This document shows positions 1 through 64,000 of a DNA stretch of 64,000 bases, piece by piece. Where the stretch lies: contig JAHBUS010000001.1 of assembly GCA_019637955.1 (NCBI GenBank), positions 620,001 through 684,000 on the forward strand, given 5' to 3'. A program made the position numbers and the translations under genes. The notes beneath the pieces were generated by a model, which did not search any database, had not been told where the DNA came from, and saw only the letters and a program-made list of their open reading frames with translations. Origin of the DNA: Pseudobdellovibrionaceae bacterium (GTDB taxonomy: Bacteria; Bdellovibrionota; Bdellovibrionia; Bdellovibrionales; Bdellovibrionaceae). Position 1 is the first letter of the stretch; every line of letters starts with the position of its first letter.

Positions 1-1
1 G

Positions 2-1471
2 CATGCGCCCGACCCGGGCCGCCCGGGACTTGTCGAGATTCTCGAAGCGCGCCTGGGCCGCAAACTCTGGGTCGTGCACCGCTTGGACAAAACCACCACG
101 GGCGCCATCGCCTTTGCGACCACGGCGGCGCGGGCCGAAGAGCTCCGCCAAGATTTTGAACAGCACCGCGTGCGCAAGACCTACTGGTTCGTCACCGACC
201 GCGTTTCGACAGAGGACACTCTTGAGCGCGAGAGCTGGATCGAAAAGCAAGGAAACGCGTTCGTTTCCAGCGACCGCGCCCAGGCAAACTCCAAAACTCT
301 TTTTAAACGGATCAAGCGCTCTCCTTTTTTTGAACTCTGGGAAGCCAAGCCCCTTTCGGGAAAGCCCCATCAAGTGCGCCTGCATGCGGCTGACTTGGGC
401 CTGAACATTTTGGGCGACACGCTTTACGGTGGGAGTTCGTTTCCGCATCTGTGCTTGCACGCGCTGACGCTCGAAATTCCGGGTGAAGCGCCGTGGACGT
501 GCCCCGCTCCCCGCTTTTTCGAGCGCCTCGGCATCGCGCGCGATTTGGAACTGGTGCGCATTCTCGCGTCGGTGGACCGCCGCGAGCGGGTCTTTCGGCT
601 CTTGAAAAAGCCCGACGAGACGCTGCGACTGATTCACACCGAAATTCCTGATTACCGCCTCGATCTGCTCGGACCGGTTCTCTGGTGCCACTGGTACCGC
701 GAGCAGCCGCCGACGGAGCTCGACCTGGAACGGTGGGATTTCGTGCGCTCGATCCTGAGCCGTCCGCTCGTCATCCAAAAACGCGATGATCGCGGGAAAG
801 ACCCCAATTCTCAGAAGCAATGGATCTTGGGTGAAGCGCCCGAGCTTTGGAGCGCGCTCGAAGACGGACGGCGGGCCGAGTTCCGCCAGGGCCAGGGCCT
901 GTCGGCGGGTTTGTTTTTGGATCAACGCCTGAACCGCGATGCCATCCAGTCTTTGGCTTCGGGCCAAACGGTTTTAAATCTCTTCGCCTACACGGGCCTT
1001 TTCTCGGTCGCGGCCGCGCTTGGCGGCGCGAGCAAAGTCACGACCGTGGACCTGTCGAAAAACTTTTTGCAGTGGAGTCAGAAAAATTTCGAAATCAACC
1101 CGGGCGCGGGCGCGGTGGACACCGAATGGAGCGCGGCCGATTCCTTCGTCTTTCTAAAAGGGGCGATCAAGCGCGAGCGCAAATGGGACGTGATCATTTG
1201 CGATCCGCCCAGCTTCTCGCGCGTGGATAAAAAGGTGTTCCGGCTCAAAGAGGATCTCGAAGAACTCGTTCAGCTCTGCCTGGACTGCCTGGCCCCGCAC
1301 GGGACCCTGCTCTTTAGCTGCAACATCGAGTCGCTCGAAACCGATGAGATTTTAGCACGTCTGAAGCGCTGTGCGCCCAAGGCGCGCGTCGACATTGGCG
1401 AACAGGATTTGGACTTTGAACTTCCTGGCGAAGAGACCGCGCTCAAATCGTTCTGGATCACCCGAAATTGA
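2..1471 (+). CDS. RluA-like pseudouridine synthase fused to a RlmI-type rRNA methyltransferase (5' partial)
   Basis: The open frame enters from the left edge, so the true start lies outside the window. The first part has the RluA-family signature HRLDKTTTG (first base of its ATG-less context near 78) followed by the KTYWFV and KPHQVRLHAA segments typical of this family, which turns uridine into pseudouridine in rRNA or tRNA. From about 850 on the protein becomes a class I SAM methyltransferase of the RlmI/RlmK kind: GLFLDQR, then LNLFAYTGLFSVAAA (SAM-binding loop), VDLSKN, and the catalytic-type motif DPPSFSR. One polypeptide would therefore carry two rRNA-modifying activities. Domain assignment is from motifs seen; the RNA target is not known. 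A terminator-like element of the sod gene and a dispersed palindrome follow the stop codon. Confidence 0.85.
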   Translation, partial: HAPDPGRPGLVEILEARLGRKLWVVHRLDKTTTGAIAFATTAARAEELRQDFEQHRVRKTYWFVTDRVSTEDTLERESWIEKQGNAFVSSDRAQANSKTLFKRIKRSPFFELWEAKPLSGKPHQVRLHAADLGLNILGDTLYGGSSFPHLCLHALTLEIPGEAPWTCPAPRFFERLGIARDLELVRILASVDRRERVFRLLKKPDETLRLIHTEIPDYRLDLLGPVLWCHWYREQPPTELDLERWDFVRSILSRPLVIQKRDDRGKDPNSQKQWILGEAPELWSALEDGRRAEFRQGQGLSAGLFLDQRLNRDAIQSLASGQTVLNLFAYTGLFSVAAALGGASKVTTVDLSKNFLQWSQKNFEINPGAGAVDTEWSAADSFVFLKGAIKRERKWDVIICDPPSFSRVDKKVFRLKEDLEELVQLCLDCLAPHGTLLFSCNIESLETDEILARLKRCAPKARVDIGEQDLDFELPGEETALKSFWITRN

Positions 1472-1502
1472 GAGTCCGCGACACTCGAGGTTTACGCGAC
1501 TC

Positions 1503-1520
1503 GTCTCCGAATCGGAAGTG
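1503..1520. repeat. Dispersed palindromic element GTCTCCGA-W-TCGGAAGT, copy 1
   Basis: The sequence GTCTCCGAATCGGAAGTG lies 31 bases after the stop of the synthase/methyltransferase gene. Its core TCCGAATCGGA is a palindrome. GCGACTC occurs directly on both sides (1496-1502 and 1521-1527). Near-identical copies lie at 2990-3006 (opposite strand) and 58683-58700. Function unknown. Confidence 0.6.
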
Positions 1521-1540
1521 GCGACTCCAAGACTCTCCAA

Positions 1541-1573
1541 AAAGAAAACCCACCGACAACACAGACGGTGGGC
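1541..1573 (-). terminator. Rho-independent terminator downstream of sodB
   Basis: On the minus strand the arms CCCACCG (from 1572-1566) and CGGTGGG (1555-1549) form a 7-bp GC stem with a 10-base loop, followed by TTTTCTTTTT. This is a standard intrinsic terminator placed about 45 bases past the sodB stop codon. Confidence 0.8.
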
Positions 1574-1602
1574 TTCAATAAATTTCAACGCAAATGCTCG
1601 CG

Positions 1603-1617
1603 AGGTGCCAGGCACCT
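1603..1617. repeat. Stop-adjacent palindrome AGGTGCCAGGCACCT, copy 1
   Basis: A perfect 15-bp palindrome with a single-base centre. It touches the TAA stop codon of sodB (1617-1619). Three more loci in the window carry the same palindrome directly after a stop codon (23633, 45082-45142, 47099). Confidence 0.85.
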
Positions 1618-2198
1618 TAGAGTTGCTTTTCGGCGTGGTCCCAGTTGACCTTTTCCCACCATTTTTTGATGTAGTCAGGTCGGGCATTGCGGTAGTCCAC
1701 GTAGTACGCGTGCTCCCAAACATCCAGAGTCAAAATCGGCGTCAAACCTTGGCGCATGGGATTTTCGGCGTCTTTGGTTTGCACGATACTGAGTTTTTTC
1801 GTCTTGGCATCAGCCACGAGCCAAACCCAACCGGATCCGAACAGCGTCGTCGCCGACTTGTCGAAATCTTCTTTGAACTTGTCGAACGATTCGAAGCTGG
1901 TCTTGATCGCATCGGCGAGCTTGGGCCCGGGCGCTTGGGTCGATTTGGGCGTCAGATTGTTCCAGTAAAAATCATGGTTCCAAACTTGAGCCGCCTGATT
2001 GAACAGCACGCCCGTCGCCTTCTTGACGATCTCTTCGAGCGAAGACTCTTCAAAGCCGCTGCCCGGAAGCATCTCGTTCAATTTTTTAACGTAAGCCGCG
2101 TGGTGTTTACCGTGGTGGTAATCCAAAGTTTCGGGTGAAAGAAAAGGCATCAGAGCGTCTTTGGGGTAAGGCAGCTCCATGAGTTTAAATGTTGCCAT
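1617..2198 (-). CDS. sodB: Superoxide dismutase, Fe-type
   Basis: A 193-residue protein of the usual length for the Fe/Mn superoxide dismutase family, which converts superoxide to oxygen and hydrogen peroxide. Metal ligands are visible as H28 (DYHHGKHH), H75 (QVWNHDFYW), D159 and H163 (DVWEHAYYVDY). Gln71 in AAQVWNH sits where Fe-type enzymes place their active-site glutamine, which argues for iron rather than manganese; this last step is inference. There is no signal peptide, so it is cytoplasmic. The start is an ATG preceded by AGGAGACC. It is a single gene with its own terminator and with a short palindrome against its stop codon. Confidence 0.95.
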   Translation of the reverse strand: MATFKLMELPYPKDALMPFLSPETLDYHHGKHHAAYVKKLNEMLPGSGFEESSLEEIVKKATGVLFNQAAQVWNHDFYWNNLTPKSTQAPGPKLADAIKTSFESFDKFKEDFDKSATTLFGSGWVWLVADAKTKKLSIVQTKDAENPMRQGLTPILTLDVWEHAYYVDYRNARPDYIKKWWEKVNWDHAEKQL

Positions 2199-2341
2199 AA
2201 AGGTCTCCTATGTCCCGGTAAGGTAGCACGACCTGAAAACCAATTGGTAAAGTTTGCTGCGCGACTCTGTGTGTTTTCCTGTAGCTCCGAGTTGATTCTG
2301 CATTGCGACGCTCCTACCCTTGGAGAAACAAGGGAGCTCCG

Positions 2342-2989
2342 ATGCAGATTCGATGTGAGTGTGGACAGTTGAGGGCCGAGATCAAACACTTTCCGAGCGA
2401 GATGCCTGGACGTCTGGCTTGTTACTGCGACGACTGCCAAACATATCTCATGCACATCAAGAGAACAGATCTCTTCGTCGACGGTGCGGGCGGTACCGAG
2501 ATCGTCCCCATTTACCCTTGCAATCTCAGTTTTTCGTCTGGAACCGAACGCCTCACGTGCCTGCGGCTCTCCCCTCAAGGGATTTTTCGCTGGTCCGCCA
2601 ACTGCTGCAACACGCCGATCGCGAACGTCCAGCCTGGCTTTCCGTGGATCGGGGTGTTTGCCCGTCCTTACGTCGTCGAAGACAAACACCGTCTCGACAA
2701 CACTTTCGGTCCCATTCGTAGCGGCATCATGGGAAAATTCGCGCGTGGACAAAAGCCCGAGGGAGTTGCTGACAAATTGGATTTCAAAGCCTTTCGATCG
2801 ACTTTTCCGTTCTTGCTCAAGGGTTTTCTTTTGAGGAAAGCCAAGGGGTCACCCTTCTTTCATGGAGACGGCAAGACGCCGATCGCGGAACCCATCGTTC
2901 TCAAAAAAGAACTTCGCGAAAAGCTGCGGGCCGATCTCTCTAAAATCGAGCGCCACTCACGGGTGCACTCCCCTTCAACTATTTCATGA
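2342..2989 (+). CDS. GFA-like zinc-binding protein (DUF6151 type)
   Basis: A protein of 215 residues starting at ATG 2342, which has GGGAG six bases upstream; an earlier in-frame start at 2303 lacks this. The N-terminus MQIRCECGQLR and the cluster CYCDDCQTYL are the zinc-cysteine pattern of the glutathione-dependent formaldehyde-activating (GFA)/CENP-V fold, and a further CC pair occurs in ANCCNTP. The arrangement matches what I know as DUF6151. The substrate is unknown, and GFA-fold proteins should not be assumed to act on formaldehyde. The gene stands alone between sodB (divergent) and queF (convergent). A dispersed palindrome begins at the base after its stop codon. Confidence 0.7.
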   Translation: MQIRCECGQLRAEIKHFPSEMPGRLACYCDDCQTYLMHIKRTDLFVDGAGGTEIVPIYPCNLSFSSGTERLTCLRLSPQGIFRWSANCCNTPIANVQPGFPWIGVFARPYVVEDKHRLDNTFGPIRSGIMGKFARGQKPEGVADKLDFKAFRSTFPFLLKGFLLRKAKGSPFFHGDGKTPIAEPIVLKKELREKLRADLSKIERHSRVHSPSTIS

Positions 2990-3006
2990 ACTTCCGAATC
3001 GGAGAC
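2990..3006. repeat. Dispersed palindromic element GTCTCCGA-W-TCGGAAGT, copy 2 (inverted)
   Basis: ACTTCCGAATCGGAGAC begins on the first base after the stop codon of the GFA-like gene and lies just downstream of queF on the other strand. It is the reverse complement of the element at 1503-1519 with one change at the centre. Confidence 0.6.
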
Positions 3007-3014
3007 GGACCGCA

Positions 3015-3539
3015 TCAATAAAGCTTGCTGAGCTCCATGGAGTATTTGCCGGGCGCGTAGTTCGCGAGGCGCTCACGCTGCAGCTGCTGGAACATTTTTT
3101 CGCTCGAAGCGTGGGACGCGTAAGGGTAAATCGCGATGCCGCCGCGAGGGGTGAACTCGCCGATGACTTCGATGTATTTGGGATTCATCAAGTCGACGAG
3201 ATCGTCGCAGATGGTTTGAATGCAGTCCTCATGAAAATCGCCGTGGTTGCGGAAACTGAAGAGATAAAGTTTGAGCGATTTGGACTCAACCATCTTTTTG
3301 CCGGCGATATAGTTGATGAAGACCTTGGCGAAATCCGGCTGCCCCGTCTTCGGGCAGAGCGAGGTGAACTCGGTGCAGACGAACGTGGTCCAGGCAATTT
3401 TGCCGGGGTTTTTATTGTCGAAGGCCTCGAGCGTGCCGGGCGAGTACGTCGACGGGTAATCGGTTTTGTTCTCACCGAGCGCGAAGCTGGCGAGTTCCTT
3501 GGGGTCGCGGCCTTTGTTCACAACATTCTTTTTCGCCAT
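3015..3539 (-). CDS. queF: NADPH-dependent 7-cyano-7-deazaguanine reductase
   Basis: QueF reduces preQ0 to preQ1 in queuosine biosynthesis, a tRNA wobble-base modification. The catalytic cysteine is C62 in FTSLCPKTGQPDF, the acid/base aspartate is D69, and the ESKSLKLYLFSFRNH segment (from residue 85) is the family signature in the T-fold. At 174 residues it is the short single-domain type. The ATG start lies 10 bases after the stop of the trmH-like gene upstream, so it is probably co-transcribed with that tRNA/rRNA methyltransferase. Confidence 0.95.
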   Translation of the reverse strand: MAKKNVVNKGRDPKELASFALGENKTDYPSTYSPGTLEAFDNKNPGKIAWTTFVCTEFTSLCPKTGQPDFAKVFINYIAGKKMVESKSLKLYLFSFRNHGDFHEDCIQTICDDLVDLMNPKYIEVIGEFTPRGGIAIYPYASHASSEKMFQQLQRERLANYAPGKYSMELSKLY

Positions 3540-3548
3540 GGCAGGTCC

Positions 3549-4265
3549 TTAGTCTTTGATCACGCCGCGCGCTTTGAGTTCGCGGAGCGTGTCTTCTGCG
3601 GAGTCTTGAGTTCTCAGATAATAAAGCGCGGTCAGAATCTGTTTTTGCTCTTCGGTCATATCGCCGTGATGCCCTTGACGGCGCTCACGGTCCTTCATGA
3701 TGTGCCAGAGCGCAAGGGCGCCCGCCACCGAGATGTTGAACGACTGCACGAACCCGCGCATCGGCAGCACCACGCAGGCATCGGCCGCCGCCACCATTTC
3801 GGGCGAAACGCCGTTTTTCTCGTTGCCGAGAACCAAGGCCGAGGGCTGCGTGAAATCGAACTCGTCGATCGGCACCGAGCTAGGCGCGAGGTGCGTGACC
3901 ACGATCTTCTTGCCCTGTTTTTTGAGTTCATCGACGCAGGCCTTGGTCGACTTCCAGCGCTTGAGCTCGACCCACTTGTCGGCGCCGGCGGTCGTTCTCT
4001 GCGACTCTTTGATTTTTTCGCCGAGCTCAATCATGTGCACTTGGCCAAAGCCCATGGCCTCCGCCGAGCGAAACACCGCGCTCGCGTTGCCGCGGTCATA
4101 CACATCTTCAAGCACCACGACAGGAGTGAACGTACGGCCCGCAACCACCCGCTCGATCTTTTGCCGGCGCTCCGCGGTCAAGAGCGGACCGATGTGCTCG
4201 ATCACGTCATGATGGTTCACCGAAAGCTGCGGGTTTAGCGTCAACCGCGACGGAAACGGAAACAT
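3549..4265 (-). CDS. TrmH/SpoU-family RNA 2'-O-ribose methyltransferase
   Basis: A 238-residue SPOUT methyltransferase. The three SpoU motifs are visible: EDVYDRGNASAVFRSAEAMG near the N-terminus, ALVLGNEKNGVSPEM, and LPMRGFVQSFNISVAGALAL, which build the SAM-binding knot. It resembles TrmH, which methylates the 2'-O of G18 in tRNA, but exact target cannot be set from sequence alone. The ATG at 4265 overlaps the TAA of the acyl-CoA dehydrogenase gene (TAATG), indicating translational coupling; a longer reading of the frame to 4370 would run well inside that gene and is less likely. Confidence 0.88.
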   Translation of the reverse strand: MFPFPSRLTLNPQLSVNHHDVIEHIGPLLTAERRQKIERVVAGRTFTPVVVLEDVYDRGNASAVFRSAEAMGFGQVHMIELGEKIKESQRTTAGADKWVELKRWKSTKACVDELKKQGKKIVVTHLAPSSVPIDEFDFTQPSALVLGNEKNGVSPEMVAAADACVVLPMRGFVQSFNISVAGALALWHIMKDRERRQGHHGDMTEEQKQILTALYYLRTQDSAEDTLRELKARGVIKD

Positions 4266-5473
4266 TATTTCAGAATCAGCTGCGGGTTCTTGGCCAAGTC
4301 GCGGGTGATATTTTTTTGGTGCGCTTCGAGCGTCCCGCCGCCGATTTCGAGCAGCTTGGCATCGCGCCACAGGCGCTCGACCACGTACTCACCGACGTAG
4401 CCGTAACCACCCAGGACTTGAATGGCGTTGTCGGCGACTTTTTTACCCATGGTCGTCGCGACGAGCTTCACGCCGTCGGAATCCACGCGGTTGCCCTCTT
4501 TGTTCAAATCCAAACGGCGCGCCGTTTCGTAAACGTAGGCTTTGCACGCCTTGTACTCGGCATAGCTCTCGGCGATGTATTTTTGGATTTGCCCGAACTC
4601 ACGCAAAGGTTTGCCGAACGCCTCGCGCTCGCCCGCGTAACGGTTCATGATCTCGATCGAGCGGCGCGCGATTCCCAGCGACATGGCCGCCAGGGTCAGG
4701 CGCTCCAGCTCGAGATTGCGCATCATGTGCAGCATCGAATCGCCTTCGTGGCCGATCAAATTGCTCGCGGGAACCTTGCAGTTATCAAAAACGATTTCGG
4801 CGGTGTTCGAACCGCGCATGCCGGTTTTATCGCGGATTTTTTGGCCGACATGGTAGCCGGGCATGCCTTTTTCGACCAAGAAGGTCGACACTTGCGTGCG
4901 TCCGTTCTTCACGCCGGTTTTCGCGTACACGAGCAGGCAGTCCGCCGCGGTTCCATTCTCGTCGATGCAGCCATTCGTGATCCACATTTTGCGGCCGTTG
5001 ATGATGTAAAAGTCACCTTCACGCTTGGCGGTGGTTTCCATGCCCATGACGTCGGTGCCGACCGCGGGCTCACTCATCGCCATGCCGCCGATCCACTCGC
5101 CCGAGCAGAGCTTGGGAAGATACTTGGCTTTGAGCTCATCGGACGCGTTCACGGCGAAGTTGTTCACCAAAAGCATTGAGTGCGCGAGGTAGGCGAGGCA
5201 GAAACCGGGATCGCTGGCCGAAAGCTCTTCGTGCACGATCACGGCCGTGAGCGCATCTTGACCGGCGCCGCCGTACTGCTCGGGAACCGTGATGCCGAGA
5301 AGACCGAGTTCACCGAGTTTTCGGAACAAGGGCGCATTGAACTGCTCTTTGCGGTCGAATTCGTGCGCCTGGGGCTCAACCTCTTCTTTGGTGAACGCGG
5401 CCACGGTTTCGCGGATCATCGCGTGTTCCTGAGTGGGATTGTAGAGGTCCATTTCGCGCCAAGCTGTACTCAT
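4265..5473 (-). CDS. Acyl-CoA dehydrogenase, isovaleryl-CoA dehydrogenase-like
   Basis: A 402-residue FAD enzyme that oxidises an acyl-CoA to its 2-enoyl-CoA and passes electrons to ETF. The domain order is the usual helical N-terminus, beta middle (MAMSEPAVGTDV, GRKMWITNG) and helical C-terminus (IQVLGGYGYVGEY). The usual catalytic glutamate position near the C-terminus is glycine (EIGGGTLEAHQ), while a glutamate is present in LELERL (E257), as in isovaleryl-CoA dehydrogenase. This points to branched-chain substrates; the substrate remains inferred. It is the first gene of a minus-strand unit with trmH-like and queF. AGGAGGAAG precedes the ATG. Confidence 0.9.
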   Translation of the reverse strand: MSTAWREMDLYNPTQEHAMIRETVAAFTKEEVEPQAHEFDRKEQFNAPLFRKLGELGLLGITVPEQYGGAGQDALTAVIVHEELSASDPGFCLAYLAHSMLLVNNFAVNASDELKAKYLPKLCSGEWIGGMAMSEPAVGTDVMGMETTAKREGDFYIINGRKMWITNGCIDENGTAADCLLVYAKTGVKNGRTQVSTFLVEKGMPGYHVGQKIRDKTGMRGSNTAEIVFDNCKVPASNLIGHEGDSMLHMMRNLELERLTLAAMSLGIARRSIEIMNRYAGEREAFGKPLREFGQIQKYIAESYAEYKACKAYVYETARRLDLNKEGNRVDSDGVKLVATTMGKKVADNAIQVLGGYGYVGEYVVERLWRDAKLLEIGGGTLEAHQKNITRDLAKNPQLILK

Positions 5474-5561
5474 TCTTCCTCCTAAAATTGCTCATGAAAT
5501 CGGCGTCCCAATCTGCCCCCGGCACTTGCGAAAGTCAAAAACTAAGGGCAAGGTGGGGCTC

Positions 5562-6701
5562 ATGACGGCAGCTCAGAATCACCAGAATCGAATCAGCGTC
5601 CTCGGGATCGGCACGGAGCTGACCTCGGGGCAGATTTTGAACCGCAACGCGAGCTGGATCTCGGCGCGCCTGACAAAAATGGGGGTTTTGACCACGGGGC
5701 ATTGGGTCGTTCCGGATGACCGCCCGCTGATCCGTGAAGCCCTGGAGTTGGCCGCCAAAACCTCGGACTTGATCTTTGTCACCGGCGGGCTCGGTCCGAC
5801 CTCCGACGATTTTACCCGCGACATGATCGCGGAGTGGGCGGGTCAACCGCTCGAATGGGATGAGGCCACCTGGACGCACATCCGCACCCGCCTCGAAGCT
5901 CGCGGCATCCCCGCGCGCGATTCGCAAAAACAGCAGTGCTACTACCCGCGCGGCGCCACCATTCTGACCAACAACCAAGGCACCGCGCACGGTTTTCGTC
6001 TGCAGGCGCGGCAAAAAAATTTGATCATCCTGCCCGGTCCCCCCAAAGAAATCGAGGCGATCTGGACGGACCACTTGGAGTCGTGGCTCCCCTCGCAGTT
6101 TCCGGGTTTGGACCCGTGGGTCACGCGCTCTTGGGACACGATCGCGATTCCGGAGAGCACCATCGCCGAGCTGACCGAAAGGGCGCTGGAGGGCACCACC
6201 TACGAGCGCGGCTACCGCGTGCACCTGCCGTATGTCGAAGTGAAAGTGTCGCATCTCAAAAGTGAAACCGCTCAGGCCGCGCCCGCGATCGCACGCGTGC
6301 AAGAGGCGCTGGCGCCCATGACCGCTCTGCGCGACGGCGACGACGCGTTTAAAAAACTGGGACGGCTTTTGAAAACGTTTGCTCAAATTCAAATTCAAGA
6401 CGGCGTCTCGGGCGAGTATCTCAGCACGCGTCTTTTGAGCGCGGCTCCCGAGGTGGCGCGAAAATCCGCGCTGTCTCTGCACACCGCAGTTCAAGAGGCC
6501 TCTCCCGATTTCGACACGCTGGTTCTGACCGTGCGCCCTACCGCCAGCCGCGAAGCCCGGGCCGAGTTTCAATGGAAGGGCACCGTGCGGCGCCTGCCTT
6601 TAAAATCGCCTTACCAATCGTCCCTTTTGGCGGACCGCGAACGGCAATATTTTGCCGAGATGGCCGCCCTCTTCTGGGGCGCGGAACTCGAGCGGCTGTA
6701 A
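5562..6701 (+). CDS. CinA-like molybdopterin-binding-fold protein
   Basis: The N-terminal half is a MoCF/CinA domain: GIGTELTSGQILNRNASWIS, VTGGLGPTSDDFTRDM, and PGPPKEIEAIW. In CinA proteins this domain is linked with NAD-derived or ADP-ribose pyrophosphatase activity. The C-terminal half (about residues 210-379) is not the standard amidohydrolase (PncC) domain that many CinA proteins have, and I do not recognise it. The ATG at 5562 has AAGGTGGGG upstream and is preferred to a TTG at 5526. It lies 64 bases ahead of the prenyl synthase gene and may be transcribed with the carotenoid cluster, though the functions do not obviously connect. Confidence 0.8.
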   Translation: MTAAQNHQNRISVLGIGTELTSGQILNRNASWISARLTKMGVLTTGHWVVPDDRPLIREALELAAKTSDLIFVTGGLGPTSDDFTRDMIAEWAGQPLEWDEATWTHIRTRLEARGIPARDSQKQQCYYPRGATILTNNQGTAHGFRLQARQKNLIILPGPPKEIEAIWTDHLESWLPSQFPGLDPWVTRSWDTIAIPESTIAELTERALEGTTYERGYRVHLPYVEVKVSHLKSETAQAAPAIARVQEALAPMTALRDGDDAFKKLGRLLKTFAQIQIQDGVSGEYLSTRLLSAAPEVARKSALSLHTAVQEASPDFDTLVLTVRPTASREARAEFQWKGTVRRLPLKSPYQSSLLADRERQYFAEMAALFWGAELERL

Positions 6702-6765
6702 CGCGCTGCTTTTTCGCCTTTTTCTTAACACCCCCGCCCGTGGCGGTCGTGGTAACTTTCGGCAG

Positions 6766-7761
6766 ATGACGGGAGAGTTCATCTTGGAGATTCAACTGCA
6801 CGAAGCAGCCCGTTCCAAATCAGATTTGGAACCGCACTTACATTCAGCTTTGCACGCCCCGCTCGAGAAGTTTCTCTCGCGTCCGCACAAGGCGTTTCGC
6901 GCGGGCCTCGTGAATTTGGGCTTTGAACTCTTTGCGCCGAACTCGGTGCAGCCGTGGCAGCAAGCCCTGCGCGCCCGCTTGCAGAGCGCGATCGAAACTC
7001 TGCACGCCGGTTCCTTGATCGTCGACGACATCCAAGACGGCTCACGCGAACGCCGTGGTGAGGCGTGCCTGCACCGGCAGATCGGGATGCCGCTCGCGCT
7101 GAACGCCGGCAATTGGCTCTACTTCTCGGCCTACCAACAGATTTTGGAGAGCGGCGCCCCCGACTCGGTGAAGCTCGCGTGCGTGCGGGACACCACCGAT
7201 ATTCTTTTGCGTGCGCACCAAGGCCAGGCGCTCGATCTGGCCATCCGCGCTGGCGATATGAACCCCGCCGACATTCCAAAACTCTGCCGGCAAAGCCTCG
7301 AAGGAAAATCCGGCGCGCTGATGGAGTTCGCTCTGGTGCTCGGCGCCCGCGCGGCGATGGCGAGCAAGGAGCAAATCGCGGCGGCCCGCCGCTTGGGACG
7401 CGAACTCGGCGTGAATTTGCAGATGTTCGATGACCTGGGTAATTTAAATCTCAAAAAGTCCACCGCGAAACATCTCGAGGACCTCTCGCAAGAGCGGCCT
7501 TCGTTTGTCTGGTGGGTGCTCGCCGAGCGCTTTCCGCACTGCTTCGATCAGTTCAAGCAGGCCTCGCGGCAGCTTCCCGATCTTGAAGCTTTGAGCGAGT
7601 GCCTGGAAAAAACGCGCCTGCTCGACGTGGGCCGCGCGCAGGCCCTTCAACATCAAAACGACATCTTCTTCTCGTGGGAACAATCGCGGGTCGCGCACGC
7701 CGCTCCCGCCCTCGAGAAAATTCAATCTCTCTCGCAAAGGATCGCTCATGCCTACCACTAA
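6766..7761 (+). CDS. Polyprenyl diphosphate synthase (probable GGPP/FPP synthase for carotenoids)
   Basis: An all-helical trans-prenyltransferase of about 331 residues that condenses isopentenyl diphosphate with an allylic diphosphate. The first aspartate-rich motif is DDIQD (residues 87-91) and the second is FDDLGN, a shortened form of DDxxD. Position directly before crtI and crtB suggests it makes geranylgeranyl diphosphate for phytoene synthesis (CrtE role); chain length cannot be read from sequence. The start is uncertain: ATG 6766 has a poor ribosome site, while TTG 6784 is preceded by GGGAGAG at good spacing. The 3' end overlaps crtI by 14 bases, so the two are translationally coupled. 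Confidence 0.85.
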   Translation: MTGEFILEIQLHEAARSKSDLEPHLHSALHAPLEKFLSRPHKAFRAGLVNLGFELFAPNSVQPWQQALRARLQSAIETLHAGSLIVDDIQDGSRERRGEACLHRQIGMPLALNAGNWLYFSAYQQILESGAPDSVKLACVRDTTDILLRAHQGQALDLAIRAGDMNPADIPKLCRQSLEGKSGALMEFALVLGARAAMASKEQIAAARRLGRELGVNLQMFDDLGNLNLKKSTAKHLEDLSQERPSFVWWVLAERFPHCFDQFKQASRQLPDLEALSECLEKTRLLDVGRAQALQHQNDIFFSWEQSRVAHAAPALEKIQSLSQRIAHAYH

Positions 7762-9259
7762 TTCTCAAAAGGTCGCGGTCATCGGTAGCGGGTTTGGTGG
7801 CCTTGCCGCCGCGATCCGCTTGCAGGCGGCGGGCTTTCAAGTCGAAATCTTCGAAATGCGCGATCTTCCGGGAGGACGCGCCTACGTTTACAAAGAAAAA
7901 GGGTTCACCTTCGACGCGGGCCCCACGGTGATCACCGCGCCCGAGTGTCTCGAAGAGCTCTTCGCTCTCAAAGGCAAGAAGATGAGCGACTACGTCGAGA
8001 TGATGCCGGTCTCGCCTTTTTACCGTTTGTTTTGGGACGACGGTTACGTTTTCGATTACTCCAACGACGAAAAGCTTCTGACCGATCAAATCCGTCAGAA
8101 GTCGCCCGAAGACCTCAGCGGCTACCGCCGCTTCTTGGCGTACTCCAAAGAAGTCTTCAACGAGGGCTACACCAAACTGGCGGCCACGCCGTTCTTGCAT
8201 CTTTGGAGCATGGTGAAAGTGGCGCCGCAGCTGGTGCGCCTGGGCGCCCATCGCAGCGTTTACGCGACGGTTTCAAAGTTCATCAAAGACGAGCATTTGC
8301 GCCAAGCGTTTAGCTTTCACTCTCTTTTGGTGGGCGGAAACCCGTTCAAGACATCGTCGATTTATACGCTGATCCACTTTTTGGAGCGCAACTGGGGCGT
8401 GTTCTTCCCGCGCGGAGGCACCGGCGCGCTGGTGCAGGCGCTCGTTCGCTACTTCGAAGAGATGGGCGGCAAAATCCACTACCAGGCCGAGATCGATCAG
8501 ATCCTGACCAGCGACGGGCGAGTCACCGGCGTTCGCACCAAAGCGGGCCACACGTTTGACTGCGACGTGGTTGTCAGCAACGGCGACGTTTTGCACACCT
8601 ACAAAGATCTGCTCAAGGACACCTCCAAAGCCCGCGCGCGCGAAAAGAGTTTGGAGAACAAGTCCTACAGCATGTCGCTGTTCCTGATCTACTTCGGCAC
8701 GAAAAAGAAGTACCCGAACATGGCCCACCACAACGTGCTTTTCGGCCCGCGCTACCAGGGCCTGCTCGAAGACATCTTCACGAACGGCGTCCTGCCAAAG
8801 GACTTTTCGCTCTACCTGCACGTGCCTTCGCTCACCGACCCCTCGCTCGCCCCCGAAGGCCATGAGTGCTTCTACGTGTTGTCGCCGGTCGCGCATCTCG
8901 GGAAACTGGATGTCGATTGGAACGACATCGGTCCCAAATACGCCGAGTCGATCATGAACTACATGGAAGAAAAGTACCTGCCCGGTCTCAAAGAAAACTT
9001 GGTCGTGCAAAAGATCTTTACGCCGTTTGATTTCCGCGATCAGCTCAACGCGCACTTGGGCTCGGCCTTCAGCCTCGAGCCGCGGCTGACACAATCGGCC
9101 TACTTCCGGCTGCACAATCAGGACGACGACATTAAAGGTCTTTACTTTACAGGAGCCGGGACGCATCCTGGGGCCGGCGTCCCCGGCGTCGTCAATTCGG
9201 CCAAGGCCACCGCCGGACTCGTCATGAAGAATCACACGCTCTCGGAGGACCGAATTTGA
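7748..9259 (+). CDS. crtI: Phytoene desaturase
   Basis: A 503-residue CrtI-type FAD-dependent desaturase that introduces double bases of conjugation into phytoene, leading to neurosporene or lycopene. The N-terminus has the dinucleotide-binding motif VAVIGSGFGGLAAAIRLQAAG, then the family features LPGGRAYVYKEKGFTFDAGPTVIT, and the C-terminal signature TGAGTHPGAGVPGVVNSAKATA. Membrane-associated acting is typical of the family. It overlaps the prenyl synthase gene upstream (14 bases) and the TTG start of crtB downstream (4 bases), so the three genes form one tight unit. Confidence 0.95.
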   Translation: MPTTNSQKVAVIGSGFGGLAAAIRLQAAGFQVEIFEMRDLPGGRAYVYKEKGFTFDAGPTVITAPECLEELFALKGKKMSDYVEMMPVSPFYRLFWDDGYVFDYSNDEKLLTDQIRQKSPEDLSGYRRFLAYSKEVFNEGYTKLAATPFLHLWSMVKVAPQLVRLGAHRSVYATVSKFIKDEHLRQAFSFHSLLVGGNPFKTSSIYTLIHFLERNWGVFFPRGGTGALVQALVRYFEEMGGKIHYQAEIDQILTSDGRVTGVRTKAGHTFDCDVVVSNGDVLHTYKDLLKDTSKARAREKSLENKSYSMSLFLIYFGTKKKYPNMAHHNVLFGPRYQGLLEDIFTNGVLPKDFSLYLHVPSLTDPSLAPEGHECFYVLSPVAHLGKLDVDWNDIGPKYAESIMNYMEEKYLPGLKENLVVQKIFTPFDFRDQLNAHLGSAFSLEPRLTQSAYFRLHNQDDDIKGLYFTGAGTHPGAGVPGVVNSAKATAGLVMKNHTLSEDRI

Positions 9260-10209
9260 GCGACGCGCAGCTGATTCACTACAGCAAAGGTCAAATTCGC
9301 AAGGGGTCCAAATCCTTCGCGCTGGCTTCGCTTTTCTTCTCTGAAAAAGAAAAGGCCGGGTCTTGGCTGCTGTACTCTTGGTGCCGCCACTGCGACGACC
9401 AAATCGACCAGGCCCAGAGCGTTGAAGAGGCTCAGCAACGCCTTTTGAAACTGCGCGAACAAACACTGCTGGCTTACGCCAACATCCAAGTCATGGACAC
9501 CCCCGAATTCGAGGGCCTGCGGCTTCTTTTTCAGGCAACCAAGATGCCCGTGCAATACCCGATGGATCTTTTGCGCGGCATGCAGATGGACGTCGAGGGT
9601 TACATCGGCAAATCCGAAGACGAACTCCTCGATTACTGCTACTGCGTCGCGGGCGTCGTGGGTTTGATGATGTGCCACGTGATGGACGTGAGCGATGACG
9701 CGGCCTTGGTGCACGCGGTGGATCTGGGACAGGCCATGCAGCTCACCAACATCAGCCGCGATATCGACGAAGATCTGAAGCTGGGCCGTGTTTACATTCC
9801 CCGCGAATGGCTGGCGCGCGATGGCCTGACGCCCGAAGATCTGCACGCGCCCTGGACCCGTCCGCTCTGGCCCCGCTACACCAAGCAACTGATGCAAATG
9901 GCCGAAGACAAGTACGATTCAGGCCGACAAGGTCTGTCGTACCTCTCGTTCCGCGCGGCCTGGGCGGTGAGCATCGCCGCGGGTGTTTACCGCGCCATCG
10001 GCATGAAGGTGCTCGACCGGGGCAGCCGGGCCTGGGACCGCCGCTGCTACACGACCGCTCTTGAAAAGAGCTGGATCGTGACTCAAGAGACCTTCTTTGT
10101 CTGCGTGCGCTTGTTACCGCGACTGATCCGTCGCTGGAGACCGGTGACGATCCGCACGATTTTCAATGCCGCGAGCGCGGCGGCGGTCAAACGCCGCTCG
10201 GAGCGCTGA
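9256..10209 (+). CDS. crtB: Phytoene synthase
   Basis: A 317-residue squalene/phytoene synthase family enzyme that joins two geranylgeranyl diphosphates head to head. Both aspartate-rich motifs are present: DDQID (residues 47-51) and NISRDIDEDLKLGRVYIP. The start is a TTG that overlaps the TGA of crtI (TTGA), with GGAGGA six bases upstream, so coupling with crtI is clear. The last 95 bases overlap the 3' end of crtZ on the opposite strand. No lycopene cyclase is found within the window. Confidence 0.95.
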   Translation: MSDAQLIHYSKGQIRKGSKSFALASLFFSEKEKAGSWLLYSWCRHCDDQIDQAQSVEEAQQRLLKLREQTLLAYANIQVMDTPEFEGLRLLFQATKMPVQYPMDLLRGMQMDVEGYIGKSEDELLDYCYCVAGVVGLMMCHVMDVSDDAALVHAVDLGQAMQLTNISRDIDEDLKLGRVYIPREWLARDGLTPEDLHAPWTRPLWPRYTKQLMQMAEDKYDSGRQGLSYLSFRAAWAVSIAAGVYRAIGMKVLDRGSRAWDRRCYTTALEKSWIVTQETFFVCVRLLPRLIRRWRPVTIRTIFNAASAAAVKRRSER

Positions 10210-10692
10210 GCCCGACACCCACAACATTCCGAAGTGGCTCGCGCCCTCTTTCGTTTGCACGGCGTGGTGCTTTTTATGCGCGCCCACGAGAGCGTCAAAA
10301 TAGAAATTGTTCGACTTCAAAAATTTGAGACGGCGGTGGATGAGCACTTCGTGAACGAGAAAGTAAGACGCCCCGTACGCCATGATGCCGTACCCAAAGG
10401 CCTGCCAAAGAGGCGCCGGCGCAAGCGCGCCGTAAAGCAGCGAAAAGAAGCTCGGAAAAAAGAAGAAAAAAGCGAACCCATCGTTCTTTTGAAATCGAGA
10501 GGCGTGGTTGGGGTCGTGATGGTCCTCGTGCACCGGCCACAGAACGCCGTGCATGACGTACTTGTGCAGAGCCCAAGCCACCAGCTCCATGCCGACAAAA
10601 GTTGTTAAAAAGATCAGAATCCAGGCCGTTCCCACGGAAAAAGTATCCGTCCAACCCCGGTTTTTCACAAGTCTGCTTGCAAAATGGGCCAT
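10114..10692 (-). CDS. crtZ: Beta-carotene hydroxylase-like membrane di-iron protein
   Basis: A fatty-acid-hydroxylase/CrtZ-family membrane protein. Four histidine clusters that bind the di-iron site are visible: HKYVMH, HEDHH, HEVLIHRR and HKKHH, with hydrophobic helices between them. In carotenoid pathways this enzyme hydroxylates the beta-ionone ring at C3. The chosen ATG (10692) gives 192 residues, close to the family norm; an ORF extension to 10809 would reach into the divergent gene's start. The gene runs convergently with crtB and overlaps its 3' end by 95 bases, so antisense interference between the two transcripts is possible. A ring-bearing substrate requires a cyclase encoded elsewhere. 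Confidence 0.85.
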   Translation of the reverse strand: MAHFASRLVKNRGWTDTFSVGTAWILIFLTTFVGMELVAWALHKYVMHGVLWPVHEDHHDPNHASRFQKNDGFAFFFFFPSFFSLLYGALAPAPLWQAFGYGIMAYGASYFLVHEVLIHRRLKFLKSNNFYFDALVGAHKKHHAVQTKEGASHFGMLWVSGSALRAAFDRRRARGIENRADRHRSPATDQSR

Positions 10693-10751
10693 TTCTCGCA
10701 AATCTCGCAGGGCCCTCCATTCGGAGGGCTTTGGACGTGGGAGGGGGACCC

Positions 10752-11996
10752 GTGTTGATTCTTCTATTTTCGTTGATGTCCGCTTGGGCGGGCCAGCCGG
10801 CCAAGGCACCGATTCACTTGGATTTTGAAGCGTCGAGCCGTGAGTACGAACGCGCTCTGCGTGCGCAAACGCAAAATATCCGGTTCTCGCAGGTCGAAAA
10901 AGCCTCCGAAGACACCGACGTCGAGAACATCGTTGCCATCGGAAAGCGCAATCTGGACTGGCTCAAACATATCAATGAACACCGCGAGAAACCCTTGTCC
11001 TTCACGGTTCCGGGAAGCCTCGGCGGCATTCCGATCACGGCGCCCAAGAAATACTCGGGCCGCTTGACCATCGAGGCGTTCCAAACGCTGTCGGCCACGC
11101 TGCTGCCCGAGATGACGGAGGTCTTGATCAACGGCAAGAGCTTTACCGACGCGGCCCCGGAGCCGGTCGATGAGTACTTGAAGCTCGGAAATCAGATCGA
11201 CAAAATCTACCAGACCGCCATCCGCTGGCAGATGATGCAACCCTGGCTCAGTTGGTACGCGCGCAACCGCCAAAACGACATTCGCGGTTACTACTTCTTG
11301 AAAGACATCAAAGATCTGCAAACGCAGCTCGTCGGCTGGGCCACGCTCCCCGCCGACAAAAAGGCGTCTTACAAAGAGTGGATGCTCAGTGAGTGCTTCA
11401 ACACCACCGCGAACGAGAACACGTGCCTGCGCGACTTCACCCGCGCCGAAACTAAAAATGACCTGTGGAGCTTTCATCAGTCGTACGTGAGCAAAGCGAA
11501 GAGCACCTTCGAAGAGCTCTATGATTTGCAAAGCGCCCGCCGCGACGTCTCTTGGGACAAGAGCACGAACACCGCGCGCATCGCGATCCAGCCGCAATCC
11601 ACGCCCGAACTCGCCGACTTCTTAACGCTCAATCTGCAAGATGAGTGGAAATGGGTTCAAGCCGGCTGGCGTTTGCTGGTGGACTTCACCGCAAGCGCGC
11701 GCGTGCAGGTGCTGTGGCAACCCGGCATCACGCCGCACGTGAACGGCTTGGGCGGCGACTTGGTCTATATGGATTCGAACGCACCCCTCACCGAGTGGGA
11801 CGTGCAGTGGACGATCCGCCACGAATTCGGTCACGTCTTGGGCTTCCCGGATTGCTACGTCGAGTTCTACGACACCAACGACAAAGCGATGGTGAACTAC
11901 CAAATCGACATCACCGACCTGATGTGCTCGCGCGCCGGCAAACTGCAAGAGCGCCACTTCGTGGACATGAAGAAGAACTACGGGCCCCGCCCGTAG
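10752..11996 (+). CDS. Secreted metzincin-like metalloprotease
   Basis: A 414-residue protein starting at a GTG preceded by GGGAGGGGGACCC. The first residues (VLILLFSLMSAWAG) look like a short signal peptide, so export is expected. Near the C-terminus IRHEFGHVLGFPDCY contains HExxHxxGxxD, the extended zinc site of metzincins with aspartate as third ligand, as known for snapalysin. The remaining 340 residues are not recognised. It is divergent from crtZ, with under 60 bases between the starts, and seems to be a single gene. The protease call rests on this one motif; catalytic glutamate is present. Confidence 0.7.
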   Translation: MLILLFSLMSAWAGQPAKAPIHLDFEASSREYERALRAQTQNIRFSQVEKASEDTDVENIVAIGKRNLDWLKHINEHREKPLSFTVPGSLGGIPITAPKKYSGRLTIEAFQTLSATLLPEMTEVLINGKSFTDAAPEPVDEYLKLGNQIDKIYQTAIRWQMMQPWLSWYARNRQNDIRGYYFLKDIKDLQTQLVGWATLPADKKASYKEWMLSECFNTTANENTCLRDFTRAETKNDLWSFHQSYVSKAKSTFEELYDLQSARRDVSWDKSTNTARIAIQPQSTPELADFLTLNLQDEWKWVQAGWRLLVDFTASARVQVLWQPGITPHVNGLGGDLVYMDSNAPLTEWDVQWTIRHEFGHVLGFPDCYVEFYDTNDKAMVNYQIDITDLMCSRAGKLQERHFVDMKKNYGPRP

Positions 11997-12000
11997 TTTA

Positions 12001-12111
12001 ACATCGTGACATCATCGCCTCCGGGCCCCGACCTAGGCCCCGGAGATGCTCGATATTTAATTAGTTTATATATTATCTTAATTTAAATAAAAGCTTGCCG
12101 ATACTTCGTGA
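12001..12111. other. AT-rich intergenic segment with a GC hairpin
   Basis: An imperfect GC hairpin (CTCCGGGCC near 12018 pairing with GGCCCCGGAG near 12036) lies just after the metzincin stop and may end its transcript, though no T-run follows. From about 12050 the sequence turns strongly AT-rich up to the next gene and is likely to hold its promoter. No clear -35/-10 pair can be chosen. Confidence 0.4.
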
Positions 12112-12789
12112 ATGAAGAAGATCTCCTTTTTTATTCTTGCTCTTTTCTTTTCCTACAATGCTCCTGGCCAGGACGCGGATAAAGTCCTGATCCCAGACAG
12201 CTCGCCAACATTCTTTGAAAGCCATCATTATTGGGCCATCGGACTTCATTATAGTTCGGCAGACCGGTTTTCTTCTGACGCCTACATTTCGGGATCTGTT
12301 AACGGCAGCGTCAACTACGAAGCCAAGACCGATACGGCTTTTACCCTATCTGCCGAGTTTGGCCAGTCAAAGTCAGAGGGATTGGGGTTCAATGCAGGTC
12401 TTGGTTATGATACAAAACGAACGATTTCATCCATCACCGCGAAGGGCGCTGGAGGCACTTCGACCTCAAACAAAGCCAGCGACAGTTTCTCAGTAACGAC
12501 CGTTTATTATAACCCGGTTTACTATTTCGACCGAATTGCGCTGAATGCAGGCATCAATTACTCAATTCCCAAATACGAACCTGCCGAACCTGGATACGTT
12601 GCATACGCGACGGGCGCGATCGGCTATCAAGCCGGACTGAGCTATTTTGCCAATGAAAAGTTCCTTTTGAACCTCGACTATCGAGTCATCAAGATGGATC
12701 TGGATCTTAGCTATCCGACTCTCATCATCGACTTCGGCCGAATCGAAATAAAAGGCATTCAGTTCGGAGTAAAGTATCTCTTCAAATAG
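12112..12789 (+). CDS. Outer-membrane beta-barrel protein, AT-rich gene
   Basis: A 225-residue protein with a signal peptide (MKKISFFILALFFSYNAPGQ). The rest is rich in alternating polar/hydrophobic strands and aromatic residues (for example YYNPVYYFDRIALNAGINYS and IKGIQFGVKYLFK), and it ends in phenylalanine-lysine, near the usual C-terminal aromatic of barrels. An 8-10-stranded small porin-like or OmpW/OmpA-like barrel is likely, but no family is recognised. Base composition and codon use are clearly more AT-rich than in neighbours, suggesting recent acquisition. No good ribosome site is visible ahead of the ATG. Confidence 0.65.
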   Translation: MKKISFFILALFFSYNAPGQDADKVLIPDSSPTFFESHHYWAIGLHYSSADRFSSDAYISGSVNGSVNYEAKTDTAFTLSAEFGQSKSEGLGFNAGLGYDTKRTISSITAKGAGGTSTSNKASDSFSVTTVYYNPVYYFDRIALNAGINYSIPKYEPAEPGYVAYATGAIGYQAGLSYFANEKFLLNLDYRVIKMDLDLSYPTLIIDFGRIEIKGIQFGVKYLFK

Positions 12790-12857
12790 CAAAATGCCGA
12801 AGGCCTAATCAATTTCTTAGGCGCAGCCACGGCGCCAAAGGCGCCTCAATAAACTGG

Positions 12858-15143
12858 CTAGGCGCAGCCTAGCACGGTCCCGCAGTTGGTGCAGCGGAAG
12901 CAGGCGCCTGCGAGTTCGGTGGGGCCGCCGCACTCAAAACATTTCGGTAGGCCGGCGTCGGGAACGACGTCGCCCTTCGGGAGCCGCGAGGATTTTGCGG
13001 CCTTCACCGCTTCGAGGGGCTGACTGCCCTTGGAGCCATCACGGTAAATCGCCACCGCTTTCAAACCCAAACTCCACGCCCGTTTGTAGAGCGCCGAGAC
13101 ATCTTCGACGGTCGATTCGCGCGGCATGTTCACGGTTTTCGAAATGGCGCCGCTCACGAAGGGCTGGAGCGCCGCCATCATTCGCAAGTGCGCTTCGGGC
13201 GTGAGTTCCATCGCGGTCAAAAAGATCTTTTGGTGCTCGGGCTTCAAATCGGGGCATCCCTGAAGCGTGCCGTTCATCTCGACGAAGAGCTGCATGGTCT
13301 GCGCCTGCTCGAGGCTGTAACCCAAACGTTCCAGCCCTTTCAAAAAACCCGTCGCGACGATGCGAAGATCCCCGCCTCCCGACAGTTTTTTGCGTTTCAC
13401 GAGCGAGAACTCGGGTTCCACGCCCGTGGTTTCGGAATCCATCACCAGGCCGATCGTGCCGGTCGGGGCCATCACCGTCGCTTGAGCATTGCGGTAACCA
13501 TGTCGCTTTCCAAGCGTGATCACCTGCCGCCAGACCTCCTCGGTCAACGCCTGCAGCTCTTCCGGAAGGGTGCTCCACCCGATCGAACCCAGCGCTTTTT
13601 GGTGTCGAGCCATCACCTTGAGCATCGCGGTTTTGTTTTTCTTGAATCCCGGAAAGGGGCCTTGGTGCGCGGCCATGCGGGCCGAGCATTCGTAAGCCGT
13701 CCCCGTCAAGAGCGCGACGATCGCGGCGCCCCACGCGCGGCCTTCGTCGGAATCGTAAGCGATCGCCTTTTGCATCAAGAACGCGCCGAGCCCCGCGATG
13801 CCGAGGCCCAAGGGGCGATAGTCGTGCGAGTTCTGCGCGATCCGCGCCGTGGGATAGCTGGCGTCATCCACCAAGATCTCTTGCGCCATGAAGAACACCC
13901 GCGCCGCCTGCACAAAACCGTGCGCATCGAAAGCGCCGTCTCGGTTGATGAAACGCAAAAGGTTGAGCGAGGCCAAATTGCAGGCCGAGTCGTCCAGAAA
14001 TAAATACTCGCTGCAAGGATTGCTCGCATTGATCGGGCCCGCCTCCGGGCAGGTGTGCCAAGAGTTGATCGTGTCTTTGAACTGCAAACCGGGATCGGCG
14101 CAGGTCCAAGCGGCCTCGCTGATCTGGTTCCAAATTTTTTCGGCCGGCACCTGACGTAAGGGTTTTTCGGTTAACCGCGCGCGCAGAGCCCAGTCGGATT
14201 TTTTCTCGACCGCCTTCATGAAGTCGTCGCTCACGCGGACCGAGTTGTTGGCGTTCTGACCCGAAACCGTGCGGTAAGCTTCGCCCTCGTAATCGTTGCC
14301 GTAGCCGGCTTCCATCAGCACCCGCGCTTTTTTCTCTTCGCGCACTTTCCACTGAATAAAATCTTCGATCTCGGGATGGTCGACATCCAAGATCACCATC
14401 TTCGCCGCCCGGCGGGTGGTGCCGCCACTCTTCACCGAACCGGCGCCGCGGTCCAAGACATCCAAAAATGCGATGAGCCCCGAGCTGGTTCCGCCCGCCT
14501 CGAGCTTTTCGTGCTTTGATCGCAGCGTCGAAAAATTCGTCCCCGAACCCGAGCCGAATTTAAAAAGACGTGCTTCGGTTTTGGCCAGCTCGAAGATGCT
14601 CTCGAGGGAGTCCTCGATTTTTTGAATGAAGCACGCCGACACTTGCGGGTGCTTCAAAGCTTCGTCGCGCATCTCAATTTTTTTCGTCTTGGGATTGAAC
14701 CAATAACAAGGGCTCTCGGCCTTCAGGCCGTAAGCGTCGTGCAGACCGTAATTGAACCAAACCGGCGAATTGAAAAGTCCGCGCTGCGAGAACAAAAGCG
14801 CGCGCAGTTCTTTTTCGAAGATGTCGGCCTGTTTTTTGGAACTGAAAAATTTCTGCTTGAGGCCCGCCGTGCGCACGCGTTCGGACACCCGGCGCACCAT
14901 CTGACGGATGCTCACTTCGGATTTGGTGCGCGGAATGCCGTTTTTACGGAAGTACTTTGAAGCCGCGATGTCGACCGCGAGTTGGCTCCAAAACTCGGGT
15001 GCCTCGACCCCTTCCATCTCAAAATAAACCTGCCCTTGATGATCCTTGATCACGCAGTCGACCTTTTTCCAGGCGAACGACTTCTCGAGATCCTGGCCGG
15101 GTGTGTGAAAGAAATGACGGATGGGCAGCTCGGTCTTTTTCAT
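12858..15143 (-). CDS. nrdJ: Vitamin B12-dependent (class II) ribonucleotide reductase
   Basis: A 761-residue adenosylcobalamin-dependent reductase that makes deoxyribonucleotides with or without oxygen. Seen in sequence: the N-terminal segment [11 protein letters not shown], the active-site stretch [21 protein letters not shown] holding the radical cysteine and glutamate (NxCxE), and a C-terminal zinc-ribbon-like pair of CxxC ([14 protein letters not shown]) ending in CA, which would re-reduce the active site. The ATG at 15143 is chosen because the frame upstream (to 15299) overlaps the divergent cysteine desulfurase gene; AAGGGAGG lies somewhat far (about 18 bases) from it. A small hairpin GGCGCCTTTGGCGCC follows the stop. 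Confidence 0.93.
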
Positions 15144-15225
15144 AATAAAAAGCTTAAGGGCCTCCCTTGGAGATGGCAAAACCCATGTTGCCAGGCCGCC
15201 TCTTTTTTGGCTAAATTCCGGGCTG

Positions 15226-16410
15226 ATGAGCGCGCCCAAAACCTTGTATTTTGACCATAACGCCACGACCCCAGTCGACCCTCGCGTCCTCGAGGTCATG
15301 CTCCCCTATTTCATGGAGCAATTTGGCAATTCCATGAGTCTCAACTACTCATTTGGTTGGCAGGCCGAATCGGCCGTTGAGACCGCGCGCCGTCAAGTTT
15401 CGCAGGCCCTCGGTTGCGAGCCCAAAGAAATCACCTTCACGTCCGGCGCGACCGAGGCCAACAACTGGGCCATCGAAGGCATCTGCGAAATGATCCGCGC
15501 CGATGAAGGCCCGGGCGCTCGAATCCACTTGCTGGTGTCACCCGTCGAGCACAAATCGGTTTTACAATCGGCCGAGCGCGCGGTGCGCGTTTTTGGCGCC
15601 GAGCTCGAATACATTCCCGTCAATGCTCACGGCCAAGTGGTGGTGAGCGAACTCGAAAAGAGGATCCAGCCGCACACCCGGCTCGTGTCGGTGATGTGGG
15701 TGAACAACGAAATCGGCTCGATCAACCCGATCCTCGAGATCGCGCGTCTCTGCCACGATAAAAAAGTCTACCTGCACTCGGATGCCACCCAGGCGCTCGG
15801 AAAAATTCCGGTCGACCTGCAAAACGTTCCGGTCGATCTGCTCTCGTTCTCGGCGCACAAACTCTCGGGCCCCAAGGGCGTGGGCTTTTTGTTTTTGCGC
15901 TCGAAAAGCCCCAAAGTCGCACTCCCGGCCATGATGTGCGGAGGCGGTCACGAACGTGGCCTGCGCTCGGGAACGCTCAACGTCCCGGGGATCGTGGGCC
16001 TCGGCAAAGCGGTCGAGATCGCGCGCCTCGAAGGTGAGGCTGAACAAAGCCGTCTGCGCGCGCTTCGCGATTTCATGTGGAATCAATTGCACGCCTCGTT
16101 TCCGCAAGCCCGCTTGAACGGGCATCCCACCGAGCGGTCGCCGAACAATCTCAACATCACCTTCAAAGGCACCCGCGTTCCTGCCGCTCTCAAAGGTCTC
16201 GCGGTCAGCCGAGGCTCCGCTTGCCACTCCGGCGGCACCAGCACGAGTCACGTGTTGAGCGCGCTGGGTTTGAGCGAGAGCGAAGCGGGCCAAACTTTGC
16301 GCATCACATTGGGCCGCACCACCACGGACGCCGACGTGCTCGAAGCCGTGGGACTGCTCAAGTCCCAGATCCAGACCAGCAGTACGCCCGCCCCTACGGC
16401 GTCCTTGTAA
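15226..16410 (+). CDS. Cysteine desulfurase (NifS/IscS-like)
   Basis: A 394-residue PLP enzyme that takes sulfur from cysteine for Fe-S cluster or thiolation pathways. The N-terminus [14 protein letters not shown] is family-typical; the PLP lysine is in [10 protein letters not shown], preceded by [11 protein letters not shown]; the sulfur-carrying cysteine is in [20 protein letters not shown], on a long loop as in IscS/NifS. The ATG at 15226 gives the canonical N-terminus; the frame open to 15121 is discounted. The next gene on the strand is an A-type Fe-S carrier, which supports an Fe-S assembly role. No iscU or iscR is seen nearby. Confidence 0.92.
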
Positions 16411-16539
16411 AATGACAGGCACTCGCGATAAAGGCCTCCCGCACCCCCTCTAAACCTTGAATTTCACTTAAGAATTTAAGGCCCGCCCGACGGCCAAAAG
16501 CCCGTGGAGAATGCCCGCCATTTGTGCTAGTCTAATTTC

Positions 16540-16866
16540 ATGATCCAGATGACAGAAACCGCCGCTTCTAAAATCAAATCCCTGCGCTCCGAAGAGGGCA
16601 AACCCGCTGAGTACTTCCTCCGTGTGGAAGTGAAAAAAGGCGGATGCTCGGGCCTGTCTTACAAAATGGATTTCGGCAATGAAATCAAAAATGGCGACAA
16701 AGTTTTTGAGTTCCACGGCGAGAAACTCGTCGTCGACACCTCGTCGTTCATGTACTTGATCGGCATGACCCTCGACTACTCGGGCGGCCTGAACGGCAAA
16801 GGCTTCGTGTTCAACAACCCGAACGCCACCAAATCTTGCGGCTGCGGTTCCAGCTTCAACGTTTAA
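16540..16866 (+). CDS. A-type iron-sulfur carrier (ErpA/IscA/HesB family)
   Basis: A 108-residue HesB-domain protein that holds and passes Fe-S clusters to target enzymes. The three conserved cysteines are in GGCSGLSY and in the C-terminal SCGCGSSF. Length and motif spacing match IscA/ErpA. It may start at ATG 16540 or at ATG 16549 (MTETAASK). It lies 129 bases after the cysteine desulfurase gene, so separate promoters are possible. Its TAA overlaps the stop codon of the convergent protease gene by three bases. Confidence 0.9.
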   Translation: MIQMTETAASKIKSLRSEEGKPAEYFLRVEVKKGGCSGLSYKMDFGNEIKNGDKVFEFHGEKLVVDTSSFMYLIGMTLDYSGGLNGKGFVFNNPNATKSCGCGSSFNV

Positions 16867-17960
16867 TTCGGAAGATCCGTCACACTGTAAATTGAAGGCA
16901 ATTGCTCGAGGCGCAGCCACATGCCGCCCGTCTCGGGCTCGCAAACCTTGTTCAGACGGCGGCGGTAGCCATCGCAGCCCTGTCCCCACGATTGACGGAC
17001 AAAATATTCGCAGCCTTTGGCTCCCGGGCGTCGACCCGCGATGACCGAGGCGTGATCGCCCCAGCGGTCGCCGCTGTCACGCGTGAGCACGTCGTTGGCC
17101 GAATAGCCGATGGCGGCCACGCGTCCAGCTTCGAGCGCTTCGTTCAAACGCTCCAGCATGCGCGCGCGCACCTCCGAAATTTCGAGCTCACCATTTTTAT
17201 AAGCGGCATCCAGATGTTCGGCATCGTCGGCGACTTGCAGAATGCGCGGCACGCTGCGAACGCGCCGACGCTGACCGCACTGCCGATCCGCCCATTTCAG
17301 AATCTGCGGGCTCATGCCCTCCGACATGCGGTCAATCAAGGGTGAAAGATCTTCGCTCGGCGAAGCCGGGCGCAGCACGCGGCCGCAGGCACGTTCGTCG
17401 CGGCTCGAAGAGGCGCATGCGGTTTTATCGTGGAGATCACGCAGGTCTTCAACCGCACGCAGCCCGTGCCGGCTGTTGAGATCTTCGTCCGGAAGATCTC
17501 TTTCGAGGCAGGCGCCCTTCACCGAGGCCAGCGCGAGCGAGAAGTCCTCGTTGCCGCCGACGTTGAGCACGCCGTTCGTGGACATGATCATTTTTGAACG
17601 GAACCGCTTGAGTTCAGGCTCGCGGGCGACACGCCAGCGGCGCTGCAGATCGGGATCGTTTAAATAGCGGCCCGCCTCGTCTTGCGGAAGTGAGCGGATT
17701 TCTTTTTCGGGCATCAGCGCCGATTGCAGCGCAAGATCGCTCGCCGAAACGCGCTCGCCTATTTTTTGCGTGAGCAGATCGGCCGCGACGTGCGCGAAGC
17801 ACCAGCCGCTCTCGCGCTGATCGCGCGGCTCGCCCAAACTGGGACGCAGATCGATGCGCGAACAGGATTCGGAATTTTCAGCAGGGGCCGCAAGGGCGAA
17901 GGCGGGCGTGGCGGCCAAGCACAGTTCGATGGCAACGGCGAAAGCGACAAGCAGCTTCAG
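16863..17960 (-). CDS. Secreted papain-like (C1A) cysteine peptidase, apparent CTG start
   Basis: The catalytic cysteine is in RESGWCFAHVAADLL and the histidine in WGDHASVIAGRR, followed by RQSWGQGCDG, which carries the W-G and asparagine/glutamine-like region of the papain fold. The frame read from TTG 17918 lacks a full signal peptide, but 14 codons more upstream, from a CTG at 17960, complete a strong one (LKLLVAFAVAIELCLAATPA). A G8-A-G run sits just before that CTG, and no ATG, GTG or TTG lies between it and the in-frame stop at 17987. I therefore place the start at CTG 17960, with caution. Substrate unknown; the target is periplasmic or external. Confidence 0.7.
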   Translation of the reverse strand: MKLLVAFAVAIELCLAATPAFALAAPAENSESCSRIDLRPSLGEPRDQRESGWCFAHVAADLLTQKIGERVSASDLALQSALMPEKEIRSLPQDEAGRYLNDPDLQRRWRVAREPELKRFRSKMIMSTNGVLNVGGNEDFSLALASVKGACLERDLPDEDLNSRHGLRAVEDLRDLHDKTACASSSRDERACGRVLRPASPSEDLSPLIDRMSEGMSPQILKWADRQCGQRRRVRSVPRILQVADDAEHLDAAYKNGELEISEVRARMLERLNEALEAGRVAAIGYSANDVLTRDSGDRWGDHASVIAGRRPGAKGCEYFVRQSWGQGCDGYRRRLNKVCEPETGGMWLRLEQLPSIYSVTDLPN

Positions 17961-18000
17961 AACTCCCCCCCCTTTGAGGATTCGTCAGATGCTTGGGACT

Positions 18001-18405
18001 CTATTTGCTCGGTTTTTTCTTGTCATCCAAAACCAGCGTGCCTTGAACCGCCGTGGTGGCGCTGTTGGCCGTGGCCGACCTAAACCCGCGAACCTTCTTG
18101 TTCGGATTGTCGGTGCGCTCGATTTGTTCCGTTAAATCCACCGTGATGTTCCCAAAACAACGCACCTGGCAAGAGAGCCGGCGGCCATCCAAATAGTAAT
18201 TGGTGCCGATCAAACTCAACTCGGCCCGGTTCGGCGGGATGACGTTGCTCTCGCCGCCCACGATCCGCACGCGGCATTCGGCGCAGCTCGGAACACCCTT
18301 GCAGATCGAACGGATTTCAATTTTGTTGTCCACGCACATCTGGAGCAGGGTTTTGTTGGGATCGGCTTCAATCTCCTGATTGGTGGGAAGAAACTTGATC
18401 TTCAT
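18001..18405 (-). CDS. [2Fe-2S] ferredoxin, adrenodoxin/Isc type
   Basis: A 134-residue electron carrier. The cluster ligands show the C-x5-C-x2-C spacing of Isc-type ferredoxins ([12 protein letters not shown]) with the fourth in [11 protein letters not shown]-terminal tail of about 35 residues beyond the fold is of unknown use. Its ATG overlaps the tyrS stop codon (ATGA), so the two are coupled. The upstream operon members are RNA- and translation-related, which does not define its redox partner. Confidence 0.88.
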
Positions 18406-19631
18406 GACACCACCACCTTCGCGTATTTTTTCTTACCGGCCCGAATGATCAACTCCTCGCCCGCCTTGAGCGTGACTTTGAGCTGCTCGTTTTCGACCTT
18501 TTGTTGGTTGAGTTCGACCGCGCGGCCCTGGATCAGGCGCTTGCCTTCACCGTTGGAAGCCGTCAGTCCTAAATCCGTCATCAATTGCAGCAAACCAATT
18601 TCGCCCGCCGCCTTGTGAAACGTCGGGATCTCATCGGGCAGACCTTTTTCGACGAAGATGCGGTTGAATTCGTCTTCGGCCGCCTGGGCTTTGGCGGCAC
18701 CATGAAAGCGCGTGATCAAGAACTTCGCGAGCTCAACTTTGGCTTCACGCGGGTGCTTTTGGCCGGACTTCAGATCTTCTTTGAGTTTGGCCAGATCCGC
18801 GGGCGTCACGCTGGTGAGGAGTTCGTACCAACGGAGCATCAGCGTGTCGGACACGCGCATCGTTTTACCGAACATGTCTTTGGGCGTATCGACGATCGAA
18901 ACGTAGTTGTCATAGCTCTTCGACATCTTTTGAACGCCGTCGAGACCTTCGAGCAGCGGCATGGTGATCACGCACTGCTGACTGGTCTGGCCGTAAGCCT
19001 TTTGCAATTCGCGGCCAACGAGGAGATTGAACTTTTGATCGGTTCCGCCCATTTCGACGTCGGATTTCAAGTGAACCGAGTCGTAGCCTTGGCACAAAGG
19101 GTACATGAACTCGTGCAAAGAGATGGGCGAGTTTTCTTTGTAGCGTTTGGTGAAATCGTCACGCTCGAGCATGCGCGCGACCGTGTACTGCGCCGACAGA
19201 CGGATAAAATCGGTCGACGAGAGCTTGCCGAGCCATTCGGAGTTGTAGACCGTCTTTGTTTTGCTCTCGTCCAAGACTTTAAAGACCTGCTCGGCGTAAG
19301 AGACGGCATTGACCTTGATCTCTTCAGCCGAGAGCGGTGGGCGCGTTTGATTGCGTCCGGACGGGTCGCCGATCATCGCGGTGAAATCGCCGATCAAAAA
19401 CTGAACCGTGTGGCCGAAGTCCTGAAACTGGCGGATCTTATTGAGCACGACCGTGTGGCCCAGATGCAAATCCGAGCGCGTGGGGTCCGCGCCGAACTTG
19501 ATCAGCAAGGGCTTTTTGTCTTTGTAACTCTTCTCGAGCTTGCCGAGCATTTCCTTTTCATTGATGAAATCGGTGGTGCCCAGCTGAAGCTGTTCGAGTT
19601 GTTCTTTGGGGGTGGCGGTCGTGAGCGACAT
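18402..19631 (-). CDS. tyrS: Tyrosyl-tRNA synthetase
   Basis: A class I aminoacyl-tRNA synthetase of 409 residues that charges tRNA-Tyr. The HIGH motif appears as HLGH in [11 protein letters not shown], the KMSKS motif is exact ([11 protein letters not shown]), and an S4-like RNA-binding domain closes the protein (about residues 345-409). The sequence [21 protein letters not shown] is the tyrosine-binding part of the second (TyrZ-like) bacterial type. It lies 10 bases after rny and overlaps the ferredoxin gene. Confidence 0.95.
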
Positions 19632-19640
19632 CTCTCCCCC

Positions 19641-21206
19641 TTATCGGGCCATGTCGACCGAACGGGTTTCGCGAACCACCGCGACCTTCACCTGTCCAAG
19701 ATGAGGCATTTCGCGCTCGATCTTGCGGGCGATGTCCCGGCTGAGCATTTGCGACAAGTCGTCGGTCACGCGGGACGCTTCAACCACCACGCGCACTTCA
19801 CGGCCGGCTTGGACCGCGAAGGTCTTCAGCACGCCATCAAAGCTGTTGCCGATCGATTCGAGTTCGGCCAAGCGGTTGATGAAGTTGTCCATGCCGGGGC
19901 GGCGGGCGCCGGGACGTGAGTTCGACAAAAGATTCGCGGCCTGAACCAGGTGCGCGATCAAGCTGTTCGGCGTCTCTTCGTTGTGGTGCGCGCGGATCGC
20001 GTGGCACACGGCTTCGTTCTCGCCGTATTTCTTGGCGAAATCAGCTCCCACCATCGCGTGGCTGCCCTCAACGGTGTGCTCAATGGCTTTGCCGATATCG
20101 TGCAAGAGGCCCGCGCGGCGCGCGAGCTTCACGTTGCCGCCGACTTCAGCCGCCATCAGCCCGGCGAGGTAAGCCACTTCCATCGAGTGGTTGAGCAGGT
20201 TTTGGGTGTGGGCGTGGCGGTATTTCATCGAACCGATCACGCGGGTGATCTCTTGGTGCATGCTGCCCAAGCCCAGCTCGACGATGACCTTCTCACCCTC
20301 TTCTTTCATCGATTTGTTCAGCTCCGAGCGCATCTTATCGGTGACCTCTTCGATGCGGGCGGGGTGGACGCGTCCGTCCTCCATGAGTTTTTCAAGGGTG
20401 CGGCGCGCGAGCTCGCGGCGAACGGGATCAAAGCCCGAGATGACCACGGCTTCGGGCGTGTCATCCACGATCAAGTCGACGCCGCAATGAGCTTCGAGCG
20501 TGCGGATGTTCCGGCCCTCACGGCCGATGATTTTACCCTTCATCTCTTCGCTCGGGAGCGCCATCACGCTCACCGTGCGCTCGCTGGTGTATTCGCTCGC
20601 GAAACGCGACACGGCCACAGCCAAAATTTTGCGGGCGCGCTGATTGGCTTCTTTTTCGGCTTCGGCTTCGATCTCTTGAATCTTCTTGCCGGCTTCTTTT
20701 TTAGCTTCGTCTTCCATCGCGGTCAAAAGCTCGCGGCGGGCTTCCTCGGGCGTCATGTTCGCGACGCTCGAGACTTTGGCTTTGAGTTCTTGGATTTCGC
20801 CGTCGATCTTTTTTTCCATCTCTTTGACACGCGTTTCGGCGATGCCGATTTTTTCTTCGCGGTCTTTCAGCGTCTGCAAGAAACGGTCATTCTCTTCGAG
20901 CTTCTGCTTTTGCTGATCCTCGATCTCTTTCAGACGGCGCTCGAGCTGGCCCTCTTTGCTCTTGAGTTGGTTCTTTTGTTTTTGGATGTCGGTCTCAACG
21001 TTTTTGCGGGCGCGGGATTCGAAATCTTTGGCTTTGTTCTTGGCGTCTTTGTCGATTTTAGCGGCTTCAGACTTGGCGCGGTTGACGATTTTATCGGCTT
21101 CGGCTTTGGCCGATTTCTTCGTCGATTCGTCTTGAACTTTTTTAACGACGAAAACGGCGATCCCGCCGATGACGAAGGCCACGAGGCCAATCAACACATA
21201 TTCCAC
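19641..21206 (-). CDS. rny: Ribonuclease Y
   Basis: A 521-residue membrane-anchored endoribonuclease that starts mRNA decay. Seen in order: an N-terminal transmembrane helix (VLIGLVAFVIGGIAVFVV), a long charged coiled coil (about residues 25-200), a KH RNA-binding domain (EMKGKIIGREGRNIRTLEAH), and an HD phosphohydrolase domain (LLHDIGKAIEH, with a later NEAVCHAIRAHH). The start is a GTG with GGGGAG six bases upstream. It is in the middle of a minus-strand operon between fau and tyrS. Confidence 0.96.
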   Translation of the reverse strand: MEYVLIGLVAFVIGGIAVFVVKKVQDESTKKSAKAEADKIVNRAKSEAAKIDKDAKNKAKDFESRARKNVETDIQKQKNQLKSKEGQLERRLKEIEDQQKQKLEENDRFLQTLKDREEKIGIAETRVKEMEKKIDGEIQELKAKVSSVANMTPEEARRELLTAMEDEAKKEAGKKIQEIEAEAEKEANQRARKILAVAVSRFASEYTSERTVSVMALPSEEMKGKIIGREGRNIRTLEAHCGVDLIVDDTPEAVVISGFDPVRRELARRTLEKLMEDGRVHPARIEEVTDKMRSELNKSMKEEGEKVIVELGLGSMHQEITRVIGSMKYRHAHTQNLLNHSMEVAYLAGLMAAEVGGNVKLARRAGLLHDIGKAIEHTVEGSHAMVGADFAKKYGENEAVCHAIRAHHNEETPNSLIAHLVQAANLLSNSRPGARRPGMDNFINRLAELESIGNSFDGVLKTFAVQAGREVRVVVEASRVTDDLSQMLSRDIARKIEREMPHLGQVKVAVVRETRSVDMAR

Positions 21207-21225
21207 TCTTCACTCCCCGCCCTCT

Positions 21226-21783
21226 TCAGGCTTCTGCATCATCCGATGGCGGCGTCCAGAGCCCTGCATCGGTCATAATGGCCTGGAGTCTTTGGTCATG
21301 TGACTCAGCCGGAACAACCGGCGTCCACTGACACTCGAACCCCACGCCCAATTTGTATCCCGTCGCCTGAGCCAGCATCCGGTCATAAAAACCTTTGCCG
21401 CGCCCCAGACGGTGTCCTCTGCGGTCAAACCCAAGGCCCGGGATCAAAAAGCCTTGGATCTCGTTTTTATCAACGCGCGGGTGATGTGTGGCAGGTTCCA
21501 GGACTCCAAAACTTCCCATCATCAGATCCGAACTCGTCACTTGGTGAAAAACCAAGTCGACGCCTTCGACCCGTGGAAACACCCAGCGCAAATGCGTGAG
21601 GGTCTCGATCAGGGGCTTGAGGTCCGGCTCTCCCGGCAATGCCGAGAAGACCGCCCACGTCCCCGTTTGCTTGAGAAGCCAGTTGTGCAGATGACTCCGC
21701 AGAGACTCTTGCTGAGCTTCGGTCACCGACCGCAAGCGCGCTTTGAGATCTTCACGGAGTTTGGATTTCTGTTGCTGAATCAT
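21226..21783 (-). CDS. 5-formyltetrahydrofolate cyclo-ligase
   Basis: A 185-residue enzyme that turns 5-formyl-THF into 5,10-methenyl-THF with ATP. The C-terminal signature IPGLGFDRRGHRLGRGKGFYDRML is the nucleotide and folate binding motif of the family; the N-terminal part starts KSKLREDLKARL, usual for these proteins. Gene order zapA-fau is a widely conserved neighbourhood that in enterics brackets the 6S RNA gene, but here only 25 bases separate zapA from this gene, leaving no room for it. Confidence 0.92.
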   Translation of the reverse strand: MIQQQKSKLREDLKARLRSVTEAQQESLRSHLHNWLLKQTGTWAVFSALPGEPDLKPLIETLTHLRWVFPRVEGVDLVFHQVTSSDLMMGSFGVLEPATHHPRVDKNEIQGFLIPGLGFDRRGHRLGRGKGFYDRMLAQATGYKLGVGFECQWTPVVPAESHDQRLQAIMTDAGLWTPPSDDAEA

Positions 21784-21808
21784 CCCAAACTCGCGGTTCT
21801 AGCGGGCC

Positions 21809-22123
21809 TCAGTTTCTGGCCGAGGCGCCGCTGGGTTCGCTTTTGGAGTGTTCAAGGTCCTGAGAGAGTTTGAGCGCGCGCTCTTCGATGCGTTCGATTT
21901 CGCGTCGGGCGCGCTTTTTGAGGAGAATCAATTCTTCGGCGATGTTCAAGGCCGCGAGAACCGCGGAGCTTTGAAAGGAACCGGACTTGGTGGCTTCCAA
22001 GGCGGCTTGAATTTTTTGATCCACAAACTGAACGAGTTCGTTCACCGTCTGCTCGTCATGTGATGAGCGCAGCTTGTACGGAAGACCTGCAATCGTAAAC
22101 TCGTAGGTCCTTTTTTCGTTCAC
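21809..22123 (-). CDS. zapA: Cell division protein ZapA
   Basis: A small FtsZ-ring-associated protein. The N-terminal segment YEFTIAGLPYKLRSSHDEQTVNELVQFVDQKI matches the ZapA globular head, and the C-terminal half is a coiled coil (NIAEELILLKKRARREIERIEERALKLSQDLEH). I choose the GTG at 22123, because ACGAGGATTC precedes it and the family begins just before this strand; a GTG at 22150 is the alternative, giving nine extra residues. It is the first gene of the operon zapA-fau-rny-tyrS-fdx. Confidence 0.85.
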   Translation of the reverse strand: MNEKRTYEFTIAGLPYKLRSSHDEQTVNELVQFVDQKIQAALEATKSGSFQSSAVLAALNIAEELILLKKRARREIERIEERALKLSQDLEHSKSEPSGASARN

Positions 22124-22249
22124 ACGAATCCTCGTTCTTAGTTCGTTCACTACTCGAGAGCCCTTTTACGGACTTTGGTCCGAAAGCGCTTTCATGAAAA
22201 TCTCTAACTCTTCAGAAAGCCTAGAAAATACCCAAGGCGTTCCGTGGCT

Positions 22250-22279
22250 AGTATACGGACGGTAAAAGCTTCCTGTCAA
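22250..22279 (-). promoter_or_regulatory. Near-consensus sigma-70 promoter for the zapA operon
   Basis: On the minus strand TTGACA (22279-22274) is followed after 18 bases by TATACT (22255-22250). Transcription should begin near 22243, leaving a 5' leader of about 95-120 bases before zapA. The leader has a small hairpin (CGGAC/GTCCG near 22170-22183). It is the best sigma-70-type match that I found in the window. Confidence 0.75.
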
Positions 22280-22347
22280 AAATTCGAACACTCGCGCTGT
22301 GTGACAATTTTCGCTATAACACTTCGCATTAACCCGAGGAGTCTCGA

Positions 22348-23631
22348 ATGAACCCAATGATCTTAAGTGTCGTGATGATGCTCGCTGCCGCCAGCACCGC
22401 CACCGCTATGGGGAAGAAAGAGATGAGCGTGGGACAATCGCTCTATGTAGGGGCTGACAGCCTCAACTTTCGTAAAGACGCCAACACATCGAATGATTCG
22501 GTGGTCGGCAAACTGGTGAAACGGGATCAGGTTCAGGTTTTGGCTCTGCTCGAGTCCACAAGCCCCCTCGTCAAAGTGAAGATTCAGAAATCAGCGTCGA
22601 GCCTGACGGCCGGGACCGTCGGCTTCGTCGCCGCTGAATACTTGAGCAAAGAAGCTCCTTCCGTTTCGAGCGAAAGCGGTCTTTCCAAATACATCGTGAT
22701 CCAAAACGTGGCCACCGAGCGCACCCGCATCTATGAACGCTGCACCGCCCGCCCTGGCTGCCCACACAAGATGATCATGGAGACCGAATTCGTGGCCGGC
22801 CGCACCGAAGGTGACCGCAGCGATCGCAACCGCTTCATCACTTGGCTCGGCCGCTACAAAATCACCGGCTGGAAGAAGTTCTACGAAGACAACGAAGGTC
22901 ACTACCCCTCTTGGTACCACCCCGAATACCCCCAAGTTCCTTACAACCCCTCGAACGCGCAAGTTTGGTTCTCGAAAAGCCTGATGCCAAACGGCCAAGG
23001 CAACATGCGTGGTGCTTTTGGTTGGTACACCGCTTTTGTCGGACCCAACGCCAACTCGCAGTGGATTCACGGCACGGTTGGATGGGGCGCCGAGGGCGAC
23101 CGCTACATCCGTTACACCCGCAACTTCTGGGTGAATATCTTCTCAAACCCCCGCAGCGCCGGCTGCACCCGAGTTGAAAATCGCGCGATTGCTTACATGC
23201 GCGAAATCTTAGGTCCCGGTACTGAAGTCGTTCGCGTCTATGCGCTCGAGTCCTACATGGATTCGTCGCGCTCGGATTACGCCGATCAAGCGGCGCCCGC
23301 GGCCTGGAACTGGATCTTGACGACCGAAGGCGTTCAGCAAGACGGCCCCAAATCCAGCCGCTCGTCGGTTTTGGCTCGCGGCGTGCCCCGCTCACGCATG
23401 CTCGAAACAGGCGTGTACGCGGTGGATCGCTTTCCCGATGCTCAGCCCTTGGATCAAATGCGCGAAGCGCGCTCCGGAAAATCGGGCAACACGTACTCGA
23501 TCAACCCGGCCGAATTCCAAGGCCGCTACCTCGTCGACGCCGGACTCTTTGTGAACTACCGCCACCCGGGCTCTTTGCCCCGCGGCGGTTTCCAAGAATC
23601 CCAACTCCCCGACTACTTGCGCACCCGCTAA
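22348..23631 (+). CDS. SH3-domain L,D-transpeptidase (YkuD family), secreted
   Basis: A 427-residue periplasmic enzyme expected to form 3-3 peptidoglycan cross-links, or to exchange or anchor at the peptide stem. A signal peptide (residues 1-20) leads to a bacterial SH3-like domain (SLNFRKDANTSNDSVVGKL, about 30-100). The YkuD domain follows, with H241 in HGTVGWG and the catalytic cysteine C273 in RSAGCTRVEN. A C-terminal part of about 120 residues is unrecognised. Predatory Bdellovibrio species carry many such enzymes that remodel their own and prey walls, so context fits. ATG is preceded by CCGAGG. A palindrome starts two bases after the TAA and a terminator follows. Confidence 0.88.
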   Translation: MNPMILSVVMMLAAASTATAMGKKEMSVGQSLYVGADSLNFRKDANTSNDSVVGKLVKRDQVQVLALLESTSPLVKVKIQKSASSLTAGTVGFVAAEYLSKEAPSVSSESGLSKYIVIQNVATERTRIYERCTARPGCPHKMIMETEFVAGRTEGDRSDRNRFITWLGRYKITGWKKFYEDNEGHYPSWYHPEYPQVPYNPSNAQVWFSKSLMPNGQGNMRGAFGWYTAFVGPNANSQWIHGTVGWGAEGDRYIRYTRNFWVNIFSNPRSAGCTRVENRAIAYMREILGPGTEVVRVYALESYMDSSRSDYADQAAPAAWNWILTTEGVQQDGPKSSRSSVLARGVPRSRMLETGVYAVDRFPDAQPLDQMREARSGKSGNTYSINPAEFQGRYLVDAGLFVNYRHPGSLPRGGFQESQLPDYLRTR

Positions 23632-23632
23632 G

Positions 23633-23649
23633 AAGGTGCCTGGCACCTT
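23633..23649. repeat. Stop-adjacent palindrome AAGGTGCCTGGCACCTT, copy 2
   Basis: A perfect 17-bp palindrome with single-base centre, beginning one base after the TAA of the L,D-transpeptidase gene. Same core as at 1603, 45082 and 47099. Confidence 0.85.
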
Positions 23650-23665
23650 CAAAGCATGGGCGTCG

Positions 23666-23699
23666 AAGGCATCTCGAGAGAGGTGCCTTTTTTATTTTT
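23666..23699 (+). terminator. Intrinsic terminator for the L,D-transpeptidase gene
   Basis: AAGGCATCTC pairs with GAGGTGCCTT (one G-T pair) across a GAGA loop, followed by TTTTATTTTT. The T-run covers the stop codon of the convergent yfaQ-like gene (23692-23694). The right arm resembles half of the nearby palindrome. Confidence 0.8.
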
Positions 23700-25998
23700 G
23701 GAGTTTCCAGGTTTTGTTGGTTTGCAGAAGGATGTCTTCGAAGCCGTAGCCTTGAGCGGCGAGATCGTTGGCCTTTAAGACGCTGAGGCCGCGGTTGTGA
23801 CCCCGGCCGCGACCGCCAAAGAAGAAAGTCACTTCGCCATCATTGGCCAGATCTTTACGAATCGTTTCCGGGCACGACGGCAGCGAGAGCTGCAAGCGCA
23901 CATCGTCGCAGCTGAGTTCGATTTTGCGCGAGCCCACTTGGGCGACGTACGAGTGTCCCTTTTTCTCGATCGATTGTGGAGCGCCCGTGAGCGCGAGCGA
24001 CTGCTCGACAAACGAAGCCCCACGCTCCTCGGTCCACGGCTCAGTTCCGCCCGCCGAGAACGGCAGCCACTCGTTGTCGCGGTTCTGCAAATTCAGACCT
24101 TGAATCTCGTGCAAGAGCGCCCAGAGTTTTTTCTGCTGAAAGCGGTTCATGCGGTCGCTCTGGCCAAAGACTTGGCAGATGGTCGTGTCGCACATCTCGC
24201 CCGATTTTTTCCAACCGACCTCGAGATTGGCGCGCACGACAAGCGCGAGAGCTTTCAAGGCTTCGCGGCGCCCACCGGCGAATTCACTCGCCACCACTTC
24301 AAAAAGATAATCGCGCTCCGAAGTTTCGAGCACCCACGAAGACCCGCGGCGGGCTTTTTGCTGATTCGCTTTGAGCGGACGTTTGCCCTTGACCGTGATC
24401 TCGGGCTCCTGGGCAATCGCGGCGCGCGAGGTGAGCGTGCCGTAGTACGGGCGCTGAAGGCGGGGCTGCCCGGCTTTGGGTTCGAACGACACCATCATCG
24501 CCCCGCTCAAACAACGGAACGAATCTGAGGTCGACGCTTGGATATTGGTTTCATTTGAAATTCTCCAATCGGCATCTTTGCGCTCAAGCAGAGGCCCAGA
24601 CTCGCAGCGCCCGTCGATCACCGCCGATGGAATCAATCCCAGGATCTGCACTTTGGCTTTGCGATTGGAGTCCCACCAGTTGCGCTCGATCCGCTCGCGC
24701 AAAGCCGTGAGAAGAGCGGGCGTGGCCTGCCCCTCGGCGTGAATCACGGCGGTAAAGCGCGGCTCGGCCGGAACCTCAGCGTCAAAGGCCACGATCCATG
24801 AATGAAGCGGCTCGCCTTTTTCGTCTTTCATCGATCCGGATTTCAGCGCGATCTTGCGTTTGGCGAACCAATCCGACTCGGGGAGCTTCGCCAGCGTCCC
24901 ATTGACCGGCACGTCTTGCAGCGCTTCGAACACGAAGGGGGCCTTGAGCCCGATCCAGCGGTAGGCCCGCTCCACTTCGCGAAGACTCATCTTTTGATTC
25001 GGAACCACGCCGATCACGTCGGCGACCAGCGAGCCCGGCTCCTTGACGCCCAGACCGATCAAAGTTCCGCGGTAGTTCTGCAGCTTTTCCCAGGGCTTTT
25101 TGCTGTCGAGAAAAAATCCGTTGCAAGACAGGCTCAGCGCTTCTTGCCAAGTCCAGATCTTGGGACTCACGCGCTGATGCGGGCAGAACCAAATCGGGTG
25201 CGAACGGCTCGGGCGCTTGGCCATGAACTCGGGCTCGGTCGCGATCAAAAACGGCTTCATCACCGAACCGGTCGGAAACGCCTCATCGAGTCGGCCCTCG
25301 CTCTCGAGAACACGGCCGGCGCCATCCCAGAAAGCGAAATCGAGTTTGGCCGTGGGCTTTTCGATCTGAAACGCGGTGGACAGCCGGCCTTCGATTTCAT
25401 CCAGGCTCAAGGTGCCGCGAAAACTCTCTTCGAGCAGCTTTTGCACCTGCTCGCTTTCTTTTTTCTGCGAGCGCAAATGCGTGAGCACACGGGCCAGCGC
25501 GCGGTCATCGCGGCTGCCGTTGGCGAAATCGGGCTGCGATCTTTTTTTCAAGTAATCAAGAGCCTCTTTACGGCGGAAGAAGTCCGCGTTCTCAAGGCTC
25601 ACGCGAATATCGTCATGGCTCGTCCAAAGCGCGAAAACTTCGTGCAGGTAACTGGAGGCTTCGGGTTTCACGCGTGCCAGATAAAGATGCGCGAGCTCGT
25701 GTTTGAGAATTCCCACGCGCGAATCCAACGAGGCGCGTGGGTGAAGGCGCACGGTCTTTTGATCCGAAAGCCCCGCGCGCAAGTAGCCGTCTTTCGGTGC
25801 TTCGAGACGCACGAGAACCTCGCCCCGCTCTGGGGCTTTACCAAATTGGTTTTCGAGCTGTCCCCAGAACCGCTGCCCCTCCTCGCAAAGCTGAGGGGGA
25901 AGCGGTTCTTGGCATTTCAAATCGGCCTTAGCGACGTTCGATAACGAAACGAGCGCCAGGACTGAGAGAATCCATGCCTTCTTCGTAGAAATCTTCAA
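23692..25998 (-). CDS. YfaQ/DUF2300-like periplasmic protein: zincin motif, PBP-like motifs, SpoIID-like tail
   Basis: A 768-residue exported protein (signal peptide 1-25), last gene of the macroglobulin operon. Three regions are seen. First, a gluzincin motif HELAH at 100-104 with a glutamate at 120 (YLHEVFALW) well placed as third zinc ligand. Second, motifs arranged like a penicillin-binding transpeptidase: SVMK (245-248), SCN (291-293) and KSG (386-388). Third, from about 540, a SpoIID/LytB-like segment (EALKALALVVRANLEVG, CDTTICQVFG, GRGRGHNRGLSVLKANDLAAQGYGFEDIL is represented in parts). Context equals YfaQ of E. coli or MagE-type proteins. Its start lies 71 bases inside the macroglobulin gene. 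A role in peptidoglycan is inferred from motifs; the zinc and PBP activities are untested. Confidence 0.75.
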   Translation of the reverse strand: MKISTKKAWILSVLALVSLSNVAKADLKCQEPLPPQLCEEGQRFWGQLENQFGKAPERGEVLVRLEAPKDGYLRAGLSDQKTVRLHPRASLDSRVGILKHELAHLYLARVKPEASSYLHEVFALWTSHDDIRVSLENADFFRRKEALDYLKKRSQPDFANGSRDDRALARVLTHLRSQKKESEQVQKLLEESFRGTLSLDEIEGRLSTAFQIEKPTAKLDFAFWDGAGRVLESEGRLDEAFPTGSVMKPFLIATEPEFMAKRPSRSHPIWFCPHQRVSPKIWTWQEALSLSCNGFFLDSKKPWEKLQNYRGTLIGLGVKEPGSLVADVIGVVPNQKMSLREVERAYRWIGLKAPFVFEALQDVPVNGTLAKLPESDWFAKRKIALKSGSMKDEKGEPLHSWIVAFDAEVPAEPRFTAVIHAEGQATPALLTALRERIERNWWDSNRKAKVQILGLIPSAVIDGRCESGPLLERKDADWRISNETNIQASTSDSFRCLSGAMMVSFEPKAGQPRLQRPYYGTLTSRAAIAQEPEITVKGKRPLKANQQKARRGSSWVLETSERDYLFEVVASEFAGGRREALKALALVVRANLEVGWKKSGEMCDTTICQVFGQSDRMNRFQQKKLWALLHEIQGLNLQNRDNEWLPFSAGGTEPWTEERGASFVEQSLALTGAPQSIEKKGHSYVAQVGSRKIELSCDDVRLQLSLPSCPETIRKDLANDGEVTFFFGGRGRGHNRGLSVLKANDLAAQGYGFEDILLQTNKTWKLQK

Positions 25999-28900
25999 AC
26001 TGCGTCACTCCCCCGACAAACGATCCCGAATAGTTCGCGCGCATCAAGAAACCGACCTCTTCACCCTTGTCGCTCCAGCCCCGATTGAACTGGAAGTACC
26101 ACTGGATCCCATCGGCGCGGATCACCCGGCGCGACCACTCTTTGTCGCGCAGGCGGAGCTTGTACGGCGCCGCCATGTACATCGCGTCCTGATCGACGAT
26201 GCTCATGCCCGCAGGCACGAACTCTTTCATTGCGTAGTACTGCGACTGCCAGTAACCGCGAATCGAGGGGCCTTTGGTCAACATGAGCTTCACGTAAACG
26301 AGATCGCCCACTTGGAACTTCATGTCTTTGACCTCGCTCAAGGCGCCGGTCTTCTCATTCACTCTATAGTACGTCTTCTGGATCTGGGCGGCGTCATTTT
26401 TCGCCTGCACCTGGTCCAAAGGAACGGCTTTTTTCAGCACCAGACGCGAAATGCCCGAGGTGTCGACCTTGAGCTGATGCCCGCCTTCTTTCAAGCCTTG
26501 CATGGGGACTTGAACTTGAAAGCCGCCCACCAGAGTTTGCACCTGGTCTTTGCCGGGCGTGAAGGGTTTCCCATCCAGCGCGATCGCCGGAACTTTCATC
26601 AAACCTGCATCCTTGGCTTCGAGCTCGAAGAACCACATCAAATTGAGCAGCGTTTGCGCGGTCTCGTAGGTGGAGCCGAAGTTTTCGCCGTTAAACGACT
26701 CGAGCAAGCGGTTGCGGAAAGCCGGAATCAGAGTTTTGGGGAACTTTCCCGTTTCACCCAGCGCGCGGGCAGAGAGCGCGAGGCCCGAAGCACCTTCGCC
26801 GATGAACTCACTCCACTCTTGCGAACTGGGCCGGATCATGTTGGCCGGCAAATTCGCGCTGGAGATCGCCGCTTTCACGTCGGCCTCAACCATGCCGGAC
26901 AGCTGAGTGCGCAAAGACTCCAGGCCCTTCGGAAGTTTATCTTTCGAGTTGTTCATCGTGCGCAGGATCAGCGCGCGCTGATAAGGCGTTCCGCCCGCGC
27001 TGGTCGCGGCTTCGCCCAAGAAGCGGATCTCGGCTTCTTTTTCGACCGGCATCTGGTAATAACCCGAGCCGTTCAACCAAGAGTCCAAATACGCGAGCGC
27101 GAAAGCCTTGGTGCTCTTCGGCGCGGGGTTGGTCTTTTTCAAGAACTCGAGCGCGCGGTAAAAGCTCGCGCTCGTTCCGGGAATATCGCTGCTGCTCGCG
27201 AACGAGAGCATCACGAAGTAAGTCATCGCCTCGTTGCCTTTGGCATCACCCGCGAACCAACCGAACGCACCGTCGGTGGTTTGGTAATTCTTGAGCATCT
27301 GCAGGCCCGCCTGCGAGTTTTTCTTGGCCTCTTCGAGCCAAGACTTTTGCTCCGTCGTGAGCTTTCCGGTGTTCGACTTTTTATCGAAGAACGCCGGGAT
27401 CACCAAATTCGGAACGGTGGCATTCGTCACCTGCTCGACGCAGCCGTGCGGATACTGCACCAGCCACTGCAAACTCGGCAGGATCGAGCCGGTCAAACCT
27501 TGCGCGACAAAAAGGTCGGCCTTTTCCACGCGTTCGGCCTTCAAAAGTTTAAACGCAAACTGCCCGCCATTGGGTTTGATGTAATCGGTGTAGCGCAAAT
27601 CCCCGTTCATCGCCCCGAGCTTCCAGTCTTGGCGAAGATCGATATTGTTCACCTTGAGTTTCGCGGTCATGACCGCGCGGCCCTCTTGCGGAGCGGACGG
27701 GAACAAAATCCGGTGGTAGAAGGTGGGATTTTTCGAAGGCGAGACCTCACCGGTCACGTTGGTGGGAACGCCTTGGCCGGCGCCGCCATCGGTGTTGAAG
27801 TCGAGCGCGAACGGCACCGCCTTGGGCGTCTTTTCGGTTGTGATCACCGTGAGACGCACGTCGAGCTCATCACCCACGCGCATCGAATTGGGCGTGGCGA
27901 TCAGCACCGAGTAGGTGCGCTTCGAAGCAAACTGACCGCGGCCCTCGCCGAAGCGGCCTTGAGTGTCGACCGCCACGACCGAAACGATCCAGGTCGTTTG
28001 GTTCGGCGGCACTTCGAACTGCACGGTGCCTTCGCCATTTTGATTGGTCTTCACCTGGCCCGCCCAGAACGCGGTGTCTTTTTCAAAGAGCTGCTCGGGC
28101 GGATTTCCCTTGGGCGCCGCCCAGCTCATGTTCGATTTAAACAAACGCGCCACGCGCTCGCCGTAGCCGTAACCTTGAAAGTGGCTGCTCAAGAAGGTCA
28201 TCAGATTCAAACGCTGAGTCGGGTAAAAGAACTCGAGCAGATTCGGACGGAACTCGGGCTGCAAATCCAAGACGGCCTTGTCGACAACCGAGACCGAGAA
28301 CTCGCCCTCGACCGCTTTGCCGGCGAGGTCGGTGACTTTGATTTGCAATTTTTGTTTGGCGCCAGGGTTGAGCGTCGCGCGCTCGGCCTTGACGTTCACT
28401 TTCAACAGGCGGTCCTGCTTCGGAATGCGGAAGCGGATGCGCTTCTCGACCCAACCTTGCGACGGATCGGGATACGCGAACACCGCGTAAACGCCGGTCC
28501 CGAACGCCTCTTCGATCGGAAGCTCGAACCAGGTGGCGTTGCCGTTCACCGAGAGAACTTGGTGCGAATGGATCTTGTCCGAGGCGATCGTGACGAAGAG
28601 TTTACCGGCATCTTTTCCGCCAGGCCCCCAAGCGTCGGGTAAAAGAATCAGGGCTTTGGCTTTTTCGCCCGGAGCAAAGTCATCTTTGCGCGAGAGGATC
28701 ACCATGTCGGCGACGTCGACGATTTTATCGAGCCCTTGAGCGGGCGCGATCAACATCGTGGCTTCGGCGCTGGACGCGCGTCCCTTCGAGTCTTTCAAGG
28801 TCACGACGGCGCGAATTTCGCCGGTGACATCGGTGGGAACTTTGAACCTAAAGACCCCGGCTTCATTGGTTTTAAAAGACTGACTGGTCAGTTCTTTGCC

Positions 28901-30682
28901 CGGGGTTTTGTAACCGCGAAGGAACAGCTTGATCGATCCCGACGTCACGCCGTAAGACGAGCCCGACTGTTTCACGGCGCGAATCCAGAATTCGGCGCCT
29001 TGGCCTTGCTCGACAAGCGTGGTGGTGCCGCGCACCTGCGCGACGACGTCGCTCTTCAGATCAGCGAATTCAATGTTGCCCCACACCGTGTTGGTGTCGG
29101 CATCGGTGACGCGAACTTTCAGAACGTACTGGTAATCGTAAGGCCCGCGCTCTTTTTGCGGGACCGTGATTTTAATTTCGGCTTTGCCGGAGTCGTCCAT
29201 CGTGACATCGTCACCGGACTCCAGCAGTTCGAGCACCGAGGTCGAGACTTTTTCGCTGCGATCAAACCCGTAGGTCGCCGCGCTCCCCGTTTCGCCCATG
29301 CCGGCATCGCCGACCCACTCGGGCACGCTCACGCGCGTGCGGTACAGCATGTACGAGTACTTCAGGCCCGTGGGCACGCCGCCCGCATAGCGCTCGACTT
29401 TCATGTCGACTTTCAGCTCGTCGCCCTCGCGCAAGGTCTCCTGCGCGCTTTTGAGTTCGACGAAGAAGAGGGGCTTGACGTAATCTTTCACGCGAATCTC
29501 GCTCACGTGATCGGCATCCACGACGCGCGCGACGATGCGGTAAACGCCCGCCCCGCCCTCGGGAACCTTGAAACTTCCGGCAAAGGTGCCGAACGCATTC
29601 ACGCCCGCCGTGATTTTAGGCTCTTCGGTTTTTTTCTCGGGATCGGGTGTCACGGGAACGAGGCGGACCTCGACCTTACCGGCCTCGGCGCGTTTCCAAA
29701 GACGGCTCCAGCCCGCTTCTTGGTTGCGAACGATGCCGCGGAACTGCACGAGGTCGCCCGCGCGGTACATCGGACGGTCCGAGTAGAGGTAGACATCGGG
29801 GAACGACACGGTCGCCTGGAAGAACTCGCCGTCCATGATCGCGGTGCCGCGTTTGCCATCTTCAAGAACCACGATCGAATCATTGACGTTAAAATCCGAG
29901 AGATCGGCGAGGCCTTCGCGGTTGGTTTTGGCCGTGGCGATCCACTTGCCTTGCAGGTTACGAACGCGAACGCCCGCCCCGTCAACGGCCTGACCCGCAC
30001 GGGTCACCACGCGGATCAGCGCGCGGCCCGAGCTTTGGTGCATTTGCGCCATCAAGTCGTTGATGACCAAAACCACTTGGCCTTCGGAGCTGCCTTGGAT
30101 CACCTGCACGACGTAAAAACCCGCGGGAAGCGGATTCAAACGCACGGGCACGGTCGTAAAGCTGCCCTCTTCGCCGAAATAAAACCCGGGAACGTCGAAC
30201 TCACGTTTGGAGTCCGACTCGTCGGGGTGCATGGCAAACTCTTGCAGAACTTCGTAAGCCTCCGCGGCCGAGATCAACTTTTCGGGACCTTCGGTGAGGC
30301 GTCCGGTGTCGCGCGAGCCCCACTGCCCGCCGCCCATTTTGTCTTTTACGGATTTGCGCAAATCTGCGTTCAAACCGATGCGGAGCCAGTCGAAATCCAA
30401 GCGCGTTTTATTGAAACCGTCGATCAAGGCGTTGGCCAAGTTGTCTTCAACCACGGGCGCACGCCAAGCGCGGCGCAGGTCCAACTGCGAGGCGATGAAC
30501 GCGGTCTGATTTTTGGGTTTCATCACCCGAATCATGAGCGGCTCTTTGGAGCGGTAATCCACATCGATTTGCGGGCGTTCGCTGGGCGCGAAGTCGCGGC
30601 GAACCGTCAGGTAAAAATCTTTGGCCGAGGCGGCCGAAGCGGCCAGGACCAAAGCACATGAGATCAAAATTGAGCGGATCAT
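25928..30682 (-). CDS. Bacterial alpha-2-macroglobulin (YfaS/MagD type) with CVEQ thioester-type motif
   Basis: A 1584-residue protein of macroglobulin length, proposed to trap proteases that enter the periplasm. The signal peptide (MIRSILISCALVLAASAASA) has no lipobox, unlike the lipid-anchored YfhM type. MG-type beta domains fill the N-terminal half (YSDRPMYRAGDLVQFRGIV is a hallmark). A probable bait region lies near the middle, followed by NQTTWIVSVVAVD and the thioester domain. C1081 starts the motif CVEQ (YPHGCVEQVTN; codons at 27431-27442), which could form a reactive thioester. An alpha-helical TED and receptor-like C-terminus follow. The ATG overlaps the stop of the DUF2138 gene (ATGA). 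Identification as a macroglobulin is firm; the trap function is known for relatives only. Confidence 0.93.
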   Translation of the reverse strand: MIRSILISCALVLAASAASAKDFYLTVRRDFAPSERPQIDVDYRSKEPLMIRVMKPKNQTAFIASQLDLRRAWRAPVVEDNLANALIDGFNKTRLDFDWLRIGLNADLRKSVKDKMGGGQWGSRDTGRLTEGPEKLISAAEAYEVLQEFAMHPDESDSKREFDVPGFYFGEEGSFTTVPVRLNPLPAGFYVVQVIQGSSEGQVVLVINDLMAQMHQSSGRALIRVVTRAGQAVDGAGVRVRNLQGKWIATAKTNREGLADLSDFNVNDSIVVLEDGKRGTAIMDGEFFQATVSFPDVYLYSDRPMYRAGDLVQFRGIVRNQEAGWSRLWKRAEAGKVEVRLVPVTPDPEKKTEEPKITAGVNAFGTFAGSFKVPEGGAGVYRIVARVVDADHVSEIRVKDYVKPLFFVELKSAQETLREGDELKVDMKVERYAGGVPTGLKYSYMLYRTRVSVPEWVGDAGMGETGSAATYGFDRSEKVSTSVLELLESGDDVTMDDSGKAEIKITVPQKERGPYDYQYVLKVRVTDADTNTVWGNIEFADLKSDVVAQVRGTTTLVEQGQGAEFWIRAVKQSGSSYGVTSGSIKLFLRGYKTPGKELTSQSFKTNEAGVFRFKVPTDVTGEIRAVVTLKDSKGRASSAEATMLIAPAQGLDKIVDVADMVILSRKDDFAPGEKAKALILLPDAWGPGGKDAGKLFVTIASDKIHSHQVLSVNGNATWFELPIEEAFGTGVYAVFAYPDPSQGWVEKRIRFRIPKQDRLLKVNVKAERATLNPGAKQKLQIKVTDLAGKAVEGEFSVSVVDKAVLDLQPEFRPNLLEFFYPTQRLNLMTFLSSHFQGYGYGERVARLFKSNMSWAAPKGNPPEQLFEKDTAFWAGQVKTNQNGEGTVQFEVPPNQTTWIVSVVAVDTQGRFGEGRGQFASKRTYSVLIATPNSMRVGDELDVRLTVITTEKTPKAVPFALDFNTDGGAGQGVPTNVTGEVSPSKNPTFYHRILFPSAPQEGRAVMTAKLKVNNIDLRQDWKLGAMNGDLRYTDYIKPNGGQFAFKLLKAERVEKADLFVAQGLTGSILPSLQWLVQYPHGCVEQVTNATVPNLVIPAFFDKKSNTGKLTTEQKSWLEEAKKNSQAGLQMLKNYQTTDGAFGWFAGDAKGNEAMTYFVMLSFASSSDIPGTSASFYRALEFLKKTNPAPKSTKAFALAYLDSWLNGSGYYQMPVEKEAEIRFLGEAATSAGGTPYQRALILRTMNNSKDKLPKGLESLRTQLSGMVEADVKAAISSANLPANMIRPSSQEWSEFIGEGASGLALSARALGETGKFPKTLIPAFRNRLLESFNGENFGSTYETAQTLLNLMWFFELEAKDAGLMKVPAIALDGKPFTPGKDQVQTLVGGFQVQVPMQGLKEGGHQLKVDTSGISRLVLKKAVPLDQVQAKNDAAQIQKTYYRVNEKTGALSEVKDMKFQVGDLVYVKLMLTKGPSIRGYWQSQYYAMKEFVPAGMSIVDQDAMYMAAPYKLRLRDKEWSRRVIRADGIQWYFQFNRGWSDKGEEVGFLMRANYSGSFVGGVTQFEDFYEEGMDSLSPGARFVIERR

Positions 30683-32103
30683 CGGCTGACTCCCTGAAGG
30701 ACGAGCTCTTTCTGTTTTTCGGTGCCGCTAAAGAGGTAGGTCGGAAGACCTCCGAGCAGCGTGCGCGCTTGTTTCATCTGCGCCGGGTTCCACTCGCGCG
30801 ACTTGCCGCCAATGTCGAGCAGCGAGCCGAAGAAGCGGCTGGTGTTGGCAAACAGAATGGTCGATTGCGATTTGCCCGAGATGTTTTTTAGAAACTCCGG
30901 TGGCAGCTGCGCGAAGCTCGCGCCTTTGCCTTTGCAGGTGTCCTCGATCTTACGAATGGCCTCGGGATCGGGCGAGAAGACGATCAGGTTTTGGCAAACC
31001 CGGCGAAAGCCGACTTCGTAGTGATTGGTTTCCGAGAAGAGCGACGAGAGTCCCGCCAGCGCTTCGTTATTTTTGGCTTTGACCGGGACGATCAAGGCGC
31101 TGAGGGGTTTCCACATTTTTGTTTCTGGGTGCTGCTCCATTCCCAGGTGCACGAGCGTGACGGGCACGGTGGGCTGGCCTTTCCACTGCTCCGGCGGCTG
31201 CGAAAGAACGTCGCCGATGCCCTGAGTGGTCCAGCTCTTGGGTTCGGGAACGAACTGCGTGATCAAAAGCTGACTGGTCGCGGGCAAAGCTTTGAGCCAA
31301 GTGGCGGGCAAAGTGCCGCTCACGAAGGCGCCCCAGTTTTGCACGGGAACCCGCGCGTCGCCAGCGACAAAACGGCTCTCGCCTTTTTGCCACTTGAGAT
31401 CGATCTGCAGGCGCGCGCCCGCATTGTAGAAGCGGTCGATCAAACCGCGAAAGCTCGGCATCAAGTCGCGCATATTCACCGACAAAAGGCCCTCTTCTTT
31501 GAGGACGGGTGCTTCCGCGCAAGAGGTGCTCGATTTGGCCACGAGTTCGGGATCGCGTCCCAAGGTCACGCAGTTCTCGCCAAATTGCAGGGCCACCTTT
31601 TCGGTGTAAAAGCGAAGAGGCGTGACTTGCACCTCTCCCGCCGCTTTGGAGCCTTCAACCAAAAACTTTTGGTTCTCGCCGTTGCGAAAGACTTTGATCA
31701 TCGATTCGATCATCGTCTTTTCGGTTTTGCTTAAATTCCGCACGCGAAAAGTCACTGGGTTCATCTGGCGTTTTGAGTAGTAGTCGATCTCCATCGGACG
31801 GCCCTTGAGCGCCGAATCGTAGACGAAATCGAGAAGGCGCCCCTGCCAAGCGTCTTCGGGACGCGCGAGTGAATTTACGACCGGTCCCGCCTTGTGCATG
31901 AGGCCCCGGAACATCGTGGTTTTCTCAAACTCGGTCATCCACGCGTTTTTTTGCAGCAGATCTTTGAGATAGGCCGCATCCTTCACGGCCAACGTGTAGA
32001 GCGGCTCCTGCTTGAAAGCAGGCGGCGGCGGAGCCTGCTCTTGCGCGAACGCGAGCGAGGTGGTGAACACAAAAGCGGATAGGATGGCGGACGTTGTCGT
32101 CAT
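30679..32103 (-). CDS. YfaA/DUF2138-like exported protein of the macroglobulin operon
   Basis: A 474-residue protein with a signal peptide (MTTTSAILSAFVFTTSLAFA). I assign it to the YfaA/DUF2138 group by position between the DUF1175 and macroglobulin genes, by size, and by general sequence look (YTLAVKDAAYLKDLLQKNAW; the C-terminal FANTSRFFGSLLDIGG). No catalytic motif is visible. The ATG at 32103 overlaps the TGA of the DUF1175 gene (ATGA); a longer frame to 32262 has no ribosome site and no added signal. Its function is unknown even in relatives, where operon partners form a membrane-associated complex with the macroglobulin (reported for Pseudomonas MagD). Confidence 0.75.
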   Translation of the reverse strand: MTTTSAILSAFVFTTSLAFAQEQAPPPPAFKQEPLYTLAVKDAAYLKDLLQKNAWMTEFEKTTMFRGLMHKAGPVVNSLARPEDAWQGRLLDFVYDSALKGRPMEIDYYSKRQMNPVTFRVRNLSKTEKTMIESMIKVFRNGENQKFLVEGSKAAGEVQVTPLRFYTEKVALQFGENCVTLGRDPELVAKSSTSCAEAPVLKEEGLLSVNMRDLMPSFRGLIDRFYNAGARLQIDLKWQKGESRFVAGDARVPVQNWGAFVSGTLPATWLKALPATSQLLITQFVPEPKSWTTQGIGDVLSQPPEQWKGQPTVPVTLVHLGMEQHPETKMWKPLSALIVPVKAKNNEALAGLSSLFSETNHYEVGFRRVCQNLIVFSPDPEAIRKIEDTCKGKGASFAQLPPEFLKNISGKSQSTILFANTSRFFGSLLDIGGKSREWNPAQMKQARTLLGGLPTYLFSGTEKQKELVLQGVSR

Positions 32104-32750
32104 CGCGAGCTCCCCTGACGCGTCCCTTGCGAGGACGCCAAAACTTTTTGACGGAAGGCGGGATTGTTCCAGCCTTTCCAGCGGTAAAGACCTTGAAAAT
32201 AAAGATTCGAAGGATCGGGACGCCATGTTCCCCACGTCGGGTTTTGCATGACATCCAGCCACACTTTGCGGATCACGGCATCCGGTCCACGCGAGCCGTT
32301 GTGATAAATCACGAGCGGTTTTTGCGTGGTCATCGATTGTTCTTCGAGAACGACCATCAAGTGCCAGGCGTCTTCGCGGGCGTAGAACGGCCGAAAATAA
32401 ACGAGCACATCGCCGGTCTTGACTTGCGACGGCTGCGGTTCACGCGTGACGAGCTCGAAATTGTTTTGAATCAAATCGCGGGCCGAAACGTAGTCCACGA
32501 CTTCGCCCTTGGCGTTCATCCACATTTGCGCCTGACCCGAAATCGACGTTCGGTACAAGAAACGGATGAAGCCCGCGCAATCACGCTGCGAAGGGTCCCA
32601 GGTCGGCGTGATTTTCGCCGATTGTTTCAGGGCCTGACCCCAGAGGATCTCACGCCACTTGCGCGCATTCTCGGCTTCGGGCGTGGGCATCGCGAACGCA
32701 ATCGTCGTCGTGAGCAAAGTCAGCGTGAGAACCAAAAACTTACTCGGCAC
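32100..32750 (-). CDS. YfaT/DUF1175-like exported protein
   Basis: A 216-residue protein that begins at a GTG (32750) with GGAGG five bases upstream, inside the stop region of the DUF2135 gene. A signal peptide follows (PSKFLVLTLTLLTTTIAFA). The segment RDCAGFIRFLYR and a later HLMVVLEE and VIYHNGS give a Cys-His arrangement like NlpC/P60 hydrolases, as I know for DUF1175; WRPDPSNLYFQGLYRWKG is another family-like stretch. It may cleave or bind peptidoglycan peptides, which is inference. The long frame to 32873 is not used because it overlaps the upstream gene extensively. Confidence 0.8.
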   Translation of the reverse strand: MPSKFLVLTLTLLTTTIAFAMPTPEAENARKWREILWGQALKQSAKITPTWDPSQRDCAGFIRFLYRTSISGQAQMWMNAKGEVVDYVSARDLIQNNFELVTREPQPSQVKTGDVLVYFRPFYAREDAWHLMVVLEEQSMTTQKPLVIYHNGSRGPDAVIRKVWLDVMQNPTWGTWRPDPSNLYFQGLYRWKGWNNPAFRQKVLASSQGTRQGSSR

Positions 32751-33660
32751 CTTCGCCTCCCGAGCCTTTACGGCGGGGGTTGTAGTCGAGCACCCACTGC
32801 GGCCAAACCGCGGTGTCTTTGGGTTTGGCGTCCACGAGCGGCGCGAAGATCGACGCTTTGCCCGAGCCTTCATAGCGGATGAACGCGAGGGTCACGGTTT
32901 CTCCGGGCGTGACCAGCGGCGATTTGACGAGCTTCTTTTGCTCTTGAGCGGTGCCGCCAAAGAGCGTGATGTTGAGCGTGGAGAGCGTATGTCCCTTATC
33001 GCCGCTCGGCCAATAGTTGGCGTCGATGCGGTAGATGCCCTTCGGCGGCGAGCTGTGCGTGTACAGATAAGGCCCGTAGCCGGGCTCATCGAACGAGCCG
33101 CCGCTTTGTTCATTCAAGTAAAACTTGCCGCCACTCGCCGACTCCGTGTCGGCCCAGTAAACATGATCCATCTTGGCGGGCGCCTTGAAGTTGTCTTCCA
33201 TGGGTTCATACACGTGTAGATCCGTGTAGACGCCATCGGTGTCGCTCGTCAGAACGATATTCATCGGGAGCGCCGGAACTTTGGCGAAGATCACGCGCTC
33301 GGCTTTTCCGAGGCCGCCTTTGTTTTCGCCCGAGACGATCACCGAGTTCTTTCCCGCCGAAACGGGAAACTTGCGTTTAAAAGCGCCCGCGACGTTCTTG
33401 AGCATGAAGCGATCGCCGTTGATGTTGATGGTGACGGGGTTGATCGAGGCGTCTGAGATCGTGCCTTCAACCAGCACCATGCGATCCACCGTCCACCCGC
33501 CCGTGGGCGAGGTGAGTTTGATCTTGGGCTTCTCGGCCCCCTCACCCAAAATCTTTCCGGACTGGCGCGTTTGCGCGGGAGTCACGGGAGCGGCGGCAGT
33601 GTCATCTTGTGCAAAACTGGACAACGCCAAAAGCGCGCCCAGAGCCAAACTCCAAAGCAT
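32740..33660 (-). CDS. YfaP/DUF2135-like exported protein, first gene of macroglobulin operon
   Basis: A 306-residue protein with signal peptide (MLWSLALGALLALSSFA). After a linker there is an Ig-like repeat part (about 45-150: PTGGWTVDRMVLVEGTISDASINP) and a DUF2135 domain (DTDGVYTDLHVYEP, YGPYLYTHSSPPKGIYRIDANYW). GAGGAGGCTCC is the ribosome site. It heads the five-gene unit yfaP-yfaT-yfaA-yfaS-yfaQ, all genes overlapping or nearly so, which argues for one transcript and a single complex. A perfect 23-bp palindrome lies about 50 bases upstream and could be the operator. Confidence 0.85.
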   Translation of the reverse strand: MLWSLALGALLALSSFAQDDTAAAPVTPAQTRQSGKILGEGAEKPKIKLTSPTGGWTVDRMVLVEGTISDASINPVTININGDRFMLKNVAGAFKRKFPVSAGKNSVIVSGENKGGLGKAERVIFAKVPALPMNIVLTSDTDGVYTDLHVYEPMEDNFKAPAKMDHVYWADTESASGGKFYLNEQSGGSFDEPGYGPYLYTHSSPPKGIYRIDANYWPSGDKGHTLSTLNITLFGGTAQEQKKLVKSPLVTPGETVTLAFIRYEGSGKASIFAPLVDAKPKDTAVWPQWVLDYNPRRKGSGGEGAE

Positions 33661-33709
33661 GGAGCCTCCTCTTTCATTTCACTGAAAGCAGAAAGCTTAG
33701 ACAAATTCA

Positions 33710-33732
33710 CAAAATGTAGCTGCTACATTTTG
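33710..33732. promoter_or_regulatory. Perfect palindrome ahead of macroglobulin operon (possible operator)
   Basis: Arms CAAAATGTAGC and GCTACATTTTG with a single T between make a 23-bp perfect dyad. It sits 49 bases upstream of the first operon gene and 33 bases after the small unknown gene. It could bind a dimeric regulator, or act as a weak terminator of the upstream gene; an AT-rich stem with a one-base centre makes the operator reading a little more likely. Confidence 0.5.
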
Positions 33733-33765
33733 GTATAGCGGCGCGCCAAATGCTGCGCCTGTCCA

Positions 33766-34035
33766 TCACTCGAGGATTTTCTTAAGATCGGCTTTATCGG
33801 TGGGGCTCAGCGCGAGCCATTCGGGAGGGAGATGCTCAACGATGAGGCTCCACGAAGATTTGACCATTTCACGGGCACGCGGCTTGTCGTGCAGGTCGCG
33901 GAGCAAATTTAAGTGTTTCAGAACGATGGAACGCGTGGGCTTGTAAAAGCCGTTGGCGTCTTTGCCATCGTTCTGGATCTCTTCTGAAGACTCGACCTTC
34001 TCGATCAAGCCCTCGAAATAAGCACGTAAGCTCAA
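33766..34035 (-). CDS. Small protein of unknown function
   Basis: An 89-residue protein not recognised. It starts at a TTG with AGGAG five bases ahead and lies eight bases after the GST stop codon, so it is co-transcribed with that gene. The sequence is mixed-charge and helical with no signal peptide or membrane segment (MSLRAYFEGLIEKVESSEE ... LPPEWLALSPTDKADLKKILE). Cytoplasmic location is expected. Confidence 0.7.
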   Translation of the reverse strand: MSLRAYFEGLIEKVESSEEIQNDGKDANGFYKPTRSIVLKHLNLLRDLHDKPRAREMVKSSWSLIVEHLPPEWLALSPTDKADLKKILE

Positions 34036-34043
34036 AGGATCTC

Positions 34044-34733
34044 CTATTTGCGCGCGGTCTGCCCGAAGAGGTGTTTTTTCGCTTCGTCATCAACCGTGGG
34101 AACGCTGCTCACTTCTTTTCCTTTGGCGTAAGCGCGCTGCACCCCGGGACGGGCGCCAATGGCGTCGAACCAGCGTTTGATATGGGGGAAGTCGGTGAGT
34201 TTCTGCCCTTGTTTCTCATGCGGCACGATCCAAGGGTAGCAGGCCATGTCGGCGATCGAGAACTCGCCCGCGATGAAATCGCGGCCTTCGAGCTGCTTGT
34301 TCAAAACGCCGTAAAGACGGTTGGTCTCTTTGAGATAGCGCTCGATCGCGTACGGCACTTTTTCGGGTGCGTACTGCGTAAAGTGATGGTTCTGACCGAG
34401 CATGGGACCCAAGCCCCCCATCTGCCAAAACAGCCACTGCATCGTTTCGGTTTTCACGCGAAGATCGGGCGAGATGAACTTGCCGGTTTTCTCGGCGAGG
34501 TACTGCAGGATCGCGCCGGATTCGAACACCGAAATGGGAGCGCCGCCGCCGCGCGGGTTTTGATCGACGATCGCGGGGATGCGGTTGTTCGGCGAAATCT
34601 TCAGGAACTCCGGTGCGAACTGTTCACCGCGACCGATGTGCACGGGATGGATCTTGTACTCAAGACCCGCCTCTTCGAGAAAAATTCCGATTTTGTATCC
34701 GTTGGGGGTGGGCCAGTAGTGAAGATCAATCAT
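34044..34733 (-). CDS. yfcG: YfcG-like glutathione S-transferase / disulfide-bond oxidoreductase
   Basis: A 229-residue thioredoxin-fold GST. It closely follows the E. coli YfcG pattern I remember: WPTPNGYKIGIFLEEAGL, ISPNNRIPAIVD, SVFESGAILQYLAEKTGKF, LQWLFWQMGGLGPMLGQNHHF-like text and YAIERY. YfcG reduces disulfides using glutathione. The ATG at 34733 has GCGAGGCGCTC upstream and gives the canonical MIDLHYW start; a frame to 34760 is discounted. It is first of a two-gene unit. Confidence 0.9.
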   Translation of the reverse strand: MIDLHYWPTPNGYKIGIFLEEAGLEYKIHPVHIGRGEQFAPEFLKISPNNRIPAIVDQNPRGGGAPISVFESGAILQYLAEKTGKFISPDLRVKTETMQWLFWQMGGLGPMLGQNHHFTQYAPEKVPYAIERYLKETNRLYGVLNKQLEGRDFIAGEFSIADMACYPWIVPHEKQGQKLTDFPHIKRWFDAIGARPGVQRAYAKGKEVSSVPTVDDEAKKHLFGQTARK

Positions 34734-34921
34734 GAGCGCCTCGCTTTGTTGATCTCGCAACTATTCCGCACAACCCCGGCACTGTCTAGAGTTTGGACAG
34801 TCCTGAATTTTTCTCCTCACTTTCCGCCGCGCTCTGAAGGCCATGACGGCGCTCTGCCGCTTTCGTGATATAAACCAGTCTCCATTTTTAAACTGTTCAA
34901 CGACGGTCTCGGGAGGACTTG

Positions 34922-36340
34922 ATGTTGAGTTTACGCGTCTGGGCTTTTGCCAGTCTGATGTCATCGGCGGCCTTTGCCCAACAATTGCCAATCCAGCACG
35001 TCATTCAAGTCACGCCACACAAAAAGAGCATCGTTTTGATCGACCGCGAAGAAGGCGTCTACAGCGTTCAACACTTCCGGCAAAACGGCTCCGACTTGCA
35101 AGACCTTGTCGGCCGTCAAGAGACGCGTTCGCTCAGCGAGGCGCAGAAAAAAGCAGGTTTGATCTTAAAGGGCCTGCGCGACCAGCGTGACAATCCCGAC
35201 ACCGACCTGCCTCCCCGCCAAGCCGCTCCCGTTTCGAGCGGCAGCAACACCCGCGTTTGGGAAACGACCCAGAGCTGGAGCTCTGAATGGGAGTCTCGCT
35301 ACTCGCGCTGGGTGAACGCGAACCGCGACCCCCACTTTTTTGCCCGCTACGGGATCAGCACCGACTGCGCCGACGTCGCCATCGGCTACCGCTGGATCTT
35401 TGCTCGCATGAATGGTCTTCCCGCCGCCAATACCCTCGCGGGGAGCGGCACGTTGGTGAGCAACGAATCGATGCGCGCCGCCTGGTCTGGCCTTGAAACC
35501 TCGACAAACTGGTTTGAAGACAAGCTTTTCATGACAGTCTTGGACTACGTCATGGAAAACACCTACACGCGCACGCTGGTGACCGACTCCTACCCAATTC
35601 AGATCAACGCCGCCTCCGTCGTGCCGGGCGTGCACCATCTCGAATTTCACGAAGCCGGTGGACACACCTTGATGGTCGTTGAAGTTCAACGCAGCACCAT
35701 CCGGGTCGTGCAGTCCACCGTTCCGCGCGAACTGCGCGTGCTCAGCGAGATCGAGTACCTGCGCTCCGAAGAACCCAAAGCGGGCGAAGAAGGCTTCTTG
35801 CGCATGCGATGGGCGCAAAAATCGGGCGGCAAAATCGTCTTGGCCGCGAAGACTTCGCACCCCACCTACTCCGCTGAACAGTACGAACCCGGGTTTATCG
35901 GAGCCGCGGGCGGCTTTAGCTACGCGGTCAAAGAACGCCTCGCGGGCGGCGGTGGCGGCGGCGTGGACCGTTTCGCCGAGTTCCAGCGAGTCCTCGCGCG
36001 TTTGGACGAACTGTTGAAGGGCCGCGTGAATGCGGTCGAGAGCGGCTACAATGCCTGCGCGAGCACGAACTGCGCTCCCGGTTCGGCCGCTTGGAACGAA
36101 TATTCGACTCCCACACGCGACAATCGAATCCGCGACACGCTCAACCTCGCCTCGCAGATCATGAAAAATGGCCGGGACAGCTTCTTTAAAAGCTACAGCC
36201 GCACCTGGGGCGAGTTCGCACGCCGCCAGATTTTTATTGAAGACCGCATGGTGAGCTACCAAACCGTTTTGACCAATTTTTCTGACGGCCGCGTGTCTTC
36301 GGACCCGCGCGATACGATCAAGGCCCGCTGGGGCCTTTGA
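34922..36340 (+). CDS. Exported protein with Cys/His pair, possible papain-like or NlpC-like hydrolase
   Basis: A 472-residue protein with signal peptide (MLSLRVWAFASLMSSAAFA). GGGAGGACTTG precedes the ATG. The segment YGISTDCADVAIGYRWIFAR (C149) and the later EAGGHTLMVVEV look like the Cys and His of a papain/NlpC-type fold, but no family is recognised. A glycine-rich stretch (GGGGGG) near residue 340 separates a C-terminal helical part. The protein is likely periplasmic or secreted. It appears to be a single gene ending at a strong bidirectional terminator. Confidence 0.65.
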   Translation: MLSLRVWAFASLMSSAAFAQQLPIQHVIQVTPHKKSIVLIDREEGVYSVQHFRQNGSDLQDLVGRQETRSLSEAQKKAGLILKGLRDQRDNPDTDLPPRQAAPVSSGSNTRVWETTQSWSSEWESRYSRWVNANRDPHFFARYGISTDCADVAIGYRWIFARMNGLPAANTLAGSGTLVSNESMRAAWSGLETSTNWFEDKLFMTVLDYVMENTYTRTLVTDSYPIQINAASVVPGVHHLEFHEAGGHTLMVVEVQRSTIRVVQSTVPRELRVLSEIEYLRSEEPKAGEEGFLRMRWAQKSGGKIVLAAKTSHPTYSAEQYEPGFIGAAGGFSYAVKERLAGGGGGGVDRFAEFQRVLARLDELLKGRVNAVESGYNACASTNCAPGSAAWNEYSTPTRDNRIRDTLNLASQIMKNGRDSFFKSYSRTWGEFARRQIFIEDRMVSYQTVLTNFSDGRVSSDPRDTIKARWGL

Positions 36341-36364
36341 TCAGATCTTGAAGGAGAAATAAAA

Positions 36365-36395
36365 AAGCCGCCCGGGTGGGCGGCTTTTTTATTTT
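36365..36395. terminator. Bidirectional intrinsic terminator
   Basis: GCCGCCC and GGGCGGC form a 7-bp GC stem with a four-base loop, flanked by A6 on the left and T6 on the right, so it can stop transcription on both strands. It lies between the convergent genes ending at 36340 (+) and 36412 (-). Confidence 0.92.
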
Positions 36396-36411
36396 CTAGC
36401 TTCGTTCGGAT

Positions 36412-36657
36412 CTAGTCGTTGTTGCTCACGCAGTCTTTTTGCAGAGTCTCCGAAACACTCAGATAGCGCTCCAGGACGCGGTCATACTGGTCCAAGTAAA
36501 GGTCCCGTTGATCGGTGTTCATTGACGTCGAGATTTGCGCTCGCAAGTACGACATCTCCTGAACCAAGACGTTTTTAAGGTCGATCAGTTCACCGCAGCT
36601 CGCTTGAGCCGAAGACACGGCGGCGAAGGTCAACAAACCGAGAAGAATCGCTTTCAT
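36412..36657 (-). CDS. Small exported protein, two cysteines
   Basis: An 81-residue protein with a signal peptide (MKAILLGLLTFAAVSSAQA) cleaved before SCGELID. The mature chain of about 60 residues is helical and acidic, and has one cysteine near each end, which could form a disulfide. ATG at 36657 follows AAAGGAGTTTTG; a TTG three bases further up is discounted. No family recognised. Confidence 0.75.
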   Translation of the reverse strand: MKAILLGLLTFAAVSSAQASCGELIDLKNVLVQEMSYLRAQISTSMNTDQRDLYLDQYDRVLERYLSVSETLQKDCVSNND

Positions 36658-36753
36658 CAAAACTCCTTTGGATGGGGTTGCGAAAAGGAATTTAACGAAA
36701 AACCAACGAACTCTCCAGTGAGGGCCCGCCGTTTTGGCAAAATAACAGGGTCC

Positions 36754-37131
36754 TTACTTGCGAATGCGAACCTTGAGTTGGTAGCTGCCGCTCGACGTGC
36801 AAGTGGTGCCGTTGTCTTCTTTTTTACAGACAGGCGCGCCGCAGTTCAGAGCCAAAAGTTGGTTCTCTTTGTTGAGATCCTTGATCTCGGTTTTCCATTC
36901 GGCGCAGGCCTTTTTCCATTGGTCACGAGCGCCTTTGGTCAAGGGGCTTGCATCACCCGAGATGTCGGCCGTCGAGCTCACGATATCAAAATCGCGTTCG
37001 CTGGTGGTGCCTTTGGTGATCTGGATGGTCGTGCCTTCTTTGGTGTCCGAAGGGATGTCATTGATCGACGTGGTTTGCGCGTGAGCTAAGCCCGCGATGA
37101 ACAAACAGAGCGTCAGTGCCGTGAACTTCAT
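36754..37131 (-). CDS. Small exported protein with C-terminal cysteine cluster
   Basis: A 125-residue protein with a signal peptide (MKFTALTLCLFIAGLAHA). The mature part is Thr/Ser/Asp-rich at first, then has four cysteines (KKACAEW, ALNCGAPVCKKEDNGTTC), able to form two disulfides in the periplasm. ATG at 37131 follows AGGAGGATCT. It is not recognised; it stands next to another small exported protein but 96 bases separate them. Confidence 0.75.
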   Translation of the reverse strand: MKFTALTLCLFIAGLAHAQTTSINDIPSDTKEGTTIQITKGTTSERDFDIVSSTADISGDASPLTKGARDQWKKACAEWKTEIKDLNKENQLLALNCGAPVCKKEDNGTTCTSSGSYQLKVRIRK

Positions 37132-37178
37132 AGATCCTCCTGGGGCGGTGGCCAATAAGGCGTTGCGCCGCCCAATGT

Positions 37179-38447
37179 TTAAGGCGTGTCGCCGCCCAAA
37201 ATTGAATTGACGAATTCGTTCGCCGAAAACGGTTTTAAGTCGCCGATCTTCTCGCCGATGCCGATCAAACGGATCGGGATCTTGAGTTCGTGCGCCAGGC
37301 CCACCGCGACGCCGCCCTTGGCGGTGCCATCCATTTTGGTGAGCACGACGCCCGTCAGCCCCAGCGCCTGGTGGAACTCGCGCGCTTGGTGAAGCGCGTT
37401 CTGCCCCGAGTTCGCGTCGAGCACGATCAGCGTTTCGTGAGGCGCCTCGGGATTGATTTTACCCAGGACGCGTTTCACTTTTTTAAGTTCTTCCATCAAG
37501 TTCGTTTGCGTGTGCAGGCGGCCCGCGGTGTCGATCAACACGACATCGTAGCCCTGCGAGGTCGCGCGCGCGACGGCGTCGTACGCCACGGCACTCGGAT
37601 CCTTCACCCGATCCGGAGAGAAGAATTCGACCTGCGCGCGGTCGGTCCAAGTCTTGAGCTGCGCGCCCGCGGCTGCGCGGAACGTGTCGCCTGCCGCAAC
37701 CAGCACGCGTTTTCCTTGCTTGGCCAAGTGGGCCGAAAGCTTACCGATGGTCGTGGTCTTGCCCGCCCCGTTCACACCCACGATCATCCACACTGAGGGC
37801 TTGGCGCCCAGTTTGAGATGCGCCAAAGGTTCTTCGTGTTTGGCTTCGGGAATTTGTGCTTTATCGAAGATGTCCAGGAATTCAGACTTGAGTGTCGACT
37901 TCAAAGCGGCCACATCCGCCTTTTGCGAGCGGCCCAGCGACTCGAGTTTTCCCATGAGACGGCCGACCGTTTGCGGTCCGAGGTCGCTGGTCATCAGCAC
38001 CTCTTCGATCTCATCAAAGTTTTTCTCGGCGGCTTCATTTTTGAACAAACCTTTCAAACGTCCGAAGAAACTTTTCTCCGTGTTCGCCAGGGCCTCCGGG
38101 AGGGTCCGTGAGCTTTCGAAGGAATCGTCTTCCTTACCCGGCTGAACGAGACCAGGATGCATGATCGGCGCGCCGGTTTGAAGTCCTGAGCTCTCGCGCC
38201 CGGGGGTTTCTGTTTCACCCACCGAAACGGGAATTTTTTGCGCCGCCCGCTGAGGCGCCGAGGTCTCACGGGGTTTCGTCAGATCGGTGTGAGGCGTGTC
38301 CCAGCCGTGCTCAAGCGAAGGCGGCAGCTCGCGCTCTTTGCTGCGAAACAAGCTACGGGCGATCACCACGCCCACGATGGTCAGGATCACCCCGAACACC
38401 GCGAGCAGCATCACGATCATCGAACTCTCATCACCGGTCATGTGCAT
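37179..38447 (-). CDS. ftsY: Signal recognition particle receptor FtsY
   Basis: A 422-residue SRP GTPase that docks ribosome-SRP complexes at the inner membrane. An N-terminal transmembrane helix (MIVMLLAVFGVILTIVGVVI) anchors it, followed by a Pro-rich acidic linker and the NG domain: GVNGAGKTTTIGKLSAHL (G1), DTAGRLHTQTNLMEEL (G3), TKMDGTAKGG (G4), GIGEKIGDLKPF (G5). A membrane helix at the N-terminus is typical of delta-type FtsY rather than of E. coli's A domain. It follows smc and the DUF5522 gene on the same strand. Confidence 0.95.
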   Translation of the reverse strand: MHMTGDESSMIVMLLAVFGVILTIVGVVIARSLFRSKERELPPSLEHGWDTPHTDLTKPRETSAPQRAAQKIPVSVGETETPGRESSGLQTGAPIMHPGLVQPGKEDDSFESSRTLPEALANTEKSFFGRLKGLFKNEAAEKNFDEIEEVLMTSDLGPQTVGRLMGKLESLGRSQKADVAALKSTLKSEFLDIFDKAQIPEAKHEEPLAHLKLGAKPSVWMIVGVNGAGKTTTIGKLSAHLAKQGKRVLVAAGDTFRAAAGAQLKTWTDRAQVEFFSPDRVKDPSAVAYDAVARATSQGYDVVLIDTAGRLHTQTNLMEELKKVKRVLGKINPEAPHETLIVLDANSGQNALHQAREFHQALGLTGVVLTKMDGTAKGGVAVGLAHELKIPIRLIGIGEKIGDLKPFSANEFVNSILGGDTP

Positions 38448-38453
38448 AGACGA

Positions 38454-38696
38454 CTACCTTTTCTTGTACGGACAGTGGCGGCATCCGGAGCCGCAGCAGG
38501 GGCGCTTTCGCAGCCCGAGCTCCGTGAACACGTGGTAGCCTGTTTCGGGATCAATGTAAAAGTCTTTGCCCTGACGGATGGCTTCGTCATGCGCCGAACG
38601 CCAAAGGGGGACGTCGTCCCCCTTTAGGTCCCGCCGATGCGGGTCGCCCCGCTTCGGCTTGACTGATAATTTTTCTTTAGACTCGGTCTTTTTCAA
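38454..38696 (-). CDS. DUF5522-family small protein
   Basis: An 80-residue protein whose C-terminus GLRKRPCCGSGCRHCPYKKR holds four clustered cysteines, and whose middle has DFYIDPETGYHVFTELG, the DUF5522 pattern. The cysteines may bind zinc or a cluster. A TTG start directly follows the smc TAA (TAATTG), suggesting coupling; no clear ribosome site is seen and no alternative in-frame start exists downstream before the conserved part. A 23-bp near-perfect palindrome lies within the coding region (38603-38625). Confidence 0.75.
   Translation of the reverse strand: MKKTESKEKLSVKPKRGDPHRRDLKGDDVPLWRSAHDEAIRQGKDFYIDPETGYHVFTELGLRKRPCCGSGCRHCPYKKR
38603..38625. repeat. 23-bp perfect palindrome within the DUF5522 gene
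   Basis: Arms AAAGGGGGACG and CGTCCCCCTTT around one T. It encodes DLKGDDVP in the protein. On RNA it would make a stable hairpin in the middle of the coding region between smc and ftsY. Confidence 0.6.
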
Positions 38697-41600
38697 TTAT
38701 TGCAGGTCGGCCAAATTCACCGAAACCATCGTCGAAACGCCGCGCTCTTGCATCGTCACGCCGTACAGTTTTTTGGCGATATCCATGGTGTGTTTGTTGT
38801 GCGTGACCACGATGATCTGCGAGCGCTTCGCCATCTCACGAACCAGGTCGTTGAAACGGTAAACGTTGGCGTCATCAAGGGGCGCATCAACCTCATCCAG
38901 CAAACAATAGGGTGAAGGCTTGACCAGGAAGATCGAGAACACGAGCGACACCGCCGTGAGCGCTTTTTCACCACCCGACAGCAGCGAGATGTTTTGCATC
39001 TTTTTGCCGGGAGGTTTGGCGATGATGTCGATCCCCATCTCGCCCTTCTCGGGATCTTCGAAGATATCCAGACGCGCCTCACCGCCGCCGAACAGAACCG
39101 GGAACACTTTCGTGAAGCGGTCGTTGACGAGATCGAAGGTCTCTTTGAAACGCTTCGAGCAGATGCGGTTGATCCGGTCGATCACGCGGCGGAGCTGCTC
39201 TTTGGCCTCATTGAGGTCATTTTGCTGCTGCACCAAGAACTCATAACGTTTGGCCGTGTCTTCGTACTCTTCGATCGCCGAGAGGTTGACCTCGCCGATC
39301 TTCGCGATCTTATCGCGGAGTTCTTTGAGCTGCGACTCGGCCTCGGCCGGATTGCCCTCACGGCTTAAGTGCTGCTCATAGATATCGGGCAGGTTGAGCA
39401 TGTAGCGCTCGCGGACCTGATCGATCAGGTACTGCTCTTTCATCTTGGCCTGCTCGAACTTGAGCTGGGCGTCGTTCATTTTGTGCTGACGCTCATTGCG
39501 CGAACGCTGCAGGGTCTGAACCTGCTCTTCGATTTCGCGGACTTGGGCCGAAGATTCTTCGTAATGATTTTTGACGTGCGAGAAGTTCGCGCGCAGGTCT
39601 TCGAGTTCGCGCACCAGGCGCTCGAACTCGACCTTGCGCTCTTCGAGCAAGATCTGATTCTGGCTCAAGACCGAGCTGGTTTTTTCGGACTCTTCGCTCA
39701 TGCGCGAGAGCTCGACGTTGAGGCTGTCGACTTCGCGGCGCACGCGCTCGAGTTCACGCGAGAGCGATTGGTACTCCTGAGTCTTACGGGCCGCTTGAAC
39801 TTGCAGCTCCATCGCCTCGCTTTGAAGCGTGTCGAAGCCCATGCGAATGTTGGTCAGTTCGGATTGCAGAGAGCTCGCGCGCTCATCGACCATCGCTTTT
39901 TTCTCGCGGGCTTCAAGCAGGGCGGATTCAAGCTCTTCGGATTTGGTCTCGATGGTGCGGACTTGATCCGCCACCTTCGCAAGCTCGCGCTCTTGGCGCT
40001 CGACCGCGTACTGAGCGTTTTGCACTTCAGTCTCGGCGCGCTCCAAATCGCGGCGCAGTTCATTGACCTTCATTTCTTGTTCGATTTTGCGCTTTTGCGC
40101 GCCTTCGAAGTCCGAAACAACGGTCTCGAGCTGCTCTTCGAGTTTCTTCAAAGAAGCCTGGGCGAGCGAGAGTTTCCCCGCCCATTCTGATTTTTGCTGG
40201 CTGAGTTCTTTGATCTCGCGGCGGCGTTTCAAAACGCCGGAATCCGCGCCTTCGGACGCTCCGCCCGTGAGGATGCCGTCGGCGGTGAGCGTGTCCCCGT
40301 CGATGGTGACAAAGGTCCAACCGGGATAATCCGGGCGCAGGCGCAGAGCCGTGCGGACCGAGTCCACCACGGCCACGCCGTCCAAGAAGTTTTCGACCGT
40401 GTTCTGATATTTTTCAGAGGCGCGGACGACGTGCTTCAGGATGGTCAAAACGCCCGAGTCGGGATTGGCTTCGAGTGAAGGTCGGGCCAACGGCACCGAC
40501 CCCTCAACCGCGAACGAAGCCCGGCCGGTCTTTTGAGTTTTGAGGTAATCCACCGCTTCCACGGCTTGATTGGAGTCTTGAGTCAGCAGCATCTGCAGGC
40601 GTGAGCCGAGGGCGGCTTCCATCGCGACTTCGTACTCGGAGGGCACTTCGACCACTTCCGAAACGGGTTGGAAACTCACGCTGCCGTCGGCGGTGATCTC
40701 GGCTTCTTTGGTTTTTTGCCAGAGCATGACCGATTTGACGCCCTCTTCGAAACCCTCGAAGTTGCGGGCCAGGTCTTCCAAGCCGTACAGGCGGCTGGCG
40801 ACTTGATTCAAACCGTCTTTGAACTCTTCAACCTCCTCGCGTTTCACGAGGATGCTTTCTTGCAGAACTTTTTTATTGGCTTCGAACGAACCGACATCCG
40901 ACGACAGATCCAAGTGGAGCTGACGTTCGCGGTCGAACTCGCCCGTCAAACGCGTGCGGCGGTCGCCGAAGTCGATTTGCTTCTCGCGAAGTTCGGCCAG
41001 AACCAAACGCTCGCTCTCTTCGCGCTCACGAACGTCATCGAGCTGCGACGACAGGGCCTGAACTTTGGCGTCCAATTGCGATTCGGTTTGCCCGAGAGCG
41101 AACAGTTCGCGGCGCGAGCTGGTAAGCTCTTCGTCAACGACGCTAATACGCGAGTTCGCTTCTTGATAAGCTTCGTTCTTCGCATCGGACTGCACTTGCA
41201 GGCTTTCCGATTCGTTTTTGAGGTTTTCGGATTGCGATTCGAGGCTCGCGAGTTCGCGGGTCAAAGCCTCGCGGCGCGCCTCTTGAACTTGCAGCATCGA
41301 GCCGGTCATCTCGCCTTTGGTTTTGGCCTGTTCGATATCGAAGCGCAGCTGCTGGATCGCGAGCTCATGCTGCTGAACCAGGGTTTGCTTTTCGAACTGC
41401 TCGTTCTGCATGCGCTCGACTTTTTGCTCCTCTTCGAGAAGCGAGAGTTTCAAAGTCTCAAGTTCCGATTGCAGGGTCGAAAGGCTGCTTTCGCCCTCGA
41501 TCTCTTGCGACTGGACTTCTTGGAAGATGCGTTGGCACTCATCGGCCGCGGCTTTCAAATCGTTGAATTGCAGCGACGAGGTCCACAAGTCGAGTTCTTC

Positions 41601-42275
41601 CACTTGGTTTTTCAGGTTGCGGTAGCGCTCGGCGCGCTGAGCTTGGCGCTGAAGACTGTCAATCTGGCGTTTGAGCTCGCCGATGATGTCTTGCAAACGG
41701 ACCAAGTTCTGCTCGGTCGCGACCAATTTGCGCTGCGATTCTTTTTTGCGCGCTTTGAACTTGGTGATCCCCGCCGCCTCTTCGATGAGCGACTTGCGGT
41801 CTTCGGGTTTGGCGGTGATGATCTTGCCGATCATGCCTTGCTGGATGATCGAGAACCCTTTGGAACCGGCACCGGTATCCATGAAGATCTCTTGCACGTC
41901 GCGAAGACGCGCGGGTTCTTTGTTGATCATGTACTCAGACTCGCCATTGCGGTGCAAACGACGGGTGACCATGATCTCGGAGTGTTTCAAATATTTTGCG
42001 GGGAACGCGCCGCCATCGTTCTCGAGCGTGAGCGAAACTTCGGCCATGCCCGAAGGCGCATAGCCCTCGGCGCCGGCGAAGATCACGTCGGTCATGGTCG
42101 AACCACGAAGATCCTTCGCGGACATTTCACCCATCACCCAAACGAGGGCGTCGACGATGTTCGATTTTCCGCAGCCGTTGGGTCCAACGACGCCAGTGAT
42201 GCCCGCATCGAATTGAATGACGGTGCGGTCCTTGAACGACTTGAATCCAATGAGTTCAATCTTTTTAATGCGCAA
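38697..42275 (-). CDS. smc: Chromosome segregation ATPase SMC
   Basis: A protein of about 1190 residues that loops DNA and compacts the chromosome together with ScpA/ScpB. The Walker A motif is GPNGCGKSN at the N-terminus; two long coiled coils (about 170-500 and 670-1020) surround a hinge domain (GVLTILKHVVRASEKY, GWTFVTIDGDTLTADGILTGG); the C-terminal head has the signature LLSGGEKALTA and Walker B CLLDEVDAPLDDAN. I prefer the TTG at 42275, which gives the canonical N-terminus MRIKKIEL and has GAGGGG eight bases upstream; a GTG at 42290 is possible. smc-ftsY linkage is known in other bacteria. Confidence 0.96.
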   Translation of the reverse strand: MRIKKIELIGFKSFKDRTVIQFDAGITGVVGPNGCGKSNIVDALVWVMGEMSAKDLRGSTMTDVIFAGAEGYAPSGMAEVSLTLENDGGAFPAKYLKHSEIMVTRRLHRNGESEYMINKEPARLRDVQEIFMDTGAGSKGFSIIQQGMIGKIITAKPEDRKSLIEEAAGITKFKARKKESQRKLVATEQNLVRLQDIIGELKRQIDSLQRQAQRAERYRNLKNQVEELDLWTSSLQFNDLKAAADECQRIFQEVQSQEIEGESSLSTLQSELETLKLSLLEEEQKVERMQNEQFEKQTLVQQHELAIQQLRFDIEQAKTKGEMTGSMLQVQEARREALTRELASLESQSENLKNESESLQVQSDAKNEAYQEANSRISVVDEELTSSRRELFALGQTESQLDAKVQALSSQLDDVREREESERLVLAELREKQIDFGDRRTRLTGEFDRERQLHLDLSSDVGSFEANKKVLQESILVKREEVEEFKDGLNQVASRLYGLEDLARNFEGFEEGVKSVMLWQKTKEAEITADGSVSFQPVSEVVEVPSEYEVAMEAALGSRLQMLLTQDSNQAVEAVDYLKTQKTGRASFAVEGSVPLARPSLEANPDSGVLTILKHVVRASEKYQNTVENFLDGVAVVDSVRTALRLRPDYPGWTFVTIDGDTLTADGILTGGASEGADSGVLKRRREIKELSQQKSEWAGKLSLAQASLKKLEEQLETVVSDFEGAQKRKIEQEMKVNELRRDLERAETEVQNAQYAVERQERELAKVADQVRTIETKSEELESALLEAREKKAMVDERASSLQSELTNIRMGFDTLQSEAMELQVQAARKTQEYQSLSRELERVRREVDSLNVELSRMSEESEKTSSVLSQNQILLEERKVEFERLVRELEDLRANFSHVKNHYEESSAQVREIEEQVQTLQRSRNERQHKMNDAQLKFEQAKMKEQYLIDQVRERYMLNLPDIYEQHLSREGNPAEAESQLKELRDKIAKIGEVNLSAIEEYEDTAKRYEFLVQQQNDLNEAKEQLRRVIDRINRICSKRFKETFDLVNDRFTKVFPVLFGGGEARLDIFEDPEKGEMGIDIIAKPPGKKMQNISLLSGGEKALTAVSLVFSIFLVKPSPYCLLDEVDAPLDDANVYRFNDLVREMAKRSQIIVVTHNKHTMDIAKKLYGVTMQERGVSTMVSVNLADLQ

Positions 42276-42379
42276 AGCAGTGCCCCTCACCGACCTCCGC
42301 CTTAAAGCGAAGGTCTCCCCTCAAGCGTCCTGCTATTTGATGATGAGGCTTCGTCGATCCTTGAGAAGCCCGGTCGGGA

Positions 42380-45061
42380 TTAGTGTTTGGTTTTGGCCGC
42401 TTGGAGCGCTGCGCGAGCAGCCGCCAAACGGGCAATCGGAACACGGTACGGAGAGCAGCTGACATAATCCAGACCCACCGAGTTGAAAAACTCAATGGAA
42501 TCAGGGTCTCCCCCGTGTTCTCCACAAACCCCAGTCTTCAAATCTGGCTTCGTTCTGCGCCCCAAGTCAACACCGGACTTTACGAGCAATCCGACACCAC
42601 CTTGATCGATGCTGACGAAGGGGTCTTTGGCGAAGATCCCTTGCGAGACGTAACTTCCCAAAAATCTTCCGGAATCGTCGCGCGAGAGGCCCAATGTGGT
42701 CTGCGTCAAATCGTTGGTTCCGAAGCTGAAAAAGTCAGCATGTTCGGCGATCTGATCGGCGGTCAGCGCGGCGCGCGGAAGCTCGATCATGGTGCCCACC
42801 ATGTAGTCATATTTGACGCCTTTTTCGGTCTGAACTTTTTCGACTTCTTTGACCACGAGATCTCGCAGCGACTCGAGCTCTTTGTCGGTCGCGATCAACG
42901 GGATCATGATCTCGGGCTCAAGGCTTGCGCCCGACTTGACGAGATCCGCAGCCGCTTCGGCGATCGCACGCGCCTGCATGCGGTAAATCTCGGGGAAGGT
43001 GATCGCCAAACGGCAGCCACGGTGGCCGAGCATAGGATTGAATTCGTGCAGCGCTTGGATCTTGGTTTTCACCGAGCCCATATCAAGGCTTACGCGCTTG
43101 GCGAACTCTTCGATCTCTTTGTCGGTGTGGGGCACGAACTCGTGAAGCGGCGGATCCAGCAAACGGATCGTCACGGGATAGCCCTTCATGATTTTGAAGA
43201 GTTCAAAGAAGTCCGAGCGCTGCATGGGAAGGAGCTTCGCCAAGGCGCGCTCGCGGTCCATGGTGTTGTCGGCGATGATCATTTCGCGAACGGCGTCGAT
43301 GCGGTCCGCGCCGAAGAACATGTGCTCGGTTCGGCAAAGACCGATGCCTTCGGCGCCAAAGCCGCGCGCGGTTTCGGCGTCTTTGGGCGTGTCGGCGTTG
43401 GTGCGCACTTTCAAACGGCGTGCGGTGTCGGCGATTTTCATGATGCGATCAAAGGTGCCCGAGAGTTGGGGCTGGATGGTTTTCACTTCGCCCAAGAACA
43501 CTTCGCCCGTGCCGCCATCCAAGGTGATCACATCGCCTTGTTTGAGCACGTAGCCTTTTACTTTCATGGTTTTGGCATTGTAGTCGACCGCGATGTCCCC
43601 GCAGCCCGCCACGCAGCACTTGCCCATGCCGCGAGCCACGACCGCCGCATGCGAGGTCATCCCGCCGCGCGTGGTGAGAATCCCTTGAGCCGCGACCATG
43701 CCGGCGATGTCTTCGGGCGAGGTCTCAATGCGCACGAGAACGACTTTTTTGCCTTGCTCACGCCATTCGACGGCCTCTTCGCTGGTGAACACGATCTGAC
43801 CGTGAACGCCGCCGGGACTGGCCGGCAGGCCCTTGGCCAATTGTGTTTTCTCGGCTTTCGGATCAAGCGTGGGGTGCAGGAGCTGATCGAGGGACGAGGG
43901 GTCCAAACGCAGGATCGCCTCTTCGTTCGAGATGAGTTTTTCATCGATCATATCGCAGGCGATTTGCAAAGCCGCCGCGGCCGTGCGTTTGCCGTTACGA
44001 GTTTGCAGCATCCAGAGCTTATTGCGCTCGATGGTGAACTCGATGTCCTGCATGTCGCGGTAATGCTTTTCGAGTTTTTGGTAAATCTCGACGAGCTGTT
44101 GGTAAGCCTCGGGCATTTTGATCGCGAGTTCGCTGATCGGCACGGGTGTGCGGATCCCCGCAACCACGTCCTCGCCTTGCGCGTTGATCAAGAACTCACC
44201 GTAGAATTTTTTAACGCCGGTCGAAGGGTCGCGCGTGAACGCCACACCCGTGGCCGAATCGTCACCCATGTTGCCGAAGACCATCGACTGGATGTTGACG
44301 GCCGTGCCCCATGCCGCAGGGATGCTGTGCAGTTCGCGGTAGGTGATCGCCCGCGGAGTCATCCACGAACGGAACACCGCCGAGATCGCGCCCCAAAGCT
44401 GCTCGTGGGGATCGTTCGGAAACGCTTGGCCCGTGCTTGAGCGCACGAGGTCTTTGAATTTTTTGACCAAGACTTTGAGATCGTCGATCGTCATCTCGGT
44501 GTCGAGCTTGTATTTCTTTTCGTCTTTCAGATCTTCGAGCGTCACTTCGAGCATCGAACCGTTCATGCCCATCACGACATCCGAGTACATCTGGATAAAC
44601 CGGCGGTACGAATCCCACGCGAAGCGCGGGTTGCCGCTGGTTTTCGCCAGGCCCTCAACGGTTTGATCATTGAGACCGAGGTTCAAGATGGTGTCCATCA
44701 TCCCGGGCATCGAGGCGCGGGCGCCTGAGCGCACCGACACGAGCAAGGGATCGGCGGCATCGCCGAATTTCTTTTGAATCTTTTTTTCGACGCGCGCGAG
44801 AGCTTCGAGCGCCTTGGGCTTGAGCCAGTCCGGGAGTTTGCCGCCGGCTTCGTAGTAATGAGCGCAGACGTCGGTTGAAATCGTGAATCCCGGAGGAACC
44901 GGAATTCCGAGCGACGTCATCTCGGCCAAGTTGGCGCCTTTACCGCCCAGCGTGTTCTTCATGCCGGCGTTGCCTTCGGATTCGCCCGCCGCGAAGAAAT
45001 AGACAAATTTTTCGGGAATCTGAGTTTTTGTCCCCGTCTTTCCTGTCATTTGCGTTTGCAT
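42380..45061 (-). CDS. ppdK: Pyruvate, phosphate dikinase
   Basis: An 893-residue enzyme that interconverts pyruvate + ATP + Pi and phosphoenolpyruvate + AMP + PPi. The N-terminal ATP-grasp domain begins KFVYFFAAGESEGNAGMKNTLGGKGANLAEM; the phosphohistidine domain has GGMTSHAAVVARGMGKCCVAGC with the carrier histidine; the C-terminal TIM barrel has DYMVGTMIELPRAALTADQIAEHADFFSFGTNDLTQ and CGEHGGDP with the catalytic cysteine. The ATG at 45061 has AAGGAGACAGGGG upstream; a TTG at 45100 would start within the inverted repeat and is discounted. Confidence 0.96.
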   Translation of the reverse strand: MQTQMTGKTGTKTQIPEKFVYFFAAGESEGNAGMKNTLGGKGANLAEMTSLGIPVPPGFTISTDVCAHYYEAGGKLPDWLKPKALEALARVEKKIQKKFGDAADPLLVSVRSGARASMPGMMDTILNLGLNDQTVEGLAKTSGNPRFAWDSYRRFIQMYSDVVMGMNGSMLEVTLEDLKDEKKYKLDTEMTIDDLKVLVKKFKDLVRSSTGQAFPNDPHEQLWGAISAVFRSWMTPRAITYRELHSIPAAWGTAVNIQSMVFGNMGDDSATGVAFTRDPSTGVKKFYGEFLINAQGEDVVAGIRTPVPISELAIKMPEAYQQLVEIYQKLEKHYRDMQDIEFTIERNKLWMLQTRNGKRTAAAALQIACDMIDEKLISNEEAILRLDPSSLDQLLHPTLDPKAEKTQLAKGLPASPGGVHGQIVFTSEEAVEWREQGKKVVLVRIETSPEDIAGMVAAQGILTTRGGMTSHAAVVARGMGKCCVAGCGDIAVDYNAKTMKVKGYVLKQGDVITLDGGTGEVFLGEVKTIQPQLSGTFDRIMKIADTARRLKVRTNADTPKDAETARGFGAEGIGLCRTEHMFFGADRIDAVREMIIADNTMDRERALAKLLPMQRSDFFELFKIMKGYPVTIRLLDPPLHEFVPHTDKEIEEFAKRVSLDMGSVKTKIQALHEFNPMLGHRGCRLAITFPEIYRMQARAIAEAAADLVKSGASLEPEIMIPLIATDKELESLRDLVVKEVEKVQTEKGVKYDYMVGTMIELPRAALTADQIAEHADFFSFGTNDLTQTTLGLSRDDSGRFLGSYVSQGIFAKDPFVSIDQGGVGLLVKSGVDLGRRTKPDLKTGVCGEHGGDPDSIEFFNSVGLDYVSCSPYRVPIARLAAARAALQAAKTKH

Positions 45062-45081
45062 GCCCCTGTCTCCTTGTTGGG

Positions 45082-45142
45082 AGTGCCTGGCACCTTGCAA
45101 GCAAGCGCGTTGGACGCGCTTGCTTGCAAGGTGCCAGGCACT
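45082..45142. repeat. 28-bp perfect inverted repeat with paired palindromes (copy 3), between glyS and ppdK
   Basis: The arms 45082-45109 and 45115-45142 are exact reverse complements with a five-base loop TTGGA. Each arm contains the palindrome GTGCCTGGCAC, then CTTGCAAGCAAGCGCG. The unit begins two bases after the glyS stop codon (45145-45147). Two small palindromes in opposite orientation recall a paired REP (BIME) element. As RNA it would form a very stable hairpin in the glyS-ppdK spacer; on the plus strand a T-run follows. Confidence 0.9.
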
Positions 45143-45144
45143 TT

Positions 45145-46479
45145 TTATTTGAGTCCGTTGCGGATGTACGATTCGAGTTGGCTCAGGGCCACTCGGTCTT
45201 GCTTCATGCTGTCGCGGTGGCGAACCGTGACAGACTGGTCGTTGGCGGTTTCGAAATCGACGGTGATGCAGAACGGAGTTCCGATCTCGTCTTGACGGCG
45301 GTAGCGCTTACCGATCGAGCCGGCTTCGTCGTACTGCACGTCCCACTCTTGCGCGAGCTCCTCGCGGATTTTTTCGGCGACCGAGGTGAGCTCTTCTTTT
45401 TTCGACAGCGGAAGGATCGCGGCTTTGATCGGCGCGATTTGCGGGTGCAGGCCCAGAACGACGCGAACGTCTTCGACGCCCTTGTCGTCTTTGGTCACCT
45501 CTTCGCGGTACGCATCGCACATAAAGGCCAAGAACAACCGGTCGCAGCCGACCGCGGTCTCGATGACGTAGGGAACGAATTTTTCTTTATTGGCTTCGTC
45601 GAAATACTCGAGCGTTTTGCCCGAGAATTTGGCGTGCTGAGTGAGATCGAAGTCCGAGCGGTTATGGATGCCTTCAAGCTCGCTCCAGCCCATCGGAAAC
45701 TTGTACTGCACATCGACCGCCGCTTTCGCGTAGTGCGCGAGCTCCGTGGGGCCGTGAGGCTCCATTCGCAGATTTTCGACGTTGAAGCCGTACTTCACGT
45801 AGAACTGCTGACGGATTTCTTTCCACTGATCGAAATAGCTCTCGTCGGAACCGGGCTTGACGAAGAACTGCATTTCCATTTGTTCGAACTCACGCGTGCG
45901 GAAAATAAAGTTTCCGGGCGTGATTTCGTTGCGGAACGATTTTCCGATGGCGGCGATACCGAACGGAATTTTGTAGCGCGTGGTCGTTTGGCAGTTCATG
46001 AAATTCACAAAATGGCCCTGCGCAGTTTCAGGGCGCAAGTACACGACTGAACCCGTGTCTTCAACGGGACCCATGTGAGTTTTGAACATCAGGTTGAACT
46101 GACGGGGCTCCGACAAATTTTTGGAGCCGCAGTTGGGGCATTTTTTGTCTTTGAGGTACGACTCGGTGTTGTCGGCGCGAAAACGCGTTTTACACTCTTT
46201 GCAATCCACGAGCGGGTCCGAGAACCCGTCAACGTGACCCGAAGCTTTCCACACCGTGGGGTGCATCAGAATCGCGGCATCGATGCCGCAGATGTCTTTT
46301 CGGCGGGTCATTGCCGTCCACCACGCTTTTTTCACGTTGAGCTTCATCAGCGAGCCGAGCGGACCATAGTCCCAGCACGAACCCAGACCGCCGTAGATCT
46401 CGGAGCTTTGAAAAACAAAACCTCGACGTTTGGACAAGGAGACGAGGGTGGCCAAATCCTTCAGACGGCGAATTTCCAT
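45145..46479 (-). CDS. glyS: Glycyl-tRNA synthetase, single-chain dimeric type
   Basis: A 444-residue class II synthetase of the alpha2 type (also called glyQS), which charges tRNA-Gly. Seen: [31 protein letters not shown] at the start, a zinc-like [17 protein letters not shown] insert, motif 2 [25 protein letters not shown] (given in part), and [18 protein letters not shown]. The ATG at 46479 gives the canonical MEIRRLKDL start; the open frame to 46548 is discounted. A GTGCC palindrome unit begins right after the stop. Confidence 0.95.
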
Positions 46480-46539
46480 TCGGTATGCCCTTTCACAGAC
46501 AAAGCCCCCGAGGGGCGCAGCAAAATGATGGTCGAAATG

Positions 46540-46568
46540 AGCTAACACTTTCGCGAAAAATGGGTCAA
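46540..46568 (-). promoter_or_regulatory. Candidate promoter for glyS
   Basis: On the minus strand TTGACC (46568-46563) and TTAGCT (46545-46540) are 17 bases apart, about 60 bases upstream of the chosen glyS start. The -35 box is good and the -10 box only fair. Confidence 0.4.
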
Positions 46569-46655
46569 TAAAAACAGCTCTTGCTCGGGCGTGACAAGCA
46601 CCGTTAAGCTCTTAGAATACGTGATAAAAATGCAGGCACGAGTCAGGGAGGACGG

Positions 46656-47081
46656 GTGGCCAATTCTGGAGTTTTCGCTCGACTTGTGATCACCGGTTTG
46701 ATCGCCATCGTGATCCCCTCGCTGATCATCAGCCTTCCCGGCTACTCCCAGAGCGTCGAGCGGCTCAAAAAAGACGACGAAGAAATGCGCCGCACCATGG
46801 TCGTCATTTCCCGGCAATTGGGAGTGAATTGCACCACTTGCCACAACACCAAGAACTTTGCCTCGGCCGAAAAAGTGGAGTTCAAAGTCGCCAAGGATCA
46901 CATGCGCCTCACGCAGGTGCTGATTGATAACGGCATGAACGGCAAAGACAAACGCCCCATGGCGGACTGCTACATGTGCCACCGCGGCCAGCTCAAACCC
47001 AATTACAAAGAGCCCTTCGATCCCATGACCATGGAGAAGGAAAAGGTCAAAGTCCCCGACGCGCCCGCGTCCGACGACTAA
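46656..47081 (+). CDS. Membrane-anchored diheme c-type cytochrome
   Basis: A 141-residue protein starting at a GTG with CAGGGAGGACGG upstream. One N-terminal hydrophobic segment (LVITGLIAIVIPSLIISL) acts as an anchor or uncleaved signal. Two heme c sites are present: C59-TT-C62-H63 (GVNCTTCHN) and C105-YM-C108-H109 (ADCYMCHRG). The look resembles the small reaction-centre-cytochrome-like family (LGVNCxxCHN...CxxCHRG). It would act in periplasmic electron transfer. It is a single gene, divergent from glyS and convergent with the J-like gene. Confidence 0.85.
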   Translation: MANSGVFARLVITGLIAIVIPSLIISLPGYSQSVERLKKDDEEMRRTMVVISRQLGVNCTTCHNTKNFASAEKVEFKVAKDHMRLTQVLIDNGMNGKDKRPMADCYMCHRGQLKPNYKEPFDPMTMEKEKVKVPDAPASDD

Positions 47082-47098
47082 TTAACGCCCTCGCTCTG

Positions 47099-47115
47099 AA
47101 GGTGCCAGGCACCTT
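47099..47115. repeat. Stop-adjacent palindrome AAGGTGCCAGGCACCTT, copy 4
   Basis: A perfect 17-bp palindrome between two convergent genes. Its last base is the first base of the TAA (47115-47117) of the minus-strand J-like gene, so it follows that stop codon directly. On the plus strand it is followed by TAGTGTTTTT, so it may also end the cytochrome transcript. Confidence 0.85.
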
Positions 47116-47531
47116 TAGTGTTTTTGCTTGAGTGTTTGGTAGGCGCACTCGATGAAATCGCGCCCTTGAGTGCTCGCTTTGGCGATCTCGCGCTTGTAGG
47201 CGTCATCGACCATCACGCCGCGTGCGCCGGCGGGCAGACCCAACACCTCGTACGCGTCGAAGTTGTGCCCGTTGTAAGTGAAAACGGCGTTCAAAGTTTT
47301 TTCACCCGGGTAGAGCTTTTGCGCGTCTTGCGTCTCGGGACTGATGGTGGGTTTTTGCCCGGGGCCTAACTTTTTGGGAACGGCGTGAGGCGCCGGCTCC
47401 CCCGCGCGCAGGTTCAGCTTGGTCGGCTGTTTTTGGCCGCGCCGGATAGAGAAAATCAGAACGAAAAACAGCCCGATTCCCACCACATAATACAAATAAT
47501 CTTGGCTCAATCGCACAATTCGATTATCCAA
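47115..47531 (-). CDS. Membrane-anchored protein with J-domain-like C-terminus
   Basis: About 138 residues. One transmembrane helix near the N-terminus (YLYYVVGIGLFFVLIFSI) is followed by a Pro-rich cytoplasmic linker and a C-terminal segment FDAYEVLGLPAGARGVMVDDAYKREI ... RDFIECAYQTL. This resembles a DnaJ J-domain (YEVLGLPxGA...AY) but lacks the HPD tripeptide, so Hsp70 stimulation is unlikely. The start is uncertain: TTG 47531 has AGGAGG close by, TTG 47552 has none. It is divergent from mrp with overlapping start regions. Confidence 0.6.
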   Translation of the reverse strand: MDNRIVRLSQDYLYYVVGIGLFFVLIFSIRRGQKQPTKLNLRAGEPAPHAVPKKLGPGQKPTISPETQDAQKLYPGEKTLNAVFTYNGHNFDAYEVLGLPAGARGVMVDDAYKREIAKASTQGRDFIECAYQTLKQKH

Positions 47532-47561
47532 GGTCCTCCTAAGAGAACTCAAGAGGAAACA

Positions 47562-48362
47562 ATGTCATCACCGCACACACCGCCCAATCCCTTCGATCAG
47601 CAGAAAGCCATTCCCGGCGTGAAACATATTATCGCGGTCTCCGCCGGCAAAGGCGGCGTCGGCAAGTCGACGGTGGCGACCAACTTGGCCCTGGCCCTCT
47701 CAAAAAAGTACAAAGTCGGTCTCTTGGACGCCGACATCTATGGCCCTTCGATTCCGCGCATGCTGGGAGCTTTGGGGCAAAAACCCAACATCACCGAAGA
47801 CAACCGCATTATCCCCTTAGTCCGTTACGGCATGAAGCTGATGAGCATCGGCTTTTTGATCGACGAGGGCGCGGCCGTCGTTTGGCGCGGACCCATGCTC
47901 TTTAAAGCGATGGACCAATTCTTGCGCGACGTCGACTGGGGCGAGCTCGACTACCTGCTCATCGATCTGCCTCCAGGCACCGGCGACATCCAACTCTCGC
48001 TCGCACAGAAAGTTCCGCTCGCGGGAGCGGTCGCGATCTCGACGCCGCAAAACATCGCGCTCATCGATGTGAAAAAAGCGATCGATATGTGGAAACGAAC
48101 CGGCGTGAAGATGCTCGGGCTCGTCGAGAACATGTCGTACATGCTCGCGCCCGGTTCGGGTGAGCGCATTCAGCTCTTTCCCAAAGGCGAACTCGACGCG
48201 TATTTAGATGCGAACAAGTTCACGAAGCTGGGTGAGGTTCCGTTCAATCCGAACGTGAGCTTGGCGGCCGAAGCGGGCATCCCGATCGTCGAGAGCAATC
48301 CCAAGGGCGCCGAGGCGCAAGCGTTCTTCGCGATCGCCGAAAAAATCGCCAGCCTGGTTTAA
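47562..48362 (+). CDS. Mrp/ApbC-family P-loop ATPase lacking the usual CxxC
   Basis: A 266-residue protein of the Mrp/NBP35 family, whose relatives load Fe-S clusters onto apoproteins. The deviant Walker A GKGGVGKST is at residues 29-37, DADIYGPSIPRMLG follows, and IDLPPGTGDIQLSL is the switch/Walker B region. Where relatives have a CxxC after VENMSY (cluster-binding), this protein reads MLAPGSGERIQLF with no cysteine. The N-terminal DUF59 domain of many Mrp proteins is also absent. It may therefore act differently from a cluster carrier. The ATG has AAGAGGAAACA upstream. Confidence 0.88.
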   Translation: MSSPHTPPNPFDQQKAIPGVKHIIAVSAGKGGVGKSTVATNLALALSKKYKVGLLDADIYGPSIPRMLGALGQKPNITEDNRIIPLVRYGMKLMSIGFLIDEGAAVVWRGPMLFKAMDQFLRDVDWGELDYLLIDLPPGTGDIQLSLAQKVPLAGAVAISTPQNIALIDVKKAIDMWKRTGVKMLGLVENMSYMLAPGSGERIQLFPKGELDAYLDANKFTKLGEVPFNPNVSLAAEAGIPIVESNPKGAEAQAFFAIAEKIASLV

Positions 48363-48387
48363 ACCGTCCTCTCGTCTTTGTTCGAGT

Positions 48388-48406
48388 CCGTCTCAAACTG
48401 AGACGG
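48388..48406 (+). other. Hairpin after mrp-like gene
   Basis: CCGTCTCA and TGAGACGG pair across AAC, 25 bases after the stop codon. No T-run follows, so it is a stem-loop at the 3' end rather than a typical intrinsic terminator. A similar GAGACGGTGGC sequence forms the hairpin at 61114-61147. Confidence 0.45.
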
Positions 48407-48495
48407 GCCGAAAGCGGTCTGTTTCGCGACGGTTCTTTAAAAGATTGTGAACATTGAAGCCTCTGGATTTATCCTGAACTTCTGGGGGAATGAGA

Positions 48496-50022
48496 ATGAC
48501 CAAACGTCCATTCTGGCTCTTGCTATTTTCGATCACCGCGATCGCCGTTCTTTTTCAGAATTGCGGTGGCCTCAATGTCGAAGACTCCGGGTTGACGACC
48601 GTCGACTCAGCCGCACTCACCTCCCTGTCGGATGGCGCGGCCTGCGCAAGCGTGCGCAAAATCACCTATGTCCTTCCTGCCAATGTTGTTCTGTCGTGCC
48701 CGGCAAACCCGGCAGACTTTCAAAATGTGTTTCAAGTGACAATTCCGCACGCCGGCAAGGTGCTCGCGCGTGCGCGCCTCAACATTCATGGCTCGGGGGC
48801 GACCGCCAATAAAGTTCACGGCTACCGCGCCCGTCTCAACATTCCCGGCGCCAATCAATTTCAGGCCGGCGAAGACCTGTGCACTGGCGACGAACTTCAA
48901 CGCCAGTGGTTTGGTTTTGGAGAGTCCAGCGGTAGCACGACACTCAAGTTGGAAGCGCAAATGTACCGAGACACGGCCTGCGAGCATGGCGCGGTGACTA
49001 TCCTGGCGGCGGGTTCCAAAATCGACGTGTGGGTGGGTGATGCGCGCCCGGCCTGCGCGGGCGAAAGCGTTTTCTTAAAGCGCTACGCGAGCGGCCCGCT
49101 GGGAGTGGGCACCTCCGCGACGCCACTTCTCAGTCACACGCAGACGCTCGCGGCCGGAAAACTCACGATCATGGGCCAAACGCAAATGGATCCACACCAA
49201 ACATCAAACACCTGCGGCGGCAGCCGAGCCGAGAGCGCGGTCGCGTTTCTCTCGCATCAAGGAGCGCTCCAATCGGGCGTGACGCAGTCCCTGCCTCCGT
49301 CCGGCGGTATGACGCACGTTTTGATCAGCAGTGAGCACGTCGTGCCCAACTCCGCGGCCGGCCCCGTGACGATGGGAATCCTAGGCGCCGTTCACAATAC
49401 CGACCGCGCAGCCGTGTACCCGCTTCAACAACTGAGTTCGGATCCGATCGTGTATGCCGGAACCTTTATCGGCTATTCATTCTCAGGCTCGACGCTGATC
49501 GCGGGCGTTCTTGAAAAAGAGACGGCCTCATCTCCCCCTTCCGAAAACCCCCAGATCGCGCCGGGAATGGGATCTTGCTCCGGAGTTTGCGGTTGGACGA
49601 ACACATCAAGCCTCGCCGTCCGCTGCCAAATGCCGAGCGAGCCCTCGAGCGGCCGTCAAGTGAGCGGCGGCTGCAGTGATGAAGGCTCGACCAATCTCTA
49701 CGAGTGGGCCTCCGGCGAGACCGCAGGCTGCGCGCCCGGAACCATCGCGCGTTTTCGCGTGATTCAGACCTGCCAAGTGGCAACTCCCCCTCCCGTTCGC
49801 TGCGGTCAAAACGGCGTCGTCTGTGGTTGGAGCAATTTGTCGGACACGGCCATTGCGTGTCAGTACATGAGCCAAGCAGGAGTCGGCACGCCCCAGAGCG
49901 GAAGCTGCAACACTCTGAACGAGGTCAATACTTATGAATGGGGGACGGGCAAGCCCGGCGGCTGCTCCTCGCCCACGTTCTTGCGCAATCGGGTCATTCA
50001 AAAATGCGTCCGGCTGAACTAA
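48496..50022 (+). CDS. Lipoprotein with two C-terminal Cys-rich repeats
   Basis: A 508-residue putative lipoprotein. The signal sequence ends in AIAVLFQNC, a lipobox style I associate with Bdellovibrio, so lipid attachment at that cysteine is expected. The ATG at 48496 has GGGGG seven bases upstream; 48490 is an alternative. The middle is a beta-rich region with cysteines in pairs. The C-terminal 140 residues contain two copies of a module of about 60 residues: CGWTNTSSLAVRCQM...TNLYEWASG...RVIQTC and CGWSNLSDTAIACQY...NTYEWGTG...RVIQKC. They look like a disulfide-stabilised surface-binding domain. Function unknown. Confidence 0.75.
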   Translation: MTKRPFWLLLFSITAIAVLFQNCGGLNVEDSGLTTVDSAALTSLSDGAACASVRKITYVLPANVVLSCPANPADFQNVFQVTIPHAGKVLARARLNIHGSGATANKVHGYRARLNIPGANQFQAGEDLCTGDELQRQWFGFGESSGSTTLKLEAQMYRDTACEHGAVTILAAGSKIDVWVGDARPACAGESVFLKRYASGPLGVGTSATPLLSHTQTLAAGKLTIMGQTQMDPHQTSNTCGGSRAESAVAFLSHQGALQSGVTQSLPPSGGMTHVLISSEHVVPNSAAGPVTMGILGAVHNTDRAAVYPLQQLSSDPIVYAGTFIGYSFSGSTLIAGVLEKETASSPPSENPQIAPGMGSCSGVCGWTNTSSLAVRCQMPSEPSSGRQVSGGCSDEGSTNLYEWASGETAGCAPGTIARFRVIQTCQVATPPPVRCGQNGVVCGWSNLSDTAIACQYMSQAGVGTPQSGSCNTLNEVNTYEWGTGKPGGCSSPTFLRNRVIQKCVRLN

Positions 50023-50078
50023 AAAAACAAGACAAATAGCGGATTGAATTCGCGCGGGGCCTTTGGCAGCATAAGGTG

Positions 50079-50405
50079 ATGTCCCGAGCGAGCGGTCTGC
50101 GTTTTTTCTTTCTTTTTGCCTTAGTGGCCTTCGGATGCGAAATCCTGCAAGCCTCTTCGCCCTTTGTCCGCAATCCTTTGACTTCGATTCAGCAGAGTTC
50201 GATGGACGCCTCAACGGACGACGACTCGCCTTTTGATAGCGAGGACGCCGACGAACCTTGCCTGGATTTCTCGGGCCTCTACGCGATCGTTCCGCACCCA
50301 CCGCAAATTTTTGATCTTCCGCCCTTGACCACCACCCGCCGAAGCGTCTCGTGCTACCCGCTCTCCGCCGATCTTGAACAGCTCAAGCGACCTCCCCGGA
50401 CTTAA
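50079..50405 (+). CDS. Small exported protein upstream of speD, uncertain
   Basis: A 108-residue frame with an N-terminal hydrophobic segment (LRFFFLFALVAFGCEILQASS) that could be a signal peptide, then an acidic stretch (STDDDSPFDSEDADEPC). AAGGTG abuts the ATG, so the ribosome site is poor; a GTG at 50076 overlaps. It is not recognised. It lies 48 bases before speD on the same strand and could be a short leader gene of the polyamine group. Confidence 0.45.
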   Translation: MSRASGLRFFFLFALVAFGCEILQASSPFVRNPLTSIQQSSMDASTDDDSPFDSEDADEPCLDFSGLYAIVPHPPQIFDLPPLTTTRRSVSCYPLSADLEQLKRPPRT

Positions 50406-50452
50406 ACAAAGTTTCGTCACGACGACTTCTTTGTTTATTTTTTGGAGGCCCC

Positions 50453-50815
50453 ATGAAAACACACGGATCCCATCTCCTACTCGACGTCTGGCTGCTTGAA
50501 GAGGCCGGGCCCGAACTCGTCGCGCGGATTCAAAACTACGTGCGCGAGCACTTCACCGTGGTGGTCGAAGCCGAAAAACGCTTTGAGCCGTTCGGTATCA
50601 CCGCAGTGCAAATTTTAAGCGAATCGCACTTCACCATTCACACCTACCCCGAGCACCGCTACATCTCGATGGATCTTTACATCTGCGAAATGGGCATCGA
50701 CATGGACCGGGTGCGCCGCGAACTTCTGGCGCTGATGAAGGTCGACAGCTCGCAGGCCTCGTTTCATCTGCGGGGCCACCGCGCCCCGGCCCCCGAAAAA
50801 GACGCATGTCTGTGA
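50453..50815 (+). CDS. speD: S-adenosylmethionine decarboxylase proenzyme
   Basis: A 120-residue SpeD of the short bacterial class, which supplies decarboxylated SAM, the aminopropyl donor for polyamines. The self-cleavage site is in LSESHFTIHTYPEHRY, between E57 and S58, creating the pyruvoyl cofactor from S58. HTYPE and MDLYIC are family segments. TTTTTTGGAGGCCCC precedes the ATG. The next gene overlaps its end by 10 bases. The group lacks a standard SpeE, and the downstream BpsA-like gene may use its product. Confidence 0.94.
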   Translation: MKTHGSHLLLDVWLLEEAGPELVARIQNYVREHFTVVVEAEKRFEPFGITAVQILSESHFTIHTYPEHRYISMDLYICEMGIDMDRVRRELLALMKVDSSQASFHLRGHRAPAPEKDACL

Positions 50816-51417
50816 TCACGCTGTTCTTCTGGGGTCTCGCGCTGGGGATGGTGTCCTCCCTCCCGTTGGGACCGATCAACCTGAACGTTCTACGCCTCTT
50901 GCAATCGGGACGGCGCACCTCCGCAGGCGCCTTCGTCGCGGGAGTGGTGCTGGCCGATGTCGGCGTCGCGGCGCTCGCGCTCTTAGGACTGGTGAGCGCG
51001 AACGTTCCGCCCGAAATTTTGCGCGTGATCAGCGCGGTGGGCGGGGCGGCCTTTGTCTTTTTTGGCCTGTGGGGACTTTTGCGTCCCGCGAGCGTCAACG
51101 CCGCCCAGCAGTCGGGCGCGGTCTCGTTTGTGAGCGGCGTTTTGTTCTGCGGGCTCAATCCGGGCTTTTATCTCTTTTGGGTTTACGCCGCGACCTTTGC
51201 CGCCGCCTCGGTGGTCTCAACGCTCACGGGCGCCGCTTTTCTCGCGGGCGTCTTGATCGGCGATCTGTGTTGGTTCACGCTGTTCACGAAACTCGTTGGA
51301 CTTTTTCACGGACGCCTCTCGCCCCGCACTTGGTCTTCGCTGGCGGGGGGATTGATCCTCGCGTTTGGCCTGTTCGCGCTTTGGGGAGCTTATCATGGAC
51401 ACTTTCAATATGCCTGA
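50806..51417 (+). CDS. LysE/RhtB-family exporter
   Basis: A 203-residue membrane protein with about six transmembrane helices. The N-terminal PLGPINLNVLR and the later GLNPGFYLFWVY are the paired conserved motifs of LysE-family amino-acid exporters. It overlaps speD by 10 bases and the BpsA-like gene by 23 bases. Position between two polyamine enzymes makes export of a polyamine or of its amino-acid precursor likely, by inference. Confidence 0.88.
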   Translation: MSVITLFFWGLALGMVSSLPLGPINLNVLRLLQSGRRTSAGAFVAGVVLADVGVAALALLGLVSANVPPEILRVISAVGGAAFVFFGLWGLLRPASVNAAQQSGAVSFVSGVLFCGLNPGFYLFWVYAATFAAASVVSTLTGAAFLAGVLIGDLCWFTLFTKLVGLFHGRLSPRTWSSLAGGLILAFGLFALWGAYHGHFQYA

Positions 51418-52330
51418 GTCCGCGCAAGACGGCCTCACTTGGGAGCGCATCGTTTCGGCCACAAAGCCCGTCGCGGTGATCCACTCCTTGAGCGGCGATG
51501 CCCAAGTGGCCGAGCAGGCGAAGGCGTGGGTGAACTGGGCCGCGCGCCGCTTTCCCGGGTCGAGCGCCCTTCAAACTTTAAGCCGTGCGAACTTTCACGA
51601 GGCCCTGCAAATTTGGTCGGATCAATTTGCCAAGGCCGAAGGTCCCGAGCCGGAGGCGGACCGCTCTCTTCCCGTGCGCCGTGACTTTTTACCCTCGTCG
51701 GGATTTTTTCGCGCGCACCATCAGCTTCTTTGCACCGAAGACAGCGTGCGCCGCCGGTTCGAAAAAATCCGCGCGGTCTTTTCGCCCGCGGCCAAAATTC
51801 TGATCGTCGGCGATGACGATCAACTCTCGCCGCTGCTGGTGAGCCAAGGGTTTACAAACGTCACGGTGATCGACATCGACGAACGGCTGATTCGAGGCTT
51901 GGCTCAAGTGCAAGGTTTGCGCGCGCGCGTGCACGATCTCACCCAAGATCCTCAGCCGGAGTTGATCGACGATTACGAGCTGATCGTGATGGACCCACCC
52001 TACAGCGCCGAAGGGATTCAGATGTTTTGGCAGGGCGCCTGGAGGCTCGTCCGCGCGAATGCTCGGCCGCGCTTTCACCTGTACTGCGCCTCGGTCTGCC
52101 TGACGAGGGACGGCGTGCGCCAGGCCGCCCAGCAGATTCAAGACCGTGGCTACCGCTTGTCCGAGTTTGTTCCCGGCCTTTGCCGCTACCCCTACTCGCC
52201 GCTGACCCATGCGGGCTTTCGGGCCTTTTTCGCCGCCGCGGCGGTGGCCTTTGGACGCCCACGTTTTTTAACGGGGCCCACGTTGATTCCGAAGGCCGTG
52301 TCATCGGATCTCTGGGTTCTTGAGGGATAG
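51395..52330 (+). CDS. BpsA-like branched-chain polyamine synthase (DUF43 aminopropyltransferase)
   Basis: A 311-residue protein in the N4-bis(aminopropyl)spermidine synthase family. GDDD (139-142 in KILIVGDDDQLSPLL) and DPPY (200-203 in LIVMDPPYSAEG) are the family's acidic and active-site motifs; VIDIDERLI closes the nucleoside site. BpsA adds aminopropyl groups from decarboxylated SAM to the inner amine of spermidine, so pairing with speD makes sense. The ATG at 51395 lies inside the LysE gene and has GGGGAG six bases upstream. The first 100 residues are less clear. Identity by motif and context; product unmeasured. Confidence 0.8.
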   Translation: MDTFNMPESAQDGLTWERIVSATKPVAVIHSLSGDAQVAEQAKAWVNWAARRFPGSSALQTLSRANFHEALQIWSDQFAKAEGPEPEADRSLPVRRDFLPSSGFFRAHHQLLCTEDSVRRRFEKIRAVFSPAAKILIVGDDDQLSPLLVSQGFTNVTVIDIDERLIRGLAQVQGLRARVHDLTQDPQPELIDDYELIVMDPPYSAEGIQMFWQGAWRLVRANARPRFHLYCASVCLTRDGVRQAAQQIQDRGYRLSEFVPGLCRYPYSPLTHAGFRAFFAAAAVAFGRPRFLTGPTLIPKAVSSDLWVLEG

Positions 52331-52425
52331 ATTTGATCTATGTTTTCGATTCTTCGATCTTGTTTTCGTTTATAACTTAATTTCGGTACATCTCCTCATG
52401 CCGGCTGATCCGGCAAGGAGACACG

Positions 52426-53022
52426 ATGAAACTGCCCGTGATCATTTCGACCCTGACCGCCCTGCTGATTCCCGCCTTGGCCGCCGCTCGGGTTCCGGAG
52501 CTCAGCTGCGCCAATCATATGTACCGCGAGGCGGAGCTCGCGATGAATCCGCAAGGACAAGTTCTTTTGCAAGACTCTTACGTGGGCCCGCTGGATGCTC
52601 TCGTCAAACATCTCGCAAAAAAACATCACCTCCCTCTCGCGCACCGTGTGTCGTCGGTCCGTCTGTCCGTGAAAGCGGACGACATGGATTGTCGCACCTT
52701 GGGACGCTACCCGATGGACTGCCAGACCCGAGCGGGCGCCCAAGGACACTTGCTCCTGAGCCTTTTTTTCGGCGAGAACGAGATGACTGGGTCCATGACG
52801 TTGAACCTTCCGGTGAACGTGCGTGCGTTCACGATCAAGTCGGTGCTTTCAAGTCCGGGACGGGTCTCACTCGGTTCGCAAGCCGTCACGGTCGATCTGA
52901 AGACGCTGGTGATCGACGCCAAAGCCGATCTTGACTATGAAGGTGTCTCAATTCCTGCCACCTGGAGCACGTTTTTCCACACGGACGCCCCCGAAGGAAA
53001 CAGCGGATCTTGGTGCTACTAA
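52426..53022 (+). CDS. Exported protein of unknown function
   Basis: A 198-residue protein with signal peptide (MKLPVIISTLTALLIPALAAA) and CAAGGAGACACG upstream. The mature chain has cysteines near both ends and in DDMDCRTL/MDCQTR, and a beta-rich look (LPVNVRAFTIKSVLSSPGRVSLG). Nothing recognised. It is 95 bases after the BpsA-like gene, perhaps independent. Confidence 0.7.
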   Translation: MKLPVIISTLTALLIPALAAARVPELSCANHMYREAELAMNPQGQVLLQDSYVGPLDALVKHLAKKHHLPLAHRVSSVRLSVKADDMDCRTLGRYPMDCQTRAGAQGHLLLSLFFGENEMTGSMTLNLPVNVRAFTIKSVLSSPGRVSLGSQAVTVDLKTLVIDAKADLDYEGVSIPATWSTFFHTDAPEGNSGSWCY

Positions 53023-53040
53023 GCCAAAAACGACTTGGCC

Positions 53041-53075
53041 AACAAAGTCCTGTTTCAAGATGACAGGACCTTGTT
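53041..53075. promoter_or_regulatory. Inverted repeat overlapping a -35 box
   Basis: AACAAAGTCCTG (53041-53052) and CAGGACCTTGTT (53064-53075) pair with one mismatch around an 11-base loop. The right arm covers the -35 box of the promoter at 53071-53099. It may be an operator, or the 3' hairpin of the preceding gene (no T-run). Confidence 0.5.
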
Positions 53076-53099
53076 ATAAACAAAGTTCTTGACTATAGT
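53071..53099 (+). promoter_or_regulatory. Sigma-70-type promoter before the 38-residue gene
   Basis: TTGTTA (53071-53076), 17 bases, TATAGT (53094-53099). A transcript would begin near 53106, just ahead of the small membrane-protein ORF at 53127. Confidence 0.65.
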
Positions 53100-53126
53100 T
53101 TGGGGAAAAATGCCCGATAAGCTTTT

Positions 53127-53243
53127 ATGGACACCACCTCGAACCCCCAACGCCGTCCCCCGACGCCTTTTAGCGTGCGCGGATTTTTAGCGGCCTGGCT
53201 GATGTTTTCGCTGATTCTTTGCGCCGTTTACACATGGCTTTGA
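53127..53243 (+). CDS. Possible 38-residue single-pass membrane protein
   Basis: A short frame from ATG 53127 to TGA 53243. The N-terminal half is Pro/Arg-rich (MDTTSNPQRRPPTPFSVR), and the C-terminal half is a single hydrophobic helix (FLAAWLMFSLILCAVYTW). A good promoter lies just upstream, though no strong ribosome site is seen (AAGCTTTT). Too short for family recognition; translation is not established. Confidence 0.45.
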   Translation: MDTTSNPQRRPPTPFSVRGFLAAWLMFSLILCAVYTWL

Positions 53244-53297
53244 TTTCAGGCACTTAACGCCCCCTTTCAGACCAAGCTCCAGCTCTCCACTTTGCCC

Positions 53298-53349
53298 TTG
53301 ATTTACATACAATTTACACCTACAAATAAAAGTGTAAGTTTTATGTAAA
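53298..53349 (+). promoter_or_regulatory. Candidate imuA promoter inside a nested dyad operator
   Basis: TTGATT (53298-53303), 17 bases, TACAAA (53321-53326) is a possible promoter. Around it TTTACAT (53302-53308) and TTTACAC (53313-53319) are mirrored by GTGTAAG (53332-53338) and ATGTAAA (53343-53349), all about one centre (53325.5), the two half-sites on each side being 11 bases apart. Such a double dyad is what a dimeric repressor binding twice on one DNA face would need. It is likely the damage-response operator of the cassette. Confidence 0.65.
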
Positions 53350-53360
53350 TTGAGGTGCGT

Positions 53361-54179
53361 ATGTTTGCCTTAAAAAATATCATCCCCTCCCTGATGACCG
53401 GTGAGCAGCTGCTGCTCAAACACCAAGAGGCGCCGACGGGGCTGCCCACGGGATACTCGCCGCTCGACCGGCGTTTGCCTCTGGGCGGATTGCCTCGCGG
53501 TGGTTTGTCGCTGTGGGTGAGCCCGCTTGGCTACGGCGCCACCTCCTTGTGGCTCCAGGCTGCGCGCCCATTGCATCTTGAAAAAAAGTGGTCGGCCTGG
53601 ATTTCGAGCCAAACGACGCTGTTCGCACCCGCGGTTTGGAACAAGGGCGTCGATCTGCGTTCGCTCTACATCGTGCGCGCCCCCGAAGACGTCAAAGAGT
53701 GGACGGCGGTTTTGAAAGACTGCCTCATGGCCGATGCCTTCACCATGATCGCGGTTGAGGTCGCCTCCCTCGCACCCTACCGCCGGGCGCTCAAGCAGCT
53801 GCGCCGTCTCGCCGAGAGTGCGAATGTCTGTTTCACCTTCATTTCAAATGATTTGAACGATCTTCAGCGCACCGAGCAGTTTCAGTTCGTCATGCAGGTG
53901 CAGACGATGTCGCTCCAAGTGCACAAGTGCAAAGGGCGTCCCGCGTTTTCGGTTCCCTGGAGCCAGTACGAAGCCATTCTCAAGACTCAGTACGACTCGA
54001 TTTTGGGGAGCCAATATGACTCGAATTTTCTGCCTCAACTTCAATCTGAGCCCAGCCAAGCCAGCCTGGGCCGAGGCGTTTCTGCCCTTCACTCCCCTGC
54101 TGCATTTTCGCGGCGGACTTCTCTGGGGCGACGTCAGCAAAACAACCTGGCTCTTCCAAAATTCCAAAAACCTGCTTGA
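53361..54179 (+). CDS. imuA: ImuA-like protein of the translesion synthesis cassette
   Basis: A 272-residue protein distantly like RecA (PTGYSPLDRRLPLGGLPRGGLSLWVSPLGYGATSLWLQ), which in other bacteria joins ImuB and DnaE2 in mutagenic repair. The ATG at 53361 follows GAGGTGCGT. At residues about 201-224 three copies of an eight-residue repeat occur (SQYEAILK, TQYDSILG, SQYDSNFL). The last 164 bases overlap imuB in another frame, so the C-terminal tail is dictated by two reading frames and is low-complexity. Identification rests on fold-like hints and on the conserved cassette order. Confidence 0.75.
   Translation: MFALKNIIPSLMTGEQLLLKHQEAPTGLPTGYSPLDRRLPLGGLPRGGLSLWVSPLGYGATSLWLQAARPLHLEKKWSAWISSQTTLFAPAVWNKGVDLRSLYIVRAPEDVKEWTAVLKDCLMADAFTMIAVEVASLAPYRRALKQLRRLAESANVCFTFISNDLNDLQRTEQFQFVMQVQTMSLQVHKCKGRPAFSVPWSQYEAILKTQYDSILGSQYDSNFLPQLQSEPSQASLGRGVSALHSPAAFSRRTSLGRRQQNNLALPKFQKPA
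53961..54032 (+). repeat. Three 24-bp tandem repeats at the imuA/imuB junction
   Basis: Copies run 53961-53984, 53985-54008 and 54009-54032. The equivalent of ACG in copies 1 and 2 is ATG in copy 3, and this is the start codon of imuB; the GGGG ending copy 2 provides its ribosome site. Confidence 0.7.
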
Positions 54180-55362
54180 GCGGATTCAACAAACGGCGCA
54201 CGCGTTGGGGGCCACTGATGCCTCGCTCGCACTGAGCGATACGGCCGCGGGCGCGCAGGCTTTCACCAAGCACTTTGCTTTCTTTATTTCCGAACCGGGT
54301 CGTCAGGGCGAGTCCCTGGCGGCCCTCCCCCTTCAGTGCCTTTCAGATCTTGAAGGACTTCGGCCTTGGGAAGACCCCCGGCAGATCGAAGCCATCAGCG
54401 AGTTTCTGCAAAATCTCGGACTGCGCACGCTGGGCGAATTGCAAAACCTGCCGCCCGACTCCTGGGAGCTCAGATGGGGCTCCCTTGGACACGAGCTGCG
54501 AAAAAAAATCGCCGGCACCGATGATCATACGTGGACGCCGCTGATGCCGACCGACACGCTGACCGCTTATCAATACTTTGAAGATCCCTGCGGGCATCAA
54601 CCTACCATCTTGAACAGTCTCGAGAACAAACTGCGCGAACTTTTTTTGCGTCTGGAGGGGCGCTCGCAGCGCCTGGAGGTTCTCAAGATTCTTTTAACCT
54701 GCGAGTACTCGAACAAAAAAATTCCGCTGCAGATCGCACCCACGATGAAGTTTCGCGATTTGCCGTTGATGCTCAAACTTTTGGGCACACGCTTTGAGAC
54801 GATCGACTTTGAAAACCCCATCAAAGAGTGGGAGCTAGAGATCATCCCCGCGCATCAGGGCCATCAGCAATTGGATTTTTGGGAGCCCCAAACCAAGGAG
54901 ACCGACAACCTGCTGCGCCTGCAAAGTGCCCTGCACGACCGGGGCGTGCGGAGCGGGTTCTTGCGTCTTCGCGATGAGCCGGTTCCTGAGCGTGGGTTCA
55001 CGCTCGAGAGCGAAGCCTTCTTCTCCCCTCTGCCGGTCACCGATTACGCGTTTATCAATGACTCTCACCGTTTGATGCCCGTGCAGTCCGAATACTTGCA
55101 AAGCGCGCCGCGCCCCACCCGCCTGAATGAACCACCGCTTCCGCTCACGCCCGATGAGTTTCAGGCACTGAGGCTCTTGCACACGCAGCCGCTGGAGCGC
55201 CTCGATCTTCCGTGGCACCAAGGTCCGCACGGCGAAGGTCTTGCGCGCGATTACTGGATGGCGATGAACGCCTTTGGTCAGATTTTATGGGTGTACCGAG
55301 ATCTTCGCTGGTCGAGCGAGAGCGGTGAACCTCGTTATTTCGTGCAGGGGTACTTCGATTGA
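54016..55362 (+). CDS. imuB: ImuB-like Y-family polymerase homologue, non-catalytic
   Basis: A 448-residue protein with the little-finger-like and helix-hairpin-helix features of ImuB (LGLRTLGELQNLPPDSWELRWGSLGHELRKKI). The catalytic carboxylates of active Y-family polymerases are not seen, as in known ImuB, which works as the beta-clamp-binding hub between ImuA and DnaE2. QQLDFWEP near residue 300 resembles a clamp-binding QxxLF. It starts at ATG 54016 with GGGGAGCC just ahead, inside imuA (164-base overlap), and its TGA overlaps the TTG of dnaE2. Confidence 0.85.
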   Translation: MTRIFCLNFNLSPAKPAWAEAFLPFTPLLHFRGGLLWGDVSKTTWLFQNSKNLLERIQQTAHALGATDASLALSDTAAGAQAFTKHFAFFISEPGRQGESLAALPLQCLSDLEGLRPWEDPRQIEAISEFLQNLGLRTLGELQNLPPDSWELRWGSLGHELRKKIAGTDDHTWTPLMPTDTLTAYQYFEDPCGHQPTILNSLENKLRELFLRLEGRSQRLEVLKILLTCEYSNKKIPLQIAPTMKFRDLPLMLKLLGTRFETIDFENPIKEWELEIIPAHQGHQQLDFWEPQTKETDNLLRLQSALHDRGVRSGFLRLRDEPVPERGFTLESEAFFSPLPVTDYAFINDSHRLMPVQSEYLQSAPRPTRLNEPPLPLTPDEFQALRLLHTQPLERLDLPWHQGPHGEGLARDYWMAMNAFGQILWVYRDLRWSSESGEPRYFVQGYFD

Positions 55363-58300
55363 AAACCTCGATCGTCTCCTCCCCTTCGCTGGATTTTGTC
55401 GAACTGATCGCCCGCAGTCACTTTTCGTTTTTGCAAGGTTCGTCTGCGCCCGACGAGATGATCGCGCAGGCGCAAAAGTACGATTATCTCGGGTTTGGCC
55501 TTTGCGATGTGAACGGGCTTTATGGCGTCGCCCGCGGCTACCGCTTCACCAAGATGGGAACGGTGTTCGATAAGGCCGATCACGTCACGCGTCCCGATTT
55601 TCGCTACCATGTCGGCGCCGAAATGACCTTGCCCGAGGGCAGCGTGGTGCTGATGCCGATGACCCTTCGCGGTTACGGTCATCTCTGCCAGCTGATCACC
55701 AAAAGCAAACGCTCGGCCGAAAAGGCCTACTCCTGCTTGTGTGATGAAGACCTGTTCTTTCATCACGAAGATTTGATCGCCTTCGTTCTGCCGCCGTGGA
55801 ACGAAGTGCGGCTTGAGCGTTACCGCGAGGTTTTTGGCGACCGGCTGTATTTGCCGGTCTGCCGCGATCTGACCTGGGAGTCCAAGGTTCACCAAAGTCA
55901 GGCTTTTTTTTTGGAAGCCAAAGGCTTTCGTCTCTTTGCTTCACAGCGGCCTTATTTTCATGAGCGCTCACGTAAAAAACTGCACGACGTGATGACGTGC
56001 TTGTACCACCAAAAAACCAAATCGCAGGCCGGGCATTTGGTGCTGAGCAATTCGGAGCGCTGCCTGCATTCGGTCGAGGAACTCAAGCTGATCTGGCGGG
56101 ACCGTCTTGATCTCTTGCAGGAGACGAAACTCATCAGCGACCGGTTGAAGTTTCAACTGAACGAAATTAAGTACCGCTACCCTCAAGGCGAACTGCCCGA
56201 GTCGCGAACGCCCATTCAACAGCTGCGCTTTCTTTGTGATGAGGGAATCAAACTGCGGTTCAATCCGGAGGATCAAGAGAAGTACAAAGAGACGATCGCT
56301 AAAGAACTGCAACTCATCGAGGAACTCAAATACGAGGATTACTTTCTCACGCTGTGGGAGATTTGCCAGTTCGCGAAAAGCCGCGGCATTTTGCACCAAG
56401 GACGAGGGTCCGCGGCGAACTCCATCGTTTGCTACCTGCTGGGTCTCACGGCGGTAAGTCCGGGAGAGATCACGTTGCTGTTTGAACGTTTTATTTCTAA
56501 AGAGCGCAGCGAACCGCCCGATGTGGATATTGATTTCGAACATGAACGCCGTGAGGAGGTGATTCAGCATATCTACGAAAAGTACGGCGCCGAACGGGCC
56601 GGAATGGTTTGCAATGTGATCTGCTTTCGCGCGCGCATGGCTCTGCGCGAGATCTGCAAAGTTTACGAAATTTCGAACGAGGTTGTGAGCGAAATGGTGC
56701 GCTTTATGGGGCGTGAGGGGCTGAGCCGCATCCGTGACAATCCCGAGATCTACAAACAATGGCAAATTCCGCCCGCCGTGTTCTTCGAAGTCGTCTCCTT
56801 GGTCACGCAGCTCCGCGGAACGCCCCGCCACTTGGGCATTCATTCGGGCGGCTTCGTGATCTCGCAAGATCCGCTCACCCAAGTAGTCCCTATCGAGAAA
56901 GCCACGATGGAAGGCCGCTATGTTGTGCAGTGGAACAAAGACGATGTTGAAGCCTTAGGTCTGATGAAGCTCGATCTGCTCTCGCTCGGGATGCTGACCG
57001 CGCTTCGCAAATGTCTGGATCTGCTGCGCTCAAGCAAAGGGATTGACTGGCGTCTTGATCAAATTCCCAAAGAAGACCCGAAAACCTACGACATGATTTG
57101 CCGGGCCGAGACCGTGGGCGTTTTTCAGATTGAGTCGCGGGCGCAGATGTCGCTCTTACCAAGGCTGAAGCCCCGTACATTTTATGACTTGGTGATCGAG
57201 GTCGCAATTGTGCGCCCTGGTCCCATTCAGGGTGGCATGATCCACCCTTTTTTGCGTCGAAGGGATAAGACAGAAGAGGTCACGTACGCTCATGAAAAGC
57301 TTAAAGAAGTTTTAAAACGCACGCTTGGCATTCCTCTCTTCCAAGAGCAGATCATGCAGATCGTGGTGGAAGTCGCCGATTTCAAACCGGGCGAGGCCGA
57401 TCAAATGCGCAGGATCATGTCCAATGCCTGGCGCAAGCAAGCGCAGATGGACGGCGTGTATGAGAAGCTCAAAGCGGGGATGCGCAAAAATGGCATCGCC
57501 GATGCTTACATCGACACCATTTACAAAACCATCGAGGGTTTCGCGGCCTACGGATTTCCCGAGAGCCACTCGGCGAGCTTCGCTTTGCTCACTTATGTGA
57601 GCTGTTATTTGAAATGCCATCATCCCGATGCTTTTGTTTGCGCCCTTTTGAACTCGCAGCCGCTTGGTTTTTATGGCCCGCGCCCGCTCATCAGCGAGGC
57701 CCAGCGCAACGGCGTGCGCTTTAAAAACCCCAGCGTGCAGACCTCGCAGATCGAATCCACCTTGGTGCGCGAAGACGGACGCGAGCTGCGCTTGGTGCAA
57801 TTGGGGCTGCAGACGCTGCACGGTCTTCCCACGCGCGTGTTTGAAACCATCATCGAAGAGCGTGAGCGCGGCGGGCTTTATCACGACCTCAATGATTTCG
57901 TCCGCCGCACGCGCCTTCACGCTTCGACGGTCAGCAAGCTCGCGCTCGCGGGCGTTTTTGCCGATCTCGGCATCAGCGCGCGCGAAGCCCTTTGGAAAAT
58001 CCCGTCGCTGCAATTCGATCCGCAAAGTCTGTTCTTCGCGAGCGAAAAAACACAAAACGACGCCGAGCAAAGCTGGTCGCCACCCAAAGCCACCGAATGG
58101 GACGAACTTTTGCGGGAGTACCAGGCCACCAGTTACTCGGTGGACCGCCATCCTCTTTTGCTGATGCGGCCGCATCTCAACCGCATCAACGAGGAGGTTC
58201 GCCGCCGCCGCTATGGCCTGACGTATGTGACTTCCGCGGATTTACCGAACATTCCCGATAAGCGGCAGGTGCGCTTCGCGGGCCTTTTGAGCGTGCAGCA

Positions 58301-58574
58301 AAAACCGCCCACGTCCAAAGGCGTCTCGTTCCTCACCCTTGAGGATGAGTTCGGTTTTTTCAATGTCGTGCTGATGCCCAAAGTGTACGAGCAGTCACGT
58401 CTCTTGATCCGCGCGCAACCTTTGCTCGAGGTCGTCGGCAAACTCGAGAAGGTGCAAGGCGTTTACAACATCATCGCCTCGCACGTGAAAGCCGCGCCGG
58501 TGTTCGGAGAAAAGGCAGACAACTCCAACGAAGCCCCCGACTACAAACACCTCAAACCCCGCTTCTTCTATTAG
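55359..58574 (+). CDS. dnaE2: Error-prone DNA polymerase DnaE2
   Basis: A 1071-residue C-family polymerase that copies damaged templates. The PHP domain begins FVELIARSHFSFLQGSSAPDEM; the polymerase aspartates are in PPDVDIDFEHERREEV and in the motif with DVEALGLMKLDLL; AAYGFPESHSASFALLTYVS and a C-terminal OB fold (VRFAGLLSVQQKPPTSKGVSFLTLEDEFG in part) follow. The TTG start overlaps the imuB stop (TTGA), with GGGG eight bases upstream. The three genes make one SOS-type mutagenic unit, likely controlled by the dyad before imuA. Confidence 0.95.
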   Translation: MKTSIVSSPSLDFVELIARSHFSFLQGSSAPDEMIAQAQKYDYLGFGLCDVNGLYGVARGYRFTKMGTVFDKADHVTRPDFRYHVGAEMTLPEGSVVLMPMTLRGYGHLCQLITKSKRSAEKAYSCLCDEDLFFHHEDLIAFVLPPWNEVRLERYREVFGDRLYLPVCRDLTWESKVHQSQAFFLEAKGFRLFASQRPYFHERSRKKLHDVMTCLYHQKTKSQAGHLVLSNSERCLHSVEELKLIWRDRLDLLQETKLISDRLKFQLNEIKYRYPQGELPESRTPIQQLRFLCDEGIKLRFNPEDQEKYKETIAKELQLIEELKYEDYFLTLWEICQFAKSRGILHQGRGSAANSIVCYLLGLTAVSPGEITLLFERFISKERSEPPDVDIDFEHERREEVIQHIYEKYGAERAGMVCNVICFRARMALREICKVYEISNEVVSEMVRFMGREGLSRIRDNPEIYKQWQIPPAVFFEVVSLVTQLRGTPRHLGIHSGGFVISQDPLTQVVPIEKATMEGRYVVQWNKDDVEALGLMKLDLLSLGMLTALRKCLDLLRSSKGIDWRLDQIPKEDPKTYDMICRAETVGVFQIESRAQMSLLPRLKPRTFYDLVIEVAIVRPGPIQGGMIHPFLRRRDKTEEVTYAHEKLKEVLKRTLGIPLFQEQIMQIVVEVADFKPGEADQMRRIMSNAWRKQAQMDGVYEKLKAGMRKNGIADAYIDTIYKTIEGFAAYGFPESHSASFALLTYVSCYLKCHHPDAFVCALLNSQPLGFYGPRPLISEAQRNGVRFKNPSVQTSQIESTLVREDGRELRLVQLGLQTLHGLPTRVFETIIEERERGGLYHDLNDFVRRTRLHASTVSKLALAGVFADLGISAREALWKIPSLQFDPQSLFFASEKTQNDAEQSWSPPKATEWDELLREYQATSYSVDRHPLLLMRPHLNRINEEVRRRRYGLTYVTSADLPNIPDKRQVRFAGLLSVQQKPPTSKGVSFLTLEDEFGFFNVVLMPKVYEQSRLLIRAQPLLEVVGKLEKVQGVYNIIASHVKAAPVFGEKADNSNEAPDYKHLKPRFFY

Positions 58575-58627
58575 TTCCAAGACCGGCCAGTCCCGCCGCT
58601 CTCCCGCGGCGCCCAGAAAACGGTGCA

Positions 58628-58673
58628 TCAAAGAATCACCAACGCTACGGAGGTCAAAGAATCACCACCGCTA
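58628..58673 (+). repeat. Two 20-bp direct repeats, 26-bp period
   Basis: TCAAAGAATCACCAACGCTA (58628-58647) and TCAAAGAATCACCACCGCTA (58654-58673), differing by one base. They lie in the dnaE2 downstream spacer, just before the dispersed GTCTCCGA element. Confidence 0.65.
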
Positions 58674-58682
58674 ACGCGAACA

Positions 58683-58700
58683 GTCTCCGATACGGAAGTG
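58683..58700. repeat. Dispersed palindromic element GTCTCCGA-W-CGGAAGT, copy 3
   Basis: GTCTCCGATACGGAAGTG, 108 bases after the dnaE2 stop codon, is the same element as at 1503 with two centre changes. Confidence 0.6.
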
Positions 58701-58714
58701 GAATCATTTCCCCT

Positions 58715-58749
58715 AAAAAAAGGGGCCGCGCCTTGTGGTACGCGGCCCC
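58715..58749 (-). terminator. Intrinsic terminator of the two-component operon
   Basis: On the minus strand GGGGCCGCG (58749-58741) pairs with CGCGGCCCC (58730-58722) across a 10-base loop, followed by seven T. It lies about 97 bases past the histidine-kinase stop codon. Confidence 0.85.
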
Positions 58750-58845
58750 TCAACAGTGGGATTCTCCAGGCTGGGGACCATGGAGTTGTGTTCTGAAATC
58801 AGTTTCTCACAACAGTGTGGAAAGAGTTGGGAGCGCGGCCTAGAT

Positions 58846-60405
58846 TTAAGCCTTGGCCAAGCGAAGCGTGACCTTCGCGCCTGCGACTTGACCGTTTTCG
58901 AGATGGTTTTCGGCGCTGATCGATCCGCCGTGAAGCATGGCGACCTCGGCCATGATCAAAGAGCCAATGCCGACCGAAATGCGCTTTTGATCCTGCGAGA
59001 TCTCGCGGCTGGCTTTTTTGTGTCCGAACTCCTGCAGCGACTTCTCGCTAAAGCCAGGGCCATCATCCTTAAAAACAAGACGGACGAAGGCGCCGTCATC
59101 GATAACTTCGATGTTCACGCGTCCGCGCGCGAACGAGCTCGCGTTCGAAAGGGCGTTGCGGAACAACCGGGTCAATAAACGCTGCGACCCCATCAGCGCG
59201 AGTGCGGGGTCGTTCATTTCCAGGTTCACTTCGATCTCGGGATGGCGTTCGCGGAAAATGTGAATCTGTGACTCGAGCTCGTCTTTGAGCGCCACCTTGT
59301 CGACCGACTTGGCGTACTTGGGTTCGCTCAACTGCGCCAAGAACAAGAGGTCTTCAACCAACGCCGAGAAGTAATCGACCTCGCTCAAGCACAGCTTCAT
59401 GATGTCTTTGCGCCGCTCAGGTGGTAATCGCTCCCCGTCGCTGACCATGGTTTCTAAGAAGGTCTTGAGCGACGCCAGAGGCGTGCGCAGATCGTGCGCC
59501 AGATCTTGAAGCATCTGCCGGCGGGATTGGTCCGAGCGCTTGAGGTTTTCGACCAAGCGTTGAACCTCATCGGCCATGTGATTGAAGGCCACCACCAACG
59601 GTGCGACCTCATCCAACTTTCCCTGCGGCATGCGCGCCGAGAGATTGCCGGACTTAAGATCCTGCAGAACTTCGAGCGCGGTTTCGGCTTTGCGTTTGTA
59701 GTTCGAGAAAAACAGCATCAGCGAAATGCCGATCGAGGCCAAGACGCACACCATGAGGCTACCGACCGTGATCCAGAACGGATTCTGCCAAAACGGAATG
59801 TTCGGCGGACCCGGCAGAACGGTCTTCATGAGAAGGCGATCGGTCGGAGGACGCCCGCCCGGAAACATTTCGGGACGCGCTCCTCCAGGAGGAGGCATCT
59901 CGCCAGGAGGCGGAGGAAAGCCGCCACCAAATCCCGGCCGTTCTCCCGGCGGCGGCGGAGGAGGGCCTCCACCCATGCGGAGCTTGACGGTCAAAAAACG
60001 GCCGTCATCAAACTTGCTGATCATCAGATCCGGAGGTCCCATAAAACCGCGCGTGACCATGATGTTCGGATTGGCTTCAAGCTCGGCGAGCTGTTCAGAC
60101 GTCAATCCGCCCTCGACGATCAGGTCATCGCTCACCAAACTCTTGCCGTCAGTGCCGATAATATCCAAAGAGAGATCGGTGATCTCGCTGTTTTCTTCGC
60201 GCATTTTACGGATGGTCGCGGCGGGGTCCCCACCCGCGGCCTTCAAGAGCGCGATGGTCATTTGGTGAGGCCCGCGGCCCATCATCATTTTTTCGCGCCC
60301 GAACGACATGATCAAAAACGAAGCCACGAACGCGATAAAAATAAAGAGCGTCGCCACGCCCGCAAACATAAAGAAGTAGCGCCGAAACAGGGGCTGCGTG
60401 ATCAC
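58846..60405 (-). CDS. Sensor histidine kinase with Pro/Gly-rich periplasmic insert
   Basis: A 519-residue inner-membrane kinase. Two transmembrane helices (about 12-34 and 212-232) frame a periplasmic domain that carries a Pro/Gly-rich insert (GGGPPPPPPGERPGFGGG, about residues 148-180). Then a HAMP linker, a HisKA site (DLAHDLRTPLASLKTFLETM, phospho-accepting His), and an ATPase domain with N-box NALSNASSFARG and G-box DDGPGFSEKSL. The start is a GTG overlapping the regulator's stop codon (GTGA), with GGAGAAAATCTC upstream. Signal sensed is unknown; the adjoining secreted Cys-repeat protein is a candidate partner. Confidence 0.93.
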   Translation of the reverse strand: MITQPLFRRYFFMFAGVATLFIFIAFVASFLIMSFGREKMMMGRGPHQMTIALLKAAGGDPAATIRKMREENSEITDLSLDIIGTDGKSLVSDDLIVEGGLTSEQLAELEANPNIMVTRGFMGPPDLMISKFDDGRFLTVKLRMGGGPPPPPPGERPGFGGGFPPPPGEMPPPGGARPEMFPGGRPPTDRLLMKTVLPGPPNIPFWQNPFWITVGSLMVCVLASIGISLMLFFSNYKRKAETALEVLQDLKSGNLSARMPQGKLDEVAPLVVAFNHMADEVQRLVENLKRSDQSRRQMLQDLAHDLRTPLASLKTFLETMVSDGERLPPERRKDIMKLCLSEVDYFSALVEDLLFLAQLSEPKYAKSVDKVALKDELESQIHIFRERHPEIEVNLEMNDPALALMGSQRLLTRLFRNALSNASSFARGRVNIEVIDDGAFVRLVFKDDGPGFSEKSLQEFGHKKASREISQDQKRISVGIGSLIMAEVAMLHGGSISAENHLENGQVAGAKVTLRLAKA

Positions 60406-61076
60406 GAGATTTTCTCCAACCGATAGCCCGATCCGTACACCGACGCGATTTTCATCGTTTCGATGCCGTTCTTTTTCAATTTCGACCGGATGTGACTGAT
60501 GTGCGAGTCGATGGTGCGATCAAAAATCTCATCGCCGGCATCCAAACGCGAGAGCAAGGCCTCGCGCGTGACCACGGCATCGGGACGTTCGAAAAAGACC
60601 GATAAGATCTCAAACTCACGGCGGTTCAGCGGAATCGTCGATTCGCCGAACTTAAGCGCCTGCTGGTTTTTGAGCAAAATGACATCATTGAACCGGAGCA
60701 TGTCGACCGGCGCTCTCCGCTCGGAGAGTTGATTGCGAATCCGCGCGGCCAATTCGTTGCGGCCAAAAGGCTTACGGATGTAATCATTGGCGCCGACGTT
60801 AAAACCTTGAACCACCGAGTCCTCGTCGGTCCGGGCGGTCAGAAAGATCGCGGGCGCCTCTTCTTTTTGGCCGCGTACCCAGGAGCAGAAGTCCATGCCG
60901 GTGCCATCGGGCAAATTGACATCCAACAAGAAAAGCTCCCAGCCCCCTTGCGGGTAAAGCTCTTTTGCCCCGCGAAGGGACTTGGCCCACTCCACGATGT
61001 GACCTTCAAGTTGGAGCTGCAGGCGGATCGCTTCGCCGAGGATCGGATCGTCTTCGAGAAAGAATAGTTTTGCCAT
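60402..61076 (-). CDS. OmpR-family response regulator
   Basis: A 224-residue transcription factor. The receiver domain shows LEDDP, phospho-acceptor D52 (LFLLDVNLPDGTG), and the LTAR/YIRKPF residues; the winged-helix DNA-binding domain ends RTIDSHISHIRSKLKKNGIETMKIASVYGSGYRLEKIS in parts. It is coupled to the downstream kinase through a four-base overlap. Its targets probably include its own operon and perhaps the neighbouring secreted protein gene, by inference. Confidence 0.94.
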   Translation of the reverse strand: MAKLFFLEDDPILGEAIRLQLQLEGHIVEWAKSLRGAKELYPQGGWELFLLDVNLPDGTGMDFCSWVRGQKEEAPAIFLTARTDEDSVVQGFNVGANDYIRKPFGRNELAARIRNQLSERRAPVDMLRFNDVILLKNQQALKFGESTIPLNRREFEILSVFFERPDAVVTREALLSRLDAGDEIFDRTIDSHISHIRSKLKKNGIETMKIASVYGSGYRLEKIS

Positions 61077-61113
61077 AAGTTGATCCTAAAACCGAATTGT
61101 GGAATCAAAATGG

Positions 61114-61147
61114 AGACGCCACCGTTTCATTTTGAGACGGTGGCGTC
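61114..61147 (-). terminator. Hairpin after the Cys-repeat protein gene
   Basis: GACGCCACCGT (61114-61124) and ACGGTGGCGTC (61137-61147) form an 11-bp perfect stem with a 12-base loop. The following T content on the minus strand is modest (TCCATTTTG), so it is a probable but imperfect intrinsic terminator 25 bases past the stop codon. Confidence 0.65.
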
Positions 61148-61171
61148 AGCTCGGGCAAGAGGTTTAAAGGA

Positions 61172-61648
61172 TTAGCGAACGCCCGAGCTCAAGCTGACGC
61201 GACGGGCGCTGTCACTTGAGGTGGTCTGGGCCGAGGTCGAACGCACCGATTCGATGCACTCACGCATGGCCTTACGGCTGGCTTCGTCCAAACGGGGACG
61301 TTCGCCACTTTGCGAGGGCTCGGGGATCGTGACACCCTTCTCGGTCAGGCAAGCTTGAACCTTGGCGCGGTCCTCTTCACTGGGACCCTGCCCGCCCCCG
61401 CGTGCCGCGCGTTTCTGCTGCAAGCACTGATGGATTTTCTCGCGATCGGCGTCGGCGATTTGCGGGCGCGAACCATTCGCGATCACGCCGTCACCGCGCG
61501 AAGGGATGGTGATGCCGAGCTCGGTGGCGCACTCCTGAATCGCCTCGAACGGAGGACCACCGCCGCGGCGACCGGGACCGCGATCTTCCTCTTGAGCGAA
61601 AGCGATGGCGGCCGTGAAAGCCAAAGCGATAAAAAGGATCGATTTCAT
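61172..61648 (-). CDS. Small secreted protein with duplicated Cys motifs
   Basis: A 158-residue protein with signal peptide (MKSILFIALAFTAAIAFA) and GAGAGGAGACAAA upstream. After a glycine-rich start (GRRGGGPPFEA) two similar modules follow: ECATELGITIPSR...DREKIHQCLQQK and ACLTEKGVTIPEP...DEASRKAMRECIESV. Each has a helical pattern with two cysteines. Gene order (upstream of the regulator/kinase pair on the same strand) and the shared Gly/Pro-rich style suggest it works with that signalling pair, possibly as a CpxP-like periplasmic partner; this is inference only. Confidence 0.75.
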   Translation of the reverse strand: MKSILFIALAFTAAIAFAQEEDRGPGRRGGGPPFEAIQECATELGITIPSRGDGVIANGSRPQIADADREKIHQCLQQKRAARGGGQGPSEEDRAKVQACLTEKGVTIPEPSQSGERPRLDEASRKAMRECIESVRSTSAQTTSSDSARRVSLSSGVR

Positions 61649-61792
61649 TTTGTCTCCTCTCGAAGTCTATGCTTCGTATGGATCCAAGTTAACCGATCAA
61701 TATTGAAGGATTATGAACGCTCGCATTTTTTCATTCTGAGATTTTCTTGGCGTTCCACAGCTCTTCCTCAATTTTTCACGATTCTCTTATCT

Positions 61793-62335
61793 ATGAAGAC
61801 GATCAAAAAAATTCCGACCCTGCTTTTGGTTTCCATCCTTTCGATTCCCGCCCTGGGCGGATACCGGGAGCAGCCGCCCGCGTTCTTCTCGAGCCTCGCA
61901 CCTCATACAGAGTCTCTTTGCCTAGCCCTCAGCACTTTCAGCGGCGAGTGCATCCGCTATGAGATTGAGGCGACCGAAGGGTGCCGCGGGGAACGCAACG
62001 GAAGCTGTGAGCTCGTCTTTGACCTGACGGCGGTCACGCAGGGACGAGCGCTCGCCCAGGTGTCGGCGAAAACTCGATTTTTTAACAGCTCAACCGAACA
62101 TTGCGAGCGCAAGGCGGAGGCGATTTTTCAAAAAACAGGACGGGTCACCGAAGGACTCACCGGCGATCAGCAAGCCTCGGTCGAGTTTCAATTCGAAGCC
62201 GAACGTCAGCGTCTCACCGTCCAATCCCGGTCGCTCGGCTGGGGATCGAACTCAAACGAGAACCTCGATGCCTGCCTCGCCGAGACCCTCTTGATTGTGG
62301 ATCTCGAAGACGCCCCAGGCCCTGCAGCATTGTGA
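61793..62335 (+). CDS. Exported protein of unknown function
   Basis: A 180-residue protein with a signal peptide (MKTIKKIPTLLLVSILSIPALGG). Five or six cysteines occur in the mature part (ESLCLAL, GECIRYE, EGCRGERNGSCEL, EHCERK, DACLAE), suiting a disulfide-bonded periplasmic or surface protein. The frame is open far upstream to 61310 antisense to the previous gene, but the signal peptide fixes the ATG at 61793. No family recognised. Confidence 0.7.
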   Translation: MKTIKKIPTLLLVSILSIPALGGYREQPPAFFSSLAPHTESLCLALSTFSGECIRYEIEATEGCRGERNGSCELVFDLTAVTQGRALAQVSAKTRFFNSSTEHCERKAEAIFQKTGRVTEGLTGDQQASVEFQFEAERQRLTVQSRSLGWGSNSNENLDACLAETLLIVDLEDAPGPAAL

Positions 62336-62485
62336 ACCTGTCTCAGGTCCTCGTTCTGGCCCTTGCTTCTCGAGATGAGACGCCCTCTTTGCCCTGAAAT
62401 GTTCTGAGGGGTTCCACAATTGATGAACAGTGTTGAACTAACCTGGATCCAGGCAAACAAATTTTACTGAAGGATCGGGGTCTTT

Positions 62486-64000
62486 ATGTTGTTCCGAATC
62501 ATCGCCGTTGCGCTGCTCTTGCTCGCGGTACTCACGGTTTCACCCGTCTTCGCTCAGAACATGTGGGGCACGGGAATGTACGGCGGGATGCAAGGGTGCG
62601 GGCAGCAACCGCAGATGAGCGATGAGGCCTCTGGGGTCAAGGAAGAGATTCAAGAACTCGCCAAAAACCTGAAAGAAGCCAAGTCGGACTTGAGCCGACT
62701 CAAATCGAAGATCGCCACCCTCAAGTCAGGCGTTTCGTCGGCGAAAGATCTTTTTAAATTGACGGGCTTTGAGAGCGAAGCGTTCTCGACCATCGAAAAC
62801 CACATCACCGGCGGCTACTCCTGCCAGAGTTATCAACGAGTCAGCTGCAGTGAGCGCGAAGCGGCGGCCAACCAACCTCCATCGCCCCCGCCCGCGCGCA
62901 ATGGAACGCCACAGGGTGATCCCTGCGCAAGCGCAGGCTCCCTGACCTCCCCGTCTCCGTTCGCACCTGAGGTCTGGTCAAGATCTTGCGCCGGTGGTGG
63001 TCAACTTCGCGCGTCCATTTGCGATCAAAACGTGAACCGGGCGCGGGGATACAATAGCGAGTCTTGCCGTAAGTACCTATCGACTTGGATGGAAAAACAA
63101 AAAGAACTGCGTGAAAGCGAGACCAAAATCGCCGAGCTCGAAGCCCGCGTGAAAGAATTCGAAGCGCAGGCAAAAGTAAAAAAGAATGAACTTCGCGATG
63201 CGCTCAAAGAAGCCCAGCGTTCGGGCACCGAGGGGGGCTGCATTGAATGCATGCTCACTGGAAATGGTGGCCGCGGCGGAGGCCCTCAACAACAGCAACG
63301 CAGTTCGGGCTGGGAAGTCGCCACCAATGTCGCCTTGGGTTTAGGTTCGATGTACCTCGGCAACCAACTGCAAAAGTACCAAACAGATCAGAACGCGAGA
63401 CTCGGCTATCCGACACAGAGTTACCCCACGCTTGGCTATGGAATGCCGTATTTCCAAGGAGCTCTTTACGGTGCGCTGGGCGGCGGCACCTCGCAGGGCA
63501 CGTTCGCCTGCGGCGGTACGATGAACGGCAACAGCATCGGCGGCGCCTTTGGGTATCCGCAGAACATGTACGGCCAATCCAGCGGCGGCATGATGATGTC
63601 GGGCATGGGCAACATGTATGGCATGGGAATGATGGGCGGCATGATGATGAGCAACCCCATGATGGGCATGATGTCTAACGGGATGATGACGTCAGGCATG
63701 GGCATGATGAACGGAATGGGAATGATGTCCAACGGCATGACGATGTCAGGCCTGGGTATGATGAACGGGATGGGTATGATGTCCAACGGCATGATGATGT
63801 CAGGCCTGGGCATGATGAACGGAATGGGAATGATGTCCAACGGAATGATGATGTCAGGCCTGGGTATGATGAACGGGATGGGAATGATGTCTAATGGAAT
63901 GATGATGTCAGGTGGATTTGATCAGACTTCGATGCAGATCCAGCAGCAGATGATGCAACTCCAAATGCAGCAATACCAGCAGCGCACGCAGGCGCAAATG
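62486..64000 (+). CDS. Secreted coiled-coil protein with Met/Gly-rich tandem repeats (3' partial)
   Basis: The frame is open from ATG 62486 to the right edge (505 codons and continuing). Signal peptide MLFRIIAVALLLLAVLTVSPVFA is followed by a coiled coil (EEIQELAKNLKEAKSDLSRLKSKIATLK), a Pro-rich Cys-containing part, a second coiled coil (KQKELRESETKIAELEARVKEFEAQ), and a Gly/Gln-rich linker. From about residue 370 it becomes Met/Gly-rich, with an 18-residue unit MMNGMGMMSNGMMMSGLG repeated almost perfectly. A Gln/Met-rich stretch (IQQQMMQLQMQQYQQ) begins at the edge. Function unknown; Met-rich surfaces might bind copper or mediate assembly. Confidence 0.85.
   Translation, partial: MLFRIIAVALLLLAVLTVSPVFAQNMWGTGMYGGMQGCGQQPQMSDEASGVKEEIQELAKNLKEAKSDLSRLKSKIATLKSGVSSAKDLFKLTGFESEAFSTIENHITGGYSCQSYQRVSCSEREAAANQPPSPPPARNGTPQGDPCASAGSLTSPSPFAPEVWSRSCAGGGQLRASICDQNVNRARGYNSESCRKYLSTWMEKQKELRESETKIAELEARVKEFEAQAKVKKNELRDALKEAQRSGTEGGCIECMLTGNGGRGGGPQQQQRSSGWEVATNVALGLGSMYLGNQLQKYQTDQNARLGYPTQSYPTLGYGMPYFQGALYGALGGGTSQGTFACGGTMNGNSIGGAFGYPQNMYGQSSGGMMMSGMGNMYGMGMMGGMMMSNPMMGMMSNGMMTSGMGMMNGMGMMSNGMTMSGLGMMNGMGMMSNGMMMSGLGMMNGMGMMSNGMMMSGLGMMNGMGMMSNGMMMSGGFDQTSMQIQQQMMQLQMQQYQQRTQAQM
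63704..63912 (+). repeat. 54-bp tandem repeats (about four units)
   Basis: Units at 63704-63757, 63758-63811, 63812-63865, and a partial fourth at 63866-63912; a diverged half-unit precedes at 63659. Each encodes 18 residues. Few third-position changes show recent duplication. Confidence 0.9.

Follow-up and report, generated by a model that had tools for sequence, protein, structure and literature searches.

A speD, lysE and BpsA-like gene unit predicted to make and export an aminopropylated polyamine in a relative of Bdellovibrio

Three overlapping genes that run in the same direction lie within the window, by which is meant the whole 64,000-nucleotide stretch of DNA analysed here. The first (speD, 50453..50815, + strand, 120 aa) is predicted to encode a divergent class 1b S-adenosylmethionine decarboxylase; the second (lysE, 50806..51417, + strand, 203 aa) encodes a LysE-type translocator, a predicted exporter; and the third (51395..52330, + strand, 311 aa), which begins at an ATG at 51395 and has an alternative upstream TTG start at 51365, encodes a BpsA-like protein, predicted to be an aminopropyltransferase dependent on decarboxylated S-adenosylmethionine (dcSAM). 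All three products exceed the curated Pfam cut-offs, with scores of 62.1 bits for SpeD against PF02675 (cut-off 25), 40.1 bits for LysE against PF01810 (25.6), and 36.8 bits for the BpsA-like protein against PF01861, BpsA_C (27). speD and lysE overlap by 10 bases and lysE and the BpsA-like gene by 23, which bears out the trio of overlapping genes described in an earlier note on this DNA. In GC content, overall and by codon position, the three genes are like their neighbours, and the unit thus carries no mark of recent foreign insertion. Neither an Rfam RNA nor a sigma-70-like promoter was found at the unit.

Just 5' of speD is an ORF (50079..50405, + strand) for a possible small secreted or membrane-anchored protein of 108 aa, with a hydrophobic N-terminal stretch, an acidic middle and no Pfam match. 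ORFs occupy a similar upstream position in two of the relatives discussed below, Bacteriovoracaceae UBA4573 (L038:4291-4626) and an Oligoflexus genome (L045:4262-4702). Its position is alike in the three genomes but its similarity to the other two is not significant (no better than 41 of 500 shuffles), and its membership of the unit as a fourth conserved gene is uncertain. Elsewhere in the window (53355-58574), RecA-like/ImuA-like, ImuB-like and DnaE-like genes stand in a row and look like a mutagenesis (ImuA-ImuB-DnaE2) cassette. These names come from visual reading of the translated sequences, the first gene also giving a sub-threshold RecA match.

The host, a relative of predatory Bdellovibrio, is represented by a genome of 3.77 Mb in 14 contigs that is 99.9% complete, and the window speD is the only SpeD gene in it. 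The earlier note had remarked on the lack of speE, and this holds both in the window and genome-wide: spermidine synthase (PF01564) has no match across the whole host genome and has matches in 11 of 14 control genomes. The search thus left the BpsA-like protein as the sole candidate for using dcSAM. SpeA (biosynthetic arginine decarboxylase) is encoded above its NCBIfam cut-off, as are two agmatinase-family proteins above the agmatinase cut-off, and agmatine deiminase is absent from the host genome. A homospermidine synthase of 489 residues is encoded about 4 kb outside the start of the window (L114:1701-3170; contig 1, about 614,200-615,669); it matches the solved structure PDB 4plp at 1.8e-236 and is very close to the Blastochloris viridis enzyme. 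With SpeA, agmatinases and homospermidine synthase all encoded, the host can, on its gene content, make putrescine and homospermidine. No route to spermidine, the substrate of BpsA, was found in the host genome. A carboxyspermidine decarboxylase route was rejected, the two PF02784 proteins being SpeA and LysA, the latter also encoded here; a second PF03435 match proved to be a TcdA-like protein, and its identity as a dehydrogenase was likewise rejected. A distant deoxyhypusine-synthase-like protein (L113:3950-4933, contig C8) falls below every NCBIfam cut-off.

This gene content departs from that of most relatives. SpeD occurs in 52 of the 65 other genomes of the host family, usually sharing a frame of some 430 residues with SpeE; the two translations that were read show a SpeD-SpeE fusion. 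The host genome is without this SpeD-SpeE fusion and has the homospermidine synthase instead.

Window SpeD matches PDB 1tlu at 3.7e-12, and its Ser58 (the predicted pyruvoyl residue), His63 and Cys78 correspond to Ser63, His68 and Cys83 of the Thermotoga maritima enzyme. The conserved region retains its two prolines, one of which may be the residue that separates AdoMet decarboxylase from SpeD-derived arginine decarboxylase. The equivalog cut-off of TIGR03330 (75.65) is reached neither by window SpeD (64.2 bits) nor by its counterpart in UBA4573 (72.9). These two proteins form a clade (support 100/99) with membrane-fused SpeDs of related Bdellovibrionota and a single phage protein, that of Pseudomonas phage ZRG1 (L110:3001-3390), which is 41% identical to window SpeD and whose gene, flanked by a ParB-like and a DUF1441 gene, precedes the terminase. 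The membrane part of the fused SpeDs resembles membrane-type aminopropyltransferases (PRK03612, 4.1e-41), and each fused SpeD adjoins a membrane protein of similar size, with a SpeE domain in both of those checked by Pfam. At these loci (L092-L096 and L098), the membrane-fused SpeD and its membrane-type SpeE-like neighbour mostly have company upstream, from one more membrane protein and a large protein.

The PF01861 match of the BpsA-like protein covers only profile positions 47-130 of 243, that is, the catalytic core. In the tree, the window protein forms one clade (support 100/99) with proteins from UBA4573, a further phylum genome (G179) and loci L037, L039 and L045; this six-member clade is separate from Thermococcus kodakarensis BpsA and its kin, and the window and G179 branches are long. 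A profile of the clade matches BpsA in the PDB at 3.8e-11, the next best protein scoring 0.013. Structure models are confident over a core of residues about 111-266 and 301-310 and of low confidence at the N-terminus. A Foldseek search with a model built from clade members only placed BpsA structures at ranks 1 to 9 (1.8e-9 to 6.1e-8), ahead of methyltransferases, the first being 2qm3, the homologue from Pyrococcus furiosus, which was entered in the PDB as a predicted methyltransferase; with the first model, made from an alignment that included canonical BpsA, the top eight were BpsA structures. Identity to characterised BpsA is low, at about 15-19% in Foldseek.

These searches bear on the reading in which no aminopropyl transfer takes place, the BpsA-like protein being a SAM-dependent N-methyltransferase, SpeD a re-purposed arginine or ornithine decarboxylase, or both. 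The DPPY motif of the BpsA-like protein (residues 200-203; 51992..52003, + strand) is the classic motif of amino-methyltransferases, and relatives give weak RsmD-like and RrnaAD-like matches. Against this, BpsA beats every methyltransferase in both sequence and fold searches, and the invariant motif is GDDD rather than the glycine-rich motif of methyltransferases. As for SpeD, re-purposing as an arginine or ornithine decarboxylase has been described in genomes without SpeE, and SpeD without SpeE, as found here, is the very pattern by which such proteins were sought (PMC10407285). Those genomes lacked SpeA and SpeC (PMC10407285), unlike the host, which has SpeA together with agmatinases, and the nearest relatives of window SpeD adjoin a SpeE-domain protein. 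Taken together, this reading appears unlikely.

Which parts of BpsA have been kept and which lost can be read from the alignment. The GDDD motif (residues 139-142; 51809..51820, + strand), the dcSAM aminopropyl-binding motif of BpsA that orients dcSAM (PMC12979288), is invariant across clade members and canonical BpsA; none of the six members has lost its aspartates (Asp158-160 in T. kodakarensis), Asp225 or Tyr290, the latter two being Asp200 of the DPPY motif and Tyr265 of Tyr265-Pro266 (52187..52192, + strand) in the window protein. Glu259 of the acceptor site is lost from all six, being Cys in the window protein and Ser, Gly, Val or Cys within the clade, and Tyr316 of T. kodakarensis BpsA is replaced by Phe or Val. 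The N-terminal part of BpsA is missing from the window protein, as is the acidic C-terminal tail (ELYDDEE), whose residues act as aminopropyl carriers (PMC12979288); the window protein ends at the last strand. Clade members have a hydrophobic helix before that strand, which canonical BpsA does not, and their Ser304-Asp305 is invariant.

Canonical BpsA, which a 2026 review describes as restricted to thermophiles, follows a ping-pong mechanism in which spermidine and dcSAM yield a branched polyamine (PMC12979288). The Pfam BpsA_C match, the BpsA fold and the GDDD motif would all suit a true BpsA making branched-chain polyamines such as N4-bis(aminopropyl)spermidine; such an identity is nevertheless very improbable given the separate, well-supported clade, the combined loss of Glu259, the N-terminal part and the acidic carrier tail, and a genome in which no spermidine route was found. 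Of the suggestion in the earlier note that dcSAM is channelled to an unusual or branched polyamine, the channelling agrees with a single candidate consumer of dcSAM, while the word 'branched' finds no support for these same reasons. On its sequence, the window protein is a relative of BpsA, not a proven branched-polyamine synthase, and fits the description of a 'BpsA-related aminopropyltransferase clade'.

Among 369 genomes of the phylum, PF01861 is matched above cut-off in only three: the host, UBA4573 (G359; DGKJ01000053.1, Bdellovibrionota) and G179. In other genomes of the host family, matches are weak and below cut-off, mostly to a short stretch within a frame of about 435 aa. UBA4573 carries the full unit (L038:4684-6654), with speD, lysE and the BpsA-like gene overlapping by 10 and 23 bases exactly as in the window, and identities over the aligned parts of 50% for SpeD, 32% for LysE and 32% for the BpsA-like protein. 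The same genes with the same overlap lengths despite such divergent proteins indicate that the grouping is more than chance. SpeE was not found in UBA4573; inspection of 62% of that genome (1.73 of 2.8 Mb) revealed SpeA and agmatinase but not homospermidine synthase. In G179, lysE and the BpsA-like gene lie together with no speD adjoining, SpeD and SpeE being encoded elsewhere in the genome. A scan of GTDB genomes contributed the three further clade members (L037, L039 and L045), the last from an Oligoflexus MAG in which a lysE-like gene adjoins the BpsA-like gene. The exporter remarked on in the earlier note is thus part of a conserved unit, export itself being a prediction. The clade members at L037:5767-6618 and L039:5779-6624 are without adjacent lysE or speD and are divergent from apparent AddA/AddB-type nuclease genes. 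The plasmid and viral collections searched held no BpsA-like relative.

Besides UBA4573, the GTDB scan also turned up BpsA homologues that do not belong to the clade, at seven loci. In three genomes of Chloroflexota, a single frame encodes canonical BpsA joined to SpeD (L040:2225-3724, L041:1-1572 and L047:3802-5322), with one further BpsA copy after the fusion in L040 and two in L041, and a full-text search found no paper on a BpsA-SpeD fusion protein in the literature collection covered. These fusions constitute an independent link between SpeD and BpsA.

The same genome comparisons bear on whether the BpsA-like protein simply replaces SpeE, adding one aminopropyl group to putrescine to give ordinary spermidine, any excess of which LysE would relieve by export. 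SpeE is missing from both genomes with the full unit, the host is without the SpeD-SpeE fusion of most of its relatives, both full-unit genomes have SpeA and agmatinase as suppliers of putrescine, and an enzyme that passes the group straight to a small acceptor would have no need of the BpsA carrier tail. However, the host already has homospermidine synthase as a source of triamine, and a normal SpeE is encoded alongside the clade member in G369, G372 and G179, so that the BpsA-like enzyme is not always the sole aminopropyltransferase. A linked exporter is also unusual for a housekeeping spermidine synthase and counts against this explanation, which on balance seems rather unlikely.

We consider it somewhat better than an even chance that speD, lysE and the BpsA-like gene form one operon-like unit that makes and exports an aminopropylated amine, with homospermidine or putrescine as the most likely acceptor. 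In this proposal, SpeD would decarboxylate S-adenosylmethionine to dcSAM, and the BpsA-like protein would bind dcSAM through GDDD and pass its aminopropyl group to an amine supplied by other cellular pathways. In the host this amine is most likely homospermidine, the product of homospermidine synthase, or putrescine, which SpeA and agmatinase would provide. With the carrier tail missing, the aminopropyl group probably goes straight to the acceptor, as it does in SpeE, or travels by way of another residue, for example the invariant Asp305. The product would be aminopropylhomospermidine or spermidine, which LysE is predicted to export or to keep from accumulating. A SpeD that retains every processing residue together with the conserved prolines counts in favour of this proposal; the low identity to characterised BpsA, the loss of Glu259 and the acidic tail, and the presence of SpeE beside other clade members count against it. 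Since no homospermidine synthase was found in the inspected part of UBA4573, homospermidine may not be the acceptor shared by both genomes. Aminopropylhomospermidine is a known bacterial polyamine and the major one in Rhodothalassium salexigens (PMC11999265), so the product could be a molecule already described. What the unit makes and exports is probably an unusual polyamine, and it could be ordinary spermidine.

A fuller account, advanced tentatively and as less than evenly probable, is that the clade represents a second BpsA-derived aminopropyltransferase family, without a carrier tail and found in bacteria of ordinary temperatures, which together with a dedicated divergent SpeD and LysE makes an exported unusual polyamine (e.g., linear or branched aminopropylhomospermidine), and that this unit displaced the SpeD-SpeE fusion in the lineage of the host. 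The BpsA family has so far been characterised only in thermophiles, and a tail-less clade in Bdellovibrionota and Pseudomonadota, with its gene beside those for a SpeD and an exporter, would widen its chemistry and biology, would offer a direct test of the need for a carrier tail in aminopropyl transfer, and would connect the export of polyamines with a lineage noted for its predators.

Several known systems share features with the unit. BpsA of T. kodakarensis and Thermus thermophilus (EC 2.5.1.128; PF01861) has the same catalytic domain by homology, with GDDD and the equivalents of Asp225 and Tyr290, and is the best fold match; it differs in having Glu259, an N-terminal winged-helix/CxxC part and the acidic C-terminal tail, and in lacking the extra hydrophobic helix of the window clade, whose hosts among Bdellovibrionota and Pseudomonadota are not known thermophiles. 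The SpeD-SpeE fusion of the host family likewise pairs an AdoMet decarboxylase with an aminopropyltransferase, but does so in one polypeptide with a typical SpeD and a SpeE-type enzyme. In speD2-speE2 of Pseudomonas aeruginosa (PA4773-PA4774), a divergent SpeD again stands beside a non-housekeeping aminopropyltransferase, here a SpeE-type thermospermine synthase with no LysE; mutation of this pair reduces surface-associated norspermidine, and its product has been linked to surface polyamines (PMC11107197). Finally, membrane-fused SpeD and SpeE occur together in related Bdellovibrionota (L092-L098). That SpeD is of the same clade as window SpeD and likewise has a membrane element and an aminopropyltransferase domain next to it; unlike in the window unit, the enzymes themselves carry the membrane domains by fusion, and the aminopropyltransferase is SpeE-type (PRK03612-like).
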